Positions 1 to 64,000 of a DNA stretch of 64,000 nucleotides are shown piece after piece (the stretch's first letter is position 1; the number at the start of each line of letters is the position of its first letter). The stretch comes from Planktothricoides sp. SR001 (GTDB taxonomy: Bacteria; Cyanobacteriota; Cyanobacteriia; Cyanobacteriales; Laspinemataceae), in contig NZ_LIUQ01000029.1 of assembly GCF_001276715.1 (NCBI RefSeq), positions 1-64,000 on the forward strand, written 5' to 3'. A program made the translations under genes and the position numbers. The notes below the pieces were generated by a model. That model was not told the origin of the DNA and did no database searches. It saw only the letters and a program-made list of their open reading frames with translations.

Positions 1-321
1 TTCCTCAGTGGCTTTTGGTTCCCCTGAAGCAACCGGCTCCCCGGTGACATCATCCCCCAACTCATCTGAGGCTGGTTCTTCCTCTGATGGGTCTGGAGTC
101 GGGCTGGGTGTCGGTTCCGCTAAAGCAACCGGCTCCCCGGTGACATTATCGGTCAACTCATCGGCGGCTGGTTCTTGTAGTGGTTCGTCTGGGGATGGTG
201 TGGGTTCCTCGGTGGCTGTTGGTTCTGATGGGGAAACCGGATTTTCCGTTAACTCATCAGAGGAAATTTCTTGATTATTATCATCAGAATCTTTGCCCGT
301 GGATGAATTAGTTGTAGACAT
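1..321 (-). CDS. Acidic proline-rich repeat protein, partial (C-terminus outside window)
   Basis: Reading the minus strand from the ATG at 321 gives an open frame that runs off the window at base 1. The product starts MSTTNSSTGKDSDDNN and continues as an acidic Pro/Glu/Ser/Thr-rich chain. A roughly 40-residue unit recurs in it (ADELTDNVTGEPVALAEP, then SDELGDDVTGEPVASGEP) with PTPSPTPDP-type linkers. Its first residues and its upstream DNA resemble those of the SLH gene starting at 2994 ([12 protein letters not shown]), so the two are probably diverged paralogs sharing a duplicated 5' region. The visible part looks like a surface or linker segment. No catalytic domain is visible and the function is unknown. 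A plus-strand frame over the same bases is a shadow. Confidence 0.6.
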   Translation of the reverse strand, partial: MSTTNSSTGKDSDDNNQEISSDELTENPVSPSEPTATEEPTPSPDEPLQEPAADELTDNVTGEPVALAEPTPSPTPDPSEEEPASDELGDDVTGEPVASGEPKATEE

Positions 322-807
322 AATTAAGTTGCTCCAAAAATTTTCTTCAGATTTTCTTCATTGGCGGTGTTCAGTAAACAGGATGAATCAGAAGAATCAC
401 AAGTGCGATCTCCGATTTGGCGATCGCTATCTCGATCGCTATCTCATCGTGGCATGATGTTCGACTGCCGCGATCATCCGAATCTTTGACAATATATAGA
501 TTTTTTTTCAGCAATTCGGCTGTAGCTTAGACAAGTTTTGCCTCACCTTGAACCGATCAAATCAAGCCTCTCTGAACACTTGGTTTAACCAGCTTAACAT
601 TTTATCAGAAAAGTGACGACTTAAGAACTGGGGTTACAGGTGACTTAATTCTATAAGCTGAACAAATAGGTTCGCAACGAAGAACATCGCAAAAAGCTAA
701 AAAGAAAAAATTTTGAGGCAGTCATCAAAGAAACCGGGTTTTTACCTTTTTTCCTGAGAAAATTAGCTTTCACATCCATAAAAAACCCGGTTTTTGACCC
801 CTGGCAA
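322..807. other. Intergenic stretch with duplicated leader and hairpin repeat
   Basis: No gene seen. Bases 322-580 resemble 2995-3200, the DNA upstream of the SLH gene: both contain the words ctccaaaaattttcttca, gactgccgc and cagcaattc in the same order. Bases 726-797 hold two inverted copies of the aaaccgggttt repeat, which recurs through the window. They lie just past the SLH stop codon and could act as a weak terminator. Confidence 0.5.
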
Positions 808-2994
808 CTAGGCGGAAACAATATAGTTAGAATTCACCGCCGTGAGAATGCCAGAATTAACCAAAGCTTGACACACCATTGCCGCAACTTCAGCGCGAGT
901 AGCATCGCGATTAGGATTTAATTCCGTTTTGTTAGGATAATTTACCACTAAACTTTTAACGGTTGCTGTGGCCACAATTCCTTGAGCATAATTTGGGATG
1001 CTATTTTTATCGGTGTATTTGTTCAAGGCCGAAGCATCACCCCCAGATAAACCCAATCCATTTACCAAAGAAAGCAAAACTTGAACTCGTTGGATATTTT
1101 GATTGGGGCGGAAACTATAGTCAGGAAAACCCGAAAGAAATCCCGCTTTGTAGGCTTTTTGAATCGCTGCATAACCCCAGAAATCCGGTGGCACATCCGG
1201 GAAGTTAACTCCGGCTCGTTTTTCCGGCGGGTTGATTGCTTTGGCAATTAAGGCAGCATAGTTGACCCGCGTCATCAGACCATCGGGGTTGAAGGTGCCA
1301 TCGGGTAAGCCGTTGATTAAACCTTTGTTGTACAAACCCATAATAAACGGTTCCGCCCAGTGACCCCTGACATCACTGAACAAGCTGGGCAATATGCTGG
1401 TGGTTTTGACAATATAACTGGAGTTAATGGCGCTGGCTTGTCCTTGGGAAACTAAGGCTTGGTAAACAATTGCCGCCACTTCAGCCCGGGTAATCTCCCG
1501 CATGGGGTTGAGTTGAGTTAAGTTGGGATAGTTGACCACAATTTGTTTTTCTGTGGCAGTGGCAATTTCATCGGTGGCATAGCTGGGAATTTGGGCGCGA
1601 TCGCGATAATATCCCAGATTATTCAAGTTACCGCCCACTAAACCCAAACCATTAATTAATGCCACCAATGCTTGCACGCGGGTTAACTTATCATTGGGTC
1701 GGAAAGTGCCATCGGGGAAACCGGACAAAAAGCCCATACGATTGGCTTTCGCGATCGCATCTTTCGCCCAAAAAGTCGCCGCCACATCCCGGAAATTCGT
1801 TGCTTCCCGGATCAAACTACGATTAAAAGCCTTAGCCAAAATAGCCGCATACTGAGCACGAGTTAAACCCTCATCGGGCTTAAACGTCCCATCGGGAAAA
1901 CCCGTAATCATAGATTTTTGCACCATCCCCTGAATAAACGCCCCTGCCCAGTGATTCGCAATATCCGTTAACCCGCTTGGAGTGGGAGTGGGAGTGGGAG
2001 TGGGAGTGGGAGTGGGAGTGGGAGTGGGTGTGGGTGTGGGTGCGGGTGTGGGTGTGGGTGTGGGTGCGGGAGTGGGAGTGGGAGTGGGAGTGGGTGTGGG
2101 TGTGGGTGCGGGTTCTGGCAATGGCACCGCAGCAGTCTGAAATTCCACTTGACCTTTGACCCGTGTTGGCTGCAAATTATTGCCGACAGAAATAATAATT
2201 TCCGAACTGATACTTTCCAGATCGTAGCTGCCATTATTACTAAAAATATTGTTTCCCGGATCGCTGCTAGTCCCCAGATCCGGTTTTGCCTTAGCGATCG
2301 CAATCATCCCCACATCAGTATTTTTTTCAATCGTATTTTGCCGCAACACCGGACGAGATTCACCTTGAAGAATCACCCCCGTGCGATTTTCTGCCATCCG
2401 GTTGCCGACGATTAGCGGGGCAGATTGATCGGACAGATTAATCCCATACCCGGTTTTTTCCAAGACATTCTCGCGGATTTCTCCTTTGGCATTACCAATC
2501 AAAGAAATCCCATTGCCGGTGTTATTTCTAAATACGCTTTTTTCCACAATTGGCTTGGCGCTGCCAGCGACAAACACCCCTTCCCGGTTAGAGTCAATCA
2601 AGCTACAGTTGCTAATTTTCGGTGCGCCATTTTCAATCCAAACTGCTGTCCCGCGAGTTGATTTATTCGTCACGGTAACTCCTCGCAAATGCGCCCCATT
2701 GACCAACAAAATCGTTACACTTTGACTGGCCATCACCGGACTAATATATTGTCCCCCACCAGCGATCGCAATTCCACTCCCTTTCGTGGATTCATTGCCC
2801 AATAATGTCACCTGATCGGGAATGGTCAGGGGAAACTTTTCGCCGCTTGTCTCCGTATAGCTGCCGGAGGCCAGTTGCACGATATCACCGGCTGACGCTT
2901 TTTTCACCGCCTGGGTGATCGTTTTGAAAGGTGCTACTTGGCTACCATTATTAGCATCGTTGCCTGTGGATGAATTAACGTAGAGTGTGGGCAT
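808..2994 (-). CDS. Right-handed beta-helix protein with six SLH repeats
   Basis: The product is 728 residues from the ATG at 2994. I prefer this start to the open-frame limit at 3213 because the DUF1565-type opening ([18 protein letters not shown]) begins here and the added 73 residues resemble nothing known. Residues about 5-290 form a NosD/PbH1-like parallel beta-helix with recurrent G-N-x-I/V-x-x-N turns. A Pro-Thr linker of about 45 residues follows, encoded by a hexamer repeat at 1978-2115. Residues about 350-728 hold six SLH repeats in two near-duplicate triplets ([17 protein letters not shown], then [17 protein letters not shown]). SLH domains bind secondary cell-wall polymer, so a cell-surface role is likely. 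No classical signal peptide is visible at this start. The ligand of the beta-helix is unknown. Confidence 0.85.
1978..2115. repeat. Hexanucleotide tandem repeat encoding a Pro-Thr linker
   Basis: About 23 copies of gtggga/gtgggt (minus strand: PT dipeptides, some PA) sit inside the SLH gene between beta-helix and SLH domains. The copy number is likely to vary between strains and would change linker length without shifting frame. Confidence 0.85.
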
Positions 2995-3320
2995 AATTAA
3001 TAGGCTCCAAAAATTTTCTTCATCGGAGGTGAATAAACACACAGTTATCATTGATGAATAGAACGTATGTTTACTCTTTTCCGAAAACAACATCATCGGG
3101 GCATGGTGTTTGACTGCCGCAAAATTTCTGATGTTGCCATAGATATCGGTCTTTGCTTCAGCAATTCCGCTGTGGCTCAGACTTTTGCTTGGCCTGGGCG
3201 ATGGCGCCTCCATTCTATCTGAGTCCCTTGCTTTACCAGCTTGACATTTTTTTTCCCAACTGGCGAGGGGGGTTGGGGGCTTATTTCACCGCGATGGCTG
3301 ACCGTAATTTCGCGTATCGC

Positions 3321-3680
3321 GTAAATTATCCTAATTTCGCGTAAATTATCCTAATTTCGCGTAAATTATCCGAATTTAGCGTAAATTATCCGAATTTTGA
3401 GTAAATTATCCGAATTTTGAGTAAATTATCCGAATTTTGAGTAAATTATCCTAATTTCGCGTAAATTATCCGAATTTAGCGTAAATTATCCGAATTTTGA
3501 GTAAATTATCCGAATTTTGAGTAAATTATCCGAATTTTGAGTAAATTATCCGAATTTCGCGTAAATTATCCGAATTTTGAATAAATTATCTTAATTTCGC
3601 GTAAATTATCCGAATTTTGAGTAAATTATCTTAATTTCGCGTAAATTATCTTAATTTCGCGTAAATTATCTTAATTTCAG
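3321..3680. repeat. 18-copy 20-bp tandem array between divergent genes
   Basis: Eighteen perfectly phased 20-bp units share the core gtaaattatc and have variable tails (cgaattttga, ctaatttcgc, cgaatttagc, ttaatttcgc). Units 2-6 (3341-3440) and 7-11 (3441-3540) have the same tail order, so a 100-bp block was duplicated. The array lies between the divergent SLH gene and the SGNH-like gene at 3826. There are no unique spacers, so it is not a CRISPR array. It could be a cluster of protein-binding sites or a neutral satellite. Confidence 0.95.
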
Positions 3681-3825
3681 ATAATTTGGAGGAGTTTGCG
3701 GTAATTTCTGGCCATCCCTGGGAAATTATATTGACCAATATCTGTCAATCTGGACGAAAATCATCTATCTCTACTTATCATCCAAACCTGCATCCAAACC
3801 TGCATCGAAACCTGTATTTAAAACA

Positions 3826-5097
3826 ATGCCCCGATTATTTAAAGACAAGGAAATCACAAAATTTTTTAGCCTTATGAACCAATTGCCCATATTACCGATT
3901 CTGTTGGGAATTTTTTCCGGGCTACTCTGGGAAACAACACCAGCTAAGGCACAAACTATCGCGACATTGCCGGGAGAAATGATTGCCCGAAATGCCTCAA
4001 CACCAGCTTACCCCAGTTTTAACAGTCAGCGATTAAATGAACAATTACTGTTCTACCAGCAAATGTTAGCCACATCTGGGCCGCCGGATATCCTGATTGT
4101 GGGCAGTTCCAGAGCACTTCAAGGAGTCGATCCGATCGCCTTGCAGCAAGGGTTAGCCCATCAAGGCTATCCGGGCTTAAAAATTTATAACTTTAGTGTC
4201 AATGGTGCCACAGCCCAAGTCATCGATCTGGTGGTGCGGAAAATTTTGCCTCAGAATCAGTTGCCCCGTTTGATTATCTTTGCTGATGGAGTCAGGGCAT
4301 TTAATAGTGGTCGGGTCGATCGCACTTATGAGGCGATCGCTGCTTCCCAGGGCTATAAAATGTTGCTCAGTGGCATCAACCCTTTAGCCAATTCTGTCCC
4401 ACCGCAACCCTTCTTTGCCAACGGGGGGGGACAACCCACAGACCGATCGAGAGAGTATGTCAATCTTGCTATGAATCGCCAGGATTCTGGCAATGTTTTG
4501 AGTACAGGATACCAAGCCGTAAACCACTGGTTTAACGCCGTCAGTACCGTTGTCACCGAGAACTATCACCGACAAAGAGAACGGGCTATTTGGTTTCCGG
4601 GGTTTGAACCCCCACCAATGCCCACCTTAGAAACCGCGATCGCCCAACAGTCCCCCAATCAAATGCAACCCACCGGCTTTTTCCCCATCACCAACCGCTA
4701 CGATCCCACCACTTATTATCAGAATTTTCCTAGAGTTCCCGGTCGCTACGACGGTGACTATAGCAACTTCACCCTAGAAGGAGTACAAAAAGCCGCATTA
4801 TCATCCCTGATTACCTACACCAAAGCCCAAGGCATTCCCTTTGTCTTCGTCAACCTGCCTTTAAACCAAGACTATTTAGCCGATCCGATCCGGCAATCCT
4901 CCGAACAGCAATTTCGGCAGATGATGGTTGCCCTTTCTCAACAGAGAGGATTTATTTTCCGCGACCTCGGTAATCAATGGCCCGCAGAACATGGGAATTT
5001 TGCTGACCCCAGTCATCTCAACCGCTACGGTGCTTTTGCCGTATCCTTGCAGTTAGCACAAGACCCAACAATTCCCTGGGCAAAAGCATTCCCATAA
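3826..5097 (+). CDS. Exported SGNH-hydrolase-like protein
   Basis: The 423-residue product has a hydrophobic segment at about residues 20-37 followed by an AKA-Q cleavage site, so it is probably exported. If the second ATG at 3874 is used, the protein starts directly with a compact signal peptide (MNQLPILPILLGIFSG). Neither start has a good Shine-Dalgarno. The segment ILIVGSSRALQGVD resembles block I of SGNH hydrolases or the related DUF1574-type proteins. NFSVNGATAQ may supply the oxyanion Asn. Near the C-terminus DPSHLNRYGA matches the block V Asp-x-x-His. The family acts on esters or acylated polysaccharides. The substrate here is unknown. Confidence 0.65.
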   Translation: MPRLFKDKEITKFFSLMNQLPILPILLGIFSGLLWETTPAKAQTIATLPGEMIARNASTPAYPSFNSQRLNEQLLFYQQMLATSGPPDILIVGSSRALQGVDPIALQQGLAHQGYPGLKIYNFSVNGATAQVIDLVVRKILPQNQLPRLIIFADGVRAFNSGRVDRTYEAIAASQGYKMLLSGINPLANSVPPQPFFANGGGQPTDRSREYVNLAMNRQDSGNVLSTGYQAVNHWFNAVSTVVTENYHRQRERAIWFPGFEPPPMPTLETAIAQQSPNQMQPTGFFPITNRYDPTTYYQNFPRVPGRYDGDYSNFTLEGVQKAALSSLITYTKAQGIPFVFVNLPLNQDYLADPIRQSSEQQFRQMMVALSQQRGFIFRDLGNQWPAEHGNFADPSHLNRYGAFAVSLQLAQDPTIPWAKAFP

Positions 5098-5222
5098 TCG
5101 ACCGACTGTGGTGCGATCCCCAGAAATTCCCCCGCACAGGAACACCCCAACCACCGTATTGAGAAATAAGATAGACTAATTAACTGAAATCTTTAGTCAT
5201 TCATCTCATACAGGTGATCAAC

Positions 5223-5384
5223 ATGAACAAAATCCTCGGTTGCTGCCTCAAGCCAATTCGTAAGGCGATCGGACTTGGCTTTATCATCCTTGGCACCATT
5301 CCCGCATTACTCCTCCCAGGAATTGGCCTATTTTTGGGTCTGCCTTTCCTGATTATCGGTGGCGTTCTCGTGGGATGCTGCTAA
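5223..5384 (+). CDS. Small hydrophobic membrane protein, 53 aa
   Basis: ATG at 5223 follows an aggtgatcaac ribosome-binding region and gives 53 residues: a basic start with paired Cys (MNKILGCCLKPIRKAIG), then about 33 residues of Gly/Leu/Ile/Pro-rich hydrophobic sequence and a final GCC. Topology is one long or two short membrane segments. The paired cysteines at both ends are notable. It resembles the small hydrophobic proteins often found in cyanobacteria, but I cannot name the family. Confidence 0.6.
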   Translation: MNKILGCCLKPIRKAIGLGFIILGTIPALLLPGIGLFLGLPFLIIGGVLVGCC

Positions 5385-5525
5385 TCAGGTTGAATCGGTT
5401 CTCTGGGTTGGCAGCCAGTTGGCAGCCAAAAAACTCCGGGCAGCGCCGATCTAGTTTCGGTGAAATGGGATGAAGTGGCAGGGCGAGAAAGCTTTTCGCC
5501 CCTACAAACTCCCCTAAAATGCAAC

Positions 5526-5551
5526 AAGCCTAGCCAAAGGTGGCTAGGCTT
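5526..5551. terminator. Hairpin downstream of the 53-aa gene
   Basis: A perfect 10-bp inverted repeat (aagcctagcc / ggctaggctt) encloses a 6-nt loop. No strong T-run follows on the plus strand, so termination strength is uncertain. Confidence 0.5.
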
Positions 5552-5639
5552 AATCAAATTCAAGAGACAAATTGCTTTCGGGTTTAAGGAACAAATAAAA
5601 CGACGTTCCTATAGTAAAAGGTTTACAACTAGAGTTTAC

Positions 5640-5845
5640 AAGATTTATCGCAGAGTCCTTTAGGTGGGCTGTTAATAACCTCCTGTATGAACCACAGACT
5701 TGCCTTTAATTTATGACGAAATGCCACGCCTATCTAGACAATCCGCTCTCAGATGGCTGACTACCGTTGATACCCTGTAGCAGCCAGGTGAAACCTGTTT
5801 TCTCTGAACTCTTGGTATCTATTATTAGATTAGCATACCTTTTTT
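5640..5845 (+). ncRNA. Possible small structured RNA ending in an intrinsic terminator
   Basis: About 200 bp without coding potential contain several short self-complementary elements (gtgg...ccac around 5667-5697; caggtgaaacctg around 5786-5798). The stretch ends in a hairpin with a T6 run at 5814-5845. Upstream, gacgttcctatagtaaaag could contain a -10-like tatagt. Size and layout would fit a 6S-like or other regulatory RNA, but I see no sequence signature that assigns it to a family. Confidence 0.3.
5814..5845 (+). terminator. Rho-independent terminator candidate
   Basis: ggtat (5814-5818) pairs with atacc (5835-5839), extended inside by cta/tag, and is followed directly by six T residues (5840-5845). 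No coding gene on the plus strand ends nearby, which supports a non-coding transcript upstream. Confidence 0.5.
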
Positions 5846-5889
5846 CAAATGGCTAAAAACGTTACAAAACTTTACTAAATCAAAATTTC

Positions 5890-5967
5890 AGCAACCCCCA
5901 ACCCCCAACCACCAACCCCCAACCCCCAACCCCCAACCCCCAACCCCCAACCACCAACCCCCAACCC
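5890..5967. repeat. C-rich heptamer tandem repeat (caacccc)n
   Basis: About ten imperfect copies of caacccc with some caaccac variants. This is the heptamer-type repeat (STRR class) common in cyanobacterial gaps. It sits between the putative small RNA and the glycosyltransferase 3' end. Confidence 0.85.
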
Positions 5968-6040
5968 CCCTTCGACCGCCATCGGGCTTGGGGGGCACCA
6001 ACCACCAACTATTTTCGTTAGATGGACCTCCAGATTGACC

Positions 6041-6985
6041 TCAAGATAAAATCACTTGTTGGCGAATTTTATTTCCTTGTTTATTGATTTTCCGAGAATA
6101 AATGAATTTGGCAAAAAGGAACCAGCCGGACAGAGAAAATATTGCCGGAATGCCCACGCTTAATGCGTCGGATATTTTTTTATTTTTCAAGGACACAAAC
6201 ATCCAATGTAAGGCCATGTATCGTTTGATGCTCTCAAATGGATCTAATTTATTCTGATATAATGGACTAACGAGATTATAGATTTTTTCTTTAATCATAA
6301 TATTGGTTTTTAAGCGGTCTTTAATGGCCAACTTGACATTTAATCCACCAGACCATAAGGTGCGATAAGCCAGATATTCATTAATAAAAACCGCATCCCC
6401 ATATTGAGCAATTTTTAACCAAGAATCTATGTCATCATAGTTTAAATTAAACGCACTATCCCAGCCCCCGGATTTGAGAAAAGCTTCTCTTTGAAAAGCT
6501 ACCTGTACCGGGGTGCCAAAGGGCACTTGATCCATTAGCATTCCATAGTGAATATCTTCTTGGGGGACATAGAAAGCTTTGCCGGGACCATTGGGTTGAG
6601 TCCTAAAGAGTTCTTGTTCATTTTCATTGACTTGAATCGCTTGACAAGAACAAATCACCGCTTGAGGACGTAGGGCGATCGCTTTGGTGAATTTTTCAAT
6701 GCAATTCGGGGCAAGATAGTCATCATCATCTAACATTTTGATCCAATCTCCCGTTGCGGCTTTTACCCCAGCATTGACGGTTTCTGCATGACCCATATTC
6801 ACGGGATTTCTATGATAAATAATGCGATCGCCCAGACTTGTCAGATACGCTTGAGTTTCATCGGTGGAACAATCATCAGCCACGACTAATTCACAAGGGA
6901 CTGTTTGGGATAAAACTGATTCAACCGCCCGTCTTAATAAGGGTAAACGGTTATAGGTGGTGATGACGACAGTAAATTTAAGCAT
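6041..6985 (-). CDS. Family 2 glycosyltransferase
   Basis: The product is 314 residues from the ATG at 6985. The frame can be extended to a GTG at 7033, but the GT-A domain begins right at MLKFTVVITTYNR. Typical GT2 features are the TTYNR start, ADDCSTDET (about 37-44) and the DDDD metal/nucleotide-sugar site at 86-89 in KMLDDDDY. The C-terminus carries one hydrophobic stretch (SLSGWFLFAKFIY) ending in basic residues, suggesting peripheral membrane association. It probably transfers a sugar to a surface polysaccharide or glycolipid. Donor and acceptor cannot be read from sequence. Its neighbours are not an obvious polysaccharide operon. Confidence 0.85.
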   Translation of the reverse strand: MLKFTVVITTYNRLPLLRRAVESVLSQTVPCELVVADDCSTDETQAYLTSLGDRIIYHRNPVNMGHAETVNAGVKAATGDWIKMLDDDDYLAPNCIEKFTKAIALRPQAVICSCQAIQVNENEQELFRTQPNGPGKAFYVPQEDIHYGMLMDQVPFGTPVQVAFQREAFLKSGGWDSAFNLNYDDIDSWLKIAQYGDAVFINEYLAYRTLWSGGLNVKLAIKDRLKTNIMIKEKIYNLVSPLYQNKLDPFESIKRYMALHWMFVSLKNKKISDALSVGIPAIFSLSGWFLFAKFIYSRKINKQGNKIRQQVILS

Positions 6986-7108
6986 AAGGGAGTTTTCGAT
7001 CAAATTTGGTATAAACGCCAACCGCTTAATCACTGATTGGGATTAAACCGGCAGCTATCTGTTATCTGTAAAATATTTTAACTTAATTCGGGTAAATCAG
7101 GTAAAACT

Positions 7109-7834
7109 ATGATTCCTCTTAGCGATCGCTTTCCATCACGGCAACCCCTAGTCATCTGGGGTATCATTGGCATAAATTTAGCCCTATTTATGGGGGAACT
7201 TAACCTAGAGTTAAAGGGAACTTTGGGGGAATTTCTGACCACTTGGGGCATTGTCCCCTCGCGAATTCATGCGATCGCTACTGATGCCATGAGTAGCAAT
7301 AACCCCGCCAATTGGGTAGCTTTAATTATTCTCCCGTTGGGGTCAATTTTCTTGAGTTTATTCCTCCATAGTAGTTTTAGTCAAATCCTGGGAAATATGC
7401 TATTTTTATGGGTATTTGGCAAAAGCTTAGAAGAAATTCTCGGTCATGGCCGCTTTCTGATATTTTATATTATATCTGGATTATTGACTGGGGTGGGACA
7501 GGCGCTAATTGACCCTACTTTAACAAATCCTTTAGTGGGGAGTAATGGCGCGATCGCGGCTATTTTAGGAGCCTATTTGCTCAGTTTTCCCAAAGCAAAA
7601 ATAGAAAGTATCCTGCCCTTGGTGATTATTTTTATTCCCATAGAAATTCCGGCATTTTTTTATTTAAGCTGGTGGTTTGTCCAACAAATATTTTATGGCG
7701 TTGGTCGGCTAGAAATTGCTGTCACCATCAACCAATTTAGCTTGGCTTATTGGACTCATGGCTTAGGTTTACTCATTGGCGCCACTTTAATTCCCTTAAT
7801 GGTCAAACGGAAACCCGCTACCGCAATTTATTAA
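7109..7834 (+). CDS. Rhomboid-family membrane protein, probably catalytically dead
   Basis: The 241-residue product has at least six hydrophobic segments and rhomboid landmarks: SLFLHSSFSQILGNMLFLWVFG (family pattern HxxxxHxxxN), GHGRFLIFY, and THGLGLLIG with the catalytic-type His. In active rhomboids the nucleophile lies in G-x-S-G. Here the segment is VGSNGAIAAILGAY, which places Asn at the catalytic Ser position (codons ggg agt aat ggc). The second His of the first motif is Gln. The fold is convincing but protease activity is doubtful, so this may be an iRhom-like pseudoprotease with a binding or chaperone role. Confidence 0.85.
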   Translation: MIPLSDRFPSRQPLVIWGIIGINLALFMGELNLELKGTLGEFLTTWGIVPSRIHAIATDAMSSNNPANWVALIILPLGSIFLSLFLHSSFSQILGNMLFLWVFGKSLEEILGHGRFLIFYIISGLLTGVGQALIDPTLTNPLVGSNGAIAAILGAYLLSFPKAKIESILPLVIIFIPIEIPAFFYLSWWFVQQIFYGVGRLEIAVTINQFSLAYWTHGLGLLIGATLIPLMVKRKPATAIY

Positions 7835-7932
7835 TTTATTAATTTATTAAAACCAGAAAAAACCATCCTTAAGTTGGAATTTTCTGGTGGCTAATCTGGT
7901 GGCTAATTTCTGGGCAATTAAAATAAAAGCAA

Positions 7933-8751
7933 TTAAAATAAAGCCAGGGTTAACTTTTGGCGATATTCTAAAGTCAGAGGATTCTCGTTGCCTAAAATAT
8001 CAAAAATTAACAAGATGGCTTTTCGCGCTCCATCATCTTTATATTTTCGGTCGCTTTCTACCACTGCTAAAAATAAGTCTAATGCCGCTTTATAGTGGCC
8101 TTCGATGGTAAAGCTTGCCCCTTGAGCAAAAGACCGATCTAAGTCGGTTTCCCCCGCATCACTGGCAGCAATTTGAAATTGAATTAAGGCCGCGATCGCT
8201 TTTCCTACGGGGACAAATTCTGGATTATTCTGGGGAAGATTGGCCAGTAATTCTTGGGCTGCTTCTATTTGATTGATGGAAATAAAATATTTAGCCGCAT
8301 CTAAAGTTATTTTGGGATTATTGGGATATTTTTCTAGTAACTTTTGCCACATTTCTGGGGATGCTTCCCCGTCTTTGGTCAAAGTTCCAGAGGCGATCGC
8401 GGATAACTCATCATCCACCAGACGTTTAATATTACATTTGGCTAAAAGTTGTGTAAGTTGGGGTTCTGTTAGCACCCCGACAAAGCCATTAATTAGCTGA
8501 CCTTGATAGATAATTTTAACATCGGGAACTCCCTCAATTTTTAAGGCTTGAGATAAATAAGGATTTTGGTCAATATCCACCTTAGCCACCACACAATCAT
8601 ATTCTTGCGCCACCTTTTCCAGCATCGGCTTTAACATTTGGCAAGGGCCGCACCAAGTGGCAAAAAAATCCACAATTACCGGAGTTTCATAGGATTTTTC
8701 TAATACTTCTTGCTCAAAGTCATGGTCATACACATCAATGGAATATCCCAT
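7933..8751 (-). CDS. Thioredoxin-domain protein with C-terminal TPR region (CnoX/YbbN type)
   Basis: The 272-residue product has a complete thioredoxin domain at about 1-110 with WCGPC at 33-37 and the cis-Pro segment GVPDVKI. From about 112 to 272 it is helical and TPR-like (AAKYFISINQIEAAQELLANL, KAALDLFLAVVE). This architecture matches CnoX/YbbN chaperedoxins, which hold unfolded proteins and pass them to GroEL or DnaK. The E. coli protein has lost the CxxC, whereas this one keeps it, so it may be redox-active. It is cytoplasmic. No operon partner is obvious. Confidence 0.88.
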   Translation of the reverse strand: MGYSIDVYDHDFEQEVLEKSYETPVIVDFFATWCGPCQMLKPMLEKVAQEYDCVVAKVDIDQNPYLSQALKIEGVPDVKIIYQGQLINGFVGVLTEPQLTQLLAKCNIKRLVDDELSAIASGTLTKDGEASPEMWQKLLEKYPNNPKITLDAAKYFISINQIEAAQELLANLPQNNPEFVPVGKAIAALIQFQIAASDAGETDLDRSFAQGASFTIEGHYKAALDLFLAVVESDRKYKDDGARKAILLIFDILGNENPLTLEYRQKLTLALF

Positions 8752-9055
8752 TATTTTGCCTCTTAATTGATTCTAGACTGATTCTAGACTGATTTTATGG
8801 TCTTTTTCCCTGAGACGGGAATCACCACTGTTTCAGATACTATATGAGATGATACTACCTGAATATGATGGCGATCGCGATCGTCAAAATTCCATCATCT
8901 ATGGGGTAGGTTACGGCGGAAACTAAATTTATTGCCCTCTTATGGATTCCCGCATTCGCGGGAATGACAGATGACCCCCGCATTCGGGGGAATGACCTTT
9001 GACGAATCCTAGGGGCGAATCGCGAATCGCCCCTAGGATAGAACCGGATGTAATA
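8752..9055. other. Gap with stacked palindromic repeats
   Basis: No gene. Direct repeats of ctagactgatt occur near 8774-8796. Two short palindromes around cgcattcg (8946-8965 and 8974-8991) follow, then a 12-bp-stem hairpin at 9007-9038 (tcctaggggcga / tcgcccctagga). Confidence 0.7.
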
Positions 9056-9796
9056 TTAATGCCCTAATGTAATAATTGCTTTCCAGGCAAACTGGGGCAA
9101 CACCAACATTCGGCGCCAACGCCAAGGTTCTTGATACAAACGATAAGCCCATTCCAAGTGTAACTTATGAGTCCACAAAGGTGCCCTAGCTTTCGTCCCC
9201 GCCCAAATATCAAAACTACCACCAACCCCGATCCAAATTGATTCGGGACAGAGGTGACGGTGTTCGGCAATCCAAAATTCTTGCCTGGGTACTCCCAACC
9301 CGACTAAAATCAATCGAGGTTGCAATTTTTGCAAATTAGCTAACAAATTTGCCTCGATTTCTGGAGTTAAATAACCATGTTCAGTCCCCGCTATTTTTAA
9401 ATCTGGTAATTTTTGTTGCCAAGACTCTGCGGCTTTGGCTGAAATACCCGGTTTTGCCCCAAAGAAAAACACCGAACAACTATCTGATTGCTTGGCAGCA
9501 ATTTCTATCATTGACTCTGCCAGTTCAATGCCGGGACAACGTTTCACTTTTAAGCCTCGCAGCCATAGATAAAATACAATACCGGCGCCGTCAGGAACCA
9601 CTAATTCCGCTTGGCGAATAATATCCCCAAAAGCTGGATTTTCCTGGGCTTGCATCGAGATTTCTGGGTTCAGTGTCACCACATGAGTTCCCTTTTTTTG
9701 TTCACTTCGTTCCGTCAACCAGCCTACATAGTCGTCTAATAAGTGAACGGGTAAGCCGAATACAGAAGATTTTGTGGTTATTGCTGCTTGTGACAT
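9056..9796 (-). CDS. WecB/TagA/CpsF-type glycosyltransferase (GT26)
   Basis: The 246-residue product has the usual length for the WecG/TagA/CpsF family. Landmarks are VTLNPEISMQA, VPDGAGIV, RCPGIELAESM, VFFFGAKPG, LVGLGVPRQEFWI and GVGGSFDIWAG. These enzymes transfer UDP-linked N-acetylmannosamine-type sugars to a lipid-linked acceptor on the cytoplasmic face of the membrane. ATG at 9796 directly precedes the conserved domain. The gene stands alone and the GT2 gene is 2 kb away, so a link in surface-glycan synthesis is only suggestive. Confidence 0.9.
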   Translation of the reverse strand: MSQAAITTKSSVFGLPVHLLDDYVGWLTERSEQKKGTHVVTLNPEISMQAQENPAFGDIIRQAELVVPDGAGIVFYLWLRGLKVKRCPGIELAESMIEIAAKQSDSCSVFFFGAKPGISAKAAESWQQKLPDLKIAGTEHGYLTPEIEANLLANLQKLQPRLILVGLGVPRQEFWIAEHRHLCPESIWIGVGGSFDIWAGTKARAPLWTHKLHLEWAYRLYQEPWRWRRMLVLPQFAWKAIITLGH

Positions 9797-9876
9797 TTCT
9801 CAGAAGGTCTTGGTTTGGGTTGCCGATCTATTTTATAATAATACGGTAAAGCAGATTGACTTTTTTAGATTATTTT

Positions 9877-10859
9877 TTATATGTTTTCAACAGGGAAAAG
9901 TTCAGCCGCTTTTTTAATATCCTGATTTCCTAACTTGGGTTTTCCCACTTTTTTATAAGCCGAACCTCGAAAGTAGTAAGCTTCTCCTTTGTTAGCATCT
10001 TGTTTAATGATTTGGGTAAAATCCTCAATAGCTTGAGGATAATTTTTGTTTTGATAGTGAATCAGACCTCGCCAAAAAAATGTTTCAATTCAGGATTTTG
10101 GTAAATTGCTTCGTGATAATCTGTTAGGGCATTTTGGTAATTTTTTAACTGATAGTAAGCTTTCCCTCTGCCTAGATAAGCTTCAGCATAGACAGCATTA
10201 ATCCGAATCGCTTGATTGTAATTCTGGATAGCGCTTTGGTAATCCTCACAGTTATAGGATTCGATACCTTTTTGATAATAATCTTGGGAACGTTTCACCG
10301 CACGAGCAATTAAAGGATTTTCTTGTTCTAAACCTTCTATAGACAATTTACCCTCGTTATATTGTTTATAATGTCTCGATCGTGTTTTAATTATCCATAC
10401 ACCTTTGGTGAGGTCTAACTTGTTAAGGGTTGTCTTAGCTCGTTCTAACTGATGTGCCGGAATAGCCTCAGTCCCAACTAACTGTAAAGAAGGTAACAAA
10501 ATTTCAAACCAATCATCTTCTACCTCAAAAGGATCCAGTATTTGATCCTGTTCTAAATCACTTTTATATTGATTCAGTTTATCCGAAGCATATCGATAGT
10601 TCGACCATTCATAGGCTTGATTAGGATGCTTTGTTTTGCTTAAATAATGATCCACTACTCCTGAGAAAGGTTGAATGCAAGCATAAGCGCAAAAACCGTT
10701 AAATCCATCAGCTAATTGGTTTATACACTTTGTCCAATAAGTGTGATTTTTAAAGCTAATTTTTTTGAGATGAATATTTCCGGCTAACCAAGCATTTCCT
10801 GGCTGTCGCACTTTGGCATCAAAATCATCGGGTTCTGGCGGTCTTTGAAATCGCATCAT
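9877..10859 (-). pseudogene. HNH nuclease-TPR protein (PtuB-like), frameshifted
   Basis: The intact frame (10859 to 10062) gives 265 residues. Residues about 50-111 carry an HNH-type core as in PtuB-like nucleases: CAYAC (57-61), VDHYLSKTKHPNQAYEWSN with Asp-His at 70-71 and Asn87, then LNQYK and ILDPF. TPR repeats start near 205. The frame ends at LKHFFGEV*, at a run of seven A residues (10074-10080). In the next frame the TPR continues (WRGLIHYQNKNYPQAIEDF) to a stop at 9877, about 65 more residues. One base change in the homopolymer would join both parts. It could be a real mutation, phase variation or a sequencing error. It lies 42 bp downstream of the ATPase gene. Confidence 0.65.
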
Positions 10860-10901
10860 AGTGACTATTTTTTTCCGATCACAATCTATTGAGTCAATGG
10901 A

Positions 10902-12191
10902 CTATTTTTTTATTTTAACAGTCCATCGATCCCAAAACTCATCAATATCTGTCAACACTCTAAGCAATTCTTGGTGAATTTGCTCTTTAGTTTGCAAATT
11001 TTCTGGGAAAGTATCTAAACTTTCACCGCGCATCAAAGCGTTAGCAGCTTTAATCGCTATTTCTGCTTCACGAGAACGGGCTTGTTCTAGCCCGAAAATG
11101 GGTGAAGTTAACCAACCGACCGCATCTCCATGTTTTGCCCAAGGTAGTTCTCTGAGGGTGACATTGCTATTCTTTAATTCAAATAAGAAAAGTTGGTCTT
11201 GGTTCTCATCAAAATCAGGTTCTATTGAAGCGAGCACTAAAGGGGAATGAGTTGTGGCAATGATTTGAGTTTTCATGGTTGCTTGGAGGGCTTTGGGCAC
11301 TGCCAAAAGCGCAGGCAAAATAGACCGCTGCCACTGGGGATGTAAATGGGCTTCTACTTCATCAATTAGCAAGACTAAGCGATCGCATGGATCTTGATTT
11401 TTGAAGTCCGATGCTTGCTGGTGTTCATACCATGTCCAAACTAATAAATAGGCGATCGCTAAAATGCGTTTAATTCCGGCTGAAGCATGGATGACAGGAA
11501 CAGTTCCGTAGGGAAGTTCCAAAGTAGGAATATCTCTAACATCCTGGGTTGAAACCCTTGTCGGTTTTCCCGGTTTCATCCATTCATCTCGATGAGGTGC
11601 CAGCTTTTCTATGACCTGACATAAAACTCTAAACGGTGAGGTTTCATTTTGCTCCGGTTGGTTTTGCCAGCTAACCCAATCTCGCAGCAAACCATTACAG
11701 AGAACTTTACCATTTTCTTCTAGCCCATTCCAGAGTTGATCCGCAGTAAATTGATAAGCATCTAATCGATCGTTTATACTTGCATCTATTTCTTCATCGT
11801 CCCATTGTTCCCAATAATTCCGCGCCGTATCCCAAACCGAATATTCACCTTCGGTGCCGATATAAATGACCAAACCAGGGTGCGATCGCTTACCCCGAAA
11901 TTTTGACCATTCTTGCCGCTGCCACTTAAATTTACTGGTTATCAGTTGTGCTGTGTCACTATCTATAACATTGTCCTGAATTAAATATTTTATTTCCGGT
12001 TCAAATCCTTTTTCTCTGCGAGGCAAAAGAGGTTTTTGTACCCAAGTTTCTGTTAAAGCTCTCCAAGTAATTTCTAACAAAAAAGTCTTACCGAGGCCAT
12101 TATCCCCTGTAAATATATTGAGTCTGTCCGCTAACTCAATATCGAATTGCGGTGCAGGGCCGACATATTTTAGATGTAGTTCTTTGAGCAT
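10902..12191 (-). CDS. SMC/RecF-like AAA ATPase (PtuA-like, candidate defence ATPase)
   Basis: The 429-residue product has Walker A GDNGLGKT at 29-36, an ABC-type signature region HASAGIKRIL near 235-243, Walker B LVLLIDEVEAHLHP at 272-285 and the switch ATTHS at 312-316. This is the RecF/AAA_15-AAA_21 pattern of overcoming-lysogenization-defect (OLD)-like and PtuA ATPases. The central domain is an insertion rather than long SMC coiled coils. The next gene on the same strand encodes an HNH nuclease-like protein, the ATPase-then-HNH order of Septu and of retron effector modules. No reverse transcriptase is nearby. Assignment to an anti-phage system is inference. Confidence 0.85.
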   Translation of the reverse strand: MLKELHLKYVGPAPQFDIELADRLNIFTGDNGLGKTFLLEITWRALTETWVQKPLLPRREKGFEPEIKYLIQDNVIDSDTAQLITSKFKWQRQEWSKFRGKRSHPGLVIYIGTEGEYSVWDTARNYWEQWDDEEIDASINDRLDAYQFTADQLWNGLEENGKVLCNGLLRDWVSWQNQPEQNETSPFRVLCQVIEKLAPHRDEWMKPGKPTRVSTQDVRDIPTLELPYGTVPVIHASAGIKRILAIAYLLVWTWYEHQQASDFKNQDPCDRLVLLIDEVEAHLHPQWQRSILPALLAVPKALQATMKTQIIATTHSPLVLASIEPDFDENQDQLFLFELKNSNVTLRELPWAKHGDAVGWLTSPIFGLEQARSREAEIAIKAANALMRGESLDTFPENLQTKEQIHQELLRVLTDIDEFWDRWTVKIKK

Positions 12192-12512
12192 TTTTTCACC
12201 GGATGCAATAATTGCGGTTTCAAGTTGGACTTTAGTTATTGTTTGTTGGACGCGATCGCCTTGTCTAGTTTAGCTTATTTTCTGGCAATTTTTACCATTG
12301 ATCCACAAGATTACAATAACTCAGAAAATTCGGCAGACAATTGAGGTGGTCTCGGTGCGTTACACTACGCTTCGCTGCGTTAACGCACCCTACCATGACT
12401 TCTAGCAGCAGAAACCGGGTTTCTTCAAGAAACCCGGTTTCTTGGTTGATTTGGGTGGAATTAGTTATGATAAATTTATCAAAATAATATAGATAATCTC
12501 AAGGAAAGAGCA
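12192..12512. other. Gap with interspersed repeats
   Basis: No gene. An imperfect palindrome around gtgcgttacactacgcttc (12355-12394) is followed by an aaaccgggtttctt/aagaaacccggttt hairpin (12410-12442). A promoter for the DUF29 gene may lie in tgataaatttatcaaaataatatagat at 12466-12492. Confidence 0.6.
12410..12442. repeat. Palindromic aaaccgggtttct interspersed repeat
   Basis: Inverted copies gaaaccgggtttctt and aagaaacccggtttc are separated by only a few bases. The same repeat occurs near 726-797, 19303-19400, 23736-23895, 24890-24900 and 28017-28045, making it one of the main repeat families of the window. Confidence 0.85.
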
Positions 12513-12968
12513 ATGCTGACTAAACAAGATTGGGAATGGTTAGCCACCGGATCGGAATATCAGATGGTTGTAACTATCCAGCAACTATTACAGGAGAATC
12601 AAGTTATGGAAGCAAGTGAAGGACTTTACGCATTAATTGAATCTATGGGAAAATCTAAAAGGTTAGCACTGAGAAGCCAATTAATTCGCTTAATGCTTCA
12701 CATCATTAAATGGAAATGCCAACCGCAAAAACGCACTTCTAGCTGGGCGATTAGCATTTTGTCTTCCCGTCGAGAAATAGAGGATATTCAAGAAGAAGTT
12801 CCTAGGTTAAACAGAGATTTTATAGAGTCGATTTGGGATAAATTTTTTCAATCTGCCGTCAAAGAGGCTCAAATAGAAATGAGGAAATTTAAATGTGAGT
12901 TAACTTGCCTTTCTTGGTCAGAGGTTTTTGAAGATGAATATCTTTTATCTGGTGATGAAGATGATTAA
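12513..12968 (+). CDS. DUF29 family protein
   Basis: The 151-residue product follows the DUF29 pattern: W-x-x-L near the N-terminus, an LIESMGKSKRLALRSQLIRL helix, LMLHIIKWKCQP, SWAISILSSRREI and a closing acidic helix. DUF29 proteins are abundant in cyanobacteria and have no established function. The start has aaggaaagagc upstream of ATG. The gene is flanked by repeats on both sides and stands alone. Confidence 0.85.
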   Translation: MLTKQDWEWLATGSEYQMVVTIQQLLQENQVMEASEGLYALIESMGKSKRLALRSQLIRLMLHIIKWKCQPQKRTSSWAISILSSRREIEDIQEEVPRLNRDFIESIWDKFFQSAVKEAQIEMRKFKCELTCLSWSEVFEDEYLLSGDEDD

Positions 12969-13414
12969 ATAGTGAATTGTAGGTTGGGTTAAGGAACGCA
13001 ACCCAACATAAGAAAAAGGATTTTGTTGGGTTTCCTTTCGTCAACCCAACCTACGGGCTATAACTTTGTCTATTTGTAGGTTGGGTTAAGGAACGCAACC
13101 CAACATAAAAAAAGGATTTTGTTGGGTTTCCTATCGTCAACCCAACCTACGGGCTATATATTTATTTCAATTAAGATTAATACAAGTATGTAGGGGCGCA
13201 AGCATTGCGCCCCTACAGCAAATCAAGATATATTGTAGGGGCGCAATGCTTGCGCCCCTGATGTTTTGTCTCAAGCACAATTGAAATGACTATAACTATG
13301 TTGACGGGCGATCGCTCATCGAAGTCATGGTGCGAATTTTTTCCCTTATGGATAGATTAATCTAAATTAAAAGAACAGCTTAAATGTTTAGTAGCGAAAG
13401 ACTGGAAATAAAAG
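12969..13414. repeat. Repeat cluster: duplicated 'guaggttgggtt' palindromes and hairpins
   Basis: No gene. Two near-identical copies of an imperfect palindrome bounded by gtaggttgggtt and aacccaacctac occupy about 12980-13062 and 13076-13150. Two more hairpins follow: 13190-13216 (gtaggggcgcaa / ttgcgcccctac, 12-bp stem) and 13235-13260 (aggggcgca / tgcgcccct), which carry the same family in mirrored order. Confidence 0.85.
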
Positions 13415-14584
13415 ATGAGTCTTACATATTTAGATTTTTTTAGTGGCGCCGGAGGCTGGGCTTGTGGTTTAGAAATGGCTGGCTTAAAACACGCTGGTTC
13501 TTATGAGATTAATGAGTCAGCTTGTAGAACCGCTGGCGCTAATTTAGGCAAGGCTGTATTTTGTGTAAATTTACGAAAATTTATCGACACTTTAGATGGC
13601 AAATATCCCCAACCAGACCTGATTGTCGGCAGTCCCCCCTGTCAAGGTTTCAGTAATGAGGGATATAAAAGAAAAGAAGACCCTCGCAATAGTCTAGTTT
13701 GGACTTACTTAGATATTGTGGAAAAACTTGCACCAAAAGTTTGGATATTTGAAAATGTTCCTGGATTTCAACGGTTATATAATGGTAGCTACTATGAAGA
13801 ATTCACCGAACGGCTGAATTCCATGTCTTACTATTGGCATACTTTTTTACTTGATGCCAGTCAATACGGGGTTCCCCAAAAAAGAATTCGTTTTTTTGCG
13901 ATCGCTGCTAAAGATTTTCAGCCAGAAAAACCTGAACCCACCCATTCAATCAACCGAGAAATCTACGGCACCGCAGAAGCAATTTCTCTTTGGGAAGCGA
14001 TCGCCGATTTACCCAAAGTGGGAATTGGGGAAAAAGTGGGTATTTTTGATTATGATAAATTGCCGGAATGTGGCTATCAATCTTGGGTCAGAGAAGGAAG
14101 TCACCGATTAGAAAACCATACCACCCAAAAGCACAGTCAACGAGTCTTAGAAAAAATTAGTGCTGTGCCCATTGGAGGCGGTATGGAATCCTTGGTTGGT
14201 AAATATCAAGAGAATAAAGTTGCCTATTGTGGAGGATATCGTAGAGCACTGAAAGAACAGCCTTCTTATACAGCGTATTGGACGCGGGGGATGACTTCAA
14301 TTCATCCCGAAGAAAATCGATTTTTGTCCCCTAGGGAATGTGCCCGGATCCAGTCATTTCCCGATCGCTTCATTTTTCACGGCACGACTATCGAAAACTA
14401 TACCCAAATTTGCAATGCAGTTCCTCCCTTGGTTGCGAGAGCTTATGGGAGATATTTGTTAAAAGTATTGCTGGGTCAAGAAATTCCGGCAATTCCTTGG
14501 GACTGTAGTCACAAAACCTCAAATCAATTGGTGGCTTTATCCAAAAAAGAACAAAATCCGATTCAGCTTCGGTTGCCTATTTAG
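13415..14584 (+). CDS. DNA (cytosine-5-)-methyltransferase
   Basis: The 389-residue product carries the ordered C5-MTase motifs: I DFFSGAGGWACG (7-18), IV GSPPCQGFS with catalytic Cys76, VI ENVPGF (113-118), VIII QYGVPQKRIRFF (150-161), IX RECARIQSFPDRF, and X ICNAVPPLVARAYG. It methylates C5 of cytosine in double-stranded DNA. The recognition sequence is set by the variable region between VIII and IX and cannot be read here. No restriction endonuclease gene is adjacent, so it appears to be an orphan methylase or an eroded restriction-modification system. ATG at 13415 has ggaaataaaag upstream. Confidence 0.95.
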   Translation: MSLTYLDFFSGAGGWACGLEMAGLKHAGSYEINESACRTAGANLGKAVFCVNLRKFIDTLDGKYPQPDLIVGSPPCQGFSNEGYKRKEDPRNSLVWTYLDIVEKLAPKVWIFENVPGFQRLYNGSYYEEFTERLNSMSYYWHTFLLDASQYGVPQKRIRFFAIAAKDFQPEKPEPTHSINREIYGTAEAISLWEAIADLPKVGIGEKVGIFDYDKLPECGYQSWVREGSHRLENHTTQKHSQRVLEKISAVPIGGGMESLVGKYQENKVAYCGGYRRALKEQPSYTAYWTRGMTSIHPEENRFLSPRECARIQSFPDRFIFHGTTIENYTQICNAVPPLVARAYGRYLLKVLLGQEIPAIPWDCSHKTSNQLVALSKKEQNPIQLRLPI

Positions 14585-15333
14585 CCACTGATGACGGTTT
14601 TTTCCAACTTTTATCTAGTCCATATAGGAGAGACTACGCTTGACGGAACCATCGCTATATAATTCCATTGGCACCAGTTCGGTTTTGCCATATTTTTTGA
14701 GCTTGGAATAGACGATTTTCACAAAAGATGGTTGTTTTTTATTGGTAATATTAGACATAAAAGTTACCTCTGGGATAATTTATCTGGCAATAGCATCCCG
14801 GTTCTGACTAATTTATGGAAAAAAATTTTTAGGTTATGGTTATCTAATGTGCTTTCTATCGATATAAAGAAGGGTTTTTTGACTTTTTGGGCTTTATAGC
14901 ATCTATGAAAACACAATTTATGAAAACCATGTTGCCAATTTGGCAGAAATTGGCAGAAAATAGAGACTGATTGACTCACACCGGGCTTACTTTGTCATTA
15001 AAGTTTGACAATTAAGCCAAACATTTCCTCGGTTGAGATTTGCGGCACCGGGAAAGCTAAGATTTTGCTATTTGATGACACGATTTTCAGCCCCGCACCA
15101 ACTGCTCAGGATAATTTTGACTTTTTCCAGGATTTTTTAGATTTTTGTATCAACTCAGACTGAATCGGCTAACGGTTAGGTTTTCTCAACCAGATTTACT
15201 GAGGATGAATCGGGGTTTCCCTAAATTATTTGGCTGAAAAAAAAGCGATCGCGGTTGGCGGAAGATTAACGACCCAACCTTGCTATAATCCATGCTGAAA
15301 TCATCGGAAATGATTAATGGTTGATTCATTAAT
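14585..15333. other. Gap with one small ORF candidate
   Basis: Bases 14615-14758 (minus) hold a plausible 47-residue ORF listed separately. A weaker plus-strand frame at 15005-15163 (TTG start, 52 residues ending DFFQDFLDFCINSD) has ordinary composition but no clear ribosome site. Otherwise the stretch is AT-rich and I see nothing else. Confidence 0.4.
14615..14758 (-). CDS. Small basic protein, 47 aa
   Basis: ATG at 14758 is preceded on the minus strand by cagaggtaactttt, a good Shine-Dalgarno (agagg) at proper spacing. The product, MSNITNKKQPSFVKIVYSKL followed by KKYGKTELVPMELYSDGSVKRSLSYMD, is soluble, basic and well balanced in composition. I do not recognise a family. It lies tail-to-tail with the methyltransferase gene. 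Confidence 0.45.
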   Translation of the reverse strand: MSNITNKKQPSFVKIVYSKLKKYGKTELVPMELYSDGSVKRSLSYMD

Positions 15334-18300
15334 ATGTCCAAAATCACCAATCAGACTAAAACGCCCTTAGAGACTTACTACAAACAAATTCACACGGTGA
15401 TTCTCTCTCGGCAAAACCCCATTACCGGATTATTGCCCGCGTCCACTGCGGTAAATGCTCACGGTGACTATACCGATGCCTGGGTGCGAGACAATGTATA
15501 TAGTATTCTCGCGGTTTGGGCTTTGGCTTTGGCTTATCGGAAAATTGATGCCTTTGACCAGCGCACTTTTGAACTAGAACATAGCACGATTAAGCTGATG
15601 CGCGGGTTACTTTATTCTATGATGCGTCAAGCGGATAAAGTGGAAAAATTTAAGCGCACTCAATCGCCCTTGGATGCGTTACACGCCAAATATGATACGA
15701 AAACCGGCGATACTGTCGTGGGGGATGACCAGTGGGGGCATTTACAACTAGATGCTACCTCGATTTTTGTGCTGATGTTGGCCCAAATGACTGCTTCCGG
15801 TTTGACGATTATCTATAGTCAGGATGAAGTTAACTTTATCCAAAATTTGGTTTATTACATTAGTCGCACTTACCGGACTCCCGATTATGGGATTTGGGAA
15901 CGCGGTAATAAGATTAATCATGGCGACCCCGAACTGAATGCGAGTTCGATCGGTATGGCGAAAGCGGCTTTGGAAGCTATTAATGGGTTAAATTTGTTTG
16001 GGGTACGCGGTGGCCCTGCGTCGGTGATTCACGTTTTGCCCGATGAAATTGCCCATTGTCGGATTACCTTAGAATCCCTGTTGCCCAGAGAGTCGAGCTC
16101 TAAGGAAGTGGATGCGGCGATTTTGAGCATTATCGGCTTTCCGGCTTTTGCGATCGCAGACCAAGAATTAGTCGATCGCACCCGTAAGACGATTATCGAC
16201 AAACTCCAAGGGCGATATGGTTGTAAGCGGTTTCTGCGGGACGGCCATCAAACGGTTTTGGAAGATACCAGCCGCTTGCATTATGAACCCTGGGAACTGA
16301 AACAGTTTGAACATATTGAATGCGAATGGCCGCTATTTTTTACTTATTTATATCTTGATGGGCTATTTCGCCAAGATGCTCAACAAATTGCCGAATATCG
16401 CGATCGCCTAGAATCTATCCTGGTGGAACAAAATGGCTGGGGCTTATTGCCAGAGTTGTACTATGTCCCGGAAGAGGCGATCGAAGCGGAACGGCAAAAC
16501 CCCCACAGTCAAACCCGCAAACCCAATGAAAATATCCCCCTAGTTTGGGCGCAAAGCTTATATCTGGTCGGTCAACTCCTGGACGACGGCTGGATCGCTT
16601 TGGGAGATATTGACCCCCTCGGTCGTCACCGGCAACCCCACTATCTCAAAGGACAGCGGCAACAACCCGTGGTGCAAATTGCCCTGTTAGCAGAAGATGA
16701 AGAGTTACAAGGGAAACTCGCTACCTACGGCATTGCCACCCAAACCCCCGGTCAAATTGCCCCCATGCAAGTCAGACAAGCCCGCGAACTGGCTACAGTT
16801 TATAAAGAAATTGGCTTGAATAAAAAATTAGGGCTCACCGGCAGACCCATGCGACGGTTGCGGAGTTTGATGACTTCCCGCATTTTCCGCATTTGCGGCG
16901 AAGTGATGGTATTTTTGCCCGCATTTTTGGATCAGCAGGAGTTCTATCAAACTCTCGATTATCATTTTTTGGTGGCATATATTAAGAGTGAATTAGCCTA
17001 TATCGATCGCCATTGGCGGGGTTTAGGCCGACCTACGATGACCCTATTGCTAACTCATACGATGTTAGAACCTTCGGGGGCGAATTCAGAAATTTTGCCG
17101 CCTTTATTAGAGTTGATGCAGGAATTTCGCGAAGGGAAATGTGGGGATGTCAAGGTAAAACTTGGTTCATTAAATGAATTTATGCTCACTTCCGCGATCG
17201 AACGGATTGATTTCCTGCGAGAAGTGAAATTTCCCCAAGCCCCGGTACGCAATGCGGAATCTTTATTAGTGCGCGGTTCTAGTCAGAAACGCTACTTATG
17301 GAACAAGCCGAAAAAAAATCGCGCCCTCAGCAATATTCAGGAGTTTTCCTTAGAATGTGAGACGGATCTAAAATTATTAATCGCCAAACTCAGAGAGTCA
17401 GAAAACCTCTATGAACAAGTGGAGTTATTACATATCCTGACTCGCTTAGAAGGGTTAGAATTTGATACAGGAATTGGCGGCCCTGGAGAACCAGTCCGAG
17501 TTAGAACTTTACTGGATCAAGTATATGCCCAAGCGTCTCAATTGAGGTTATGGGCAGTGGTGCGCTATGCCGCTGGTTTGCTGAATAAAGTAGATATTAG
17601 TTTGTCTGATGCGGTGACGGATATTTTAGTCCGACAAAAACAAATTACTGTGGGTCGGGCTTATTCTAGCGGGTCGTTGATTAATCGCCCTATGTCCCAG
17701 CAAAAGATTATGCAAAAAATTCGCGAGTTCTGTCGGGAAGATATCCGCGATCGCGCCTTAACTCAGGAAATTTTAATTTATCTGAGTACATTAATTAAAT
17801 CCGATCCAAAACTGCTGAAAGGCTTTGTCACCTTGCGCGTCGGTTATTTAATTCTCCTGTTAGTTAGCGAACTGGCATTAGAGTTAAATCTGACTCAAGA
17901 TGAAGCTTATGAAGCCTTGATGAAATTATCTCCTTTTGAGATTAAAACTCGCTTGCGTCAAGTCCTGGAAGAATATGCGGGCATGAATCAAGTGTTGCAA
18001 CGACAAGAGTCGATTGCTTTGCGGAAACAAGCCAAAGAAATTGATTGGGTGGTCTTGTCTGGGGAGAAAAAAGAACCGGAAAAACCCAAAGAAGGTTGGC
18101 GACGCAAACGTCAATTAGATGGTTCTTTAAACCGCATGATACCGGATTTTTATCCCCGGGTTTGGAAGTTGATGCAACATTGCAAAGGCTTGGTGATTGG
18201 GGATAAGCTGGAACGGCGCAATCGCTTGGATAGTGAGTTAATTTTGTCAGAAATGACCCAAGGAGAGAAGAATTTTGATCTGAAAGTTGAGCATTTACTG

Positions 18301-18603
18301 AATAAGATTGATGCGCCGGAATACCGTCAGCTTAATGTGGAAGCATTGATCGAGTTGTCCAATATCTGCGATCGCAACCCAGAATTACAAATTGAGCAAT
18401 ATTTAGTGCTCGATGTAATTATCGGTCACGCAGTGCGTCAAGGGTGGTTAGAAAAGTATCCCGAACGGGCGGATAAATATGATGAAGACAAGCAAAAAGC
18501 CTGGGATAAATTTTATGACACTTCCCCTTATGTTTGCGCGGGATATATTGTCAAAGCTTTCCGCTTCTTAACGGAAGTTGGCGAAGATTTAACCGCTGCT
18601 TAG
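15334..18603 (+). CDS. GH15-like / phosphorylase b kinase alpha-beta subunit homologue
   Basis: The 1089-residue product has an (alpha/alpha)6 glucoamylase-like N-terminal half with ASTAVNAHGDYTDAWVRDNV, GDDQWGHLQLDATS, YGIWERG and WELKQFEHIECEWPLFF, the pattern shared by GH15 enzymes and eukaryotic phosphorylase kinase alpha/beta subunits. The C-terminal half (about 620-1089) is all-helical and matches the PHK regulatory-subunit type rather than a catalytic module. Cyanobacteria have such homologues, usually annotated as GH15. The role is likely in glycogen metabolism, but whether it hydrolyses or only binds glucan is unknown. A single large ORF with its own promoter region and no frameshift. 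Confidence 0.8.
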   Translation: MSKITNQTKTPLETYYKQIHTVILSRQNPITGLLPASTAVNAHGDYTDAWVRDNVYSILAVWALALAYRKIDAFDQRTFELEHSTIKLMRGLLYSMMRQADKVEKFKRTQSPLDALHAKYDTKTGDTVVGDDQWGHLQLDATSIFVLMLAQMTASGLTIIYSQDEVNFIQNLVYYISRTYRTPDYGIWERGNKINHGDPELNASSIGMAKAALEAINGLNLFGVRGGPASVIHVLPDEIAHCRITLESLLPRESSSKEVDAAILSIIGFPAFAIADQELVDRTRKTIIDKLQGRYGCKRFLRDGHQTVLEDTSRLHYEPWELKQFEHIECEWPLFFTYLYLDGLFRQDAQQIAEYRDRLESILVEQNGWGLLPELYYVPEEAIEAERQNPHSQTRKPNENIPLVWAQSLYLVGQLLDDGWIALGDIDPLGRHRQPHYLKGQRQQPVVQIALLAEDEELQGKLATYGIATQTPGQIAPMQVRQARELATVYKEIGLNKKLGLTGRPMRRLRSLMTSRIFRICGEVMVFLPAFLDQQEFYQTLDYHFLVAYIKSELAYIDRHWRGLGRPTMTLLLTHTMLEPSGANSEILPPLLELMQEFREGKCGDVKVKLGSLNEFMLTSAIERIDFLREVKFPQAPVRNAESLLVRGSSQKRYLWNKPKKNRALSNIQEFSLECETDLKLLIAKLRESENLYEQVELLHILTRLEGLEFDTGIGGPGEPVRVRTLLDQVYAQASQLRLWAVVRYAAGLLNKVDISLSDAVTDILVRQKQITVGRAYSSGSLINRPMSQQKIMQKIREFCREDIRDRALTQEILIYLSTLIKSDPKLLKGFVTLRVGYLILLLVSELALELNLTQDEAYEALMKLSPFEIKTRLRQVLEEYAGMNQVLQRQESIALRKQAKEIDWVVLSGEKKEPEKPKEGWRRKRQLDGSLNRMIPDFYPRVWKLMQHCKGLVIGDKLERRNRLDSELILSEMTQGEKNFDLKVEHLLNKIDAPEYRQLNVEALIELSNICDRNPELQIEQYLVLDVIIGHAVRQGWLEKYPERADKYDEDKQKAWDKFYDTSPYVCAGYIVKAFRFLTEVGEDLTAA

Positions 18604-18962
18604 GTTGGGAATGACAATATAAACCGGGTTTTTGCGGTTTTGCCGGAATTGGTTACAGGAATTTTCTATTGGCTGAAGCACAAATCTAGGTAAGGGCGAA
18701 GCATTCCGGTCATAAATTTCTGTGTTAATTCACAAATAAGTAGGTGGGCAGAAATCAATGCAGACCATAACAGAAGAAAAACTGTCATTCCCGCGAAGGC
18801 GGGAATCCAAGGATTTGCGGTGGGGAACGATGCAATTAATTATGTTCACCTACTTATCTGCCGGTAGGTAAGGGCGAAGCATTCCGGTCATAAATTTCTG
18901 TGTTAATTCACAAATATCTGCCGGAATGCTTCGCCCCTACAAAAGCGCTTTATTAATTGTAA
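18604..18962. repeat. Repeat cluster of 'cgaagcattccgg' palindromes
   Basis: Two copies of a segment of about 48 bp (gtaagggcgaagcattccggtcat... to ...ttaattcacaaata) lie at 18691-18736 and 18867-18915. They are separated by a small mobile-element-like insertion (18737-18854). The second copy keeps its closing arm (ctgccggaatgcttcgcccctac, 18917-18940). The first is interrupted at the same point. The same palindrome family recurs at 40300-40450. Confidence 0.85.
18737..18854. mobile_element. MITE-like insertion with TA target duplication
   Basis: A 118-bp element starts agtaggtg (18737-18744) and ends cacctact (18847-18854), perfect 8-bp terminal inverted repeats. It is flanked on both sides by TA (18735-18736, 18855-18856). 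The uninterrupted reference is in the window: the second repeat copy reads caaatatctgccgg where the first reads caaata, element, tatctgccgg. It carries an internal hairpin (attcccgcgaaggcgggaat) and no ORF. TA duplication is typical of IS630/Tc1-mariner-mobilised MITEs. Confidence 0.7.
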
Positions 18963-19070
18963 AAAAATCGGATTTTGTTAGTCTCTTATACCGAAAGAGG
19001 AGATAAAATTAGACTGATTAGCGCTAGACAAGCTACCAAACAAGAAATCAAAGCTTATCAAGAGGGTTAA
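18963..19070 (+). pseudogene. brnT: BrnT-type toxin, 3' remnant only
   Basis: An open frame without a start encodes only the last part of a BrnT ribonuclease toxin: ILLVSYTERGDKIRLISA followed by RQATKQEIKAYQEG and a stop at 19068-19070. The pattern V-x-Y/H-T-E-R-G-D-x-I-R-x-I-S-A-R-x-A-T matches the BrnT C-terminal half. The N-terminal half is missing: an in-frame stop precedes the segment and the repeat cluster 18691-18940 abuts it. The intact antitoxin starts 5 bp downstream, the usual operon order. Confidence 0.75.
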
Positions 19071-19074
19071 AATC

Positions 19075-19269
19075 ATGGAAGATGAATTGAGAGATGAATA
19101 TGACTTAAAAAGGTTAAAAGTTAGAAAAATGGGAGTCAATCGGAAAAAGTTTGGCGATACAATTATTAAGCTAGATGCAGATGTGGCTGATTTTTTTCCC
19201 AACGCTGAATCGGTGAATGAAGCTTTAAGGTTTTTGATTAGAATTGCTCAGGATAATCCTAAAGTTTAG
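19075..19269 (+). CDS. BrnA-like antitoxin, orphaned
   Basis: The 64-residue product starts MEDELRDEYDLKRLKVRK and ends with a helix VNEALRFLIRIAQDN. This is the form of the small antitoxin commonly encoded after BrnT in cyanobacteria. The acidic N-terminal D-E-x-R-x-E-Y-D-x-K motif and LDADVADFFP are visible. Start has agagggttaaaatc upstream. With its toxin truncated, the antitoxin should be dispensable unless it regulates or neutralises a toxin elsewhere. Confidence 0.75.
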   Translation: MEDELRDEYDLKRLKVRKMGVNRKKFGDTIIKLDADVADFFPNAESVNEALRFLIRIAQDNPKV

Positions 19270-19553
19270 GCGATCGCCTCTCATTATCACAAACCCAGAA
19301 ACCAAGAAACCGGGTTTCTGGGACAATTTTGGTGACAAAGCCGAGAAATGAAAAAGAAACCCGGTTTCTTCTCTGTCTCATTAACAGACATCAGAAACCG
19401 GGTTTAATCTGATAGTTTCTCCAGGGGACTTGATTCTTGTACCCAAAGGTTAAAAATCATCGCTTTTAAACATTATCCCATTTCATCAGCGATCGCACTT
19501 CCAACTCGAATAAAGAGCGATCGCATCTCAACTGCCGAAAAAATATCCACTAA
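19270..19553. other. Gap with aaaccgggttt repeats
   Basis: At least three copies of the aaaccgggttt family lie between 19303 and 19405 in alternating orientation. No ORF. The repeats abut the 3' end of a REP-associated-type transposase gene, a setting expected if that enzyme mobilises such repeats. Confidence 0.65.
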
Positions 19554-20147
19554 TTACCATTTAGAAGGATTATTAGGATGTAATTGATCATTTTCCCAAG
19601 ATAAATGATTATTTTGGACATATTCTCTAATTCTTTCTAAAGATTCATCATTTCTAATAATATGATCGTAATAATTACGTTGCCAAACTGGAGTTTTAGG
19701 TGTATTACGAATAATATTAATTTTCTTAGTTGTTGCTGATTTAAAACCTGCTATTAGTGATGATAATGATTTAGGTGTCATTGATATTTGTTGTGGTGAT
19801 GATTGAATTTCCTGTAGGGGCGAACGGCCGTTCGCCCCTACATCATTTGTATGAACATGATTATAATTGTTATTTGTCTGATTAATAATAACAATTCCAT
19901 GAAAATGATTCGGCATAATTACAAATTCACCTAATTTTATCTCTTTTCTAATCTCTGCTGATTTTAACCATTCTTTTTTTACTAATTCACCAAAATTATT
20001 TAAGATAATTTGACTATTAATGATATCTCCGAATAAACATTCACGTTGATAACAACAAATTGTAATGAAATAAAAACCGGATTGAGAATAATCATAGCCT
20101 TTAAGTCGAATTGATTGACGTTTATGTATATCAGGATTGTAGGTCAT
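19554..20147 (-). CDS. REP-associated tyrosine transposase (RAYT, Y1/HUH type)
   Basis: The 197-residue product matches the TnpA-REP branch of Y1 transposases: RLKGYDYSQSGFYFITICC, the HUH site MPNHFHGIV (His81, His83), WQRNYYDHIIRNDESLERIREYVQNN with the likely catalytic Tyr in NYYDH. These single-strand DNA transposases process palindromic repeats. A 28-bp perfect palindrome at 19814-19841 lies inside the ORF and is translated in frame (NDVGANGRSPLQEIQ) between the HUH site and the catalytic Tyr. The gene is intact. No IS200-like left or right end was identified. Confidence 0.85.
   Translation of the reverse strand: MTYNPDIHKRQSIRLKGYDYSQSGFYFITICCYQRECLFGDIINSQIILNNFGELVKKEWLKSAEIRKEIKLGEFVIMPNHFHGIVIINQTNNNYNHVHTNDVGANGRSPLQEIQSSPQQISMTPKSLSSLIAGFKSATTKKINIIRNTPKTPVWQRNYYDHIIRNDESLERIREYVQNNHLSWENDQLHPNNPSKW
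19814..19841. repeat. 28-bp perfect palindrome inside the RAYT gene
   Basis: gtaggggcgaacgg and its exact reverse complement are joined without a loop. A copy differing by one compensated base pair (gtaggggtgaacgg...) lies at 21604-21631, preceded by the same cct. Related hairpins occur at 13190-13260. Confidence 0.9.
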
Positions 20148-20238
20148 AAGATTAATTTTAGATGTATCTTTTTATATGATATTAGTTTACATTATTATCT
20201 TAGGGGTGATCGTTCACCCCTAAGATAATTAAATTATA

Positions 20239-20697
20239 TTAAAAAATTGCCATAAATAAAATTCTTTTCTGAAACAAATCTAATAATTTTTTATAATCTT
20301 GACTAATTTTTACATTATCTTTTAGGGATTTACTTTTGTTGTCATTAGAAAAACAGTTTTTGGTTTTATCAAATATTATTGTTTCCAAACTTGACCATAA
20401 TGATTCATTTATAAATGACATTGAATTATTGTTTTTATCAAAAATATACTGATATTTATGATCCAATTTTTGATCGATTTTTTCTAGTTCACGTAAATAG
20501 ATACTCAAATAATCTAACTCAACATTATTAAAATATTTTTCTACATATTCTTGAGCTTTTGTTTCTGTTCCTTGAAATAATTTTTTTAAAGATTCATAAA
20601 GATTTTCTGAGGGAAAAGGAATAGTTTCACCATCAAATTCTGAAAGAAACATATCAGAATATATTTTTATAGTGTAAAATTGAATTTCTTGTGACAT
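20239..20697 (-). CDS. Hypothetical protein of AT-rich three-gene cassette
   Basis: The product is 152 residues from ATG at 20697 (MSQEIQFYTIKIYSD), preceded by ggaaag at good spacing. The frame extends to 20736, which would overlap the upstream gene, so I prefer the shorter form. It is helical and Lys/Asp/Asn-rich. No domain recognised. It follows the 20702-21046 gene with only a few bases between, so the two are probably cotranscribed. The AT content is visibly higher than in neighbours, suggesting recent acquisition. Confidence 0.6.
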   Translation of the reverse strand: MSQEIQFYTIKIYSDMFLSEFDGETIPFPSENLYESLKKLFQGTETKAQEYVEKYFNNVELDYLSIYLRELEKIDQKLDHKYQYIFDKNNNSMSFINESLWSSLETIIFDKTKNCFSNDNKSKSLKDNVKISQDYKKLLDLFQKRILFMAIF

Positions 20698-20701
20698 TTT
20701 T

Positions 20702-21046
20702 TTATACTTTCCATACTTGTTTAATGTAATCAACAAGTGATTTCATATCACTTAGTTTTGATAAATTTTGAATTAATTTTTGTACTTGTTCTCTATCATA
20801 ATAGTTAATATCAACCTCCCCTTGATAAGCTTGCTTAAATCTTTCTAGTTCTTGTCTAGTTGTATTAGTTATTAAATTTACAGGAAAAACATAATAATAA
20901 CCACTAGGCTTTCCTTCTCTTTCCCATCTTGTTTCAACACTTTTAATTGCTGTTTTTAAATAATTTAAATCAATCTCACCACTGGAATGGTGAGAAGATT
21001 TGCATTCCCAAATATAATTACCTTGTTTAAATACTTTTGATTCCAT
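20702..21046 (-). CDS. Hypothetical protein with nuclease-like WECK motif
   Basis: The 114-residue product carries YIWECKSSHHSSGEID near its N-terminus (residues about 11-26), followed by a helix (YLKTAIKSVETRWERE) and YYYVFPVNLIT. An E-x-K after a beta strand followed by helix and strand is the second half of a PD-(D/E)xK nuclease core. The preceding Asp-bearing strand is absent, so the gene could be truncated or the match spurious. The next gene starts 5 bp downstream of its stop. Confidence 0.55.
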   Translation of the reverse strand: MESKVFKQGNYIWECKSSHHSSGEIDLNYLKTAIKSVETRWEREGKPSGYYYVFPVNLITNTTRQELERFKQAYQGEVDINYYDREQVQKLIQNLSKLSDMKSLVDYIKQVWKV

Positions 21047-21088
21047 AATATTTAACCTTTTAAGTATTACTCAATAAAAATCAATTGT

Positions 21089-21445
21089 TTACGCAATTTT
21101 TCTGTAATGAGCGTTAACAGTATAAGTATTACCTGTTTTACTTACTCTTGTATGTTCTTTAACAACTGTAATTTTTCCATCTAATAAATCTTTCATTAAA
21201 TTATTAGCTTTTTCTGAAAGAATCACAAAATCTGCACATGGTTCATTATCACGCAAATCATCTTTATAATCTACACCCGGAATCATGCCAAAATCTTGCA
21301 TCAAATCCTTGACTAGAGACTTAAAATTAGCATCTACTACTTTTCCTTTTTCTGTGTCTGTCAGTCTTAGAAATTCAGGAATGGATTGGAGTGCTTGAGA
21401 AAAGGCATTTTTGACTGATTCGATAGACTGTTTTAAGTTAAACAT
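21089..21445 (-). CDS. Hypothetical protein, first gene of AT-rich cassette
   Basis: The 118-residue product starts MFNLKQSIESVKNAFSQAL, an amphipathic helix, and ends with a strand-rich segment (ITVVKEHTRVSKTGNTYTVN). No family recognised. A 42-bp gap separates it from the next gene on the same strand. Codon use is as AT-rich as in its two partners. The three together resemble a small accessory operon. Confidence 0.6.
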   Translation of the reverse strand: MFNLKQSIESVKNAFSQALQSIPEFLRLTDTEKGKVVDANFKSLVKDLMQDFGMIPGVDYKDDLRDNEPCADFVILSEKANNLMKDLLDGKITVVKEHTRVSKTGNTYTVNAHYRKIA

Positions 21446-21603
21446 AGATTTGGTTACAAATTAAATTGATATTTTATTAAAACACACTACAATAGCATCA
21501 AGCAATCATATTTAATAATTCTTAATAATTTTTAAGATACTGAATCCAACAAATTAAGTTTATCTATAACTTTAACCTATTTCCCGATCCCATTAAAATA
21601 CCT

Positions 21604-21631
21604 GTAGGGGTGAACGGCCGTTCACCCCTAC
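21604..21631. repeat. 28-bp perfect palindrome, second copy
   Basis: gtaggggtgaacgg joined to its reverse complement. It differs from the copy within the transposase gene only by one symmetric pair of changes. Confidence 0.9.
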
Positions 21632-21688
21632 CCAACCATTAAACCATAAAATAGCATAACACAAACTATGAGAAAAGAACAAACCTAG

Positions 21689-21900
21689 ATGTTACAAGAA
21701 TGCCTTCAACACACAGAGGAAAGTGCAAAATTAGACATACCTCCCCTACCCTTAAACGCTCAACAAACCTCGCAACTGTCCGAATTACTGCAAAATTCCC
21801 GCCAAAAGGGTAAGCAGAAACCCTCATGCTCTTGCTCAGGAACATAATTCACCCCGGAGTTGACGAATCGGCATATATTCAAGGATGGCATTGCTGACTA
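21689..21900 (+). pseudogene. acnB: acnB (aconitate hydratase B) 5' fragment, frameshifted
   Basis: From ATG at 21689 the frame reads MLQECLQHTEESAKLDIPPL then PLNAQQTSQLSELLQNS. This matches the N-terminus of cyanobacterial AcnB (MLQEYRxHVxERAxxGIPPLPL...QQT..L.ELL). After about residue 40 the frame is lost. In another frame the sequence continues LMLLLRNIIHPGVDESAYIQ, the next conserved AcnB block (LLRDRxPPGVDEAAYV). The match ends near 21890. Only about 70 of some 860 residues remain, so this is a decayed duplicate. The functional gene should be elsewhere. Confidence 0.75.
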
Positions 21901-22046
21901 TATTACCTGAAGCATGAAGGGATAATGGCTCATTTAATGGCTCATTTAATGGCTCATTTGGCTCATGTAATGGCTCATTTGGCTCACTTGGCTGAGTTAT
22001 TCTCTGTTAGAATAAATGCTAATTTAGTTGATGGTGGTGATTTCAG

Positions 22047-23762
22047 ATGGCAGGTTTGCTTCGGGCGTCTGAAGAAGGTCTGAGAATCGTTAATTTAGCC
22101 AGACGTAATCCGGGCTGGAATAAAACATCTGAACTTTGGTGTCAGGCGGCGTTGACTTCACAAGCAACTCTAAAGCGGTTTTGGCGACGGCAGCCAATTC
22201 GCCGAGAAACATTTATCGATATTTGCAAGGCGGTGGGGATTGATAATTGGGAAGATATTGTCGATCGCGATATTGAATCAAGTAAATCCCTATTAGATAA
22301 GGCGATCGCAGATTTACCCGCACCAGGAGATCCCGATCGCACCTTTGACTTGCCAGACAACTTGCCCCCCGTGCGAAATTGGGTGGGTCGCCATCAAGAA
22401 CTAGAAACATTAAAATCACTGATTCTCGATCGCCCCCAAGATAGCGGCATCGAAAAAATTCCCCTCACAGCGGTTTCTCTTGTGGGGTTAACGGGGATCG
22501 GCAAAACCACTTTAGCCAGTCAATTTGTGCGAGAACTGCAAAGGGAAAATACCCGGTTTGTAGCGATCGCCTGGGAATCGCTTAATTCCGTCATCAATGG
22601 GGCGACTCCCTTCGATCGCACCATCAATTCTTTGTTGCTAAAATTATCTAATCAAGAACCATCGGATCGGCAGCCTCTGGAAGAAGATTATCTAAAAAAA
22701 ACCGAAAAACTGATTCAATTGCTAAAGCAAAAACCCTGCTTGCTACTGTTTGACCAAGTAGAGACAATTCTCGTCCCAGAGGTAGCGGAAAAAGCGGGAT
22801 ATTTTGCCGAAAAGTATCGGGAATATGCTTGGTTATTCAAACAAATATTGGCAACGGAACATCAAAGCAAAGTGATTTTTATCAGCCGCGAAAGTTTCGC
22901 CGAGTTATCGCCCACTGTTAGCCGAGAAGTTGCCTTAAAGGGATTAGATGCAGAAGCCGCGATCGCCTTGTTACAGTCTTTTAATTTAACCGACTCAGCT
23001 TCGGAGCAATTAGAATTGGTAGAACGGTATCAAGGACACCCTAAAGCCTTAGAACTGGTTGCAGCTTTAATTCGCGATGATGATGAGTTTCGCGGAAATG
23101 TGGGCAAATTTTTACAAGATCGAGATTGGTTACTCACAGTAGAAATTGAAAGTTTCATCGAGCAACAAATGTCTCGGTTAAGTGACTTAGAGCGAATTTG
23201 TTTAACCCGCATTTCTGTTTATGAAGCCCCCGACTATCCCCTCTCTTGTGGGGCAATTCAGGCTCAAATGCCAGAAATTAATATGTATGAATTGAAAGAA
23301 AAAGTTATTCGGGCATTGAAACGCCGCCAATTGCTATATTATAACTCTAACCTTAACTCTTTCTATCTCCATCCGCTGTTCCAAGAAAAAGCGGCAATTC
23401 TCTTAAAGCAAAATCCAGAAAATTTCCGGTCAGCCCACCGGCAAGCCTATGGCTATTTTAGCATAAAATTGAACTTTTCTGAAACCCCGTTAAATTTAAA
23501 TTCTCTAGAAGGGCAAACCCTGGAATATCTCAAAACAATCTTGCGATCGCATTATCATGCCTCTGCCGCTGAAGATAGGGAAACTGCCCAACAGTTGATT
23601 GCCCAATTTGCTCATATTTTGCAATCTTGCCCGCCTCAATTTAAATCCACTATCCAAGATTACCTCGATCGCTCTAATTTTGTGGGTGATAATTTACCGT
23701 TTCCTATTTTAACTGAAGGAGAGGCGATCGAGGAAAACCAAGAAACCGGGTTTCTGAGATAA
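22047..23762 (+). CDS. NB-ARC STAND ATPase
   Basis: The 571-residue product has an N-terminal helical DNA-binding-like domain (1-75: GLRIVNLARRNPGWNKTSEL...ATLKRFW), then NWVGRHQELETLK and the P-loop GLTGIGKTT (147-155). CLLLFDQVETIL follows as Walker B, KVIFISRES as sensor 1, and GHPKALELVAAL matches the NB-ARC GxP region. The C-terminal part is helical without clear TPR or WD repeats, so the sensor domain is short. STAND proteins switch on ATP binding and often serve in signalling or anti-phage defence. The last residues (ENQETGFLR) are encoded by an aaaccgggttt repeat that also supplies the stop. Confidence 0.85.
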   Translation: MAGLLRASEEGLRIVNLARRNPGWNKTSELWCQAALTSQATLKRFWRRQPIRRETFIDICKAVGIDNWEDIVDRDIESSKSLLDKAIADLPAPGDPDRTFDLPDNLPPVRNWVGRHQELETLKSLILDRPQDSGIEKIPLTAVSLVGLTGIGKTTLASQFVRELQRENTRFVAIAWESLNSVINGATPFDRTINSLLLKLSNQEPSDRQPLEEDYLKKTEKLIQLLKQKPCLLLFDQVETILVPEVAEKAGYFAEKYREYAWLFKQILATEHQSKVIFISRESFAELSPTVSREVALKGLDAEAAIALLQSFNLTDSASEQLELVERYQGHPKALELVAALIRDDDEFRGNVGKFLQDRDWLLTVEIESFIEQQMSRLSDLERICLTRISVYEAPDYPLSCGAIQAQMPEINMYELKEKVIRALKRRQLLYYNSNLNSFYLHPLFQEKAAILLKQNPENFRSAHRQAYGYFSIKLNFSETPLNLNSLEGQTLEYLKTILRSHYHASAAEDRETAQQLIAQFAHILQSCPPQFKSTIQDYLDRSNFVGDNLPFPILTEGEAIEENQETGFLR

Positions 23763-23895
23763 CTTTTGCAACTTTACCCAAGATTTGAAAAAGAAACCCG
23801 GTTTCTATACCCCACGCAAGCAACCAAGAAACCGGGTTTCTGGGACAATTTGGTTGACAAAACCGAGAGATGAAAAAGAAACCCGGTTTCTGAAC
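23736..23895. repeat. Array of aaaccgggtttct palindromic repeats
   Basis: Four alternating copies (aagaaaccgggtttct / agaaacccggtttct) at about 23741, 23792, 23826 and 23873. The first one forms the 3' end of the NB-ARC gene. Confidence 0.9.
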
Positions 23896-23939
23896 CCCCA
23901 CGAGAAAAACCCAATGAAGTAACGTCGATTAAGTTTAGC

Positions 23940-24140
23940 TTAATTTTCTGGCTTAATCTTCAGTTCTTCTGGGCTGATCCAGACCACTTTTCCATCCCTC
24001 CATGTAGCCACAGGATTTCCGACCTGTTTATGTTCCCATACCGCTTTCTCAATGGCTTCTTTTATCGCTTGGTCAATTAAGATGCCTTGGGCAAAAGCTG
24101 TGTCTATTTCGTCTATTTTGCGATCGTTGATTTCAGTCAT
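23940..24140 (-). CDS. Probable antitoxin partner of the zeta-like toxin
   Basis: The product is 66 residues from ATG at 24140. The upstream gene stops in the overlapping TAATG, which suggests translational coupling, and gggggaaaa lies just upstream as ribosome site. The frame extends to 24164, but that start falls inside the partner. The product has AQGILIDQAIKEAIEKAVWEHK (helical) and a C-terminal WRDGKVVWISPEEL. A small downstream protein of this form commonly accompanies zeta-like kinases in cyanobacteria. The antitoxin role is inferred from pairing. Confidence 0.65.
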   Translation of the reverse strand: MTEINDRKIDEIDTAFAQGILIDQAIKEAIEKAVWEHKQVGNPVATWRDGKVVWISPEELKIKPEN

Positions 24141-24706
24141 TATTTTCCCCCAATAATTTTCCATATTTCTGGGATATATATTATCTCATTCAATGTCATT
24201 CCGCCTGTCGCAATAATTCGAGGTTCTGTGGGATCAGAATTGTCGTAAAAACGCCAAGTATCTGCTAGAGATTGATATAACTGAAAAAAGTTGCGGACTC
24301 CAGCATAGTAGCGACGACGAATCGTTTCTTCTGGTACATGATGACCTCCTCGGCGAACTCGTTCTCGGACGCGGGCGATCGCCAATTCAGGACTGGCCAA
24401 CCACAAAAAAATTAAGTGAAATCGATAAGTTGGTTTTAAGCCAGCAATCCAAGGGGCAAAGCTGCGCGTAGCTAAGGTGGTTTCAAAAGCAAAGTTAACT
24501 TGCTCTTTGGCTAATTCTTCTAAGCGGTTTAGCATGATTCGACCTGCGCGAAATGCAACTTTTTCAGGATTAAAACCCGATAAACCTTGGGCAATAACGT
24601 GAGCATTAACATACTCATTTACATTTAAAGTTTCTTGTAGCAAAGTCGGAGCGGTTGTAGATTTACCCGCGCCGTTTGGTCCGGCAACAACAATTAAATG
24701 TGCCAT
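24140..24706 (-). CDS. Zeta toxin-like P-loop kinase
   Basis: The 188-residue product has P-loop GPNGAGKST at 9-17, NAHVIAQGLSGFNPEKVAFRAG, FAFETTLATRSF (the zeta-toxin substrate region) and RVRERVRRGGHHVPEETIRRRY. Zeta toxins phosphorylate UDP-N-acetylamino sugars and block wall synthesis. Many cyanobacterial homologues of this size are annotated as zeta toxin or AAA_33. The order here is toxin first and small partner second, unlike the classical epsilon-zeta order. Confidence 0.8.
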   Translation of the reverse strand: MAHLIVVAGPNGAGKSTTAPTLLQETLNVNEYVNAHVIAQGLSGFNPEKVAFRAGRIMLNRLEELAKEQVNFAFETTLATRSFAPWIAGLKPTYRFHLIFLWLASPELAIARVRERVRRGGHHVPEETIRRRYYAGVRNFFQLYQSLADTWRFYDNSDPTEPRIIATGGMTLNEIIYIPEIWKIIGGK

Positions 24707-25011
24707 ATAATACTCAGCCTATACCAGTTAGTTTAAGTCAATCAATTATTAAATTGTATCAGACAAAGATCCGGGTTTCAGCTATTTGGGAGTTATTTTT
24801 GTTTGAGAAATATTGTGATTCCCGCAAAGGATACCAGCACAGCCAAAGACCAATAAATTGGGTTTCTTGGTTTTGGGTAGGGGTTAAGAAACCGGGTTTC
24901 TTTTGGTTTAAGAAATAGCGCGATTCCCTTAAAATATCCGCTTTGCGCGATCGCCGCTTCGGGACAATTTGCGCGATCGCCTCCCAGGAAACAGAAGCCC
25001 GGTTTTTTTGT
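24707..25011. other. Gap with degenerate repeats
   Basis: Contains degenerate aaaccgggtttct repeat copies near 24770, 24857 and 24890, HIP1-rich sequence at 24945-24982, and no ORF with family resemblance. Confidence 0.5.
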
Positions 25012-26430
25012 TTACGTCATGGGATTTATTCTTATTCTCACATACTCTTTAAACACTGGATCTAACTTAAACAAAACTCGATTTTCTCGGATTTTCGTGA
25101 CTAAATACCGCTGTTGTAAAGACTGCAACCCGTTAATTAAGTCCATTGAGGACAAGTGTAAACCCTCCATTAAGTCTTCCCTGGTTACAGGTTGGTCAAA
25201 CTGACTTAACTCTAAGACAATTTGCTGTTCTATGGGTGAGAGTCGCTGAAATAGGTGGTTAAAAGAAAACTGCATTTCTTTCGGAACCACCAAAGTATTC
25301 TCAGCTAAAAATTCCGCTACATGACCATCAAAAATATTTTTGATTAAAATGGCAATATTTTTTAAATAACCGGGATTTCCCTGATATAACTTGATTAAGT
25401 TTAACCAAGCATCCTCATCCTTTAATCCTGTACTTTTGAGGATTTCCCCAGCCTCTAAACCGGATAACTCTAAAGATTTAATCGGATATAACTCGTCATC
25501 TAAACACTGCATTTCCCCACATTGTTCTTGACTAATTAATATCACCCGACTTTGATGTTCTAGGTCGGCGATCGCGCTAAAAAATTTTTGATAATCTTGA
25601 TATTCCGTTTGATATTGTCCCACTAAGTCCCCACTAATAAAGAGATTTTGCACATCATCGAGAACAATTAAACACCGTTTTTCCGTGAATAAAGCGAATA
25701 GTTGTTTGAGGCGATCGCTGAGAGTGCCTTTCGGTTCTTGTTGGCAAACGTTCAATAAATCATTGACCAAAGATGGCAAAGATTCAGGAAATTTTAAGTT
25801 TCTCCAAACGATCGCGTCAAATCGGTCTAAGGTGCGATTCCGCGAAGCGGATCCCTTAAGGGAATCGACAAATCTTTTAACCAGAGTGGTTTTACCAATT
25901 CCAGACACTCCTAAAACTGAGATTAAACGAGTCTGTTGATTAAATAGCCAATTCTCCAGAATGTTTAATTCAGAATCTCGACGATAAAAATGAATGATTT
26001 GGGGGGCTAGGCTTAAATCCTGTAGCCTTAATTTAGGTTCAGTTTTAATTTCCCCTTTTTCCTCATCTTGATTAGACCGATCGTTTAAGTCGTGTAAAAC
26101 AGAATTAAAATTATAATTTTGAGTTTTTTTGTGGTTATTTTGGATAGTAATTGGTGATGATTCAATATATATCCTTTCTATGGTTGAGCGAAAATTAGTT
26201 TTTTTTATATCTTTCCCCAATGCTTCAGACAAAATTTGCCATAAATCATAACCAACATCCGCTAAATGCTTTTCCGTCACATGGCACTTTTGAGCGATCT
26301 CATCATAAGTGTCTCTTTGCCAAGTCCCCTCAAGCACAGCCCTTTGAACATTATTGAGAGGTCTTCCAGTTTTTTGAACCACTAGGCGATCGACCAATTG
26401 TAACACTTCGTTTACATCCATTGGATCCAT
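25012..26430 (-). CDS. vMAP-HTH / NB-ARC STAND ATPase
   Basis: Residues about 5-90 of the 472-residue product form the helical domain found at the N-terminus of vWA-MoxR-associated and NB-ARC proteins (VLEGTWQRDTYDEIAQKCHV). The gene at 35363 has a related start. The NTPase follows: FYRRDSELNILENWL, P-loop GVSGIGKTT (174-182), CLIVLDDVQNLF (Walker B) and RVILISQEQ. The rest is a winged-helix-like and helical region with no repeat sensor. A repeat (gattccgcgaagcggatccc...) is inserted in frame at about 25834-25870 and encodes LKGSASRNR just after the P-loop helix. Possible function: signalling or defence. Confidence 0.85.
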   Translation of the reverse strand: MDPMDVNEVLQLVDRLVVQKTGRPLNNVQRAVLEGTWQRDTYDEIAQKCHVTEKHLADVGYDLWQILSEALGKDIKKTNFRSTIERIYIESSPITIQNNHKKTQNYNFNSVLHDLNDRSNQDEEKGEIKTEPKLRLQDLSLAPQIIHFYRRDSELNILENWLFNQQTRLISVLGVSGIGKTTLVKRFVDSLKGSASRNRTLDRFDAIVWRNLKFPESLPSLVNDLLNVCQQEPKGTLSDRLKQLFALFTEKRCLIVLDDVQNLFISGDLVGQYQTEYQDYQKFFSAIADLEHQSRVILISQEQCGEMQCLDDELYPIKSLELSGLEAGEILKSTGLKDEDAWLNLIKLYQGNPGYLKNIAILIKNIFDGHVAEFLAENTLVVPKEMQFSFNHLFQRLSPIEQQIVLELSQFDQPVTREDLMEGLHLSSMDLINGLQSLQQRYLVTKIRENRVLFKLDPVFKEYVRIRINPMT

Positions 26431-26709
26431 TGAATCTATAGCGGATAAAGGTTTCGCTTATTATAGCTGAACTCGATCCGGTTTATTTCCGGTTGGTTTC
26501 CGGTTTTTCCGGTTTTTTGCTTAATAATTTGTCATAAAACTCCCGGTTTTTTTCCGGGTTTTGAGGGTGGTTAAATTCCTGATCTTTTTGCCATGATCAG
26601 AATTAAGCAAACTTGCAAAAATACTCATAATTTTTTTGCGGTTTGGCCTGAAATTTAATTTTGCTTATAACACAGCAAAAATCAAACATTAACTTTCAAG
26701 GATCAAAAT

Positions 26710-27072
26710 ATGGCAGCCTACAACAAACAAGAAGCCAAACAAGAAGCCCGTTTAGCCATTAATAAATGGGCTTTAGGATTTGCTGCTGTAGCGTGGATTC
26801 CAGGTTCTCATTATGTAATGACTGGGGGCGATGTAACAATGGTTATCCAAGTTGGTTCTATTTATGGTGTTGATTTGGATAGAACGTCTGCTGCGGCAGT
26901 CTTTGCCACCATTGCTGCACCTCTGATTGGCAGTAAAGTTGCACACTCAGTTCTCGATTTTGTACCTGTAGTGGGATGGGGGATAAAATCAGCGGTTGCT
27001 GCTGGAGTTACTAAGCTTGTTGGTGAAGCACTAATCACATACTTTCATGACTGCTCAACCCTTCCTGCATAA
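26710..27072 (+). CDS. DUF697-like small membrane-associated protein
   Basis: The 120-residue product resembles the DUF697 domain that follows GTPase domains in bacterial YcjF-like proteins: helix, AAVAWIPGSHYVM, VIQVGSIYGVDL, AAPLIGSKVAHSVLDFVPVVGWGIKSAVAAG, VGEALITYF. No GTPase gene is adjacent, so this is a stand-alone copy. Several segments are hydrophobic enough to enter membranes. Start has ttcaaggatcaaaat upstream. Confidence 0.65.
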   Translation: MAAYNKQEAKQEARLAINKWALGFAAVAWIPGSHYVMTGGDVTMVIQVGSIYGVDLDRTSAAAVFATIAAPLIGSKVAHSVLDFVPVVGWGIKSAVAAGVTKLVGEALITYFHDCSTLPA

Positions 27073-27521
27073 ACAAATATATTAGACAATTCTGGCATAA
27101 TTCTCGCTCATCCCCCCTTTTTAAGGGGGGTTGGGGGGATCGATCCGGTATTTTGCTTTCGTGTCTATTGAATGTTATGGAAAATGTTCTTGATAATTCT
27201 TCTGATTAGTCATTCTATGCTCAATCATTATGGAGTTATATCAATTTTCTATAACTTAAACAAGGCTGTAATCGTCTCAAATTACAGCTTTTTTATGCGC
27301 CTAATTTAGGGCGATAGCTCATTTTATTTCATAGATATTTTTTTTGGTTATATAATTATTTAAATTTTATTAAAAGTTTGTTATTAAACCTGAAAAACTC
27401 TTTTTTTATTAATGATTTAAAAATTAGAAAACCCAACAAATGCGATCGCAAAAATTACCCGCTTATCAATATTGAATTAACTTAAGTTATGCCCAGACTA
27501 AAATATTGATAAGTTTTAATA
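27073..27521. other. Gap with inverted repeat and strong terminator
   Basis: At 27111-27152 lies a ccccccttttt/aaggggggttggggggatcgatccgg repeat, inverted relative to 27901-27943. A clear intrinsic terminator is at 27265-27294. The remaining sequence is AT-rich with no ORF. Confidence 0.7.
27265..27294 (+). terminator. Intrinsic terminator
   Basis: Perfect 8-bp stem gctgtaat (27265-27272) / attacagc (27281-27288) with an 8-nt loop, then TTTTTT. It lies about 190 bp past the DUF697-like gene on the plus strand. Confidence 0.8.
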
Positions 27522-27836
27522 TTAATGGTTTACCCATATAAATTTCCGTTTAATTGCTTCATCAAATATCGCCATTTGTTCAGGACTTAATTCATTTAAT
27601 GTTCCGGCTACAGCTTCCGTAACCATAATCCGACTACAACGCTTTTTTAAGTCGCTGTCTGAAAGACTGGTAAACTCTTCAATTGTTAAATTTATCTGAA
27701 ATACTTTAGCTAAATGGTTAACTATTTCTATGTAATCAAGTTCTTCTTGAAAAAATGGGCGTTCGGCCATTAAAGTAGCCACCACTTGCTCAATTCTTTT
27801 AAGAATTGATTCTTGGATATGATCTGTTGATAACAT
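27522..27836 (-). CDS. Hypothetical protein, 104 aa
   Basis: ATG at 27836 follows ggaggtcagcacc, an excellent Shine-Dalgarno. The frame extends to 27863 but that start has none. The product is acidic and helical (HIQESILKRIEQVVATLMAE, FQEELDYIEIVNHLAKVF, LSDSDLKKRCSRIMVTEAVAGTL). No family recognised. An inverted pair of the same repeat flanks the gene (27111-27152 and 27901-27943). Confidence 0.6.
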   Translation of the reverse strand: MLSTDHIQESILKRIEQVVATLMAERPFFQEELDYIEIVNHLAKVFQINLTIEEFTSLSDSDLKKRCSRIMVTEAVAGTLNELSPEQMAIFDEAIKRKFIWVNH

Positions 27837-27900
27837 GGTGCTGACCTCCAACATCTTCAACATAAACAGTGCTGATGAATATTAGACAAGAGTGCTTTCA

Positions 27901-27943
27901 TACCGGATCGATCCCCCCAACCCCCCTTTTTAAGGGGGGCTTT
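27901..27943. repeat. Inverted copy of the ggatcgatcccccc repeat
   Basis: Contains ccggatcgatccccccaacc, followed by ccccctttttaaggggggc. This is the reverse complement of 27111-27152, about 790 bp away. Confidence 0.85.
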
Positions 27944-28092
27944 GAACGAATCGCACCACTCTTGTCTATTATATCAGGTTTTTTGGCGTGTCTGAAATAC
28001 AGAATTAGCCGTAAAAAAACCGGGTTTTTTTAGAAAAACCCGGTTGCTAATATTTGCCCAATTGATCGGAAAATTCAGAAAATTCTGAAGAT

Positions 28093-28521
28093 TTAGTTAT
28101 CTTCAACCTCAGTTTCCGTGAGATTGTTCTGATCCGAGGTTGCCTCTGGTTGATTCACAGGTTCAGAATTTATGGGCGCAACTTGGGGTTGCTGACGCAA
28201 TAATTCTTGTTGTCGGGCGCGGAATTCAGCCGCTGCATCATTGAAATTTTGCTGCTGTTGTTGACGATAATCACTCATGCTGCGACCACCGCCTAAATTA
28301 GCCCGGTGGATCAGTTCAAAGGGATTGAAAGGCTGATCGTAATCCCCTTGGGTGTAATTAAAGTCATCGCGACTTTCTTCAATTTGAGGCTGGTTAACCT
28401 CCTGGGGCGTTTTTTCTTCTGCCCGGGTTGGCTGCACTAGGAACAAAGGTGACGCCGCGATCGCCGCAATTGTGGCCAAAACGAGGGAAGTATTTTTATT
28501 CATGGGCTTATTCATGGGCAT
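28093..28521 (-). CDS. Secreted Gln-rich hypothetical protein
   Basis: Up to 142 residues. Three in-frame ATGs (28521, 28515, 28503) precede a signal peptide (SLVLATIAAIAASPLFLVQ, cleavage after TRA-E). None has a clear ribosome site. The mature part is Gln/Asn/Glu-rich (RQQQQQNFNDAAAEFRARQQ) and disordered. Likely periplasmic. No family recognised. Confidence 0.65.
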   Translation of the reverse strand: MPMNKPMNKNTSLVLATIAAIAASPLFLVQPTRAEEKTPQEVNQPQIEESRDDFNYTQGDYDQPFNPFELIHRANLGGGRSMSDYRQQQQQNFNDAAAEFRARQQELLRQQPQVAPINSEPVNQPEATSDQNNLTETEVEDN

Positions 28522-28698
28522 TAACAGAACGCTGTCATTATTGACTATTTTAACCCATGAAAAGTTTACGGGCGGAATGCAGTTGCATTTGTTGTCGCAT
28601 TTGTAGGTTAGGTTGACGCAAGGAAACCCAACATAACTAAGTCAAGAGGAAAGAGAAAAGAGGAAAATTCTCTCTCCTCTCTTCTCTTTAACTTCTCT

Positions 28699-29586
28699 TT
28701 AAGCGAAAGTGCGTTTCAGCAGGGGTTGAATGCTGACCAGGGACAAGACCGCAAAACCCAGTAATACTAGGAGGGAAGCACCAAAAGACACATTTCCCCA
28801 AGGGGCTTCCATGACAATATTGCCCAAAGTCCAATCTTGATGCAGATAAAGATAGCGAATGGGTTCGATCGCATAACTTAATGGATTTAAGGTGGCAATG
28901 ACCGCCAACCATTTGGGCATAAAATAAAGCGGCGCCAAAGCGGTACTGGCAAATAATAATGGCAGGTTGGTGACAAAAATTACGGCAATTAATTCAATGT
29001 GACCGGGTAAGGCAAAAGCTAAACCCAAACTTAAGCCAGTCACCCCTAAAACCAGCAGGAACATAATTAAGGCGATCGCGCCTAAACCCAGGGCATTGGG
29101 CAACCCAGCCCCCATAAATGCCCCAGCGCCAATAATCACCGCCGTTTGAATAAAACTCAGGGCAACAATATAAATGGCACAAGCAAAAACAATGGAAAAC
29201 CGGGAAGCCAACGGCGCTACCAGTAACCGATTCAGAAAGCCAAATTCGCGATCGAACATCACCGGCAAACCGGCATTTAATGCCCCAGAAAAGCCGGTAA
29301 ACACAATCACCCCTGCCCCTAAAAATTGGGCATAATTTTCGCTACCCCCAAATAATCCCTCTGGCACATTTTGAAATAGAGCACCAAACAAAATTAACCA
29401 CATTAAGGGCTGAATAATTCCCGCGATCAGAGTTGAAGGTCTTCTTTGCAACTGAATAAACAATCGTTTGGTCAACGCCAAAGTTTCTTGGACTAATTCA
29501 CCCACCAAATTTTCTTTGGGCATAGTTTGATTTACTGTTTTATCTCTGGTGATTTCTGCTTCAGGAGAAGTAACCGTTCTAGTCAT
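28699..29586 (-). CDS. ABC-2 type exporter permease (DrrB-like)
   Basis: The 295-residue product has about six transmembrane segments and the DrrB/ABC-2 pattern: ETLALTKRLFIQLQRRPSTL near the N-terminus, IIQPLMWLILFGALF, MFDREFGFLNRLLVAPL and a conserved LNPLSYAIEPIRYL. It forms the membrane channel of an ABC exporter with the ATPase encoded 140 bp upstream on the same strand. Substrate unknown. Cyanobacterial homologues are often linked to glycolipid or antibiotic export. Confidence 0.9.
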   Translation of the reverse strand: MTRTVTSPEAEITRDKTVNQTMPKENLVGELVQETLALTKRLFIQLQRRPSTLIAGIIQPLMWLILFGALFQNVPEGLFGGSENYAQFLGAGVIVFTGFSGALNAGLPVMFDREFGFLNRLLVAPLASRFSIVFACAIYIVALSFIQTAVIIGAGAFMGAGLPNALGLGAIALIMFLLVLGVTGLSLGLAFALPGHIELIAVIFVTNLPLLFASTALAPLYFMPKWLAVIATLNPLSYAIEPIRYLYLHQDWTLGNIVMEAPWGNVSFGASLLVLLGFAVLSLVSIQPLLKRTFA

Positions 29587-29726
29587 AGTTTTCTCGTGTT
29601 TTTTTTAGTGAGTATCTGTGCAAATTTCGTGATATTTCATTCCCGCAAATGCGGGAATCCATGTTAGGTCAAATTTCTAGGTCAAGTAGTTTTCCAGATT
29701 GCTAAATTAACGCAAATTAACGCAAA

Positions 29727-30746
29727 TTAACGCATATTTTTTTTCCGTTCTGCTTTCGGGTCGCGAGTTGCGGCGGCGGCAATTTCGGCATCCATCAGGG
29801 TTTGACCCGTTGCCGCCAAATACACATCATCTAAACTCGGACGAGATTGGGCAATGCCAAAAGTAGGCAACCCAGCATCGCGCAAAGTTTGCTGGATATG
29901 CAACAAAATATCGTTTTCTGGTTGCACTACCAAATTTAAAGAATTGCCTTGGGATTGATTCACGATCGCCTCTTTGACAAAAGACAAAGAAGCCAACAAA
30001 GATTTGGCTTTTTCTGCCTCTTCGAGAGGGGTAAACTCGCGAATTCGCAAAGTCACGCGATCGCCTCCCACTCGGTCTTTCAACTCCGAAGGCGTCCCAG
30101 AAGAAATCACCACCCCCTTGTCAATAATGGCCACCCGGTCAGCCAGGGCATCCACTTCTTCTAAATAGTGGCTGGTAATCAACACCGTCGTCCCTTGCTC
30201 CTTCAACTGTCGCAAGAAATTCCACACCGCCATCCGGCTTTCAATATCCAATCCCACCGTGGGTTCATCCAACACCAAAACATCGGGCTGATGCAGCAAA
30301 CCAGCAGCCAAATCAAGGCGTTTGCGAATCCCCCCGGAATAAGTCCCCGTCCGTTGGGCAGCCCATTCGTCCAACCCCAACAGGGCGATCGCCTGGGAAA
30401 TCCGTGTTTTCGCCAAATCAGCGGGCAGATGATATAAATCCGCTTGCAATTGCAGCAATTCCCGCCCAGTCAGCATCTTATCCAAAGCCACTTCTTGGGC
30501 CACATAACCCAGCCGTTGTCTTGCCCTCCTGGGGTTCGCCACCACATCAATCCCGGAAACCTCCACCCGACCGGCATCTGGAGTCGCCAGAGTGCATAAA
30601 CACCGAATCGTCGTGGTTTTACCCGCCCCATTTGGACCGAGTAGACCAAAAATTTCCCCAGGCTGGATCGCAAAAGAGACATCTTTCAACGCTTCCGTTG
30701 ACCCGTAGCGTTTTTGAAGTTTTTCGATGAAAACCGCAGTCACCAT
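29727..30746 (-). CDS. ABC exporter ATPase (DrrA-like)
   Basis: The 339-residue product has Walker A GPNGAGKTTT (39-48), Q-loop VAQEVALD, signature YSGGIRKRLDLA, Walker B VLVLDEPTVGLD and H-loop ITSHYLEE. The extended C-terminal part with SRPSLDDVYLAATG is the DrrA-type regulatory tail. ATG at 30746 matches the family start. It should power the permease encoded at 28699-29586. Confidence 0.93.
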   Translation of the reverse strand: MVTAVFIEKLQKRYGSTEALKDVSFAIQPGEIFGLLGPNGAGKTTTIRCLCTLATPDAGRVEVSGIDVVANPRRARQRLGYVAQEVALDKMLTGRELLQLQADLYHLPADLAKTRISQAIALLGLDEWAAQRTGTYSGGIRKRLDLAAGLLHQPDVLVLDEPTVGLDIESRMAVWNFLRQLKEQGTTVLITSHYLEEVDALADRVAIIDKGVVISSGTPSELKDRVGGDRVTLRIREFTPLEEAEKAKSLLASLSFVKEAIVNQSQGNSLNLVVQPENDILLHIQQTLRDAGLPTFGIAQSRPSLDDVYLAATGQTLMDAEIAAAATRDPKAERKKNMR

Positions 30747-31032
30747 AAATTAATCTCAGTCACTCTTTTTTACAAATCTACACAATTTTGAGATTTATGT
30801 TAACCTTTGGCTTTCCCGTTTCAGGATTTCGATGGGCATTGCCCACCAACATTTTCGGCGATCGCAGTCAAAGCTGCTTTGGTGGGTAATCTCCACTCGG
30901 CTTAAAATCCCCAGTTTATTGAGAGAAGCGATTAATAATCTGTAAAAATGGGGATATCCCATGAATTAAAAACTTGGTCTGCCATAAATTCAGGCGATCG
31001 CCAATATTCCGCCGGATCAAAGCATATTTGAT
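30747..31032. other. Gap without features
   Basis: I see no gene. The stretch contains HIP1-like octamers and an AT-rich segment that may carry the promoter of the ABC operon. Confidence 0.4.
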
Positions 31033-31404
31033 CTAATCCATAAACCACTCCCAGAAATCACCGGGGTCTGCATAGAATGAAATCAAATATAAAATAAAAC
31101 TAATGCTATAAATTAAGGCTGCTAATGAATAGGAAAATTTCCTAATTTTCTGCAAATATTCAAACCTCAAAATGAATATCACTACCATAGCAAATAACGA
31201 CAGGTAAATTCCGAGTAGGCTGAAGGCAATTAGCCGGTAATGAAAGTCAAAACCTAACTCTTGGGGGTCTGGTTGATATGGAATCGGCCAACGACCTAAA
31301 ACTAGACGCGCCCGCAGCACATAAGAATAGAATAACACTAAATAAATTGAGGGCATCAAGGTGATTGTCCAAGCCAATTTTAACCAGATGGAATGTTTAA
31401 GCAT
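31033..31404 (-). CDS. Small integral membrane protein, 123 aa
   Basis: Four hydrophobic segments (LAWTITLMPSIYLVLFYSY, LIAFSLLGIYLSLFAMVVIF, FSYSLAALIYSISFILYLI and part of the C-terminus) are separated by polar loops with RWPIPYQPDPQELGFDF. No family recognised. It stands alone. Confidence 0.65.
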   Translation of the reverse strand: MLKHSIWLKLAWTITLMPSIYLVLFYSYVLRARLVLGRWPIPYQPDPQELGFDFHYRLIAFSLLGIYLSLFAMVVIFILRFEYLQKIRKFSYSLAALIYSISFILYLISFYADPGDFWEWFMD

Positions 31405-31664
31405 AAGACTAATTACGGTTTTTTGTTGTCAATAACATTTTTCTGATATTATTATAATAATTTGTCTAAAGATAAGAGGTTCAATCAAATCGCCTCCTGG
31501 TTATATTTCTGGATGCTGAGAAAGCGATTTACTCCCCCTCCGCCAACGGAACGCGCTGCTCATAATCCAGGTAGGTATAAAGCCATGAATAGCCTTGATC
31601 GATTCAAGCGCTCGGCCATTCATGGCGGCGGAGTTTCATTGATAAAATGTGCTCATAATCTTAG
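31405..31664. other. Gap with an imperfect hairpin
   Basis: Inverted gccatgaat (31581-31589) and attcatggc (31618-31626) suggest a hairpin. A plus-strand frame here (31462-31689) has no ribosome site and overlaps the DUF4419 3' end, so I do not call it. Confidence 0.4.
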
Positions 31665-32768
31665 TCAAAGTTTTAACATTCTCTCATAGTAATCGCGAAA
31701 AATTTTGGCATTAGAAAGTGCTGGTTTTTCCCGCACAGCCCAGCCAATTTTGGGTCGCAAAGCCAGGGTTTCTTTATCCTGAGTATAAGAAGTAAAACCG
31801 GCAATAAATTCCATGTCATACTCTTCTGAGAGATGCTGCCATTTAAAGGGCGCAAAAGCTAAACCACTAGGGAACGACTGATGAGTCAAACTGTAAAATT
31901 TATGGATATCTTCTAGCCCTTTGATTGGTTCACCATCTCCTTCTAAGTTGATATTTTTATGTACGGATCCGTCACGTATTTGCAGATAAGGAAACCACTG
32001 GACAATCCAACCGCTAATATGGGGGCCGCCGCTGCTGTTGGAGATTTTATAGAAATTACTCCAGAAGGTTGATTCATTCACCCCTTTTGCCGTGTTGACC
32101 ATGCGATCTACGATGGGTGATAAATGACGAGTGCACCATTGCAAATCATAAGCTTCGCCCACGGCAAGAATACGCGATCGCAACAACTGCCAATCTTCTA
32201 CTTCTCCCTCTAAAGTAATTTCGGGAATGCCGCAGAGTGTTAGAACCAGATAATCAAAATAAGCTTGCATAGCATCCATTAACACCACTTCGTTAGCGGC
32301 TCGCTCTATTTTGCCCGTTGTGCTAAAATTGGTGACAATATTCCGATGATTTTCCGCTCCGATTCTCGATTTTATTTGCTGGGAAAAATCGGCAAGGACT
32401 TCTTCCCAAGGATTTTCCAACGCTCCTTTGACAAAATCGTTCCGCACCACCTTTATTGTTTCTTTTCCTTCTTTTTGGTCGGTAAAATAATGGCGCATTT
32501 TTTCTGAATTAAGATTGATATGGTAGGCTAACCCTTGAGTAAACAGCAGCCAAAACATATCGGGAGACAGAATTAAGGGATAATGACGGGAATAGGCATC
32601 ATGGCAAGCATTGACAAAGGGATGATAATCGCAGCGAACAACCTCTCCGGTATATTCAGAACAAGATTCTACCGGAGTTTTTAATCGATCTTCGATCGCC
32701 CATTGGGGAGATGTCGTTCTTGCGAGGTAATTCGCCTTTTCTACTGAATCCACTGATAACGTAATCAT
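31665..32768 (-). CDS. DUF4419 domain protein
   Basis: The product is 367 residues from ATG at 32768, preceded by cggagtatct. The longer frame (to 32837) has no such site. It matches DUF4419 along its length: HPFVNACHDAYSRHYPLILSP, WLLFTQGLAYHIN, NPWEEVLADFSQQI, FSTTGKIERAANEVVLMDA, CGIPEITLEGEVEDW, GPHISGWIVQWFPYL. The family occurs in fungi and bacteria and has no established function. The gene is monocistronic. Confidence 0.85.
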   Translation of the reverse strand: MITLSVDSVEKANYLARTTSPQWAIEDRLKTPVESCSEYTGEVVRCDYHPFVNACHDAYSRHYPLILSPDMFWLLFTQGLAYHINLNSEKMRHYFTDQKEGKETIKVVRNDFVKGALENPWEEVLADFSQQIKSRIGAENHRNIVTNFSTTGKIERAANEVVLMDAMQAYFDYLVLTLCGIPEITLEGEVEDWQLLRSRILAVGEAYDLQWCTRHLSPIVDRMVNTAKGVNESTFWSNFYKISNSSGGPHISGWIVQWFPYLQIRDGSVHKNINLEGDGEPIKGLEDIHKFYSLTHQSFPSGLAFAPFKWQHLSEEYDMEFIAGFTSYTQDKETLALRPKIGWAVREKPALSNAKIFRDYYERMLKL

Positions 32769-32837
32769 AGATACTCCGTTTTTATTTCTGGTTACGCTGA
32801 AGGAAATAAAGTCGCGATCGCGCCGCACAAACAGCAT

Positions 32838-33134
32838 AATTTAAGGAAAAAAATTCTGATTTGGGCTGAATAAACCGACTATTTGAGAGATTTTTGCTAT
32901 GGCGATCAACTGCGGTGAGAAAGATGAAATCAGTAGGGTAATATTTGTAAAAAATTTGGAAAAAAAGCTGTTTCCTGCTTTTTTCTATAATCTTAACTCC
33001 CTTTTATCGGATCTCAACTCCCCACTCCCCCTACCCTGGTTCAAAGCGATCGCTCAAACACATTGCCGAAAATAAGAGCATCCGCTCTTGTTCGGAAGAG
33101 ACATTAATAGTCAATACAAACTTTACCTAAAAAG
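32838..33134. other. Gap without features
   Basis: AT-rich sequence between divergent transcription units. Promoters are likely but no motif stands out. Confidence 0.4.
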
Positions 33135-33554
33135 ATGGCATCCTACTCCGTTAACTTGCCGCTTCAACTCCAGGAAGAAGTAGAAAAATGTGCCCTGGAT
33201 CAAGGCATTCCCCCAGACCAATTTATTCTCTGGGCAGTGGCCGAAAAAGTGGCCGTTCTCCAGCATCAATTCCACGATCGCAGCTTTCCCCATATCACTT
33301 ATCGCACTGGTGCCAGCGGTAGCCCTGTCGCCGTAATTCGGGAAGAATTCGAGTCCAGACAATTGCGATCGCCACGCACCAATGGGGAATGTCTCCCAAG
33401 CAGCTTGCGGAGGAATATGGGTTAACTGAAACTCTTGCTTAACGACGCACTCTTGTTTTATACCGCACATCAAACCGAAATTGACAGAGCGATCGCCGCT
33501 GAACAGGAGATGGAAGCAGCCATGTCAGCAACTATGCGGTCTAGCAACTCATAG
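33135..33554 (+). pseudogene. DUF433 antitoxin gene broken by frameshifts
   Basis: The first frame encodes a normal start (MASYSVNLPLQLQEEVEKCA) and RSFPHITYRTGASGSPVAVIR, the usual DUF433 entry. After base about 33343 the frame is wrong. The DUF433 core continues in another frame as IRVQTIAIATHQWGMSPKQL then AEEYGLTETL, and after a second shift near 33440 as NDALLFYTAHQTEIDRAIAA, ending at 33554. Two indels separate a recognisable whole, so it is a recent pseudogene. The last 85 bp overlap the 3' end of the histidine decarboxylase gene on the other strand. No toxin gene remains downstream. Confidence 0.8.
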
Positions 33555-34603
33555 CTATGATTTTGCATAACCACCACATGAGCTAAATTGCCTGCTGTCG
33601 CAAGCTGCCACTTAGCCACAATTGCAGCGGGCGGTTTGTCAAAAACAACTGTGGTAGAATAAGGATTTAGCAAGCAAAACAACCCCGCTTCTTTTAACTG
33701 TTCGTACAAATAGACAGCTTTGTTAACGCACCAGTGGGCTTCACTCTCAAATAAATGCTGCCGTTGCATAATTGCGTACCACAAAAATAGCGGTGCATGG
33801 CCGTTGCGAGAGCCAGATAAAGTAGTATCTTTGGAGCCGATATATTCAATGTTAGTCGCCAATTTATCCACCAGTTTTTTGCGAGTTAGCACAACACCGC
33901 AGGGAAAGGGGCAGCCGATGAATTTATGACCGGAAATTGCTAGGCTGTGAATTGGCAAGTTAAAATTGATTCGACCAGGAGCGAGATATGGCAGCAGCAT
34001 TCCCCCCAGCGCTCCATCACAATGAATATAAAAATTTTGAATTTTTTTAGCCTTTAGCACTGCTAAAATTTTCCCTAGGTCATCCACCGCACCTTTGACT
34101 GTGGTGCCGATATTAAGGTTGATAATTGCTGGGCGATTTGGGTCTAGTTGAATTTCTAGGTCTGAGTAGTCCATTTCGCCATGAGGTTGGGATTTTACAA
34201 CCGCGTGAGGTATTTGGAAAAACCGCGCTGCTTTGCCAACAGAATAGTGAGAATCTTCAGAAGCATACAAAATACCCTCTGGATAAGTTTCTCTTCCCAG
34301 CAATAAACCATAAAAATTTCCTTCGGTGCCGCCGTTGGTAACGTATCCCCACCAGTCTTCAGCTTGATAAAGTTGGGCAAAAAATGCCAACGCTTCTTGC
34401 TCAAACTCCCGGCTGTCTATTTGGTAATTACCCGGAATAAATGGGTCTCCCAAGTTGTTTATAGATAATTCCAGAAATGGCATAATTTGGCTATAATTGT
34501 AGTTAAGATTAAAGGGATAGCCAGCGTGAAGTGATGTTTTTTCAATCAGGGTTTGCTTGAAGCGATCGATCCGACTGGTGATGGTGTTTTCTGCAACTAT
34601 CAT
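33470..34603 (-). CDS. hdc: Histidine decarboxylase, PLP-dependent
   Basis: The product is 377 residues from ATG at 34603, preceded by cggagtaaaaaa. The longer frame (to 34690) adds unrelated residues. It has the group II decarboxylase pattern of bacterial PLP-type histidine decarboxylase: YVTNGGTEGNFYGLLLGRE, IHCDGALGGMLLP, and SGHKFIGCP with the PLP-binding Lys. The length agrees with the roughly 378-residue family. It converts histidine to histamine. Cyanobacterial copies sometimes belong to siderophore or peptide clusters, but none is visible here. The 3' end overlaps the broken antitoxin gene antisense, so the last residues may differ from homologues. Confidence 0.85.
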   Translation of the reverse strand: MIVAENTITSRIDRFKQTLIEKTSLHAGYPFNLNYNYSQIMPFLELSINNLGDPFIPGNYQIDSREFEQEALAFFAQLYQAEDWWGYVTNGGTEGNFYGLLLGRETYPEGILYASEDSHYSVGKAARFFQIPHAVVKSQPHGEMDYSDLEIQLDPNRPAIINLNIGTTVKGAVDDLGKILAVLKAKKIQNFYIHCDGALGGMLLPYLAPGRINFNLPIHSLAISGHKFIGCPFPCGVVLTRKKLVDKLATNIEYIGSKDTTLSGSRNGHAPLFLWYAIMQRQHLFESEAHWCVNKAVYLYEQLKEAGLFCLLNPYSTTVVFDKPPAAIVAKWQLATAGNLAHVVVMQNHSYELLDRIVADMAASISCSAAIALSISV

Positions 34604-34690
34604 TTTTTTACTCCGAATTGTTGTAAGCTCTAGCGATCGATGAAGAGGGTGTTTATAATTGGTGGGCAACCCCCACCCTAAGTTAATCAA

Positions 34691-35362
34691 GCTTCAATAA
34701 GTAAATTAACTTATTTCCTATTTCAATTTATCATTATGCTTTGGCTGCTGTGGGTGATATAGATCACAAACTTTGTCTGATTTATGTTTGATTTATGTAT
34801 AACTTTGTAACAATTTTTAATCAATGATTCATAATTATTTTATGCGGATTTTTAATCACGATTAAATCTGGGCAAATTGTTAAATTTTTATAAAAAAATG
34901 ATAATTTTCGCCAATTTATTCGGTAAATGCCCTGAGATTAGATGGACAAAAGCACCTAGATATCTCACCCCTCACTCGCTCAGATAAATCTCCGAAAATT
35001 AGATTTTTTCTGGTAAAAAGGCGGAAATTTTCGGTAAATGTAACTGATTGTTAAAACCTATTACAAATAGTTAAGTTTCTGAGAGTAATGGGGAAGCGGG
35101 GGTGCGGGGGTGCGGACGTGCGGACGTGCGGGGGAGCAGAGGAGCTTTCGGAGCGAGGGTGCATTTGTTATTCTTTATTCGTTATTTGTTTTTGTGCGGT
35201 TAATCAAAAAACAAATAACCAACAACAAATAACCAACAAAAAATAACCAAAGAATCCCTACCCAACAACAAATAACCAATAACAATCAAAAATTGCTCCA
35301 CGGATCACAGTGCAATTTTACAGATATTGATACAATATAAGCTTCATAAACTTTGAATTGCT
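34691..35362. other. Large gap with heptamer and G-rich repeats
   Basis: AT-rich to about 35085. A G-rich stretch follows at 35090-35155 with ggtgcggggg/ggacgtgc units. Then aacaaataacc heptamer repeats run from 35205 to 35290. The promoter of the ATPase operon at 35363 should lie in 35290-35360. No gene seen. Confidence 0.6.
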
Positions 35363-36670
35363 ATGTCAGAAAACAGCATAAATTTTACCGAAGCATCGCA
35401 AATTGCGGATCGGGTAGTTTTTGAGCAAACCGGCAAACATCTCACGGACTTAGAAATCACAATTTTTCGGGGGGCATGGCACAATCAAACCTATGAGGAA
35501 ATGGCCGTGAATACTGACTATACAGCCAGTTACTTACATCGCATTGTCGGACAAAAACTCTGGGAAAGACTCTCCACAGCCTTGGGAGAAAAAGTTGGTA
35601 AAAAAAATTTTAAAACGGCTTTAGAAAGAAAGTTATGCCAAAACAAACAAGCGGCAAATGATGCCGCAAAAATCGATTCGGCTGAAGAAACTTATGTAGA
35701 ACGTCCCCCCCTAGAATCTCGCTGTTATGAAACATTACTCCAACCGGGTTCTCTGATTAGAATTAAAGCCCCAGCGGGCATGGGGAAAACTTTACTCAGT
35801 TTAAGAATGTTGGAAGGCGTTGCTACCCAAAATTACCGCACGGTTTATTTAAATTTAAATCTGGCGGCAGAAACCGAATGTAGTAATTTAGATAAATTTC
35901 TGCAATGGTTCTGCGTGATTGTGGGTAAAAAAATGCGGATTAAAAATCAGTTAGCAGATTATTGGGACGATCGCTATTCTAGTAGTACGGTGAATTGTAC
36001 GGAATACTTTGAACAATATTTATTACCCAGCGAGGACAGTCCCTTAGTCTTATGTTTAGATGAAGTGGAACGGATTTTTCCTTATCATCAAGTAGCAGAA
36101 GGTTTTTTAGGATTGTTGCGAGCTTGGCATGAAGATGCTAAGATTAATGAAACCTGGAAACAATTAAGATTGATGGTGGTTCATGCCACTGAAGTTTATA
36201 TTCCCCTAAATATTAATCAGTCTCCCTTTAATGTGGGGGTGCCGGTGGAATTACCAGAGTTTAAACCTCAGCAAATCCGCGATTTAGCCCGTTGCTATGG
36301 GTTGGAATGGAACCTGAATCAAGTGAATCAATTAATGAAAATGGTCGGGGGTCATCCGCACCTGGTACAACAAGCGCTTTCTCAGTTGCGAATCTATCAG
36401 CAGCTTACCCTGGATCAGTTGTTAGCGGATGCCCCAACGGAGGCGGGAATTTATAGTCATCATCTGCGGGAAAATTTGTTAAGTTTACAAAAACATCCCG
36501 ATTTACTTGAAGCGTTGAAACAAGTGGTTTTTGCGGCCAAACCTGTCCGCTTAGATTCCACGATCGCCTATAAGTTACAAAGTATGGGTTTAGTACAAAT
36601 GCAGGGTAATGATTGCACCCCGCGCTGTGATTTGTATGCTAAATATTTTCGCGATCGCCTAGGAAATTAA
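35363..36670 (+). CDS. vMAP-HTH ATPase (AAA-like STAND protein)
   Basis: Residues 1-92 of the 435-residue product form the same N-terminal helical domain as the NB-ARC protein at 25012 (IFRGAWHNQTYEEMAVN, LWERLSTALGEKVGKKNFKTALE). Then come RPPLESRCYETLLQPGSLIRI, P-loop APAGMGKTLL (136-145), LVLCLDEVERIF (Walker B), LRLMVVHATE (sensor) and VGGHPHLVQQAL. This is the AAA-like (AAA_35) ATPase type. Its stop lies 12 bp before the ATG of the WD40 ATPase, so the two are an operon and may form a hetero-complex. Confidence 0.85.
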   Translation: MSENSINFTEASQIADRVVFEQTGKHLTDLEITIFRGAWHNQTYEEMAVNTDYTASYLHRIVGQKLWERLSTALGEKVGKKNFKTALERKLCQNKQAANDAAKIDSAEETYVERPPLESRCYETLLQPGSLIRIKAPAGMGKTLLSLRMLEGVATQNYRTVYLNLNLAAETECSNLDKFLQWFCVIVGKKMRIKNQLADYWDDRYSSSTVNCTEYFEQYLLPSEDSPLVLCLDEVERIFPYHQVAEGFLGLLRAWHEDAKINETWKQLRLMVVHATEVYIPLNINQSPFNVGVPVELPEFKPQQIRDLARCYGLEWNLNQVNQLMKMVGGHPHLVQQALSQLRIYQQLTLDQLLADAPTEAGIYSHHLRENLLSLQKHPDLLEALKQVVFAAKPVRLDSTIAYKLQSMGLVQMQGNDCTPRCDLYAKYFRDRLGN

Positions 36671-36682
36671 CCACAATTAACC

Positions 36683-39600
36683 ATGAATATCCCCACCCAA
36701 ACCCACTCCTCTGCTACCCCCAATTCAGTTTATCAGGTTGGGGGGAGTTTACCTCCCAATTCCCCCACTTATGTGGTGAGAAAAGCAGATCAAGACCTAT
36801 ATCAACAGTTAAAAGCAGGGCAATTTTGCTATGTGTTTAATTCCCGACAAATGGGCAAATCTAGTTTAAAGGTGAGAACCCTGCAAAAGCTGGTATCGGA
36901 GGAGGTGCTTTGTGCGGCGATTGATTTGACCGTATTAGGGTCAGAAGCGGTGACTTCCGAACAGTGGTATGGGGGTTTTATTAGAACTTTGGTGAAAAAT
37001 TTTCCCGGTCTTTCCCGGAGTTTTAAACTTTTACCTTGGTTGCGCGATCGCGAAGGAATTTTAGCCCCAAATCAGTGGTTAACCCAGTTACTTGAAGAGG
37101 TGATATTTCCGGCATACCCAGGCAAAATTGTGATTTTTGTGGATGAAATCGATCAAAGTTTAAATTTATCCTGGAAAGATGATTTTTTTGCCTGGATTCG
37201 CGCTTGCTATAATCAGCGGGCAGAAAATGCCGATTATCAACGGTTGACCTTTTGCCTGTTGGGTGTAACCACCCCATCAGAGTTAATTAATGATAAGACG
37301 AAAACCCCCTTTAATATTGGCAAAAGTATTGAATTAACTGGTTTTACCTTAGCAGAAGCCCAACCATTAGCCCAAGGTTTTACCGGGCAAGTGCAAAATC
37401 CCCAACAGGTGTTACAAGAAATCTTAAACTGGACGGGGGGGCAACCATTTATGACCCAAAAACTCTGTTTTTTACTGGAACAAAAAACCAACGGCAAACA
37501 GCCCAATGTTGACCAGTTAGTGCAAAAGTTTATTCTGGATCAATGGGAAACTCAGGATGAACCAGAACATATTAAAACCATTCGCGATCGCCTCTTAGTA
37601 AATCCCCACAGATCGGGACGGTTGTTGGGACTATATCAAAAGATATTACAACAAACCAACGATAATTTCAATGGCAAATCTGAGCCAATTTATTATGAAA
37701 ATAACCCGGATATTACGGAGTTACGTTTGACGGGATTAGTCATCAAACAAGGCAATCAAGTCAGAGTTTATAATAAAATCTATCAAGCAGTTTTTCACGA
37801 AAATTGGATTGCTCAAGAATTAGGCAAATTGCGACCTTATGCAGAAGCGATCGCAGCCTGGGAAGCTTCTAACCGTCAAGATCGTTCCCGACTTTTACGG
37901 GGTCAAGCGTTACAAGATGCCCTCAGTTGGGCGGAAAATCAAAGTTTAAGCGATCGCGATTATCAATTCTTAAATGCCAGTCAAGAAGCGGAATTTACCG
38001 AAGAGAAACAAGCCAATAAAATTTTAACCGTTGCCAAGAAAAAAGCCGAACGTATGATTGGCATTGGTTTATTGGGACTGGGAGTAATTTCCCTATCCGC
38101 AATTTTCATCGTCACCAAAGCCATAGCAGAAAAAAATGAGGCCAAAATCCATGAAATTCAAGCCCGCAATTCGGCCTCCGAAGCCTATCAGCGATCGAAT
38201 AATCAACTGGATGCTTTAGTAGATAGTATTCGCGCTGCAAAAACCATCCAGTCCTTAAAGACTTCCCCGGAATTACAACAGCAAACTCTCAATAATTTAG
38301 AACAACCTTTAGCCAAATTACAAGAAATAAATCGCTTAGATAGCCACCAAGGATGGGTGTGGGAAGTGAGTTTTAGTTCTGATGGTAATATGCTACTCAC
38401 CGCGAGTGATGATGGGGAGGCGATCGTCTGGAGTCGGGAGGGGCAAAAATTAGTAACGTTGAAACATCCCGATCGCCTTTATGGGGCAACTTTTTCTCCT
38501 GATAATCGGATGATTGCCACCGCGAGTAAAGATGGTAGAGTGCGCTTATGGACAACCGATGGAAAATTACTCAGAACCTACCAAGGTCATAGTAAATCAG
38601 TTTTTGCCGTGACATTTAGCCCCGATGGTCTATTTTTGGCTTCTGGTGGTGCGGATAATATTATTAACATTTGGTCGGTTAATTTAGTTTCAAGGGATGA
38701 CAAATCAGGGGTTGAAGTTCCGCACCAAATTTTAAGCGGACATCAAAAAGAAGTGACTAATTTAAATTTTAGTCCTGATGGCAGCCTGCTGGTTTCCGCA
38801 AGTTATGATGACACCATTAAACTATGGAAAATTAACCAAAAAAATGATAAAATTGATAAAATTGAGCTATTTAAAACCGTCAAAGCCCATGAAGACGGAG
38901 TGACGGGAGCAATTTTTATTCAAGAAGGTCAGGAGATCGCCTCGGTGGGTGGCGATGGAAACCTAAAATTTTGGAATTTAAAAGGCCAATTACTAAAACC
39001 ACCAATTCGGGCGCATTTTGATGTGATTAATCGAGTCGCATTTTCTCGGGGCAAACTCCCGTTTTTAGCTACAGCAAGTCAAGATAAAACGGTCAAGTTT
39101 TGGAACTTAGACGGGGACTTACTCAACACCTTATCAGGACATAAAGAAAGTGTTTTAACCCTGAGTATTACTCCAGATGGGAAAAATTTGGCCACGGGCA
39201 GTAGCGATCGCACCGTTAAACTGTGGCAGCCGGATATTCGTTTATTAAAAACCTTTAAAAATCCCGATCGCGTCACCTATTCAGTTAGGTTCAATCCTAG
39301 GGGAGACATTTTAGCGGTTAGCAGTCGCCAGCCTACGGTACAATTAATTAATTTTAATCTAGAAAAGTTACAAACTTTAACAGGTCATACAGCTTTAATT
39401 AATTCTATTCGCTTTAGTCCTGATGGTGAAACCATTGCCACGGGGAGTAAAGATAAAACCATTAAACTCTGGAACCTGAATGGGGAATTGCTAAAAACAT
39501 TGGTTGGTCATCAGGATTCAGTCTCCGCTGTCCGGTTTAGTCCCGATGGTCAAATCATTGCTTCTGTGAGTTGGGATCGGACTCTAAAATTGTGGGATTT

Positions 39601-40237
39601 AGACGGCAAAATACTGCAAAATGTTATCGCCCATGATGAGTGGATTTATGGCTTAAATTTTAGCCCCGATGGTCAAATAATTGCCACCGCTAGTAAAGAT
39701 AAAACCGTCAAACTGTGGAATCTCAAAGGGGAGTTATTGGCGACATTAAAGGGTCATATCCATGATGTAAATTCGGTGGCATTTAGTCCCGACGGCCAAA
39801 CAATTGCCACGGCTTCTGATGATACCACGGTAAAATTGTGGCGACTAGATGGCACATTAATTCATACCTTAGAAGGTCATAATAATAAGGTTTTAAGTGT
39901 AGATTTTAGTCGTGATGGTCAGATTATTGCTTCGGCTTCTGACGATAAAACCATTAAACTTTGGCAACCAAATGGACGGCTATTAAAAACCTTAGAAGGA
40001 CATGATAACCGCATTTGGGAATTAAGTTTTCATCCCACAGAACCAATTTTGGCATCGGGCAGTTGGGATCAGACGGTGAAATTCTGGACTTTAGAAGATT
40101 TACCCATTGATGATCCAGGAAAATATGCCGGAGATTCCCAGTTAAATCAACTGTTAAAAATGGGCTGCGATCGCCTGAATGATTACCTGATCAACAGTCT
40201 ACAGGATCCCATTTGTCAAAATGTTTCAGAAAATTAA
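36683..40237 (+). CDS. AAA-like ATPase with membrane segment and 14 WD40 repeats
   Basis: The 1184-residue product starts with the AAA-like domain YQVGGSLPPNSPTYVVR with P-loop NSRQMGKSSL (53-62), IVIFVDEIDQSL (Walker B) and a GGQPFMTQKLC region, to about residue 400. A membrane segment (MIGIGLLGLGVISLSAIFIV, about 456-476) is followed by a short coiled coil. Then come 14 WD40 repeats (about 545-1150) ending in typical KLWNL/KFWTL blades, probably two seven-bladed propellers. Repeats 9-13 are nearly identical, indicating recent expansion. Such proteins are large signalling or STAND-type switches. The stop codon lies inside a 20-bp-stem hairpin. Confidence 0.9.
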   Translation: MNIPTQTHSSATPNSVYQVGGSLPPNSPTYVVRKADQDLYQQLKAGQFCYVFNSRQMGKSSLKVRTLQKLVSEEVLCAAIDLTVLGSEAVTSEQWYGGFIRTLVKNFPGLSRSFKLLPWLRDREGILAPNQWLTQLLEEVIFPAYPGKIVIFVDEIDQSLNLSWKDDFFAWIRACYNQRAENADYQRLTFCLLGVTTPSELINDKTKTPFNIGKSIELTGFTLAEAQPLAQGFTGQVQNPQQVLQEILNWTGGQPFMTQKLCFLLEQKTNGKQPNVDQLVQKFILDQWETQDEPEHIKTIRDRLLVNPHRSGRLLGLYQKILQQTNDNFNGKSEPIYYENNPDITELRLTGLVIKQGNQVRVYNKIYQAVFHENWIAQELGKLRPYAEAIAAWEASNRQDRSRLLRGQALQDALSWAENQSLSDRDYQFLNASQEAEFTEEKQANKILTVAKKKAERMIGIGLLGLGVISLSAIFIVTKAIAEKNEAKIHEIQARNSASEAYQRSNNQLDALVDSIRAAKTIQSLKTSPELQQQTLNNLEQPLAKLQEINRLDSHQGWVWEVSFSSDGNMLLTASDDGEAIVWSREGQKLVTLKHPDRLYGATFSPDNRMIATASKDGRVRLWTTDGKLLRTYQGHSKSVFAVTFSPDGLFLASGGADNIINIWSVNLVSRDDKSGVEVPHQILSGHQKEVTNLNFSPDGSLLVSASYDDTIKLWKINQKNDKIDKIELFKTVKAHEDGVTGAIFIQEGQEIASVGGDGNLKFWNLKGQLLKPPIRAHFDVINRVAFSRGKLPFLATASQDKTVKFWNLDGDLLNTLSGHKESVLTLSITPDGKNLATGSSDRTVKLWQPDIRLLKTFKNPDRVTYSVRFNPRGDILAVSSRQPTVQLINFNLEKLQTLTGHTALINSIRFSPDGETIATGSKDKTIKLWNLNGELLKTLVGHQDSVSAVRFSPDGQIIASVSWDRTLKLWDLDGKILQNVIAHDEWIYGLNFSPDGQIIATASKDKTVKLWNLKGELLATLKGHIHDVNSVAFSPDGQTIATASDDTTVKLWRLDGTLIHTLEGHNNKVLSVDFSRDGQIIASASDDKTIKLWQPNGRLLKTLEGHDNRIWELSFHPTEPILASGSWDQTVKFWTLEDLPIDDPGKYAGDSQLNQLLKMGCDRLNDYLINSLQDPICQNVSEN

Positions 40238-40276
40238 TAGTAGGGTGGGCAAAACCTTGCCCACCCTACTATTAAT
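40233..40276. terminator. 20-bp-stem hairpin overlapping the stop codon
   Basis: attaatagtagggtgggcaa (40233-40252) and its perfect reverse complement (40257-40276) flank a 4-nt loop. The TAA stop (40235-40237) is inside the left arm. It is probably an interspersed repeat serving as terminator. Confidence 0.7.
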
Positions 40277-40631
40277 GTTGGATGAATTTTTGTAAATGGT
40301 GGGCGAAGCATTCCGGCAGATAACATCCGATCAAAATATTAACCTATATACCGGAATGCTTCGCCCTGAACCAGGCAAGGGCGAAGCATTCCGGCATATA
40401 GGTTATGGTTGGGAATATTAAATAGACTGCCGGAATGCTTCGCCCCTACGAAATTTTTACGAAAATTTGTGGTTAAACCAAAAAATGCCCTGTAAATGTA
40501 ATACCGTTTCCAATTAATTATCAAAAATGCAACCATTTTGGGTGCGGGGAAGGATCGCCCCTAATGCTGGATGAATTTTTGTAAATGGTATTAAAATAGA
40601 AAATATCTGCTTAAGATAAAATAATTAACCA
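40277..40631. repeat. Two inverted cgaagcattccgg palindromes
   Basis: Copies at about 40302-40366 and 40378-40448 each start with gcgaagcattccggc and end with gccggaatgcttcgc or its like. Same family as 18691-18940. No ORF. The promoter of the 40632 gene is presumably within 40560-40630. Confidence 0.75.
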
Positions 40632-41135
40632 ATGTTCAAACATCCTAGGGGGCTAGAAATAGCCGAGTATATTTCTTTAGCTGGTGCCGTAACCGGGACA
40701 ATTTTGGCGACAGTTTTTGGCGATTTCACCTACGCAGCATGGCCGATCTGTTTTGCCATATTGTTGAATACGATCAACCGCCGCTATGGTTTAAATCAGA
40801 ATTGGCATTCTCGGCGCACGATCGCCCAATTAGAGGAAAAAATTGCCGCCCTCTCCCTAAAAAATATTGATGCGGCTAAAGTACAATCCCCAGAACAATT
40901 TAACCTGACATCGAATGCTGAGTCGATGAAAGCGATCGCCTCATTAATCGAAGCAGTGCAAAAATTGCGATCGCAGCAACAGCAACTTCATGGAGCGATT
41001 AAACAAATCAAAGATCAACTGAATACTTTAAGTCAACAATTCAAAGACCGACCCGAACTGGAACAAATTGAAAGCTTAACCCAAGTAATTGTAGCGCTTC
41101 AGCAACTTATCGATGATTTTAGAAAAGTGGATTAG
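40632..41135 (+). CDS. Membrane-hairpin/coiled-coil protein A (first of four paralogs)
   Basis: The 167-residue product starts with LEIAEYISLAGAVTGTILA, followed by TYAAWPICFAILLNTINRRY. The same two-helix membrane motif heads the products at 41862, 45727 and 47303. Consensus: L-[ED]-x-x-E-x-[ILV]-S-[IL], then G-[TA], YA-x-x-P, L-x-L-N-x-x-[NH]-R. After it comes a coiled coil with heptads (IAQLEEKIAALSLKN, LIEAVQKLRSQQQQLHGAI) to the end. No enzymatic domain is present, so it may oligomerise with its paralogs. Function unknown. Confidence 0.75.
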   Translation: MFKHPRGLEIAEYISLAGAVTGTILATVFGDFTYAAWPICFAILLNTINRRYGLNQNWHSRRTIAQLEEKIAALSLKNIDAAKVQSPEQFNLTSNAESMKAIASLIEAVQKLRSQQQQLHGAIKQIKDQLNTLSQQFKDRPELEQIESLTQVIVALQQLIDDFRKVD

Positions 41136-41484
41136 TTGTTTGTTGTTTGTTGGAGAAAGGGGAACAGTTATCAGGGAACGGGGAACGGAAGAGAGAGGAG
41201 AGAGAAGAAAGATGCATAGAAGAGAGAGTTTTCATAATTCACCTCTTTCCTGTTCCCTGTTCCCTGTTCCCTGTTCCCTTTTCCCTGTTTGTTGTTTGTT
41301 GGCAAGTTGTTTGTTGTTTGTTGGAGAAAGGGGAACAGTTATCAGGGAACGGGGAACGGAGGAGAGAGGAGAGAGAAGAAAGATGCATAGAAGAGAGAGT
41401 TTTCATAATTCACCTCTTTCCTGTTCCCTGTTCCCTGTTCCCTGTTCCCTGTTCCCTTTTCCCTGTTTGTTGTTTGTTGGCAAG
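41135..41484. repeat. Tandem duplication of about 171 bp
   Basis: Copy 1 (41135-41305) and copy 2 (41306-41484) both run from gttgtttgttgtttgttgg through ggggaacagttatcaggga and ctgttccctgttccct to ggcaag. They differ mainly in the number of ctgttccct units and one base. The open frames across both copies are repeat artefacts. Confidence 0.9.
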
Positions 41485-41861
41485 TTGTTTTGTTATTATT
41501 TTGTTATTTGTCGTTTGTCCTTTGACCGCGAACCGCGAACAAATAACAAATAACCAACAACAAACAACGAACAACGAACAACGAACAACGAACAACGAAC
41601 AACGAACAACGAACAACGAACAACGAACAAATAACAGATAACAGATATAAAAATAAAATGCAGTAACGATCGCCCTGCGCGGTAATGGCACAATAGGTGT
41701 TAAAGAAAATTTGTATTGGCAAAGGCCCAACGAGCGACTTCCTACGGGACGCTATGGGCGTTCGGCAGAGATTGCCGATTTGAGGCTAAACTACCGAGAC
41801 TCACTAGCAGAGACAAGTCTTGGCCATCTATCGTTGATAAGTGAAACATAGAGGAACCCTT
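41485..41861. other. Gap: heptamer array and leader
   Basis: aacaacg/aacaaat heptamers occupy about 41535-41630. The rest (41640-41861) may hold the promoter and leader of the 41862 gene. No gene seen. Confidence 0.6.
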
Positions 41862-44800
41862 ATGAAACAACAGTTGAGTCCATTAGAACTTTTGGAATAT
41901 ATATCCCTCGCTTGTACGGCAGCGGGGACTGTCACCGTGGTACTGCTTTCTCAGCACGTCGGATATGCGATCGGGCCGGGGGCTTTGTCTTTGGTACTCG
42001 GTGCCGCGAACCGCAGAAAATACTCGTCGAGTGGGTCTAATTCCACAGAAGTGGTCAAAATTGACCAAAAACTGTCTGAGGATGTGGCTTCAGTCCGCCA
42101 GGAGATCCAAACTTTACCCAAGTCCTCGGACTATAACAGTTTGAAATCTCAGGTAGAAAATTTAACCGTTTCCGTCGCCGGATTGGAGCAACACAAATCT
42201 GGGGCATTGACCAATGTGGGAGTGGAATTAAACCCCATCCGCCAAGATATTGTGCAGTTACGATCGCAATATGGCAATTTACAAGAGTTTTTCAACGAAT
42301 TGCGCGATCGCGTTGAAGTAACTTGGCAGCAACTACCTCCACCGGACAAAATCGCGCATCTGGAAAACGAACTTAAGCAGATGGACGCGAAGCTGACCCA
42401 ACTGCCTTCTAAGTTGCAAAAGATGACGGGGACAACTTCCGTTGATCTGACCAGCGTCACTGCTGAAATTGAAGCACTCAAGCAACAATTAAACAATATC
42501 GGTCAAGGGGGTGATGTTAATTCCTTGGTGCCAGAATTGGAGCAATTACGACGTCAAGTAGCGGCGTTAGAAAATACCACCGATCGCTTAGTGGTGAATA
42601 GCCAAAATCTGGCGGAAAAAGAAGAGGTGCGTTCGCTATCTATCACTTTACAGGAGTTACAAAAACAGCAAGAACAACTCCAACAAACTGCGGCAAGCGA
42701 TCGCAGCGCTTTATCAGAATTGCGCGATTCCGCAGAGTGGATCGCGTTCGCGAATCGCCTCGAAAACTTGCAAGCACAAATCAACCGAATTGGGGAGCAA
42801 ACTCCCGCCACCGTTCAAACTCAAAATTTGTCGGAATTGCAAGCACTGCAAGATAGATTAGAGCAACTTAGTCACCGTGTGAATCAGCGGATGTCCCTAG
42901 CTGTCGTAGAAGTCAAAGAAGGACAGATCATTGAACTAACTGGGATTGAAACCGCATTAGCCAAAATTGCCGATGCGGTTGCCGAAGTCAAGCAAGAAAT
43001 GGAAATCCGGATGTCTGAGATTTCTGCCTGGGAATTAACCGGAATTCACCAACAACTGCTAGACCAACAGCAAACTTTAATCGCCTTACAGCAAGACTAC
43101 CAAAACCTGCTGGCATCGACTTTAGAAAACCGTAACTGGGATCAATCTTTATCTGATTCTGAATATCAGCAAAAAATTGAAATTCTAGAGCGAGTTTTAG
43201 CCAGTAACACCGAAAGTATCGATCGCATAGAATCATCTCTGGGCAACCATACATTCGGTGAATCAGGAAATACAATTACCCATGAATCTGACTTGTCACG
43301 GGCAGTAGACATCGCCCAAATTGCTATTCTTCAAGGCAGCGTCTCACAATTGGCGGCGAATCTGGACAATTTAGAACAACAAGTCCAATTTTTAGCCAAT
43401 GGGGACAATGTAAACGAGCAAGTACACGATGAAATCCAAGCCCTGAAAGAGCAAATCAACCGCTTAGAAACTTCGGTGAATAATAACGAGATGATCGGAG
43501 GAGAGACAGGGACGGATTTGTATCCAGAAATTAGAATTATCACCCAAGAACTTAAGGAAATCGGTCTGCTCAAAGATACGATTTATCAGTTATCGGGGAA
43601 TGTGGAAATCTTGGATCAACAAGTCCACGATCTGAATATGGGGAATCCGCATAGTATTACCGGAGAACTCCGAGAACAAATTGAGGCGCTGATGGCCAAA
43701 GTTGAGCAACTACCAGAAAACCAAATTCCTGAAGATTTGACGAGTAATTACCAAACCGTTTGCTGGCGTTTAGACCAACTCGAAGCCGGTTATCTATCTT
43801 TAGAAACCCACCTCAAAGAAACTCAGGATGTAAGCAATCGCAACGATCAAGAAATCACCGATCAATTCTTAACCTTAAATGCTCAATTATCTGAATTACA
43901 GCAAGAGATTGATGGCATGGGTCAAAAATTAACTGATTTGGAAAAAGGATTGGAAGAAATTACGGTTTCTGAGTTAGCCGTCACTCGCCAGGATATAGCT
44001 ATACTGCAAGATACAGTCTCGGATTTAGTCACCCGACTAGAACAGGATTTAGACAAGTTCAACGATCGCGAAAAAGTTCAAAAATTGGAACAATCCTTGT
44101 TTACCTTGGAAACAAAACTTAGTCAGGCGATCGCGCAACTCGACGAGCAATTCCAAGCCCTGCAACTGCAAACCAGACAACTAGAAATAGAACAAGCGGA
44201 AACCCAAACCGCCACCAGTCAAATTGACGATCTGATCGGCAACTCCATTGAGCGACAAATGAGTGGCATTAGTCAACTGTTGCAAGATGTTGCCCCATGC
44301 GATTATGAATTAATCTTTGACCGTCCGGCAATTTACGACTGTTTAATCCAGGCGATCGCTAACAGTAATAAGCTGCTGATAATTGTCTGTCCGTGGCTGA
44401 ATCGTGAAATCATCAGCGGTCTGTTGGATGAATTTGAAGCTTTCCTAGAACGCAATGGTCAATTAAAAATTGGTTGGGGTCATCTGGCAGATATTAATGA
44501 GGGAGAATTTCCGCTGTTAGTTCAGCAGCAATGGCATACCGAAAATCTCACCACCCGTCGCCAATCTTATGATGCCCTAAATGACTTAGAAGCCCTGCGG
44601 GAAAAATATCCTAATCAACTGGAATATAAGGTACTGGGAACCCATGAAAACTTTTTAGTTGCTGATGAGAAAATGGCCTTAATTTCCAGTCATCATTTTC
44701 TCAGTAGCGATCGCGATATTCCCGAACGAGAAGTTGCCGTGAAAACTTCTTCGCTGAAGATTATTCACGGGTTAATCGATCGGTTCACCGATTCGGTGTT

Positions 44801-45611
44801 ACGACCGGGAAATGCGGAGGCTTATTACAACCGAGGGTTTGAACGGCTAGAAATTGGCGATTATGCTGGGGCAATGGCGGATTATGATGCCTCCCTAGCC
44901 CTCAACCCTGATCGCGCCACCAGCTACAATAACCGGGGATTGACAAAATATCATACGGGCAATCTTCCTGGCGCGATCGCGGATTATAGCAAGGCGATAG
45001 AACTGGATCCCGATGAACCCGTGACTTATTTTAACCGGGCTGTTGCCTACTATAAAATCGGCGACTATCGCCATAGCATCACCGATTATACTCAGGTGAT
45101 TCAGCGGCAAGATGGGATTCGGATTTCGGCGGAAAATACCGGCGCTTATTTCCAACGAGCGGAAGCGTATCGTCAGTTAGGGGAATATGAAAGTGCCATT
45201 TTGGATTACACAATGGCCATTCGTTTAGCCCCGAACGATCCCGTCGCGTATAACAATCGCGGGTTAGCCCGGTATAACCAGGGAGACTATCTGGGTAGCA
45301 TTGAGGATTACAGCGAAACCTTAACCCTGAACCCCAATGATGCGGTGGCGTATTCTAATCGCGGCGTTTCCCGGCTAAAAACTGGCGATTATGGTGGAGC
45401 CGTGGCAGATTTCGACAGCGCGATCGCCCTGAAACCGGATTATGCCAGTGCATACAATAATCGGGGGTTGGCGCGATTTGAAATGGGCGATCGCACCGAG
45501 GCGATCGCTGACTTAAAACAGGCAGCGGAATTATTTGCTGCCCAAGGAAATATCCCCAGCCAGCAACAAGCCTTAGACTCCTTGAAGCGACTCGGTTGCG
45601 AAGAAGGATAA
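41862..45611 (+). CDS. Membrane-hairpin/coiled-coil protein B with PLD-like and TPR domains
   Basis: 1249 residues from ATG at 41862, which has agagg seven bases upstream. The GTG at 41841 is less likely. Residues about 8-55 are the shared membrane hairpin (LELLEYISLACTAAGTV...YAIGPGALSLVLGAANRRK). Residues about 60-810 are long coiled coil. About 812-980 is a phospholipase-D-superfamily-like region: LLIIVCPWLNREII, LKIGWGHL, GTHENFLVADEKMALISSHH. This last resembles the HxKxxxxD box, but the Lys is replaced by Asn. About 985-1240 holds seven TPR repeats (YYNRGFERLEIGDYAGAMAD). Likely a membrane-tethered scaffold with a degenerate or atypical PLD module. Function unknown. Confidence 0.8.
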   Translation: MKQQLSPLELLEYISLACTAAGTVTVVLLSQHVGYAIGPGALSLVLGAANRRKYSSSGSNSTEVVKIDQKLSEDVASVRQEIQTLPKSSDYNSLKSQVENLTVSVAGLEQHKSGALTNVGVELNPIRQDIVQLRSQYGNLQEFFNELRDRVEVTWQQLPPPDKIAHLENELKQMDAKLTQLPSKLQKMTGTTSVDLTSVTAEIEALKQQLNNIGQGGDVNSLVPELEQLRRQVAALENTTDRLVVNSQNLAEKEEVRSLSITLQELQKQQEQLQQTAASDRSALSELRDSAEWIAFANRLENLQAQINRIGEQTPATVQTQNLSELQALQDRLEQLSHRVNQRMSLAVVEVKEGQIIELTGIETALAKIADAVAEVKQEMEIRMSEISAWELTGIHQQLLDQQQTLIALQQDYQNLLASTLENRNWDQSLSDSEYQQKIEILERVLASNTESIDRIESSLGNHTFGESGNTITHESDLSRAVDIAQIAILQGSVSQLAANLDNLEQQVQFLANGDNVNEQVHDEIQALKEQINRLETSVNNNEMIGGETGTDLYPEIRIITQELKEIGLLKDTIYQLSGNVEILDQQVHDLNMGNPHSITGELREQIEALMAKVEQLPENQIPEDLTSNYQTVCWRLDQLEAGYLSLETHLKETQDVSNRNDQEITDQFLTLNAQLSELQQEIDGMGQKLTDLEKGLEEITVSELAVTRQDIAILQDTVSDLVTRLEQDLDKFNDREKVQKLEQSLFTLETKLSQAIAQLDEQFQALQLQTRQLEIEQAETQTATSQIDDLIGNSIERQMSGISQLLQDVAPCDYELIFDRPAIYDCLIQAIANSNKLLIIVCPWLNREIISGLLDEFEAFLERNGQLKIGWGHLADINEGEFPLLVQQQWHTENLTTRRQSYDALNDLEALREKYPNQLEYKVLGTHENFLVADEKMALISSHHFLSSDRDIPEREVAVKTSSLKIIHGLIDRFTDSVLRPGNAEAYYNRGFERLEIGDYAGAMADYDASLALNPDRATSYNNRGLTKYHTGNLPGAIADYSKAIELDPDEPVTYFNRAVAYYKIGDYRHSITDYTQVIQRQDGIRISAENTGAYFQRAEAYRQLGEYESAILDYTMAIRLAPNDPVAYNNRGLARYNQGDYLGSIEDYSETLTLNPNDAVAYSNRGVSRLKTGDYGGAVADFDSAIALKPDYASAYNNRGLARFEMGDRTEAIADLKQAAELFAAQGNIPSQQQALDSLKRLGCEEG

Positions 45612-45726
45612 ATTGCTTCTTGTCCTTGGTCAGAAAGTCCTCAGTAGGTTGGGTTGAGGTCACGAAACCCAACCTACTAATTAATTTAATTGTGAATTAT
45701 CAGATCAATTATCAAATCATAGAATC
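45612..45726. repeat. Short gap with gtaggttgggtt palindrome
   Basis: gtaggttgggtt (45643-45654) and aacccaacctac (45667-45678) form a hairpin of the 12980 family. Confidence 0.8.
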
Positions 45727-46995
45727 ATGCAAAATATCCAACCTAATATCCAAAACCTGCGCCAAATCATCAGCGAATACCATTGGTTAGACCTGGCGGA
45801 ATCCGTTTCCATTGCGGCATCAGCGATCGGCACCTTAGCCGGCGCCTTATCCGGTCAAGTTGTCTATGCTGCCGCCCCCTTAACCGTGGCACTTTCCCTC
45901 AATTTAGCCAACCGATATCGCCTCGATGAAAACACCGAACAATATACCAAAGCCGCCATATCTGATGTCAGAAATGTGGTAGAATCTCTCTATACCGCTT
46001 TGCCAGAAAATGACCAACCCCAGATGGATTTTCAAGCCCTGCAAAAATCAATTTACCATCTGCAAAAAGTCACGGAAAGGCTAGAAAATAAAGCTTTAAC
46101 CGAAGATGACTGGCAAATGGTGAATGTGAGATTTTTAACTTTGCAAGAATCTTTAGAAAAGCTGACCCAATCTATCGGTAATTCCCAGTTCATCCCTCCA
46201 GCCATACAAAGAAGTGAAGCGGGTGAAATTTCTGGTAAAAATGCTGGAGAAATTAGAGAAGTTGCTCTGGCAAACTATTCTGAACTAGAACAACGGATCG
46301 GTCAACTAGAGCAGAAAAATCACGAAGTAATTAAACCCTATTTACAGCGGCTGACTCAAACATTACAACAGCTTAAGCAAGACCAGTCTTTAGGAAAAGT
46401 CAGGAAAAAAATCCAAGCACTCAGCGAAGAAATTAAACAAAGAACGGTCGTGCAAGTAGAAGTAGAAACATTAACCCAGCAGTTAGAAACAATTGCCGCT
46501 CAACAAGCACAACTAAATCAGCAGTTTTTAGAGTTACCAGCCCCCCCGGTTCCGGTTGATATCAGTAGCATAGAAGTTGCGATCGCCCAAATCTCTGAAG
46601 ACCTGACCACCACAAAAACTCAGACCAGCAAACGGTTTAAACGCATTCTTGGCACCTTAAATGCTTTAGAAGGGCAAATTAATCAACTACAACAGCTATC
46701 CCACAATCTACAATCATCCGTGGAAAAGGTGACAGAGGACTTGGATCATCTTTCCGATGCTGCCAACGTCGAAAACTTGGAAAATATCTTAAATCAAGTT
46801 TCCGCCGAACTTGCGGAAGTCCAAGATAAAATTAACTCCCTCACACCCCCGTTTAATCCAGCACCCCTAGAAGAGCAATTACAAGAACTAAGCGCGTTAA
46901 TCAAACAACAGTCCCCAGAACCAACCCAGTTTCTCACCAAGGAAGATATTGCCCCCCTGGTGGCGGCGATTAAAAAGCTGCAAAAACGGAAATAA
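45727..46995 (+). CDS. Membrane-hairpin/coiled-coil protein C
   Basis: The 422-residue product starts with the shared motif at about 18-68: LDLAESVSIAASAIGTLAG, then VVYAAAPLTVALSLNLANRY. The rest is coiled coil (LEQKNHEVIKPYLQRLTQ, LNALEGQINQLQQLSHNLQ) to a basic end, EDIAPLVAAIKKLQKRK. A similar segment (KLKLMIAAIKTLHEQN) occurs within protein D, so the similarity extends beyond the N-terminus. No enzymatic domain. It follows protein B with a 115-bp gap. Confidence 0.75.
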   Translation: MQNIQPNIQNLRQIISEYHWLDLAESVSIAASAIGTLAGALSGQVVYAAAPLTVALSLNLANRYRLDENTEQYTKAAISDVRNVVESLYTALPENDQPQMDFQALQKSIYHLQKVTERLENKALTEDDWQMVNVRFLTLQESLEKLTQSIGNSQFIPPAIQRSEAGEISGKNAGEIREVALANYSELEQRIGQLEQKNHEVIKPYLQRLTQTLQQLKQDQSLGKVRKKIQALSEEIKQRTVVQVEVETLTQQLETIAAQQAQLNQQFLELPAPPVPVDISSIEVAIAQISEDLTTTKTQTSKRFKRILGTLNALEGQINQLQQLSHNLQSSVEKVTEDLDHLSDAANVENLENILNQVSAELAEVQDKINSLTPPFNPAPLEEQLQELSALIKQQSPEPTQFLTKEDIAPLVAAIKKLQKRK

Positions 46996-47302
46996 ATTGG
47001 TTGTTGGGTAGGGATTCTTTGGTTGTTGGTTGTTGGTTTTTGGTTGGGGAAAGTGATGCATTGAAAAGTCGTAGGGGCTTTCTGGCCATAAGGCCTGACG
47101 GATTATGCTTCGCAAGGACGCCCGTACAAGTTAAAAAAAGTATCACTATTCACTATTCACTATTCACTATTCACTTTCCCCTCTGCACCCCCGCTCCCCC
47201 GCTCCCCCGCTCCCCCGCACCACTGTTCCCTCTTCCCTGTTCTCGTTATTTTGTAAATTTTACGGATGAACTGCATTTAATTCCGGATTCCATCCCCTAA
47301 GA
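46996..47302. other. Gap with heptamer repeats
   Basis: ttggttgttggttgttgg-type units at 47000-47046, cactatt heptamers at 47146-47173 and gctccccc units at 47191-47215. No gene. A frame at 47001-47300 is repeat-derived. Confidence 0.65.
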
Positions 47303-50164
47303 ATGAAAAAATTGCCAAAAGGGTATAGGAATTTTCCCATGCAAAGGAATTACGGTTGGTTAGAAGTTGCTGAGTATTTATCCATTGTTGCTTCCGTGAT
47401 GGGTGCAGTTGCCGCTGTCACCACGCAAAAAGCGGCGTTAATGGCTGTTCCCATGTCCATGTCCCTGATTTTGAATCTATTGCATCGACGGAAATTATTA
47501 TCTTTAAGTAGACAAATAATTGGCGCTGAAGTGACAGAACAATGCCAGGAATTGTCTGATTTAGTCCCGGGGCAGCCCAGTTCACGTATACCAGAAAGTC
47601 CCAGGGAAAAACAACAGATTCAACCAGCGATCGCGCAGCGTTGCGGATGCAACATCGCGCAGCGTTGCGGATGCAACATCGCGCAGCGTTGCGGATGCAA
47701 TATCGCGCAGCGTTGCGGATGCAATATCGCGCAGCGTTGCGGATGCAATATCGCGCAGCGTTGCGGATGCAATATCGCCTCTTTGCCTCTGGCAGAAATG
47801 GAAACATCTTTAGAACGCTTATGCCAAAAATTTGAACATCAACAAACTCAAATTAGTCAAATGATGGTGAATTTGGAAAAAATGAGCCATCAAATCCCAT
47901 GCACCTTGCCTAACAATTTGCCCAACAATTTGCCCAACAATTTACCTACTAATTTACCTATTATTAATAAATTGGCAAATTTTCCCAGTCAAAGCGATGC
48001 CCAAGATGCACCAATTGAAGATTTTAATCAGCGCAATTTATCCAGTAATGGTTATGTAGAGGCGGAAATTTCGGGAATTAAAACAGAGTTAATCAGACTT
48101 TATGAAAAATTAACTCAAGTTCAGAGTAAAACCGACAATTTGGTGCCGAAAAAAAAACTTAAACTGATGATTGCGGCGATTAAAACCCTGCATGAACAAA
48201 ATTTAGCTGCCCGGACGTCTATTCTTCAATTAAATGAAACCGTCGAGAAAATGTCCCCGCCGCCACCAGAGGGAAACCATCCATCTCAAATCCAATTTGA
48301 GGAGCAAATTAAAGAGCAAATTAAAAATTGTCTCCAGCAAATTTCCGATCTGCGAGGAGAAATCGCTGCACTGAATCAGGCGAAATCCTTGTGGGAAGAA
48401 ACCAGCGACCAAGGGATACCGGAAACAAAACTGCGGGAGTTAATTTCAGAAATAGTTGCTAGTGAATTGCGAAGTTTGCCTAATTCAATTTCCGTTGAAG
48501 CCAGCCCAAACCAACAATTTTTATTCTATAAAAATTTAATTTCAAGTTATGCTGGATGGACAGAAAGCGAAAGCGATTCGGCAAATTATATTGACTTTTA
48601 TTATATTCCTCAGTTACATCGAGAAATTAAAAACTTGTCAGAAGAAATTGCGATTCTAGAAGCGGAAATGGAAAACCGTTTAGCCCCATTGGAAGCAATC
48701 GATCGCCACAGCATTGAAGAAGACCTAGCCCTGCAATCCCAGGCGATCGCTGAACTCCAAGAACAGACGAAGCAACTCCGGGCATTCTCTCAGCTTCAAC
48801 CGCAAGAAGCGATTTCTGACTTACAAACCAAAGTATTATGCAGAAGGGCGTTCGCGCAGCGTTGCATCCGCAACGTTGCGCCGAATGGCAATTGGAATGG
48901 CAATTGGAAATGTCTGCATAGCTGGAATGCCCATGCAGAAGTCATATTTTCCCTAGACTTTAGCCGCGATGGAATGTTTTTGGCCACCGGCAGTGCCGAC
49001 CATACCGTAAAAGTTTGGCAAATTTTCTCAGAATTACGGACAGAAAATTCGACCACAGAAAATCTGGCTAATTTATCTGCTAATTTATCTGCTAATTTAT
49101 CTGCTAATTTATCTGCTAATTTATCTGCTAATTTATCTGCTAATTTATCTGCTAATTTATCTGCTAATTTATCTGCTGAATTATCTCAAACCTTCACAAG
49201 TCATACTCATGCGGTGCGGGCGATCGCCATCAGTCCCCAGCAAGATTTTATCGTCAGTGGCAGTGGCGATGTTGGATCCGCAACGGTTCGCGATCGCACC
49301 ATTCAAATTTGGCCATTGACTTGGCCAACTGAAGAAAACCAAAAACTTGTCATTCCGGCGAATGGGGGAATCCAGTCCTCTGAATTAGAACCCTTAAAAA
49401 TCCTCACAGGTCACTCTCTATCCGTGCGAGCGATCGCCATCAGTCCAGACGGTCAATTTATCGCCAGTGGCAGTGCAGATCAAACCATTCAAATTGCTCC
49501 CGTCGCCGATATTTTAGCCGATATTTTATCCGATTCCGCCAAAGCATCACGAGAAGCGAATCTCTCAAAGTCACACCCAGAAGTTGACCCAGAGTTATAT
49601 GAGTACCCTTGGCCATCCTTGCAAACCGTACTCACCGGCCACAAAGCCCCCGTAGATGCCCTAGCCTTTAGTCCCGACAGCCAGATCCTGGCCAGTGGTG
49701 CCGTAGACGCTGAGTTGAAAATTTGGCTAATGAATGCTCAAGAACTCCTCTGCACCCTCACAGACCATGTAGAACCGATTACCTCACTGGCATTTTCCGC
49801 TCATCCAGGATATCTTCTGAATCAACCGGGACATCTCCTCGCCAGTGGGAGTCTAGACTGCTCGATTAAAATTTGGCACATCAGCCCAAATGCTCCAGAA
49901 AGCAGAGTAATATTTACCCTCACAGGGCATTCAGAACCAGTGACTTGTGTCAAATTTAGTCCTAATGGGCAATTTCTTGCCAGTGCCAGCATTGACCAAA
50001 CCATCAAAATTTGGCTGATTTCCCCAGACACGGAAAATATTTCCTTACTTTGCACTCTCACAGGTCATCAACAACCCATCCTATCTTTAGCCTTTAGAGA
50101 TGAGCAAACCTTTGCCAGTTGCAGCGCTGATGGAGAAGTGAAAATTTGGCATTGCATCCTTTGA
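47303..50164 (+). CDS. Membrane-hairpin/coiled-coil protein D with seven-blade WD40 propeller
   Basis: The 953-residue product starts with the shared motif LEVAEYLSIVASVMGAVAA and VPMSMSLILNLLHRRK. A 24-bp DNA repeat then gives six copies of AQRCGCNI (47633-47776). Coiled coils follow, and residues about 537-953 form seven WD40 blades (HAEVIFSLDFSRDGMFLATG ... CSADGEVKIWHCIL). A 12-bp repeat gives about nine LSAN units between blades 1 and 2 (49066-49185), and NNLP units lie at 47906-47960. Many Cys in a cytoplasmic segment is unusual. Probably a scaffold like its three neighbours. Function unknown. Confidence 0.8.
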   Translation: MKKLPKGYRNFPMQRNYGWLEVAEYLSIVASVMGAVAAVTTQKAALMAVPMSMSLILNLLHRRKLLSLSRQIIGAEVTEQCQELSDLVPGQPSSRIPESPREKQQIQPAIAQRCGCNIAQRCGCNIAQRCGCNIAQRCGCNIAQRCGCNIAQRCGCNIASLPLAEMETSLERLCQKFEHQQTQISQMMVNLEKMSHQIPCTLPNNLPNNLPNNLPTNLPIINKLANFPSQSDAQDAPIEDFNQRNLSSNGYVEAEISGIKTELIRLYEKLTQVQSKTDNLVPKKKLKLMIAAIKTLHEQNLAARTSILQLNETVEKMSPPPPEGNHPSQIQFEEQIKEQIKNCLQQISDLRGEIAALNQAKSLWEETSDQGIPETKLRELISEIVASELRSLPNSISVEASPNQQFLFYKNLISSYAGWTESESDSANYIDFYYIPQLHREIKNLSEEIAILEAEMENRLAPLEAIDRHSIEEDLALQSQAIAELQEQTKQLRAFSQLQPQEAISDLQTKVLCRRAFAQRCIRNVAPNGNWNGNWKCLHSWNAHAEVIFSLDFSRDGMFLATGSADHTVKVWQIFSELRTENSTTENLANLSANLSANLSANLSANLSANLSANLSANLSANLSAELSQTFTSHTHAVRAIAISPQQDFIVSGSGDVGSATVRDRTIQIWPLTWPTEENQKLVIPANGGIQSSELEPLKILTGHSLSVRAIAISPDGQFIASGSADQTIQIAPVADILADILSDSAKASREANLSKSHPEVDPELYEYPWPSLQTVLTGHKAPVDALAFSPDSQILASGAVDAELKIWLMNAQELLCTLTDHVEPITSLAFSAHPGYLLNQPGHLLASGSLDCSIKIWHISPNAPESRVIFTLTGHSEPVTCVKFSPNGQFLASASIDQTIKIWLISPDTENISLLCTLTGHQQPILSLAFRDEQTFASCSADGEVKIWHCIL
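47633..47776. repeat. 24-bp in-frame tandem repeat (six copies)
   Basis: Unit gcgcagcgttgcggatgcaacatc with one c/t variable site, translating to AQRCGCNI six times in gene D. The sequence contains the same gcgcagcgttgcggatgc word as the repeat at 48846-48890, where it is inverted. Confidence 0.95.
49066..49185. repeat. 12-bp in-frame tandem repeat (LSAN)n
   Basis: Ten or so copies of gctaatttatct, adding an LSAN ladder in a loop between WD40 blades of gene D. Confidence 0.95.
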
Positions 50165-50299
50165 ATCAAACTATCGGCAAATTCTAAAGTCAAGGGAATG
50201 GTAAGAGGCTGGTTATAAGATTTCCGAATCTAATTCAAGATTCTAATTCAAGATAAAATTAGATTTTGCATTTGCATTGGCCTAAACCGCAAAATTCTT

Positions 50300-51388
50300 A
50301 TGACTTATTCCTCAACACCTCAAGCTGAATCAACTGCCAAATCTACCACCATGAATTGGTCCAACTTACTCCAGCAAATCCTGGATCGAGAATCTCTCAC
50401 CAGTCAACAAGCATCCCTGCTGATGCAAGGATGGCTGCAAGACGAAATCCCCCCCGTCTTATCCGGGGCAATTTTAGCTGCACTGCAAGCCAAAGGAGTA
50501 TCAGCTAATGAATTAGCGGGCATGGCCAAAGTTTTACAACTTCAATCCGTCGCCGGACACCGCCTTGCGGTTCCAGAATGGCCAAAACCCGTGATTGATA
50601 CTTGTGGCACTGGGGGGGATGGGGCGTCCACCTTTAATATTTCCACAGCGGTGGCTTTTGTGGCCGCTGCCGCAGGTATCCCTGTGGCCAAACATGGGAA
50701 TCGTTCCGCGTCCAGTAAAGTCGGCTCCGCTGATGTGTTGGAAGCTTTAGGGATCCACTTGACGGCACATCCAGAGAGAGTTCAGTCAGCGCTGCAAGAA
50801 GTGGGGGTGACTTTTTTATTTGCCCCTGGGTGGCACCCGGCGATGAAGGCAGTGGCAACCCTGAGAAGTACCCTAAAAATCCGCACGGTATTTAATCTCC
50901 TCGGCCCCTTGGTGAATCCTTTACGTCCCACAGGTCAGGTGATTGGGGTTTTCAGTAGTCAGCTACTAGAGGCGATCGCAAGAGCTTTGGGACAACTGGG
51001 AACCGAAAAGGCGATCGTCTTACATGGACGAGAAAAACTGGATGAAGCGGGTTTAGCAGACGCCACCGACCTAGCGATTCTGAGTAATGGCGTCGTTGAA
51101 CTCAGCGTCCTCAACCCCCAGGAATTGGGATTAACCAAAGCCCCCACTGCCGCATTACGGGGCGGCGACATTCCCGAAAACACCCAGATTTTGCGCGATG
51201 TGCTTCAGGGTAAAGGAACTCCAGCCCAACAAGATGTCGTTGCTTTAAATGCTTCTTTGGCGTTTCAAGTCGCCGGTCTGATTGCCGTCGGGGAGCATCA
51301 ACAAGGAATTGCGATCGCCAAAGACATTCTCAAATCTGGGACAGCTTGGGACAAATTAGAACAACTAATTCAATTTTTCCAAGACTAA
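50300..51388 (+). CDS. trpD: Anthranilate phosphoribosyltransferase
   Basis: The 362-residue product transfers phosphoribose from PRPP to anthranilate in tryptophan synthesis. Landmarks are the PRPP/Mg site [53 protein letters not shown] and [13 protein letters not shown]. Length fits the family; the first 17 residues before [10 protein letters not shown] are variable and the start could be at 50351. No other trp gene is adjacent, common in cyanobacteria where trp genes are dispersed. Confidence 0.95.
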
Positions 51389-51503
51389 TCTAGTTGTTTG
51401 TTATTTGTTGTTTGTTATTTGTTATTTGTTCACCAAATTTCTTATAACGAATAACCAGCAACAAATAACAAACTTACAATATTAATTTATGTTGATGGGA
51501 CAA
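51389..51503. repeat. ttgttatttg-type heptamer repeats
   Basis: ttgtttgttatttgttgtttg (51394-51430) and the inverted aacaaataacaaac (51462-51475) could form a long AT-rich hairpin that ends trpD transcription. Confidence 0.6.
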
Positions 51504-52088
51504 TTAAGAACGGGGTTTAAATTCAATCGCATCTTTTTTGATGGTTATATCATAAGTTCCATAAACATCTTGTCCCAGCAGACCCCGATTGCGAAGTCCT
51601 TTTTCTGCCCCTTGCGGCGCAATTCCCACCACAAGTTCACCGACCATCAGATTACCGACTTTCACGGATTTAACCACTCCTAAATTTACTTCAATTTGAC
51701 TGCCATCGGCGATAGTCACTGTGGCAGTTCCTTGGGATTGAATCTTTAAAGCTTTGGCCATTGGTTCCGTAATTAATGTACCCGTGGCTCCCGTATCAAA
51801 GAGCATTTCAAATGTTTGACTGCCATTAAATGTGACATCTACCACTGGGGTTCCCCCTTCACTACTTTTGATAGGAACTTGTAAGACTCCAGCTTGACCT
51901 CCTCCGGTTCCGGCTGCACCAGTGGGAGCATTGGGGTCGAATGTAACTTCGGGACAAAGCTGCGGTAAATTTCGATAGCTGCCATTAGCATCAATGACAA
52001 AACATCCCGGATGTTCTTGAGGAATTACCGGGCTTTGCAGAAAAATTATGCCCAAACAAGTGATGAAACCTGCGATTGTTTTTTTCAT
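51504..52088 (-). CDS. Retropepsin-like aspartic protease, exported
   Basis: The 194-residue product begins with a signal peptide (MKKTIAGFITCLGIIFL), so it should act outside the cytoplasm. From about residue 75 it has the clan AA pattern: VVDVTFNGSQTFEMLFDTGA with catalytic DTG, TLITEPMAKAL, VTIADGSQIEVNLG and GLLGQDVYGTYDITI. One-domain retropepsin-like enzymes act as dimers. Similar proteins are known as TIGR02281-type aspartyl proteases. Substrate unknown. Confidence 0.85.
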   Translation of the reverse strand: MKKTIAGFITCLGIIFLQSPVIPQEHPGCFVIDANGSYRNLPQLCPEVTFDPNAPTGAAGTGGGQAGVLQVPIKSSEGGTPVVDVTFNGSQTFEMLFDTGATGTLITEPMAKALKIQSQGTATVTIADGSQIEVNLGVVKSVKVGNLMVGELVVGIAPQGAEKGLRNRGLLGQDVYGTYDITIKKDAIEFKPRS

Positions 52089-52719
52089 GGTTTTAACCTG
52101 GTTAATTCATATTTTTTTCATTTTCAATGAAAAGAGCAAAAAAATGATAAATTTTTGCCTAATAATCAACTAATTTATCAATGGCGATCGCTTGATAATT
52201 ATTCACTGCATCACCTAAAGAAAAGGATACATGATTTCTGAATATTATTGAAATTAAACACCGGCTATAAACATCAGGGGAAATAGCGAAAATATCCGAT
52301 GAACGGACAAGCCAATTAATCTAGCGGAGGTATTTTTAAGGATTTTGTAACGCTATGTTAATTTTATCACAGGTAAAAAAATCGCCCAGTTCACAAGGGT
52401 GCCAAGGCTTGAGTGAATTCTTCCCAGCCGGGGAAGTTCCCCATCTCCCCTCCCCCTGGTGTACTCCGAGGCTTCTTCTGGATGCATGACCCCTCCATGA
52501 GGCTACCAATAGGCGAATGTAAATATAGTCAATTCTTTACATTTCATCTATCACCAATTCCCCTGGGGGAGTAATCATGTCATAATTGCAAAGCTTGTTG
52601 ATTGATCCTACATAAACCTTTAAGCATTGAAAGTGAAGCATCATCGGTCAACAGGGAACAATCAACCATGAACAATGCAGTTGTTGGCAAATAAAGCAAG
52701 TATAGAAGTAGAGGTTTAT
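52089..52719. other. Gap with possible structured RNA upstream of carA
   Basis: No gene. Bases about 52390-52525 are GC-richer than the surroundings and rich in complementary words (cccagccggggaagttcccc; catgacccctccatgag), a candidate for a folded RNA (listed separately). A -10-like taaatatag lies at 52519-52527. Confidence 0.45.
52390..52525 (+). ncRNA. Candidate structured RNA in the carA leader region
   Basis: Visible elements: caagggtgccaaggcttg, cccagccggggaagttcccc, ctggtgtactccgagg, gatgcatgacccctccatgag and the closing ggctaccaataggcgaatg. The last element recalls the 3' part of IscB-associated HEARO/omega RNAs that also exist as orphan copies in cyanobacteria, but I am working from memory and the match is weak. 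Alternatives are a carA leader or a decayed mobile element end. Confidence 0.25.
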
Positions 52720-53883
52720 ATGCCGTTATCTGGAGGTCAACCCGCACTGTTGGTGCTTGCCGATGGCACCTTTTATCAGGGGTGGTCATTCGGCGCCCCT
52801 GGCACTGCCATAGGAGAAGTCGTCTTTAACACAGGCATGACAGGATATCAGGAAGTGTTAACAGATCCCAGCTATTGTGGACAAATAGTCACTTTCACTT
52901 ATCCAGAGTTAGGAAATACCGGGGTGAACATGGAAGATGAAGAATCCCACCGCCCCCAAGTTAAAGCCGCGATCGCTCGCAATATCTGTTGGAAACCGAG
53001 TAACTGGCGATCGACAAAAAGTTTACCGGATTACTTAAAGCAACATAATATTCCGGGAATTTATGGCATTGATACCCGTGCCCTGACTAGAAAAATTCGT
53101 ATATTTGGCGCCATGAATGGGGGGATTTCCACCGAAATTCTCGACGTTAATGAATTACTCCAAAAAGTAAAAGCGGCTCCCAATATGTTGGGGTTGAATT
53201 TAGCCAAAGAAGTCACCACCTCTGAGGTGTATGAATGGTCAGAAAGTACCTCGGCGGATTGGGAATTTAATGCTCAGATCGCCTCATCCACCACGGCGGA
53301 ACCCGCGCAAAAAGAAATTTATACGGTGGTGGCTTTGGATTTTGGGATTAAACGCAATATCCTTCGCCGACTGAGCAGTTTTGGCTGTCGCGTGATCGTG
53401 GTGCCTGCGAATACCCCGGCGGAGGAAATTCTCAAATATAATCCCGATGGCATTTTTCTGTCTAACGGCCCTGGAGATCCCGCAGCGGTGACAGAAGCGA
53501 TCGCCACAACCCAGGAATTACTGCAAAGCAATAAACCCTTATTTGGTATTTGTCTGGGACATCAAATTTTGGGGTTGTCTCTCGGAGCCAAAACCACTAA
53601 ACTTAAATTTGGCCATCGGGGTTTAAACCAACCCGCAGGACTGCAAAGACAAGTGGAAATTACCAGTCAAAATCACAGTTTTGCGATCGAGGAAGATTCC
53701 TTATCCCCCGACGTGGAAGTTACTCACTTAAATCTGAATGACCGCACGGTGGCGGCTTTGCGTCACAAATCCTTGCCCGTCTTTTCAGTGCAGTATCACC
53801 CCGAAGCGTCTCCAGGCCCCCATGACTCGGACTATGTGTTTGAGGAATTTGTCAAAGCCATGCGCTCTCATCGCTCCTGTTAG
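52720..53883 (+). CDS. carA: Carbamoyl-phosphate synthase small subunit
   Basis: 387 residues from ATG at 52720, with gtagaggttt as ribosome site. The frame extends to 52675, but the conserved start ([19 protein letters not shown]) follows 52720. It supplies ammonia from glutamine to CarB for arginine and pyrimidine synthesis. N-terminal CPS domain: [21 protein letters not shown]-terminal class I amidotransferase: [11 protein letters not shown], nucleophile in [16 protein letters not shown], and His/Glu in [11 protein letters not shown]. carB is not adjacent. Confidence 0.96.
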
Positions 53884-54159
53884 GAGTCATAAGTCTATAG
53901 GTCATTTTATGCCATTCATGGTTGAGCCTTGACCGTTGACGGTGGACAGTCAACCATGAACAGATCGCCAAGGAATAAGGACAAATAACCAGTAACCAGT
54001 AGCCAGTAACCAGTAACGAGTAACCAGTAATCAATAACCAACAACATTCAACTATTAATCCTGAATCTTGTCTCTTTTTTCTCAGAGTGGTTTACAATCA
54101 GCGAGAAAGGATATATACTTAACCGTCGTTTTATAGAATCATAGACGTAGGAGGGCGTT
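53884..54159. other. Gap with heptamer repeats and promoter region
   Basis: agtaaccagtaaccagtagcc-type heptamers at 53980-54035. Then tctcttttttctcagag and ggtttacaat...aggatatatact at 54085-54117 look like a promoter for the STAS gene. Confidence 0.5.
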
Positions 54160-54171
54160 ATCGCTGATCAA

Positions 54172-54528
54172 TTGAACCTGACCGTGAGCCTGCGAGGTGC
54201 TCGCGAGGTGAAAAACAACTACCAAATCATCCGTCTGACTGGCTTATTAGATGCTTTTTCAGAAGCAACCTTCAGCAAGGTTTTGGGTGACTTAATTAAG
54301 GAAGGGCCGAATCAGGTGATTTTAGATTTGTCTAAAATCGAATTTCTTGACAGTTCTGGATTGGGAGCATTGGTAAAAATAGCTAAGGAAGCTCAAAATG
54401 CCGGAGGAAGTTTCCAAATTGTTGCCAATCCGCGAGTTACACAAACGGTAAAACTGGTGCGTTTAGAGAAGTTTCTGTCTTTACAGAATTCTTTGGAAAT
54501 AGCACTGGAAAATATTAATCAGGCTTGA
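54172..54528 (+). CDS. STAS-domain anti-sigma factor antagonist-like protein
   Basis: 118 residues from TTG at 54172. The protein shows the SpoIIAA/STAS pattern: YQIIRLTGLLDAFSEATF, VILDLSKIEFLDSSGLGAL with the phosphorylatable Ser in DSSG, and VRLEKFLSLQNS. No ATG is available. A strong Shine-Dalgarno (aggagg, 54149-54154) is too far from the TTG but ideally placed for an in-frame ATC at 54160, which would prepend I-A-D-Q. So either the TTG is used with poor spacing or translation starts at a rare ATC. It regulates partner-switching through a serine kinase and phosphatase located elsewhere. Confidence 0.85.
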   Translation: MNLTVSLRGAREVKNNYQIIRLTGLLDAFSEATFSKVLGDLIKEGPNQVILDLSKIEFLDSSGLGALVKIAKEAQNAGGSFQIVANPRVTQTVKLVRLEKFLSLQNSLEIALENINQA

Positions 54529-54547
54529 TCTATGAACCGATATAACC

Positions 54548-54575
54548 AGCTATCCAGTTTACTTACTGGATAGCT
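54548..54575 (+). terminator. Hairpin after the STAS gene
   Basis: Perfect 11-bp stem agctatccagt / actggatagct with a 6-nt loop, 20 bp past the stop and followed by agttctt. Confidence 0.75.
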
Positions 54576-54751
54576 AGTTCTTCATATTTCATATTAGTGT
54601 ATTGGCCCGTGTCAGGGTCATCCACCGCGAATCAAGAGCCAATTCTGAGTATTTTTGCTCTGGTAAATTGCTGGTAAATTGCTGGTAAATTGCTGGTAAA
54701 TTTCTGATAAATTTCTGATAAATTTCTGTATTTGGACAATAAACCTTTGGG

Positions 54752-55222
54752 ATGGTGTCACCCAGTCAAGAAGATTTTTCCATTATCGATCGCCCCATAG
54801 AACCTTGTGATCTATTTGATCTTTCGGTGCATATTCTGTCACCTAAGCAACTATCTAAGCAACAAGTGAATCAGTTGTCACCAACGGCTTTGGCTTACTT
54901 GGGAGATGCGGTATATGAGCTTTATATTCGAGGACTTTACTTACTGCCTCCTAAGCGGCAGCATAGTTATCATCAAGAAGTGGTGGCTCAAGTGCGAGCG
55001 GAGACCCAAGCGGAGCATTTGCGATCCCTCGAACCCTATTTAACTGATGTGGAGCAAGATATTATCAGACGAGGACGAAATGCCGCATCAGGAAAACCCA
55101 AGCGAGTTTCCGCTACGGTTTATCAACAGGCGACTAGCTTAGAAACCTTAATGGGATACCTATATCTCACCGATGGCGATCGGCTGCGCCAACTATTGCA
55201 TCACTTATACCCCGATCGCTAA
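54752..55222 (+). CDS. mrnC: Mini-ribonuclease III
   Basis: The 156-residue product matches the Mini-III family: LSPTALAYLGDAVYELYIRG with the RNase III signature, KRQHSYHQEVVAQVRAETQA, IIRRGRNAASGKPKR, TSLETLMGYLYL. It has the catalytic RNase III fold without the double-stranded-RNA-binding domain and trims 23S rRNA precursors. The neighbouring rRNA methyltransferase gene fits a role in ribosome maturation, and this pair is common in cyanobacteria. Confidence 0.9.
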   Translation: MVSPSQEDFSIIDRPIEPCDLFDLSVHILSPKQLSKQQVNQLSPTALAYLGDAVYELYIRGLYLLPPKRQHSYHQEVVAQVRAETQAEHLRSLEPYLTDVEQDIIRRGRNAASGKPKRVSATVYQQATSLETLMGYLYLTDGDRLRQLLHHLYPDR

Positions 55223-55404
55223 TTCAACTGACGGATCAATAACGCATCAATGTTGTCTCGGCTTGAATTGGTGCGTCTTTGCTCACTTTCGTTGGGTCTC
55301 ACGTTCGTCGATAAATTATCCAAAAATTATCTAATACGGATATCGCGGCTCAACCAAGTTGCAAAAATTTTGTAAAAATTTTGAACAAATTAGGACATCC
55401 TGAC

Positions 55405-56394
55405 ATGGCTGATAAAAAATATATCCCCAACCCCGAACGTAAACCTCGCTTCTCTGGGTCAAAGTCAAGCTCTAAACCAAAAATTCACCAGAAGTCCGAG
55501 CGACTCCATGCTCATAAATCTCAGCCCCCCCTGGATCGTACCCAGGCAGAACCCCAACCCAGCGAGGAGCAAGAAAGCGATCGCACCGATGACCTGATCT
55601 ACGGTCGCCATCCCGTTCTCAGTGCCTTGGCCCAAGAACATAGTATTAACAAAATTTGGATTACCCCGCAATTACGCTACGATCCCCGGTTTCATACCTT
55701 ACTGATCGAAGCCAAAGCCAATGGCACGGTGATTGATGAAGTGGACTACCGCCGGTTAGATCAGATGACCGGCAAATCCAATCATCAAGGGGTGGTGGCG
55801 CAGGTGGCGCCCTATAAGTATTGGGAGCTTGACGATTTAATCACCCAGGCTCGGTCGGCGGTGGAAAAACCTGTTTTGTTAGCATCTGATGGCATTATGG
55901 ATCCCCATAACCTAGGGGCGATCGTCAGAACCGCCGAAGCGATCGGGGCGCAAGGGCTGGTGATCCCGCAGCGTCGGGCAGTGGGGATCACGTCCACAGT
56001 GATGAAAGTGGCAGCGGGCGCGTTAGCATCTTTTCCTGTAGCCCGGGTTGTCAATTTAAGTCGAGCTTTGGAACAATTAAAAGAGGCGGGCTTCTGGATT
56101 TATGGCGCGGCGGCAGAGGCGGGTGATTCCTTGTCTTCTGTGCAGTTCACCGAAGCCACCGTCCTGGTGGTCGGTTCCGAAGGAGAGGGTTTAAACTTGT
56201 TGACACAACGCTGTTGCGATCAATTAGTTTCGATTCCCCTGCAAGGAAAAACCCCTAGTTTGAATGTGTCTGTAGCTACGGGAATGATTCTGTACGAGAT
56301 TTATCGTCAGCGATCGCAGCAACAGCTACATCTGAAAATTAAAACAGCCGATAACATTGAAAAAATAAAGACCAGGGAGTATAAAGAAATTTAA
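55405..56394 (+). CDS. rlmB: 23S rRNA 2'-O-methyltransferase RlmB (SpoU family)
   Basis: 329 residues from ATG at 55405 (aggacatcctgac upstream). The TTG at 55381 is less likely. A basic disordered N-terminus precedes the substrate-binding part ([14 protein letters not shown]) and the SPOUT domain: [71 protein letters not shown]. It methylates a guanosine in 23S rRNA (G2251 in E. coli). Confidence 0.92.
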
Positions 56395-56444
56395 AGATTC
56401 AGGGCGCTGGAAAAGCCCACAGCAGCAAACAATCGATTGGTGAC

Positions 56445-56741
56445 ATGGCGAGGTATATGAAAACACTCAAAGAACTGATGATCAACTTACTGAATTATTT
56501 TGGATTAGCCTGGTGGGTAGAAATTGTTACAGAAACTCCCCGGTGTACCTACTATTTCGGGCCTTTTTTTACCAAAACCGAGGCAGAAATTGCCAAATCT
56601 GGATATATCGACGATCTTGAACAAGAAGGCGCTCAGGGGATTGCTTTTCTAGTTAAACGCTGTAAACCCAATCTGCTCACCATCTCTGATGACCTGGAAG
56701 AAATCCCCAGCCCCACTGGTAAACCTGCTTTCAACCTCTAA
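56445..56741 (+). CDS. DUF1816 protein, copy 1
   Basis: The 98-residue product has GLAWWVEIVTETPRCTYYFG followed by PFFTKTEAEIAKSGYIDDLE and EGAQGIAFLVKRCKP, the DUF1816 pattern. It lies 50 bp downstream of rlmB on the same strand, so it may be cotranscribed. Homologues are confined mainly to cyanobacteria and have been linked to phycobilisome-related (CpcD-like) proteins; function unproven. A paralog is at 60604. Confidence 0.85.
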   Translation: MARYMKTLKELMINLLNYFGLAWWVEIVTETPRCTYYFGPFFTKTEAEIAKSGYIDDLEQEGAQGIAFLVKRCKPNLLTISDDLEEIPSPTGKPAFNL

Positions 56742-56779
56742 ACTTGGAGGAGTCAATCTGTCCAGCAACCATAAAAAAT

Positions 56780-57688
56780 CTAATTTGTTAAAAAGCTAAC
56801 AATCTGGGGATTAAAAGCCAACCACTGGTCAATATCTGTGAGCATTTTCCCTGGGATCTCCCAAGGGAATAGGTGGGCGGTATTCGGATAGCACTGCCAC
56901 TGGGAATTTTTCATCCGGTTGGCAGTTTCTTGACTGGATGCCGCCGTAATATGTCGGTCTTCTGATCCTGCTAATACTAAACAAGGACATTGGATCTCGG
57001 ACATTTCCGAGATTCGGTTATAGCCCAATTTCAAGGCATGATTTAAGGCTTGGTTTGCCTGCCGACTGGTTTGAAGATAGGCCGCGATCGCTTCTTGAGC
57101 GAGATACTGATAAGCCAGTGGGGTATGTTGCTGAATCAAGTAACGAAACAGCGATCGCTTCCCCAATAGGTTGATGTTCCATTGCATCCCTGGCTTGATC
57201 CAGTTCAAAATGCCGCATAAGCCGGTATAAAACAAATCCTGCCAACTGACCGGGGGATGATTACTCCGAGGTCTGGCTGCCGTAGCCACCAAAATCAACC
57301 CCGTAAATTTTTCTGGATTTGTCAGGGCTAATTCTAAACTCAGAATCCCTCCCAAAGACCAGCCCAACAGCAAGCAACGCTCAATATTTAATCGTTCCAG
57401 CAGTGCTTCTAAGTCCAGCAAATGATCGTGCATCTGAAACTCTGTCTGAGTCCGACTTTGGCCATATCCCCGTAAATCTGGCGCGATTACTTGAAATCTT
57501 TGAGACAAATGATTGGTAAATACAGACATACAACCGCCGGAACCTGGATGTCCATGTAAGCAAAGAATCGGAAATCCTTGACCTTTTATGTTGAAATTCA
57601 GATCCACAATGTTTTGAGAATTGTTTTGAGAATTGTTTTGAGAATTGTATCGACTTTTTGGCATTTTATTAAGCATTTTATTAAGCAT
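56780..57688 (-). CDS. Alpha/beta hydrolase
   Basis: 302 residues from ATG at 57688. Two further in-frame ATGs lie at 57676 and 57664 within a 12-bp repeat (atgcttaataaa). The longer frame to 57808 would overlap the beta-lactamase gene. The fold is clear: PILCLHGHPGSGGC (oxyanion His-Gly), VIAPDLRGYGQS, LLLGWSLGGILSLEL (nucleophile Ser), VLAGSEDRHIT (Asp) and NTAHLFPWEIPG (His). Substrate unknown. A 12-bp repeat gives NNSQNNSQN just upstream of the domain. Confidence 0.85.
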   Translation of the reverse strand: MLNKMLNKMPKSRYNSQNNSQNNSQNIVDLNFNIKGQGFPILCLHGHPGSGGCMSVFTNHLSQRFQVIAPDLRGYGQSRTQTEFQMHDHLLDLEALLERLNIERCLLLGWSLGGILSLELALTNPEKFTGLILVATAARPRSNHPPVSWQDLFYTGLCGILNWIKPGMQWNINLLGKRSLFRYLIQQHTPLAYQYLAQEAIAAYLQTSRQANQALNHALKLGYNRISEMSEIQCPCLVLAGSEDRHITAASSQETANRMKNSQWQCYPNTAHLFPWEIPGKMLTDIDQWLAFNPQIVSFLTN

Positions 57689-57722
57689 TTTCTGAAAATT
57701 AGTTATGGGTGATTTGTTCCGA

Positions 57723-59108
57723 TCATAAATGTCCGTTGCGTAAAATATACTCCGCAATTTCAGAAACCACTTGGCGAATCGTCGGTTCACTGTAGTAACC
57801 ATCATCAATTACCGTGATAATGTAAGTTTCACCGAAAAGATTCATGGCTAAAGTTGTGCCTAAAACTTCGGAAGTTTGACCCGTTTTTTCCCCAAGCCAA
57901 TTACCAATAGCAGACTCAATTCCGGCAAATCCTAAAGCGCGATCGTACTGACTTTCTAAGGCTAAAATTAATCGTTCATCCCCTAGATGTTGGCGATTAT
58001 AAATTTGCATCATCATCTCCGTCAGTTCATCACTGGTCAACAGGTTGCGACTATGACCAGGGTTGCTGGGCATGATGCGATCTCCCATCATTTTAAACCC
58101 AATGTGCATATCTTTAAATCCACGTTCTGCTAACACTTGATTGATATAATCCCATCCCAAATAATCAATCAGTTGATTCGTCGCAATATTACTACTTTTG
58201 GCAATCATCTCTTTTAACACCGTTTCAATGGGATATTTTTGACCCACCCCAATCTCTGAGGCATCCTCGGTAAAGTTACTCGGATCCACATAAATCGGAG
58301 TGTCAAAGCGAATATTTTCCGTGGTTAATTTATGCATAACGGCCACTGCCACCGGCAATTTCATTAAACTGGCGGCGGAGCGGGGATATTCGTTGCCCCG
58401 CAAACGACGACACCGATGACTTTGCAAATGGCAAATGGTAATTTTTGCTTGATTAGATAGTCCACTGCGTTGGGCAATTTCCGCTAAAAAATCTGATTGG
58501 GCGACTTCTAAGCGATAGGTGATGTCAGCTAAATTCTGTTGGTAGCTGGCAATTTTCTCACGAGCGCGGTTCGCGTAGCGATCCGCTGAAGCGGAATCGC
58601 CATACTCTGACCCTGGATCAATTTTGCTTAAAGTATCAATGGCTTCTTGCCAGAGAGATTTGGTTTTTTGAAGACTCTGGACATTAGCCCCAGCATTTTT
58701 CCCTAACTCAGTCGCTTGGGTGGCGAGTTTCATCCCTTGATCCCAAAACAATTTAAGCCCAACTTGTTGCAACTTTTGATTTTCTACCACTTGTAAATGT
58801 TGTGACAGGGCATCATATTGCTGTAACAGTCTTTGACTATCGGGAAAAGTCAAAGCTACCGACTCCTGTGGCGTAGCAGAACACAGAGCTTCTGTCGATT
58901 TTGCCTCGACCGAATCAACTGACTGCACCGCCATATTTGCCTGAATGCGGGGCTGATTTTTTGGCGGTAAACAAGCCCGATCGCTAGATGGGGGTGATTT
59001 AGCTTCAGGGGAAGGCACCCAAATTCCCAAGATTAGACCCAATGAACTGGTTAGCGCGATCGCTAAATATTTACGCCGATCCACACTTCTTCTGCGTTGA
59101 TACACCAA
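57723..59108 (-). CDS. Class-A beta-lactamase-like serine hydrolase, membrane-anchored
   Basis: The 461-residue product has an N-terminal membrane segment (YLAIALTSSLGLILGIWV), a helical/coiled region to about 200 and a penicillin-binding-type domain: SLMK as SxxK near residue 246, SNIATNQLIDYLGWDYINQV (SxN-like) and EKTGQTSEVLGTT (KTG). It is therefore periplasmic-side. It could hydrolyse beta-lactams or act on peptidoglycan; many cyanobacterial homologues are annotated broadly. A repeat-derived segment (gttcgcgtagcgatccgctgaa..., 58566-58600) is inserted in frame in the linker. Confidence 0.85.
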   Translation of the reverse strand: MVYQRRRSVDRRKYLAIALTSSLGLILGIWVPSPEAKSPPSSDRACLPPKNQPRIQANMAVQSVDSVEAKSTEALCSATPQESVALTFPDSQRLLQQYDALSQHLQVVENQKLQQVGLKLFWDQGMKLATQATELGKNAGANVQSLQKTKSLWQEAIDTLSKIDPGSEYGDSASADRYANRAREKIASYQQNLADITYRLEVAQSDFLAEIAQRSGLSNQAKITICHLQSHRCRRLRGNEYPRSAASLMKLPVAVAVMHKLTTENIRFDTPIYVDPSNFTEDASEIGVGQKYPIETVLKEMIAKSSNIATNQLIDYLGWDYINQVLAERGFKDMHIGFKMMGDRIMPSNPGHSRNLLTSDELTEMMMQIYNRQHLGDERLILALESQYDRALGFAGIESAIGNWLGEKTGQTSEVLGTTLAMNLFGETYIITVIDDGYYSEPTIRQVVSEIAEYILRNGHL

Positions 59109-59492
59109 ACTACCTCACACCATCCAAAAGACATCTAGGATCCTATATTGTACAAAGCTTAATCGGCAACAGGTAATATTTTATACCTATTCGTTATTTA
59201 TTATTCGTTATTAGTTATTGGACTCAGCGGCAGTGGAGAGGAAAGAGGATGCTGATGAAAGAGTGGAGAGGAAGCATATGAAAGAAAAATATTCACTTTT
59301 CCCTTTGGAAAAATAACAAATAACAAATAACAAATAACAAATAACAAATAACAAATAACAAATAACAAATAACAAATAACAAATAACAAATAAAGCCCGG
59401 CTTTTTTGACAAAAAGCCGGGCGATGGAGGTAGTCATATAAAATTTGATTTTTCTTGGGATATTTATGATTGTTTGACCCTAAAAGTCTTGT
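59109..59492. repeat. Heptamer array and hairpin
   Basis: About twelve copies of aaataac at 59312-59393, followed by a strong hairpin at 59395-59422. The region between 59109 and 59310 shows inverted ttattcgttattag/aataacaaat words. No gene. Confidence 0.8.
59395..59422. terminator. Bidirectional terminator candidate
   Basis: Perfect 12-bp stem gcccggcttttt / aaaaagccgggc with a 4-nt loop. The A/T-rich base of the loop side and the position between two minus-strand genes fit a terminator for the zinc-ribbon gene. Confidence 0.65.
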
Positions 59493-59741
59493 CTATACTA
59501 CATTCATCAAAGTATGAGAATGATGGGTCATAGTATCTTTTTTATTAACCACTGATTTGTTAAGCACCGATACGGAGGAAATACTGACCAAACGCTCTAA
59601 TCTTTGGACTCGTTGATGACGATCTTGAACGATAGAGTCGAGGTCAGGCATTTCTTGCCAGCAATGAGTGCAGAATAAATAAACACCATTATGGCGAGCG
59701 TGCCGGAGCAGTGGGGTAGAGCAACAAGGACAAGTGTTCAT
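59493..59741 (-). CDS. Zinc-ribbon protein, 82 aa
   Basis: Two CxxC knuckles (C4-P-C-C7 and C24-T-H-C27) frame LLRHARHNGVYLFC, a compact zinc ribbon. The rest is helical (VQDRHQRVQRLERLVSIS) with a Ser/Thr/Asn-rich tail. Such proteins are frequent in cyanobacteria with no established role. Likely a DNA-, RNA- or protein-binding adaptor. Confidence 0.7.
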   Translation of the reverse strand: MNTCPCCSTPLLRHARHNGVYLFCTHCWQEMPDLDSIVQDRHQRVQRLERLVSISSVSVLNKSVVNKKDTMTHHSHTLMNVV

Positions 59742-59821
59742 AATGGATCTTCACATTTTTGAGAGGTTTTTATCAATGATTAAAAAAAGAAGCAGGTTAA
59801 TTGGCGGAAAAGATTACGGTA

Positions 59822-60043
59822 TTATCTGGTAGCGCGGATATCTGCAAAGTAGAACCGCTCAACGCCAAACAGAAGACCCATAATTAACAATTGCACGCCC
59901 CAAGGTGCCACGGCAAACCCCCACACAAAGCACACAAAACCACTCAAAGCAGCAACTACTGAGGGGACATCATGCCCACTACGCAGATACACGAAGATCG
60001 ATATCAGCGCAATGGTTAATAGTGTGAAGTAGGTGGAGAGCAT
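59822..60043 (-). CDS. Small membrane protein, 73 aa
   Basis: Hydrophobic nearly throughout: YFTLLTIALISIFVYL, VVAALSGFVCFVWGFAVAPW and VQLLIMGLLFGVERFYF suggest three short or two membrane helices, ending in charged DIRATR. ATG at 60043 follows gaggttct. No family recognised. Confidence 0.65.
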   Translation of the reverse strand: MLSTYFTLLTIALISIFVYLRSGHDVPSVVAALSGFVCFVWGFAVAPWGVQLLIMGLLFGVERFYFADIRATR

Positions 60044-60603
60044 ACCGAGAACCTCTTTGGTTGATTTTTTATCGGCGGAATTTGAATGAATGCGTTTTTA
60101 ATTTGATTCTAACCATGAGGTTATCCGCTAAATGTGAAGATGCTGTGAAGAAATCATCGGGGAGCAAAAAAAATTATATTTTCCCTTAAGACCTTGGCTG
60201 AAAGGATCCGAGATATTGCCGGATCGCCGGTTCTGGCTCAAAGTATAAATCTTGTAAAAGGAGATCCCGAATCAAAATTATTAGTTATTAGTTATTGATT
60301 AATAGTTATTACTTATTACGTATTAAATATTAATTATTTGTTATTGATTATTGGTTATTGGTTTGCCGGGAAAGAACGTTAGATTTTTTGAGGCAACCGA
60401 AAATGGATTAAGGGGGTTTTAGACGCGGATTGCGAAATAAAAATTTTCCCCCTGTAACCAGCACCAAGTCCTGGTCAAGCTTACCTTTAAAAGGGCGATC
60501 GCTCTCTAATCGGTTTTTAATCGCTCTTTAATCCTTAATAAAGATCAGCAATCAGTAAATTCTGAGTGCTATCCCTACCGGAACGGTGGCGATATTTTTC
60601 CAA
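60044..60603. other. Gap with AT repeats
   Basis: ttattagttattgattaatag-type repeats at 60283-60365 and HIP1 near 60495. No gene seen. Confidence 0.5.
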
Positions 60604-60855
60604 CTATGATTCGTCAAAAATGGTTAATTCTACGGGGTGACAGCGCTGAATGTTCACTTCAATGCCTTGGGCGCCTTCTGCTTCTAAATCTTCTATATAA
60701 CCTAAGTGAGCAATTTCGGCTTCTTGCTTGGTGACAAATGGCCCGAAATAGTAAATGCACTTGGGTTCAGCGGTAATAATTTCTATCCACCAGGCTAATC
60801 CTGCTTTGTCCATATAAGAGCTAAAAGTATCTTCAAGGATTTCAGATAACTTCAT
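60604..60855 (-). CDS. DUF1816 protein, copy 2
   Basis: The 83-residue product has AGLAWWIEIITAEPKCIYYF, VTKQEAEIAHLGYIEDLEAE and GAQGIEVNIQRCHP, collinear with the copy at 56445. Its ATG overlaps the TGA of the preceding 60852-61154 ORF (ATGA), suggesting translational coupling. Confidence 0.85.
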   Translation of the reverse strand: MKLSEILEDTFSSYMDKAGLAWWIEIITAEPKCIYYFGPFVTKQEAEIAHLGYIEDLEAEGAQGIEVNIQRCHPVELTIFDES

Positions 60856-61154
60856 AATAAGGTGTCCAAATAATTTTCCCAGATCACTATGATTTTAAAA
60901 AATACACGATAAATCTGGGTGTTCAACGACACCACATAACTAGAAACTATAGATCCCCTGTTTTCGTTAAAAAATTTTGTTTTAAGAACAAGCGGGGATG
61001 TGTTGCTCCGTGTTGATCCGTCTTGGGGAGCTAGGGTGATGGGATCGCCTGCGGGATGAACAATTCCCTTGGGAAACCGAAGATCCAGATAGTAATGGCG
61101 GGGCTGGGTTGGCGGTGACTGAATTTTGCCATCAATGCCATAAATATTTAGCAA
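60852..61154 (-). CDS. Hypothetical protein upstream of DUF1816 copy 2
   Basis: The 100-residue product starts MLNIYGIDGKIQSPPTQPRH followed by YYLDLRFPKGIVHPAGDPITL, a plausible globular or linker-type N-terminus. From about residue 45 it becomes less protein-like. The ATGA overlap with the next gene supports translation. It may be a real small gene with a decayed C-terminus. Family unknown. Confidence 0.45.
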   Translation of the reverse strand: MLNIYGIDGKIQSPPTQPRHYYLDLRFPKGIVHPAGDPITLAPQDGSTRSNTSPLVLKTKFFNENRGSIVSSYVVSLNTQIYRVFFKIIVIWENYLDTLL

Positions 61155-61245
61155 TTTAGCAATTTATCATGGCCAGCCCATGATAAATTTTCAGATATTC
61201 TGACATGAAGGTGGGACTTGGCGATCGCCAAGTCCCGTCATGGTA

Positions 61246-61632
61246 TCATGTTAAGAATGGCCAACCCAAGGTCTTCGCGACTTGATTCGCTAAACTCATC
61301 GGATCGAACGGCTTGGCGATAATTCCTGTCACCCCTAAATCGGAGAATCGATTTTGATCCGCTGATAAAACTTTAGCGGTTAGCAAAATTACGGGTATTT
61401 TTCGCGTTTTAGGATTGGCTTTTAGCTGATTAAACGTTGCTGGGCCATCCATTTCTGGCATCATTACATCCAGTAAAATTGCATCTGGCTGTTCGGTTAA
61501 TGCTAAGGCCAAACCATCTTCTCCAGAACAAGCTGCCACGACTTCCCAGCCGCCAATCATTTCTAAACTGAGTTGAGCTACCTCGCGAATATCATCTTCA
61601 TCATCAATCACTAGGATTCTTTTTGTGGTCAC
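61246..61632 (-). CDS. CheY-like response regulator
   Basis: The 128-residue product is a single receiver domain: VIDDEDDI (acidic pocket), phosphoacceptor Asp55 in LLDVMMPEMDG, Thr85 in LLTAK and Lys107 in IAKPFDP. No output domain, so it signals through protein contacts. It is likely a partner of the histidine kinase encoded about 800 bp upstream on the same strand. Confidence 0.93.
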   Translation of the reverse strand: MTTKRILVIDDEDDIREVAQLSLEMIGGWEVVAACSGEDGLALALTEQPDAILLDVMMPEMDGPATFNQLKANPKTRKIPVILLTAKVLSADQNRFSDLGVTGIIAKPFDPMSLANQVAKTLGWPFLT

Positions 61633-62253
61633 AGGTTTCCTCCTAGTCTTTTGGAGTGGTTGTACATAATTTTATGGCAATTATCAGCCAATTATTTTAT
61701 CAATAAGTCAGGGATTTACCTCAATTGATATCTAATAATATCTAAAAAAATTAGATGGCTTGACAATCTATTAATATATTTTTCTTTGCTGCCGGTTGTT
61801 GTCAAATAAAATTTAGTTGACTTTGATTTTGTCGTTTGGCCAAACCTTTTGTTTGTTAAGGATTTAGGTAGTGTATTGCGATCGGGTTGCTGCTCAATTT
61901 CGCATTTAATCGGCAGGCGGTTTTCCAGGATCCAATTTAACGCTCAAAATTCATTGTCTAGCACTAGGTCTAGCACCAGGTCTAGCACTAGAAAATTGAA
62001 ATCATAATTTTGACGGGTGTAACAAAAACCTTGATTGGTTTGGGGATGCCCAGCCTAAGCTAGGTTTATGCTTATCATCATAATTAATTGTATTCTATTT
62101 GACAAAATTTGCTGTAACTTTTTACAAAAATTTAACAAATCCATTGTTTTTTTGACTTTTTTGACAAAAAATTTTCGTAATTTTGGGTGAAACCTAATAG
62201 ATTTAGGCGAAGCTGATGCTATGAAAGCCAGTATTTAGGAAAAAAACCCCCGC

Positions 62254-62291
62254 CCCCCGCTTTCCCCCGCTTTCGCGGGGGAAAGCGGGGG
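62254..62291. repeat. 17-bp-stem GC-rich hairpin
   Basis: cccccgctttcccccgc and its perfect complement, loop tttc. Probably a repeat or terminator for the kinase transcript. Confidence 0.75.
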
Positions 62292-62335
62292 CAGGCTTAA
62301 ATTGTTTCAGCCAAAATTGCCCCTGATTACATCTT

Positions 62336-62370
62336 CACAAATTCTCAGAGATTATCTCTGAGAATTTGTG
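62336..62370. terminator. 16-bp-stem hairpin downstream of the kinase gene
   Basis: cacaaattctcagaga (62336-62351) and tctctgagaatttgtg (62355-62370) flank a 3-nt loop. It lies about 75 bp beyond the kinase stop on the minus strand. Confidence 0.65.
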
Positions 62371-62444
62371 GCAGATGGGGGATTTGATTCAGTCAGATTT
62401 TCCCGTGGAGAATTGCCAGGGGAATTACCAGTGGTATTTTCCGG

Positions 62445-64000
62445 TCATATTTCCGAGGGCAAGGGTAAACTGACATAGAAACAAGAACCTTGACCGGGCT
62501 GACTTTCTGCCCAAATTTGACCTCTATGATAGTCAATAATACTCCGGCAAATCGCTAAACCTAGGCCGGTGCCTCCTTTTTTGCGGGAGTCAGAAGAGTC
62601 TACTTGTTGAAAGCGACCAAAAATCGTTTCTAGCTTGTCAGGAGGAATGCCGCGTCCTTGATCTTGGACCCTAATTAGTAAGGTTCTGCGAGTTGTCCCA
62701 GGGCTGAAAGATTTTTCTTGGATTTCGGCATTAAACCAGACCGAGGTGGAACGTTCAGAGAACTTGATGGCATTACTGAGTAAGTTGGTTAAAACTTGAA
62801 AGATGCGATCGCTATCTCCCCAGACTGGGGTGGACAAAGGCTCGACGATGAGAGTGATTCCCTCCTTTTCTGCGAGCGATCGCATGGTATCACTGGCTTG
62901 TACCATTAGGTCAGCCAAATCAAACATTTGCTGCCGCATTGTCACCTGACCCGATTGAATGCGCTCTAAATCCAGAATGTCATTAATTAAGCGAACTAAT
63001 CGATCGGTATTCGCTACGGCAATGTCGAGCATTCGTTGGGCTTTTTCCGGGTTACTTTTGAGGACGCCAGAGGCTAAAAGTCCCATAGCGCCACGAATTG
63101 AGGTCAGGGGGGTACGCAGTTCATGGCTGACGACGGAGATAAATTCGTTTTTCATTCGTTCGATCACCAGGCGATCGCTAATATCATTAAAGGTGACAAC
63201 CGCCCCGACAATTTTTCCTTGTTCTTTAATCGGTACACAAATGTAGTCTACGGGGAATGTCGTACAGTTTTTGCGCCAAAATACGGCATCTGTCGCATGG
63301 TGAACCGATCCATCCTTGAGGGCTGCATAGATCGGGGCAGAATTTGAGTTGAGAATGATGCTAAAAGGCTTACCATGTAGTTCGGTGATGGAATAGCCCA
63401 ACATTTGCGCGGCAGATCGATTAATAAAGGTGGTGTTTCCTTGTTCGTCCAGACCGCAGATGCCTTCTCCCGCAGAGTTTAAAATTAACTCGTTGTGATG
63501 CCGAATTCTTTCTAAAGCTTCTTCGACGCGCTTTAAATCGGTGATATCTCTGGCAATGGTTGAGACGCCGATAATTTCACCTTTGCGGTCTTTGATCGGA
63601 GATAGGGTGAGAGAAACATGAATTTGTTGGCCGTCTTTGCGTCGATGTACGGTTTCATAGTGGTCAATACTGGTTCCTTTTCCAATTCCGGCGAGGAGTT
63701 GCGGCACTTCCGAGGCGCGATCGGGCAAACTCAGGAACAAAATTGAACGTCCCAGCACTTCAGCAGCAGTGTAGCCATAAATCCGTTCTGCCCCAGCATT
63801 CCAAGATTTAACGATGCCATCCAGGGTTTTGCCAATAATCGCATCATCGCTGGATTCGACAATGGAGGCTAAACGGATTAAAGCAGCTTCGGCGACACGG
63901 CGATCGGTCACATCCCGACCAATCACTACAATCGCGTTGCGAGAACCATCTGAGTGGAATAAGGGGACTTTAGTCATTTCAAAGTTTCTGGGACGTCCAT
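62445..64000 (-). CDS. PAS-domain sensor histidine kinase, partial (N-terminus outside window)
   Basis: The frame continues without a stop to base 64000: residues before the ATG at 63977 read GRPRNFEMTKVPLFHSDGS, typical of the end of a PAS domain, so the true start is outside. Visible order: PAS/PAC end, PAS (SSDDAIIGKTLDGIVKSWNA), PAC, PAS (ILNSAGEGICGLDEQGNT), HisKA with SVVSHELRTPLTSIRG (phosphorylated His), and HATPase with N box VLTNLLSNAIKFS, G1 VQDQGRGIPPDKLE and G2 GGTGLGLAI. It phosphorylates a response regulator, possibly the one at 61246. Soluble in the visible part. Confidence 0.93.
   Translation of the reverse strand, partial: GRPRNFEMTKVPLFHSDGSRNAIVVIGRDVTDRRVAEAALIRLASIVESSDDAIIGKTLDGIVKSWNAGAERIYGYTAAEVLGRSILFLSLPDRASEVPQLLAGIGKGTSIDHYETVHRRKDGQQIHVSLTLSPIKDRKGEIIGVSTIARDITDLKRVEEALERIRHHNELILNSAGEGICGLDEQGNTTFINRSAAQMLGYSITELHGKPFSIILNSNSAPIYAALKDGSVHHATDAVFWRKNCTTFPVDYICVPIKEQGKIVGAVVTFNDISDRLVIERMKNEFISVVSHELRTPLTSIRGAMGLLASGVLKSNPEKAQRMLDIAVANTDRLVRLINDILDLERIQSGQVTMRQQMFDLADLMVQASDTMRSLAEKEGITLIVEPLSTPVWGDSDRIFQVLTNLLSNAIKFSERSTSVWFNAEIQEKSFSPGTTRRTLLIRVQDQGRGIPPDKLETIFGRFQQVDSSDSRKKGGTGLGLAICRSIIDYHRGQIWAESQPGQGSCFYVSLPLPSEI

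Follow-up and report, generated by a model that had tools for sequence, protein, structure and literature searches.

Four genes on the plus strand of the window, the 64,000-nucleotide stretch of Planktothricoides sp. SR001 DNA analyzed here, encode proteins (P1 to P4) that begin with a homologous two-helix segment of approximately 50 residues, hereafter Nd, and differ in what follows it. On balance, the four are best interpreted as coiled-coil scaffolds tethered to a membrane, part of a cyanobacterial family whose members would hold different cytoplasmic modules. An earlier interpretation based on the letters alone (the sequence-only reading) had the gene positions and strand correct, and its claim of paralogs with a shared domain and differing C-terminal modules was borne out. 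It had proposed a membrane-bound scaffold or a signaling or defense complex, of which the scaffold is the best reading whereas defense was unsupported.

The hairpin domain common to P1 to P4

Nd was located on the plus strand at 40647..40799 in P1 (E 2.3e-27, P1 itself being a row of the query alignment) and by profile search at 41877..42023 in P2, 45778..45942 in P3 and 47351..47515 in P4. Pairwise BLOSUM62 scores of the N-terminal segments were 70-97, and for each of the six pairs none of 2000 shuffles keeping the hydrophobic/polar pattern reached the score. The likeness therefore exceeds that of two hydrophobic helices, ruling out a chance resemblance. Among 44 sequences a glycine was invariant and E, P, L, N, N and R were each conserved in at least 90%, positions that set Nd apart from a generic transmembrane helix. 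The N-terminal motif described in the sequence-only reading is real, and P4 is without the YA pair as claimed, but the element given as L-x-L-N-x-x-[NH]-R was slightly off, its first position being I in P1 and its N being replaced by G in P2. Pfam profiles searched against the 44 Nd segments yielded no family, the single weak match being to DUF2231 (7.3e-4), and no PDB sequence match to the segments was found; membership in a known family was ruled out on the basis of these searches.

Hydropathy was determined for a non-random set of 144 proteins, reduced from 182 by removing near-identical ones and excluding ORFs touching a locus end. For the best 19-mer of each protein, the median was 1.66 within Nd versus 0.99 outside it, and a 19-mer above 1.6 outside Nd was found in just 1 of the 144. 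These properties are those of a putative membrane anchor. Since hydrophobicity is moderate (61 of the 144 Nd segments are without any 19-mer above 1.6) and helix 1 contains on average one charged residue, a surface-bound hairpin is a possible alternative to the predicted membrane insertion. The mean net charge was +1.35 before Nd and +1.12 behind it; since the flanks are on average basic on both sides, both ends of Nd are probably cytoplasmic. The AlphaFold model of P1 placed helices at residues 5-29 and 33-84 with low confidence (pLDDT 63.6).

Subfamily motifs and C-terminal modules

P1 (40632..41135, 167 aa) consists of Nd, a coiled coil and a C-terminal RPE motif. P2 (41862..45611, 1249 aa from the ATG, with an in-frame GTG ahead of it at 41841) joins Nd to a long coiled coil, a degenerate PLD-like domain and seven TPR. 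P3 (45727..46995, 422 aa) combines Nd with a coiled coil carrying the motif KPYLQRL, and P4 (47303..50164, 953 aa) has a variable linker between Nd and seven WD40 repeats. The coiled coils claimed for all four proteins were supported by heptad periodicity in P1 (z 4.9), P2 (z 8.2) and P3 (z 5.4) but were not clear in P4, for which the z of 1.8 was below the top of four control regions (-0.9 to 2.2). P4 shares 67% identity with its sister-species counterpart. The profile and fold matches bore out the TPR of P2 (TPR_1, seven stretches, 44817..45530, plus strand, ends approximate), its PLD-like domain and the WD40 region of P4 (PF00400, seven stretches, 48890..50155, plus strand, ends approximate). 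The coiled coils of P1 and P3 had been thought to be followed by nothing; instead, each protein carries a motif conserved in its own subfamily, RPELEQIESL in that of P1 (residues 137-146, 41040..41069, plus strand, F-x-x-R-P-E-x-x-Q-[IV]) and KPYLQRL in that of P3 (residues 203-209, 46333..46353, plus strand).

An Nd tree was built from 116 rows and 57 columns, with rows more than 82% identical left out and 14 of 113 branches starred. The architecture label needed 39 changes compared with 69.7 in shuffles, none of 200 shuffles being as low, and the KPY label needed 2 compared with 13.4, near-copies being known to inflate such tests. Since the labels need fewer changes than in shuffles, the subfamilies look old, as far as a tree of 57 columns with few starred branches indicates, and this clustering counters an origin by recent local tandem duplication. 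The TPR and FtsZ labels were not clustered, and P4 of the window was without a clear place.

The PLD-like domain of P2 (44226..44816, plus strand) has the PLD fold in its model, with fold matches to NucT (E 2.3e-8), Nuc (E 3.7e-7) and FAM83 chains, and the PADLOC profile of MkoB (PLD) matched residues 722-973 (E 1.6e-20). When the PDB was searched with a profile of the PLD alignment, the best E was 0.085. At the catalytic-motif site P2 reads HENFLVAD in place of HxKxxxxD, and the catalytic motif was found at the aligned site in 0 of 25 relatives, 18 of which have N for K. An active PLD enzyme was rejected on this loss. Because the PLD fold is present and the motif is absent from its site, the module is probably a pseudoenzyme. 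A string of the HxKx4D type occurs elsewhere within the PLD-like domain of one relative (L131). FAM83 proteins are eukaryotic pseudo-PLD scaffolds without catalysis. The PLD fold is common to the human FAM83 chains and the P2 domain, and kinship is claimed for that fold alone; FAM83 proteins are not known to carry Nd or TPR.

Distribution, gene order and linkage to mgtE

A profile search of cyanobacterial genomes of the kind suggested in the sequence-only reading, with partners and neighbors recorded, detected Nd at 1-9 copies per genome. Of 386 genomes sampled from the phylum 82 were positive, and of 243 from the order 179. The source genome has 8 copies, and the copy number was 7-9 in 13 of 13 genomes of its family, while in another family of the phylum sample (f28) 17 of 18 Nd-bearing genomes have a single copy. 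The majority of Nd genes are solitary, since 109 of 143 were without a same-strand Nd neighbor in the locus examined. Among 152 proteins unique by Nd, also a non-random set, the modules were WD40 (44), KPY (36), PLD (26), RPE (13), FtsZ (7, including L210), TPR (5), pentapeptide repeats (4) and other (17); a GUN4 fusion was also found. The attached modules are mostly interaction modules. A peptide scan beyond the phylum with one pattern gave 58 confirmed loci in 77 stretches, all with cyanobacterial titles; these named loci are weighted toward KPY types from Microcoleus, Tychonema and Planktothrix, which is why the 144- and 152-protein sets are not random. A plasmid search with P3 returned two weak matches to hypothetical proteins of Anabaena cylindrica and Acaryochloris. 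A phage origin was rejected, PHROGs having matched just the TPR region of P2 and, as SbcC-like, the coiled coil of P3 (E up to 1e-4).

The order RPE, PLD-TPR, KPY, WD40 recurs, whole or in part, in several other genera, so that clustering of the four genes is not peculiar to the window. In the one-contig genome G413 of the same species, which likewise carries 8 Nd genes, the cluster keeps its gene order, and thus it is no assembly artifact. It is not certain that P1 to P4 form a single operon since the gaps between the genes are 115-726 bp. Downstream at 50300..51388 (plus strand) lies a gene that we take, from its sequence, to be trpD-like; in L049, which belongs to a different genus, a comparable gene borders the cluster.

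The recurring gene set adjoins a pair composed of mgtE, encoding a magnesium transporter, and an Nd-WD40 gene in two other genomes. At 23 of 62 MgtE loci, from 11 families, an Nd gene of the same orientation was found no more than 800 bp downstream. MgtE was directly upstream of 17 of 43 WD40 types versus 1 of 101 other Nd types, and of 0 of 25 PLD and 0 of 5 TPR types. The recurrence of the mgtE and Nd-WD40 pair, in those two genomes beside the gene set itself, suggests MgtE as a partner. The Nd genes of the window have no adjoining mgtE, and a literature search for MgtE with WD40 in cyanobacteria found no paper. The linkage raises the alternative of a magnesium-homeostasis complex in which Nd proteins would be accessory subunits that gate, cluster or localize MgtE, the cluster of the window being a detached part of the operon. 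Consistent with it, in addition to the 23 genomes, are WD40 and RPE genes that overlap end to end behind mgtE in L050 and L113 (-1 and -38 bp) and mgtE heading strings of Nd genes, in L114 (mgtE, WD40, RPE, PLD-TPR) and in G031 (mgtE, WD40, PLD(RPE), PLD-TPR, another gene of 286 aa, KPY, a 178-aa ORF, KPY, WD40). However, direct linkage is confined to the WD40 type and one other, 39 of the 62 MgtE loci are without Nd downstream, and clients other than MgtE are suggested by the fusions to FtsZ, GUN4 and pentapeptide repeats, so this alternative is considered unlikely.

Neighboring ATPases, FtsZ fusions and the proposed scaffold

The two AAA-like ATPases reported upstream of the cluster were confirmed. 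P5 (35363..36670, plus strand) has an N-terminal region without a Pfam match followed by an AAA_35 ATPase (PF14516, E 1.2e-135), and P6 (36683..40237, plus strand) has an AAA_35-like ATPase, a membrane segment and 13 WD40 repeats. Their assignment to the set was not supported: such ATPases adjoin the cluster in L043 and L213, two loci from the genus of the window, and were absent from the stretches examined of 14 other clustered-Nd loci, so they were rejected as partners. Both are therefore judged to be outside the system.

The ATPases bear on the reading of the cluster as a conflict system for defense or programmed death, in which Nd would dock variable modules and the membrane proteins would be triggered by the adjoining STAND-like ATPases once these sensed an invasion. 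This is the least probable of the alternatives considered. The pairing of constant with variable modules (TPR, beta-propeller, pentapeptide, rarely FtsZ) resembles that of NTP-dependent conflict systems of multicellular bacteria, which likewise join a constant module with TPR, beta-propeller, pentapeptide and others (PMC7159879), though the main text of that paper nowhere uses the words hairpin, phospholipase D, PLD or MgtE. Apart from the two ATPases in the window's genus, 8 of the 58 named loci, from Microcoleus and Tychonema relatives, have a gene with the P5 N-domain in the vicinity of a KPY-type Nd gene; the single such gene scanned, that of L087, was of the NB-ARC type. The GUN4 part of L148 matched the defense model PD-T4-6 (E 8.2e-45), and P2 matched MkoB as above. 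Against this reading, the ATPase linkage is not kept, Nd copy number is steady in the window's family, and the PLD motif is lost. No toxin-type domain (nuclease, TIR, caspase or pore type) was found in one set of 28 Nd proteins or in a second of 10, 5 of which are in both, a scan that took in a minority of the WD40, KPY and PLD types. The other defense models matching the 28 Nd proteins (LmuB, JetC, DruC, ZorA, PDC-S06 and MkoC, among the 25 of 28 listed) were mostly read as coiled-coil matches, and the neighbors of Nd genes include mgtE and a trpD-like gene. The Mokosh defense system pairs a PLD protein with a linked RNA helicase. In contrast to MkoB, P2 has lost the catalytic motif and gained Nd and TPR. 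Visual inspection of the ORFs between 30 and 56 kb, where the neighbor profile scan covered P5 and P6, revealed no recognizable helicase.

The seven Nd-coiled coil-FtsZ fusions carry a second FtsZ with the signature MGGGTGTG in six and MGKGTGTG in one, and the fusion gene of L209 lies between DUF697 genes, one of which is dynamin-like. Together with a build rich in coiled coil, these fusions are consistent with a cytoskeletal or membrane-shaping system linked to the membrane, with Nd rods that would behave like intermediate filaments or guide FtsZ-like polymers. This is improbable, however, since such fusions are rare, none was found in the family of the window (a second FtsZ in G007 and G009-G011 being left unplaced), and WD40 and TPR modules are more typical of scaffolds. 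FtsZl1, an extra FtsZ-like protein with a coiled coil, has been proposed for membrane remodeling, and a crenarchaeal FtsZ-like protein has N-terminal transmembrane helices (PMC2875224). The FtsZ domain of FtsZl1 is N-terminal, whereas the Nd fusions, found only in relatives of the window genes, have a bacterial-type FtsZ C-terminal to the hairpin. Among the matches listed in a literature search on FtsZ paralogs there was no paper on a cyanobacterial hairpin-FtsZ. Nd proteins are also comparable to coiled-coil-rich cyanobacterial proteins, of which All4981 carries TPR and Syc2039, predicted to have a transmembrane domain at its N terminus, assembles into filament-like networks (PMC7002697). The words WD40, phospholipase and hairpin do not occur in the available text of PMC7002697.

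In the preferred scaffold reading, the two helices of Nd, joined by a tight turn, would anchor each protein in the membrane, and small residues around the invariant glycine would allow close packing among Nd copies or paralogs. Behind Nd, the coiled coils would zip the proteins into rods, an oligomerization that is plausible from sequence, with RPELEQIESL and KPYLQRL as candidate specific contacts. The far end of each paralog, which has a degenerate PLD plus TPR, a WD40 propeller or no module, would recruit client proteins to that patch of membrane, and MgtE may be one partner. Clustered paralogs, as in the window, may form one mixed assembly and a single Nd gene would act as a homo-oligomer; a mixed assembly cannot be general because most Nd genes stand alone. 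The literature searched held no interaction, location or phenotype data for Nd proteins. A broader proposal, rather doubtful, is an undescribed membrane-organizing system in which a hairpin-marked lattice, built through hairpins and coiled coils, would hold MgtE, swappable cytoplasmic modules and, in some lineages, a membrane-anchored second FtsZ beside DUF697 GTPases.

The Nd module is apparently undescribed, and the results define a widespread cyanobacterial domain that is without a Pfam family. They provide testable roles for uncharacterized proteins, as a scaffold linked to MgtE, a platform built on a pseudo-PLD and an FtsZ paralog tethered to the membrane, and open membrane organization in large filamentous cyanobacteria to direct testing.

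A conserved putative hairpin segment of cyanobacterial proteins

The sequence-only reading of the window described four plus-strand paralogs with a common N-terminal pattern, P1 (40632-41135), P2 (41862-45611), P3 (45727-46995) and P4 (47303-50164), of which both the positions and the strand are correct. The common segment of approximately 50 residues, designated Nd, is homologous among the four proteins, with pairwise scores of 70-97 that none of the 2000 class-preserving shuffles made for each of the six pairs could match. A profile (A1) built from the four segments and run on genomes, as that reading had proposed, recovered further copies with the conserved positions present. The SR001 assembly holds eight copies in all, the four in the window and four on other stretches (E 1.5e-17 to 1.3e-12), and Nd was detected in 34 of 39 related genomes including that of SR001 (E at most 1e-3). 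Alignment of 44 sequences (A2) revealed one invariant G, with E, P, L, N, N and R conserved in at least 90%. With the A2 profile, Nd was found in 82 of 386 genomes and 52 of 143 genera of a phylum sample (E at most 1e-3), and in 179 of 243 genomes and 87 of 109 genera of the order (E at most 1e-5). A single pattern scan across a genome collection confirmed 58 Nd loci, all with cyanobacterial titles. One of the 44 segments weakly matched a Pfam family (DUF2231, 7.3e-4) and the others none, and no PDB sequence matched the Nd profile at E up to 1. In the portions of the open-access literature available, no description was found of the Nd domain, its pairing with mgtE or its fusion to FtsZ, nor any mention of them in passages of PMC2875224, PMC7002697, PMC7159879 and PMC8195603; a prior description is possible.

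Hydrophobicity peaks in Nd, which lies near the N-terminus: the best 19-mer has a median of 1.66 there and 0.99 in the rest of the protein, and this remainder rises above 1.6 in just one of 144. Mean net charge is positive before and behind the segment. A low-confidence model of P1 shows helices at residues 5-29 and 33-84 separated by a turn of three residues. From these features together we read Nd as a putative hairpin with both termini cytoplasmic. Since 61 of the 144 copies contain no 19-mer over 1.6, a weakly inserted or surface-lying hairpin is possible.

Four subfamilies and their C-terminal modules

P1 to P4 are members of four separate subfamilies, respectively RPE, PLD-TPR, KPY and WD40. 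Close to its C-terminus P1 carries F-x-x-R-P-E-L-x-Q-[IV], in which F, R, P, E, L and Q are invariant in nine aligned sequences including P1; P3 carries K-P-[YH]-[LI]-x-R-L, with K, P, R and L invariant in 16 including P3. Among 144 unique Nd proteins the RPE pattern was present in 12 of the 71 that have no known module, 5 of 25 PLD, 0 of 43 WD40 and 0 of 5 TPR proteins, and the KPY pattern in 36 of the 71 and in no other type. Eight matches, two KPY and six RPE, occurred among 1688 ORFs without a called Nd. The six RPE matches are three kinds of Nd gene: split behind its Nd (loci L006 and L039), with Nd in the continuous open frame upstream of the first usual start codon (L024 and L121), or PLD-TPR genes truncated at the locus end (L044 and L096). 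In an Nd tree built on just 57 columns, architectures cluster more than by chance, with the TPR and FtsZ labels ungrouped.

At L039:5579-6597 (contig C159 of the SR001 assembly) and at L214, both in genomes of the same species, an early-ending Nd gene of 144 aa is followed by a 139-aa ORF. The pair, for which the RPE motif was found at L039, looks like a split gene, its probable counterpart in G001, a genome of the same genus, being a 344-aa open frame. An mgtE-linked Nd protein without WD40 (L118:7234-8157, minus strand) has the RPE motif and an extra C-terminal stretch, and had no match in Pfam or PADLOC.

The model of the PLD-like domain of P2 (pLDDT 79.6, pTM 0.75) matched the PLD folds NucT (E 2.3e-8), FAM83 and Nuc (E 3.7e-7). 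The catalytic motif site reads H-E-N-F-L-V-A-D in P2, and HxKx4D was found at the aligned site in none of 25 relatives, K being replaced by N in 18 and H retained in 12. The sole relative with K at this site (L110) lacks the D, and an HxKx4D string in L131 lies elsewhere within the domain. Judging from these residues, we take the module to be a pseudoenzyme.

Nd is also fused to pentapeptide repeats, including in SR001 (L041), and to a GUN4-like domain (L148:7595-9343, plus strand; E 4.4e-39), GUN4 being a tetrapyrrole-signalling module. A gene set that includes Nd-pentapeptide recurs at L041:1749-7415 (SR001 contig C85), L174 and L169, its other genes encoding proteins of ~230-255 aa, ~100 aa, ~330 aa (coiled coil) and ~370 aa (coiled coil). 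Three of the L041 partner genes had no Pfam match and the 389-aa coiled coil a sub-threshold match at best; by eye, two genes near the Nd cluster of genome G031 (L045) resemble members of this set. L158 (genome G118) encodes an Nd-coiled coil-TPR protein of 272 aa. An HNH_repeat match in L100 fell below its own cut-off and was counted as a chance coiled-coil match.

Nd-FtsZ fusions were identified at L102:7986-9434 (plus strand, Symplocastrum torsivum), L166:6003-7655 (minus strand, genome G015) and L208-L212 (five genomes of one family). The proteins, of 483-1254 aa, consist of the hairpin, a coiled coil and a complete FtsZ. All seven matched FtsZ_C above cut-off, the four scanned (L102, L166, L209 and L210) matched the tubulin profile, and six carry the signature MGGGTGTG, with MGKGTGTG instead in L166. 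In the genomes checked, G015 and the five with L208-L212, the fusion is an additional FtsZ that accompanies a conventional one, of 424 aa in G015. A second FtsZ is present in 5 of 10 sampled genomes of the L208-L212 family, of the Nd type in all five. G003, G005, G006, G008 and G035 as well as G007 and G009-G011 also encode a second FtsZ, and in the first five of these genomes no Nd match lies at its site. The L209 fusion has a DUF697 gene on each side, and one of the two matched dynamin-type GTPases; flanking genes of its relatives are similar in size and, in L210, also in sequence start.

Gene order and upstream ATPases

The order RPE, PLD-TPR, KPY, WD40 is found in the window, in G413 of the same species (L213) and in G001 (L043). 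Partial sets include RPE, PLD, KPY at L049, adjoined as in the window by a trpD-like gene; PLD, KPY at L046, L047, L048, L051 and L052; WD40, RPE, PLD at L114; WD40, RPE with end overlap at L050 and L113; WD40, PLD at L101; and KPY, KPY, WD40 in Microcoleus vaginatus (L096). A single G031 contig (L045, L044) carries WD40, PLD(RPE), PLD-TPR, another gene, then KPY, KPY, WD40. The finding that 109 of 143 Nd genes, 15 of 25 among PLD types, have no same-strand Nd neighbour within the examined locus, together with a single Nd copy in 17 of the 18 phylum-sample genomes of family f28 that carry the domain, argues against general co-assembly.

Between P1 and P2 (41134-41490) a 171-bp unit with CCTGTTC 7-mers occurs twice (95% match), followed by AACGAAC repeats. 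P4 contains tandem repeats at 47630-47778 (24 bp x 6.2) and 49062-49186 (12 bp x 10.3, inside the WD40 region), the peptide units of both missing from G001; identity to the G001 counterpart is 67% for P4 versus 86-93% for P1-P3.

The AAA_35 or AAA_35-like ATPases P5 (35363-36670) and P6 (36683-40237), both on the plus strand and previously proposed as part of the system, adjoin the Nd cluster in L043 and L213, but no similar ORF was present in the stretches examined of 14 other clustered loci, results that do not uphold the proposal. The defence complex suggested at the same time would be in keeping with the constant-plus-variable module pattern, as in passages of PMC7159879, with the presence near Nd, at 8 of 58 named loci, of a gene that bears the N-domain of P5, with an MkoB match of P2 and with a hit of the defence model PD-T4-6 on the GUN4-like region of L148 (E 8.2e-45). 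However, toxin-type domains are absent from the scanned proteins (28 of sequence set A7 and 10 of another scan, with 5 common to both) and the ATPases are not linked to the clusters of the other loci in the stretches examined, leaving a defence system improbable.

Genomic link to mgtE and a putative membrane scaffold

A gene for the magnesium transporter MgtE immediately precedes, in the same orientation, 17 of 43 Nd-WD40 genes, 1 of 71 without a module, 0 of 25 PLD and 0 of 5 TPR genes. The 62 MgtE loci are spread over 36 of 39 genomes, and Nd lies within 800 bp downstream at 23 of them, which come from 23 genomes and 11 families. When the 40 largest groups of neighbours listed are compared, MgtE is the commonest directly adjacent same-strand neighbour of Nd genes (18 distinct), followed by a 700-aa gene beside 10 Nd genes, KPY types of the Microcoleus group. 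The mgtE-(Nd-WD40) pair of SR001 is on contig C42 (L038), outside the window; at L114 and in G031 such a pair adjoins genes of the window's set.

The sole clear enzyme domain among scanned Nd proteins is FtsZ, itself a polymer former, and the propeller, TPR, pentapeptide, pseudo-PLD and coiled-coil modules are mostly interaction platforms. These modules, combined with the recurrent clustering of genes that share the putative anchor, make a membrane scaffold the simplest reading, one that we favour by a narrow measure: Nd rods would assemble at the membrane and keep client proteins there, with MgtE as a candidate partner.
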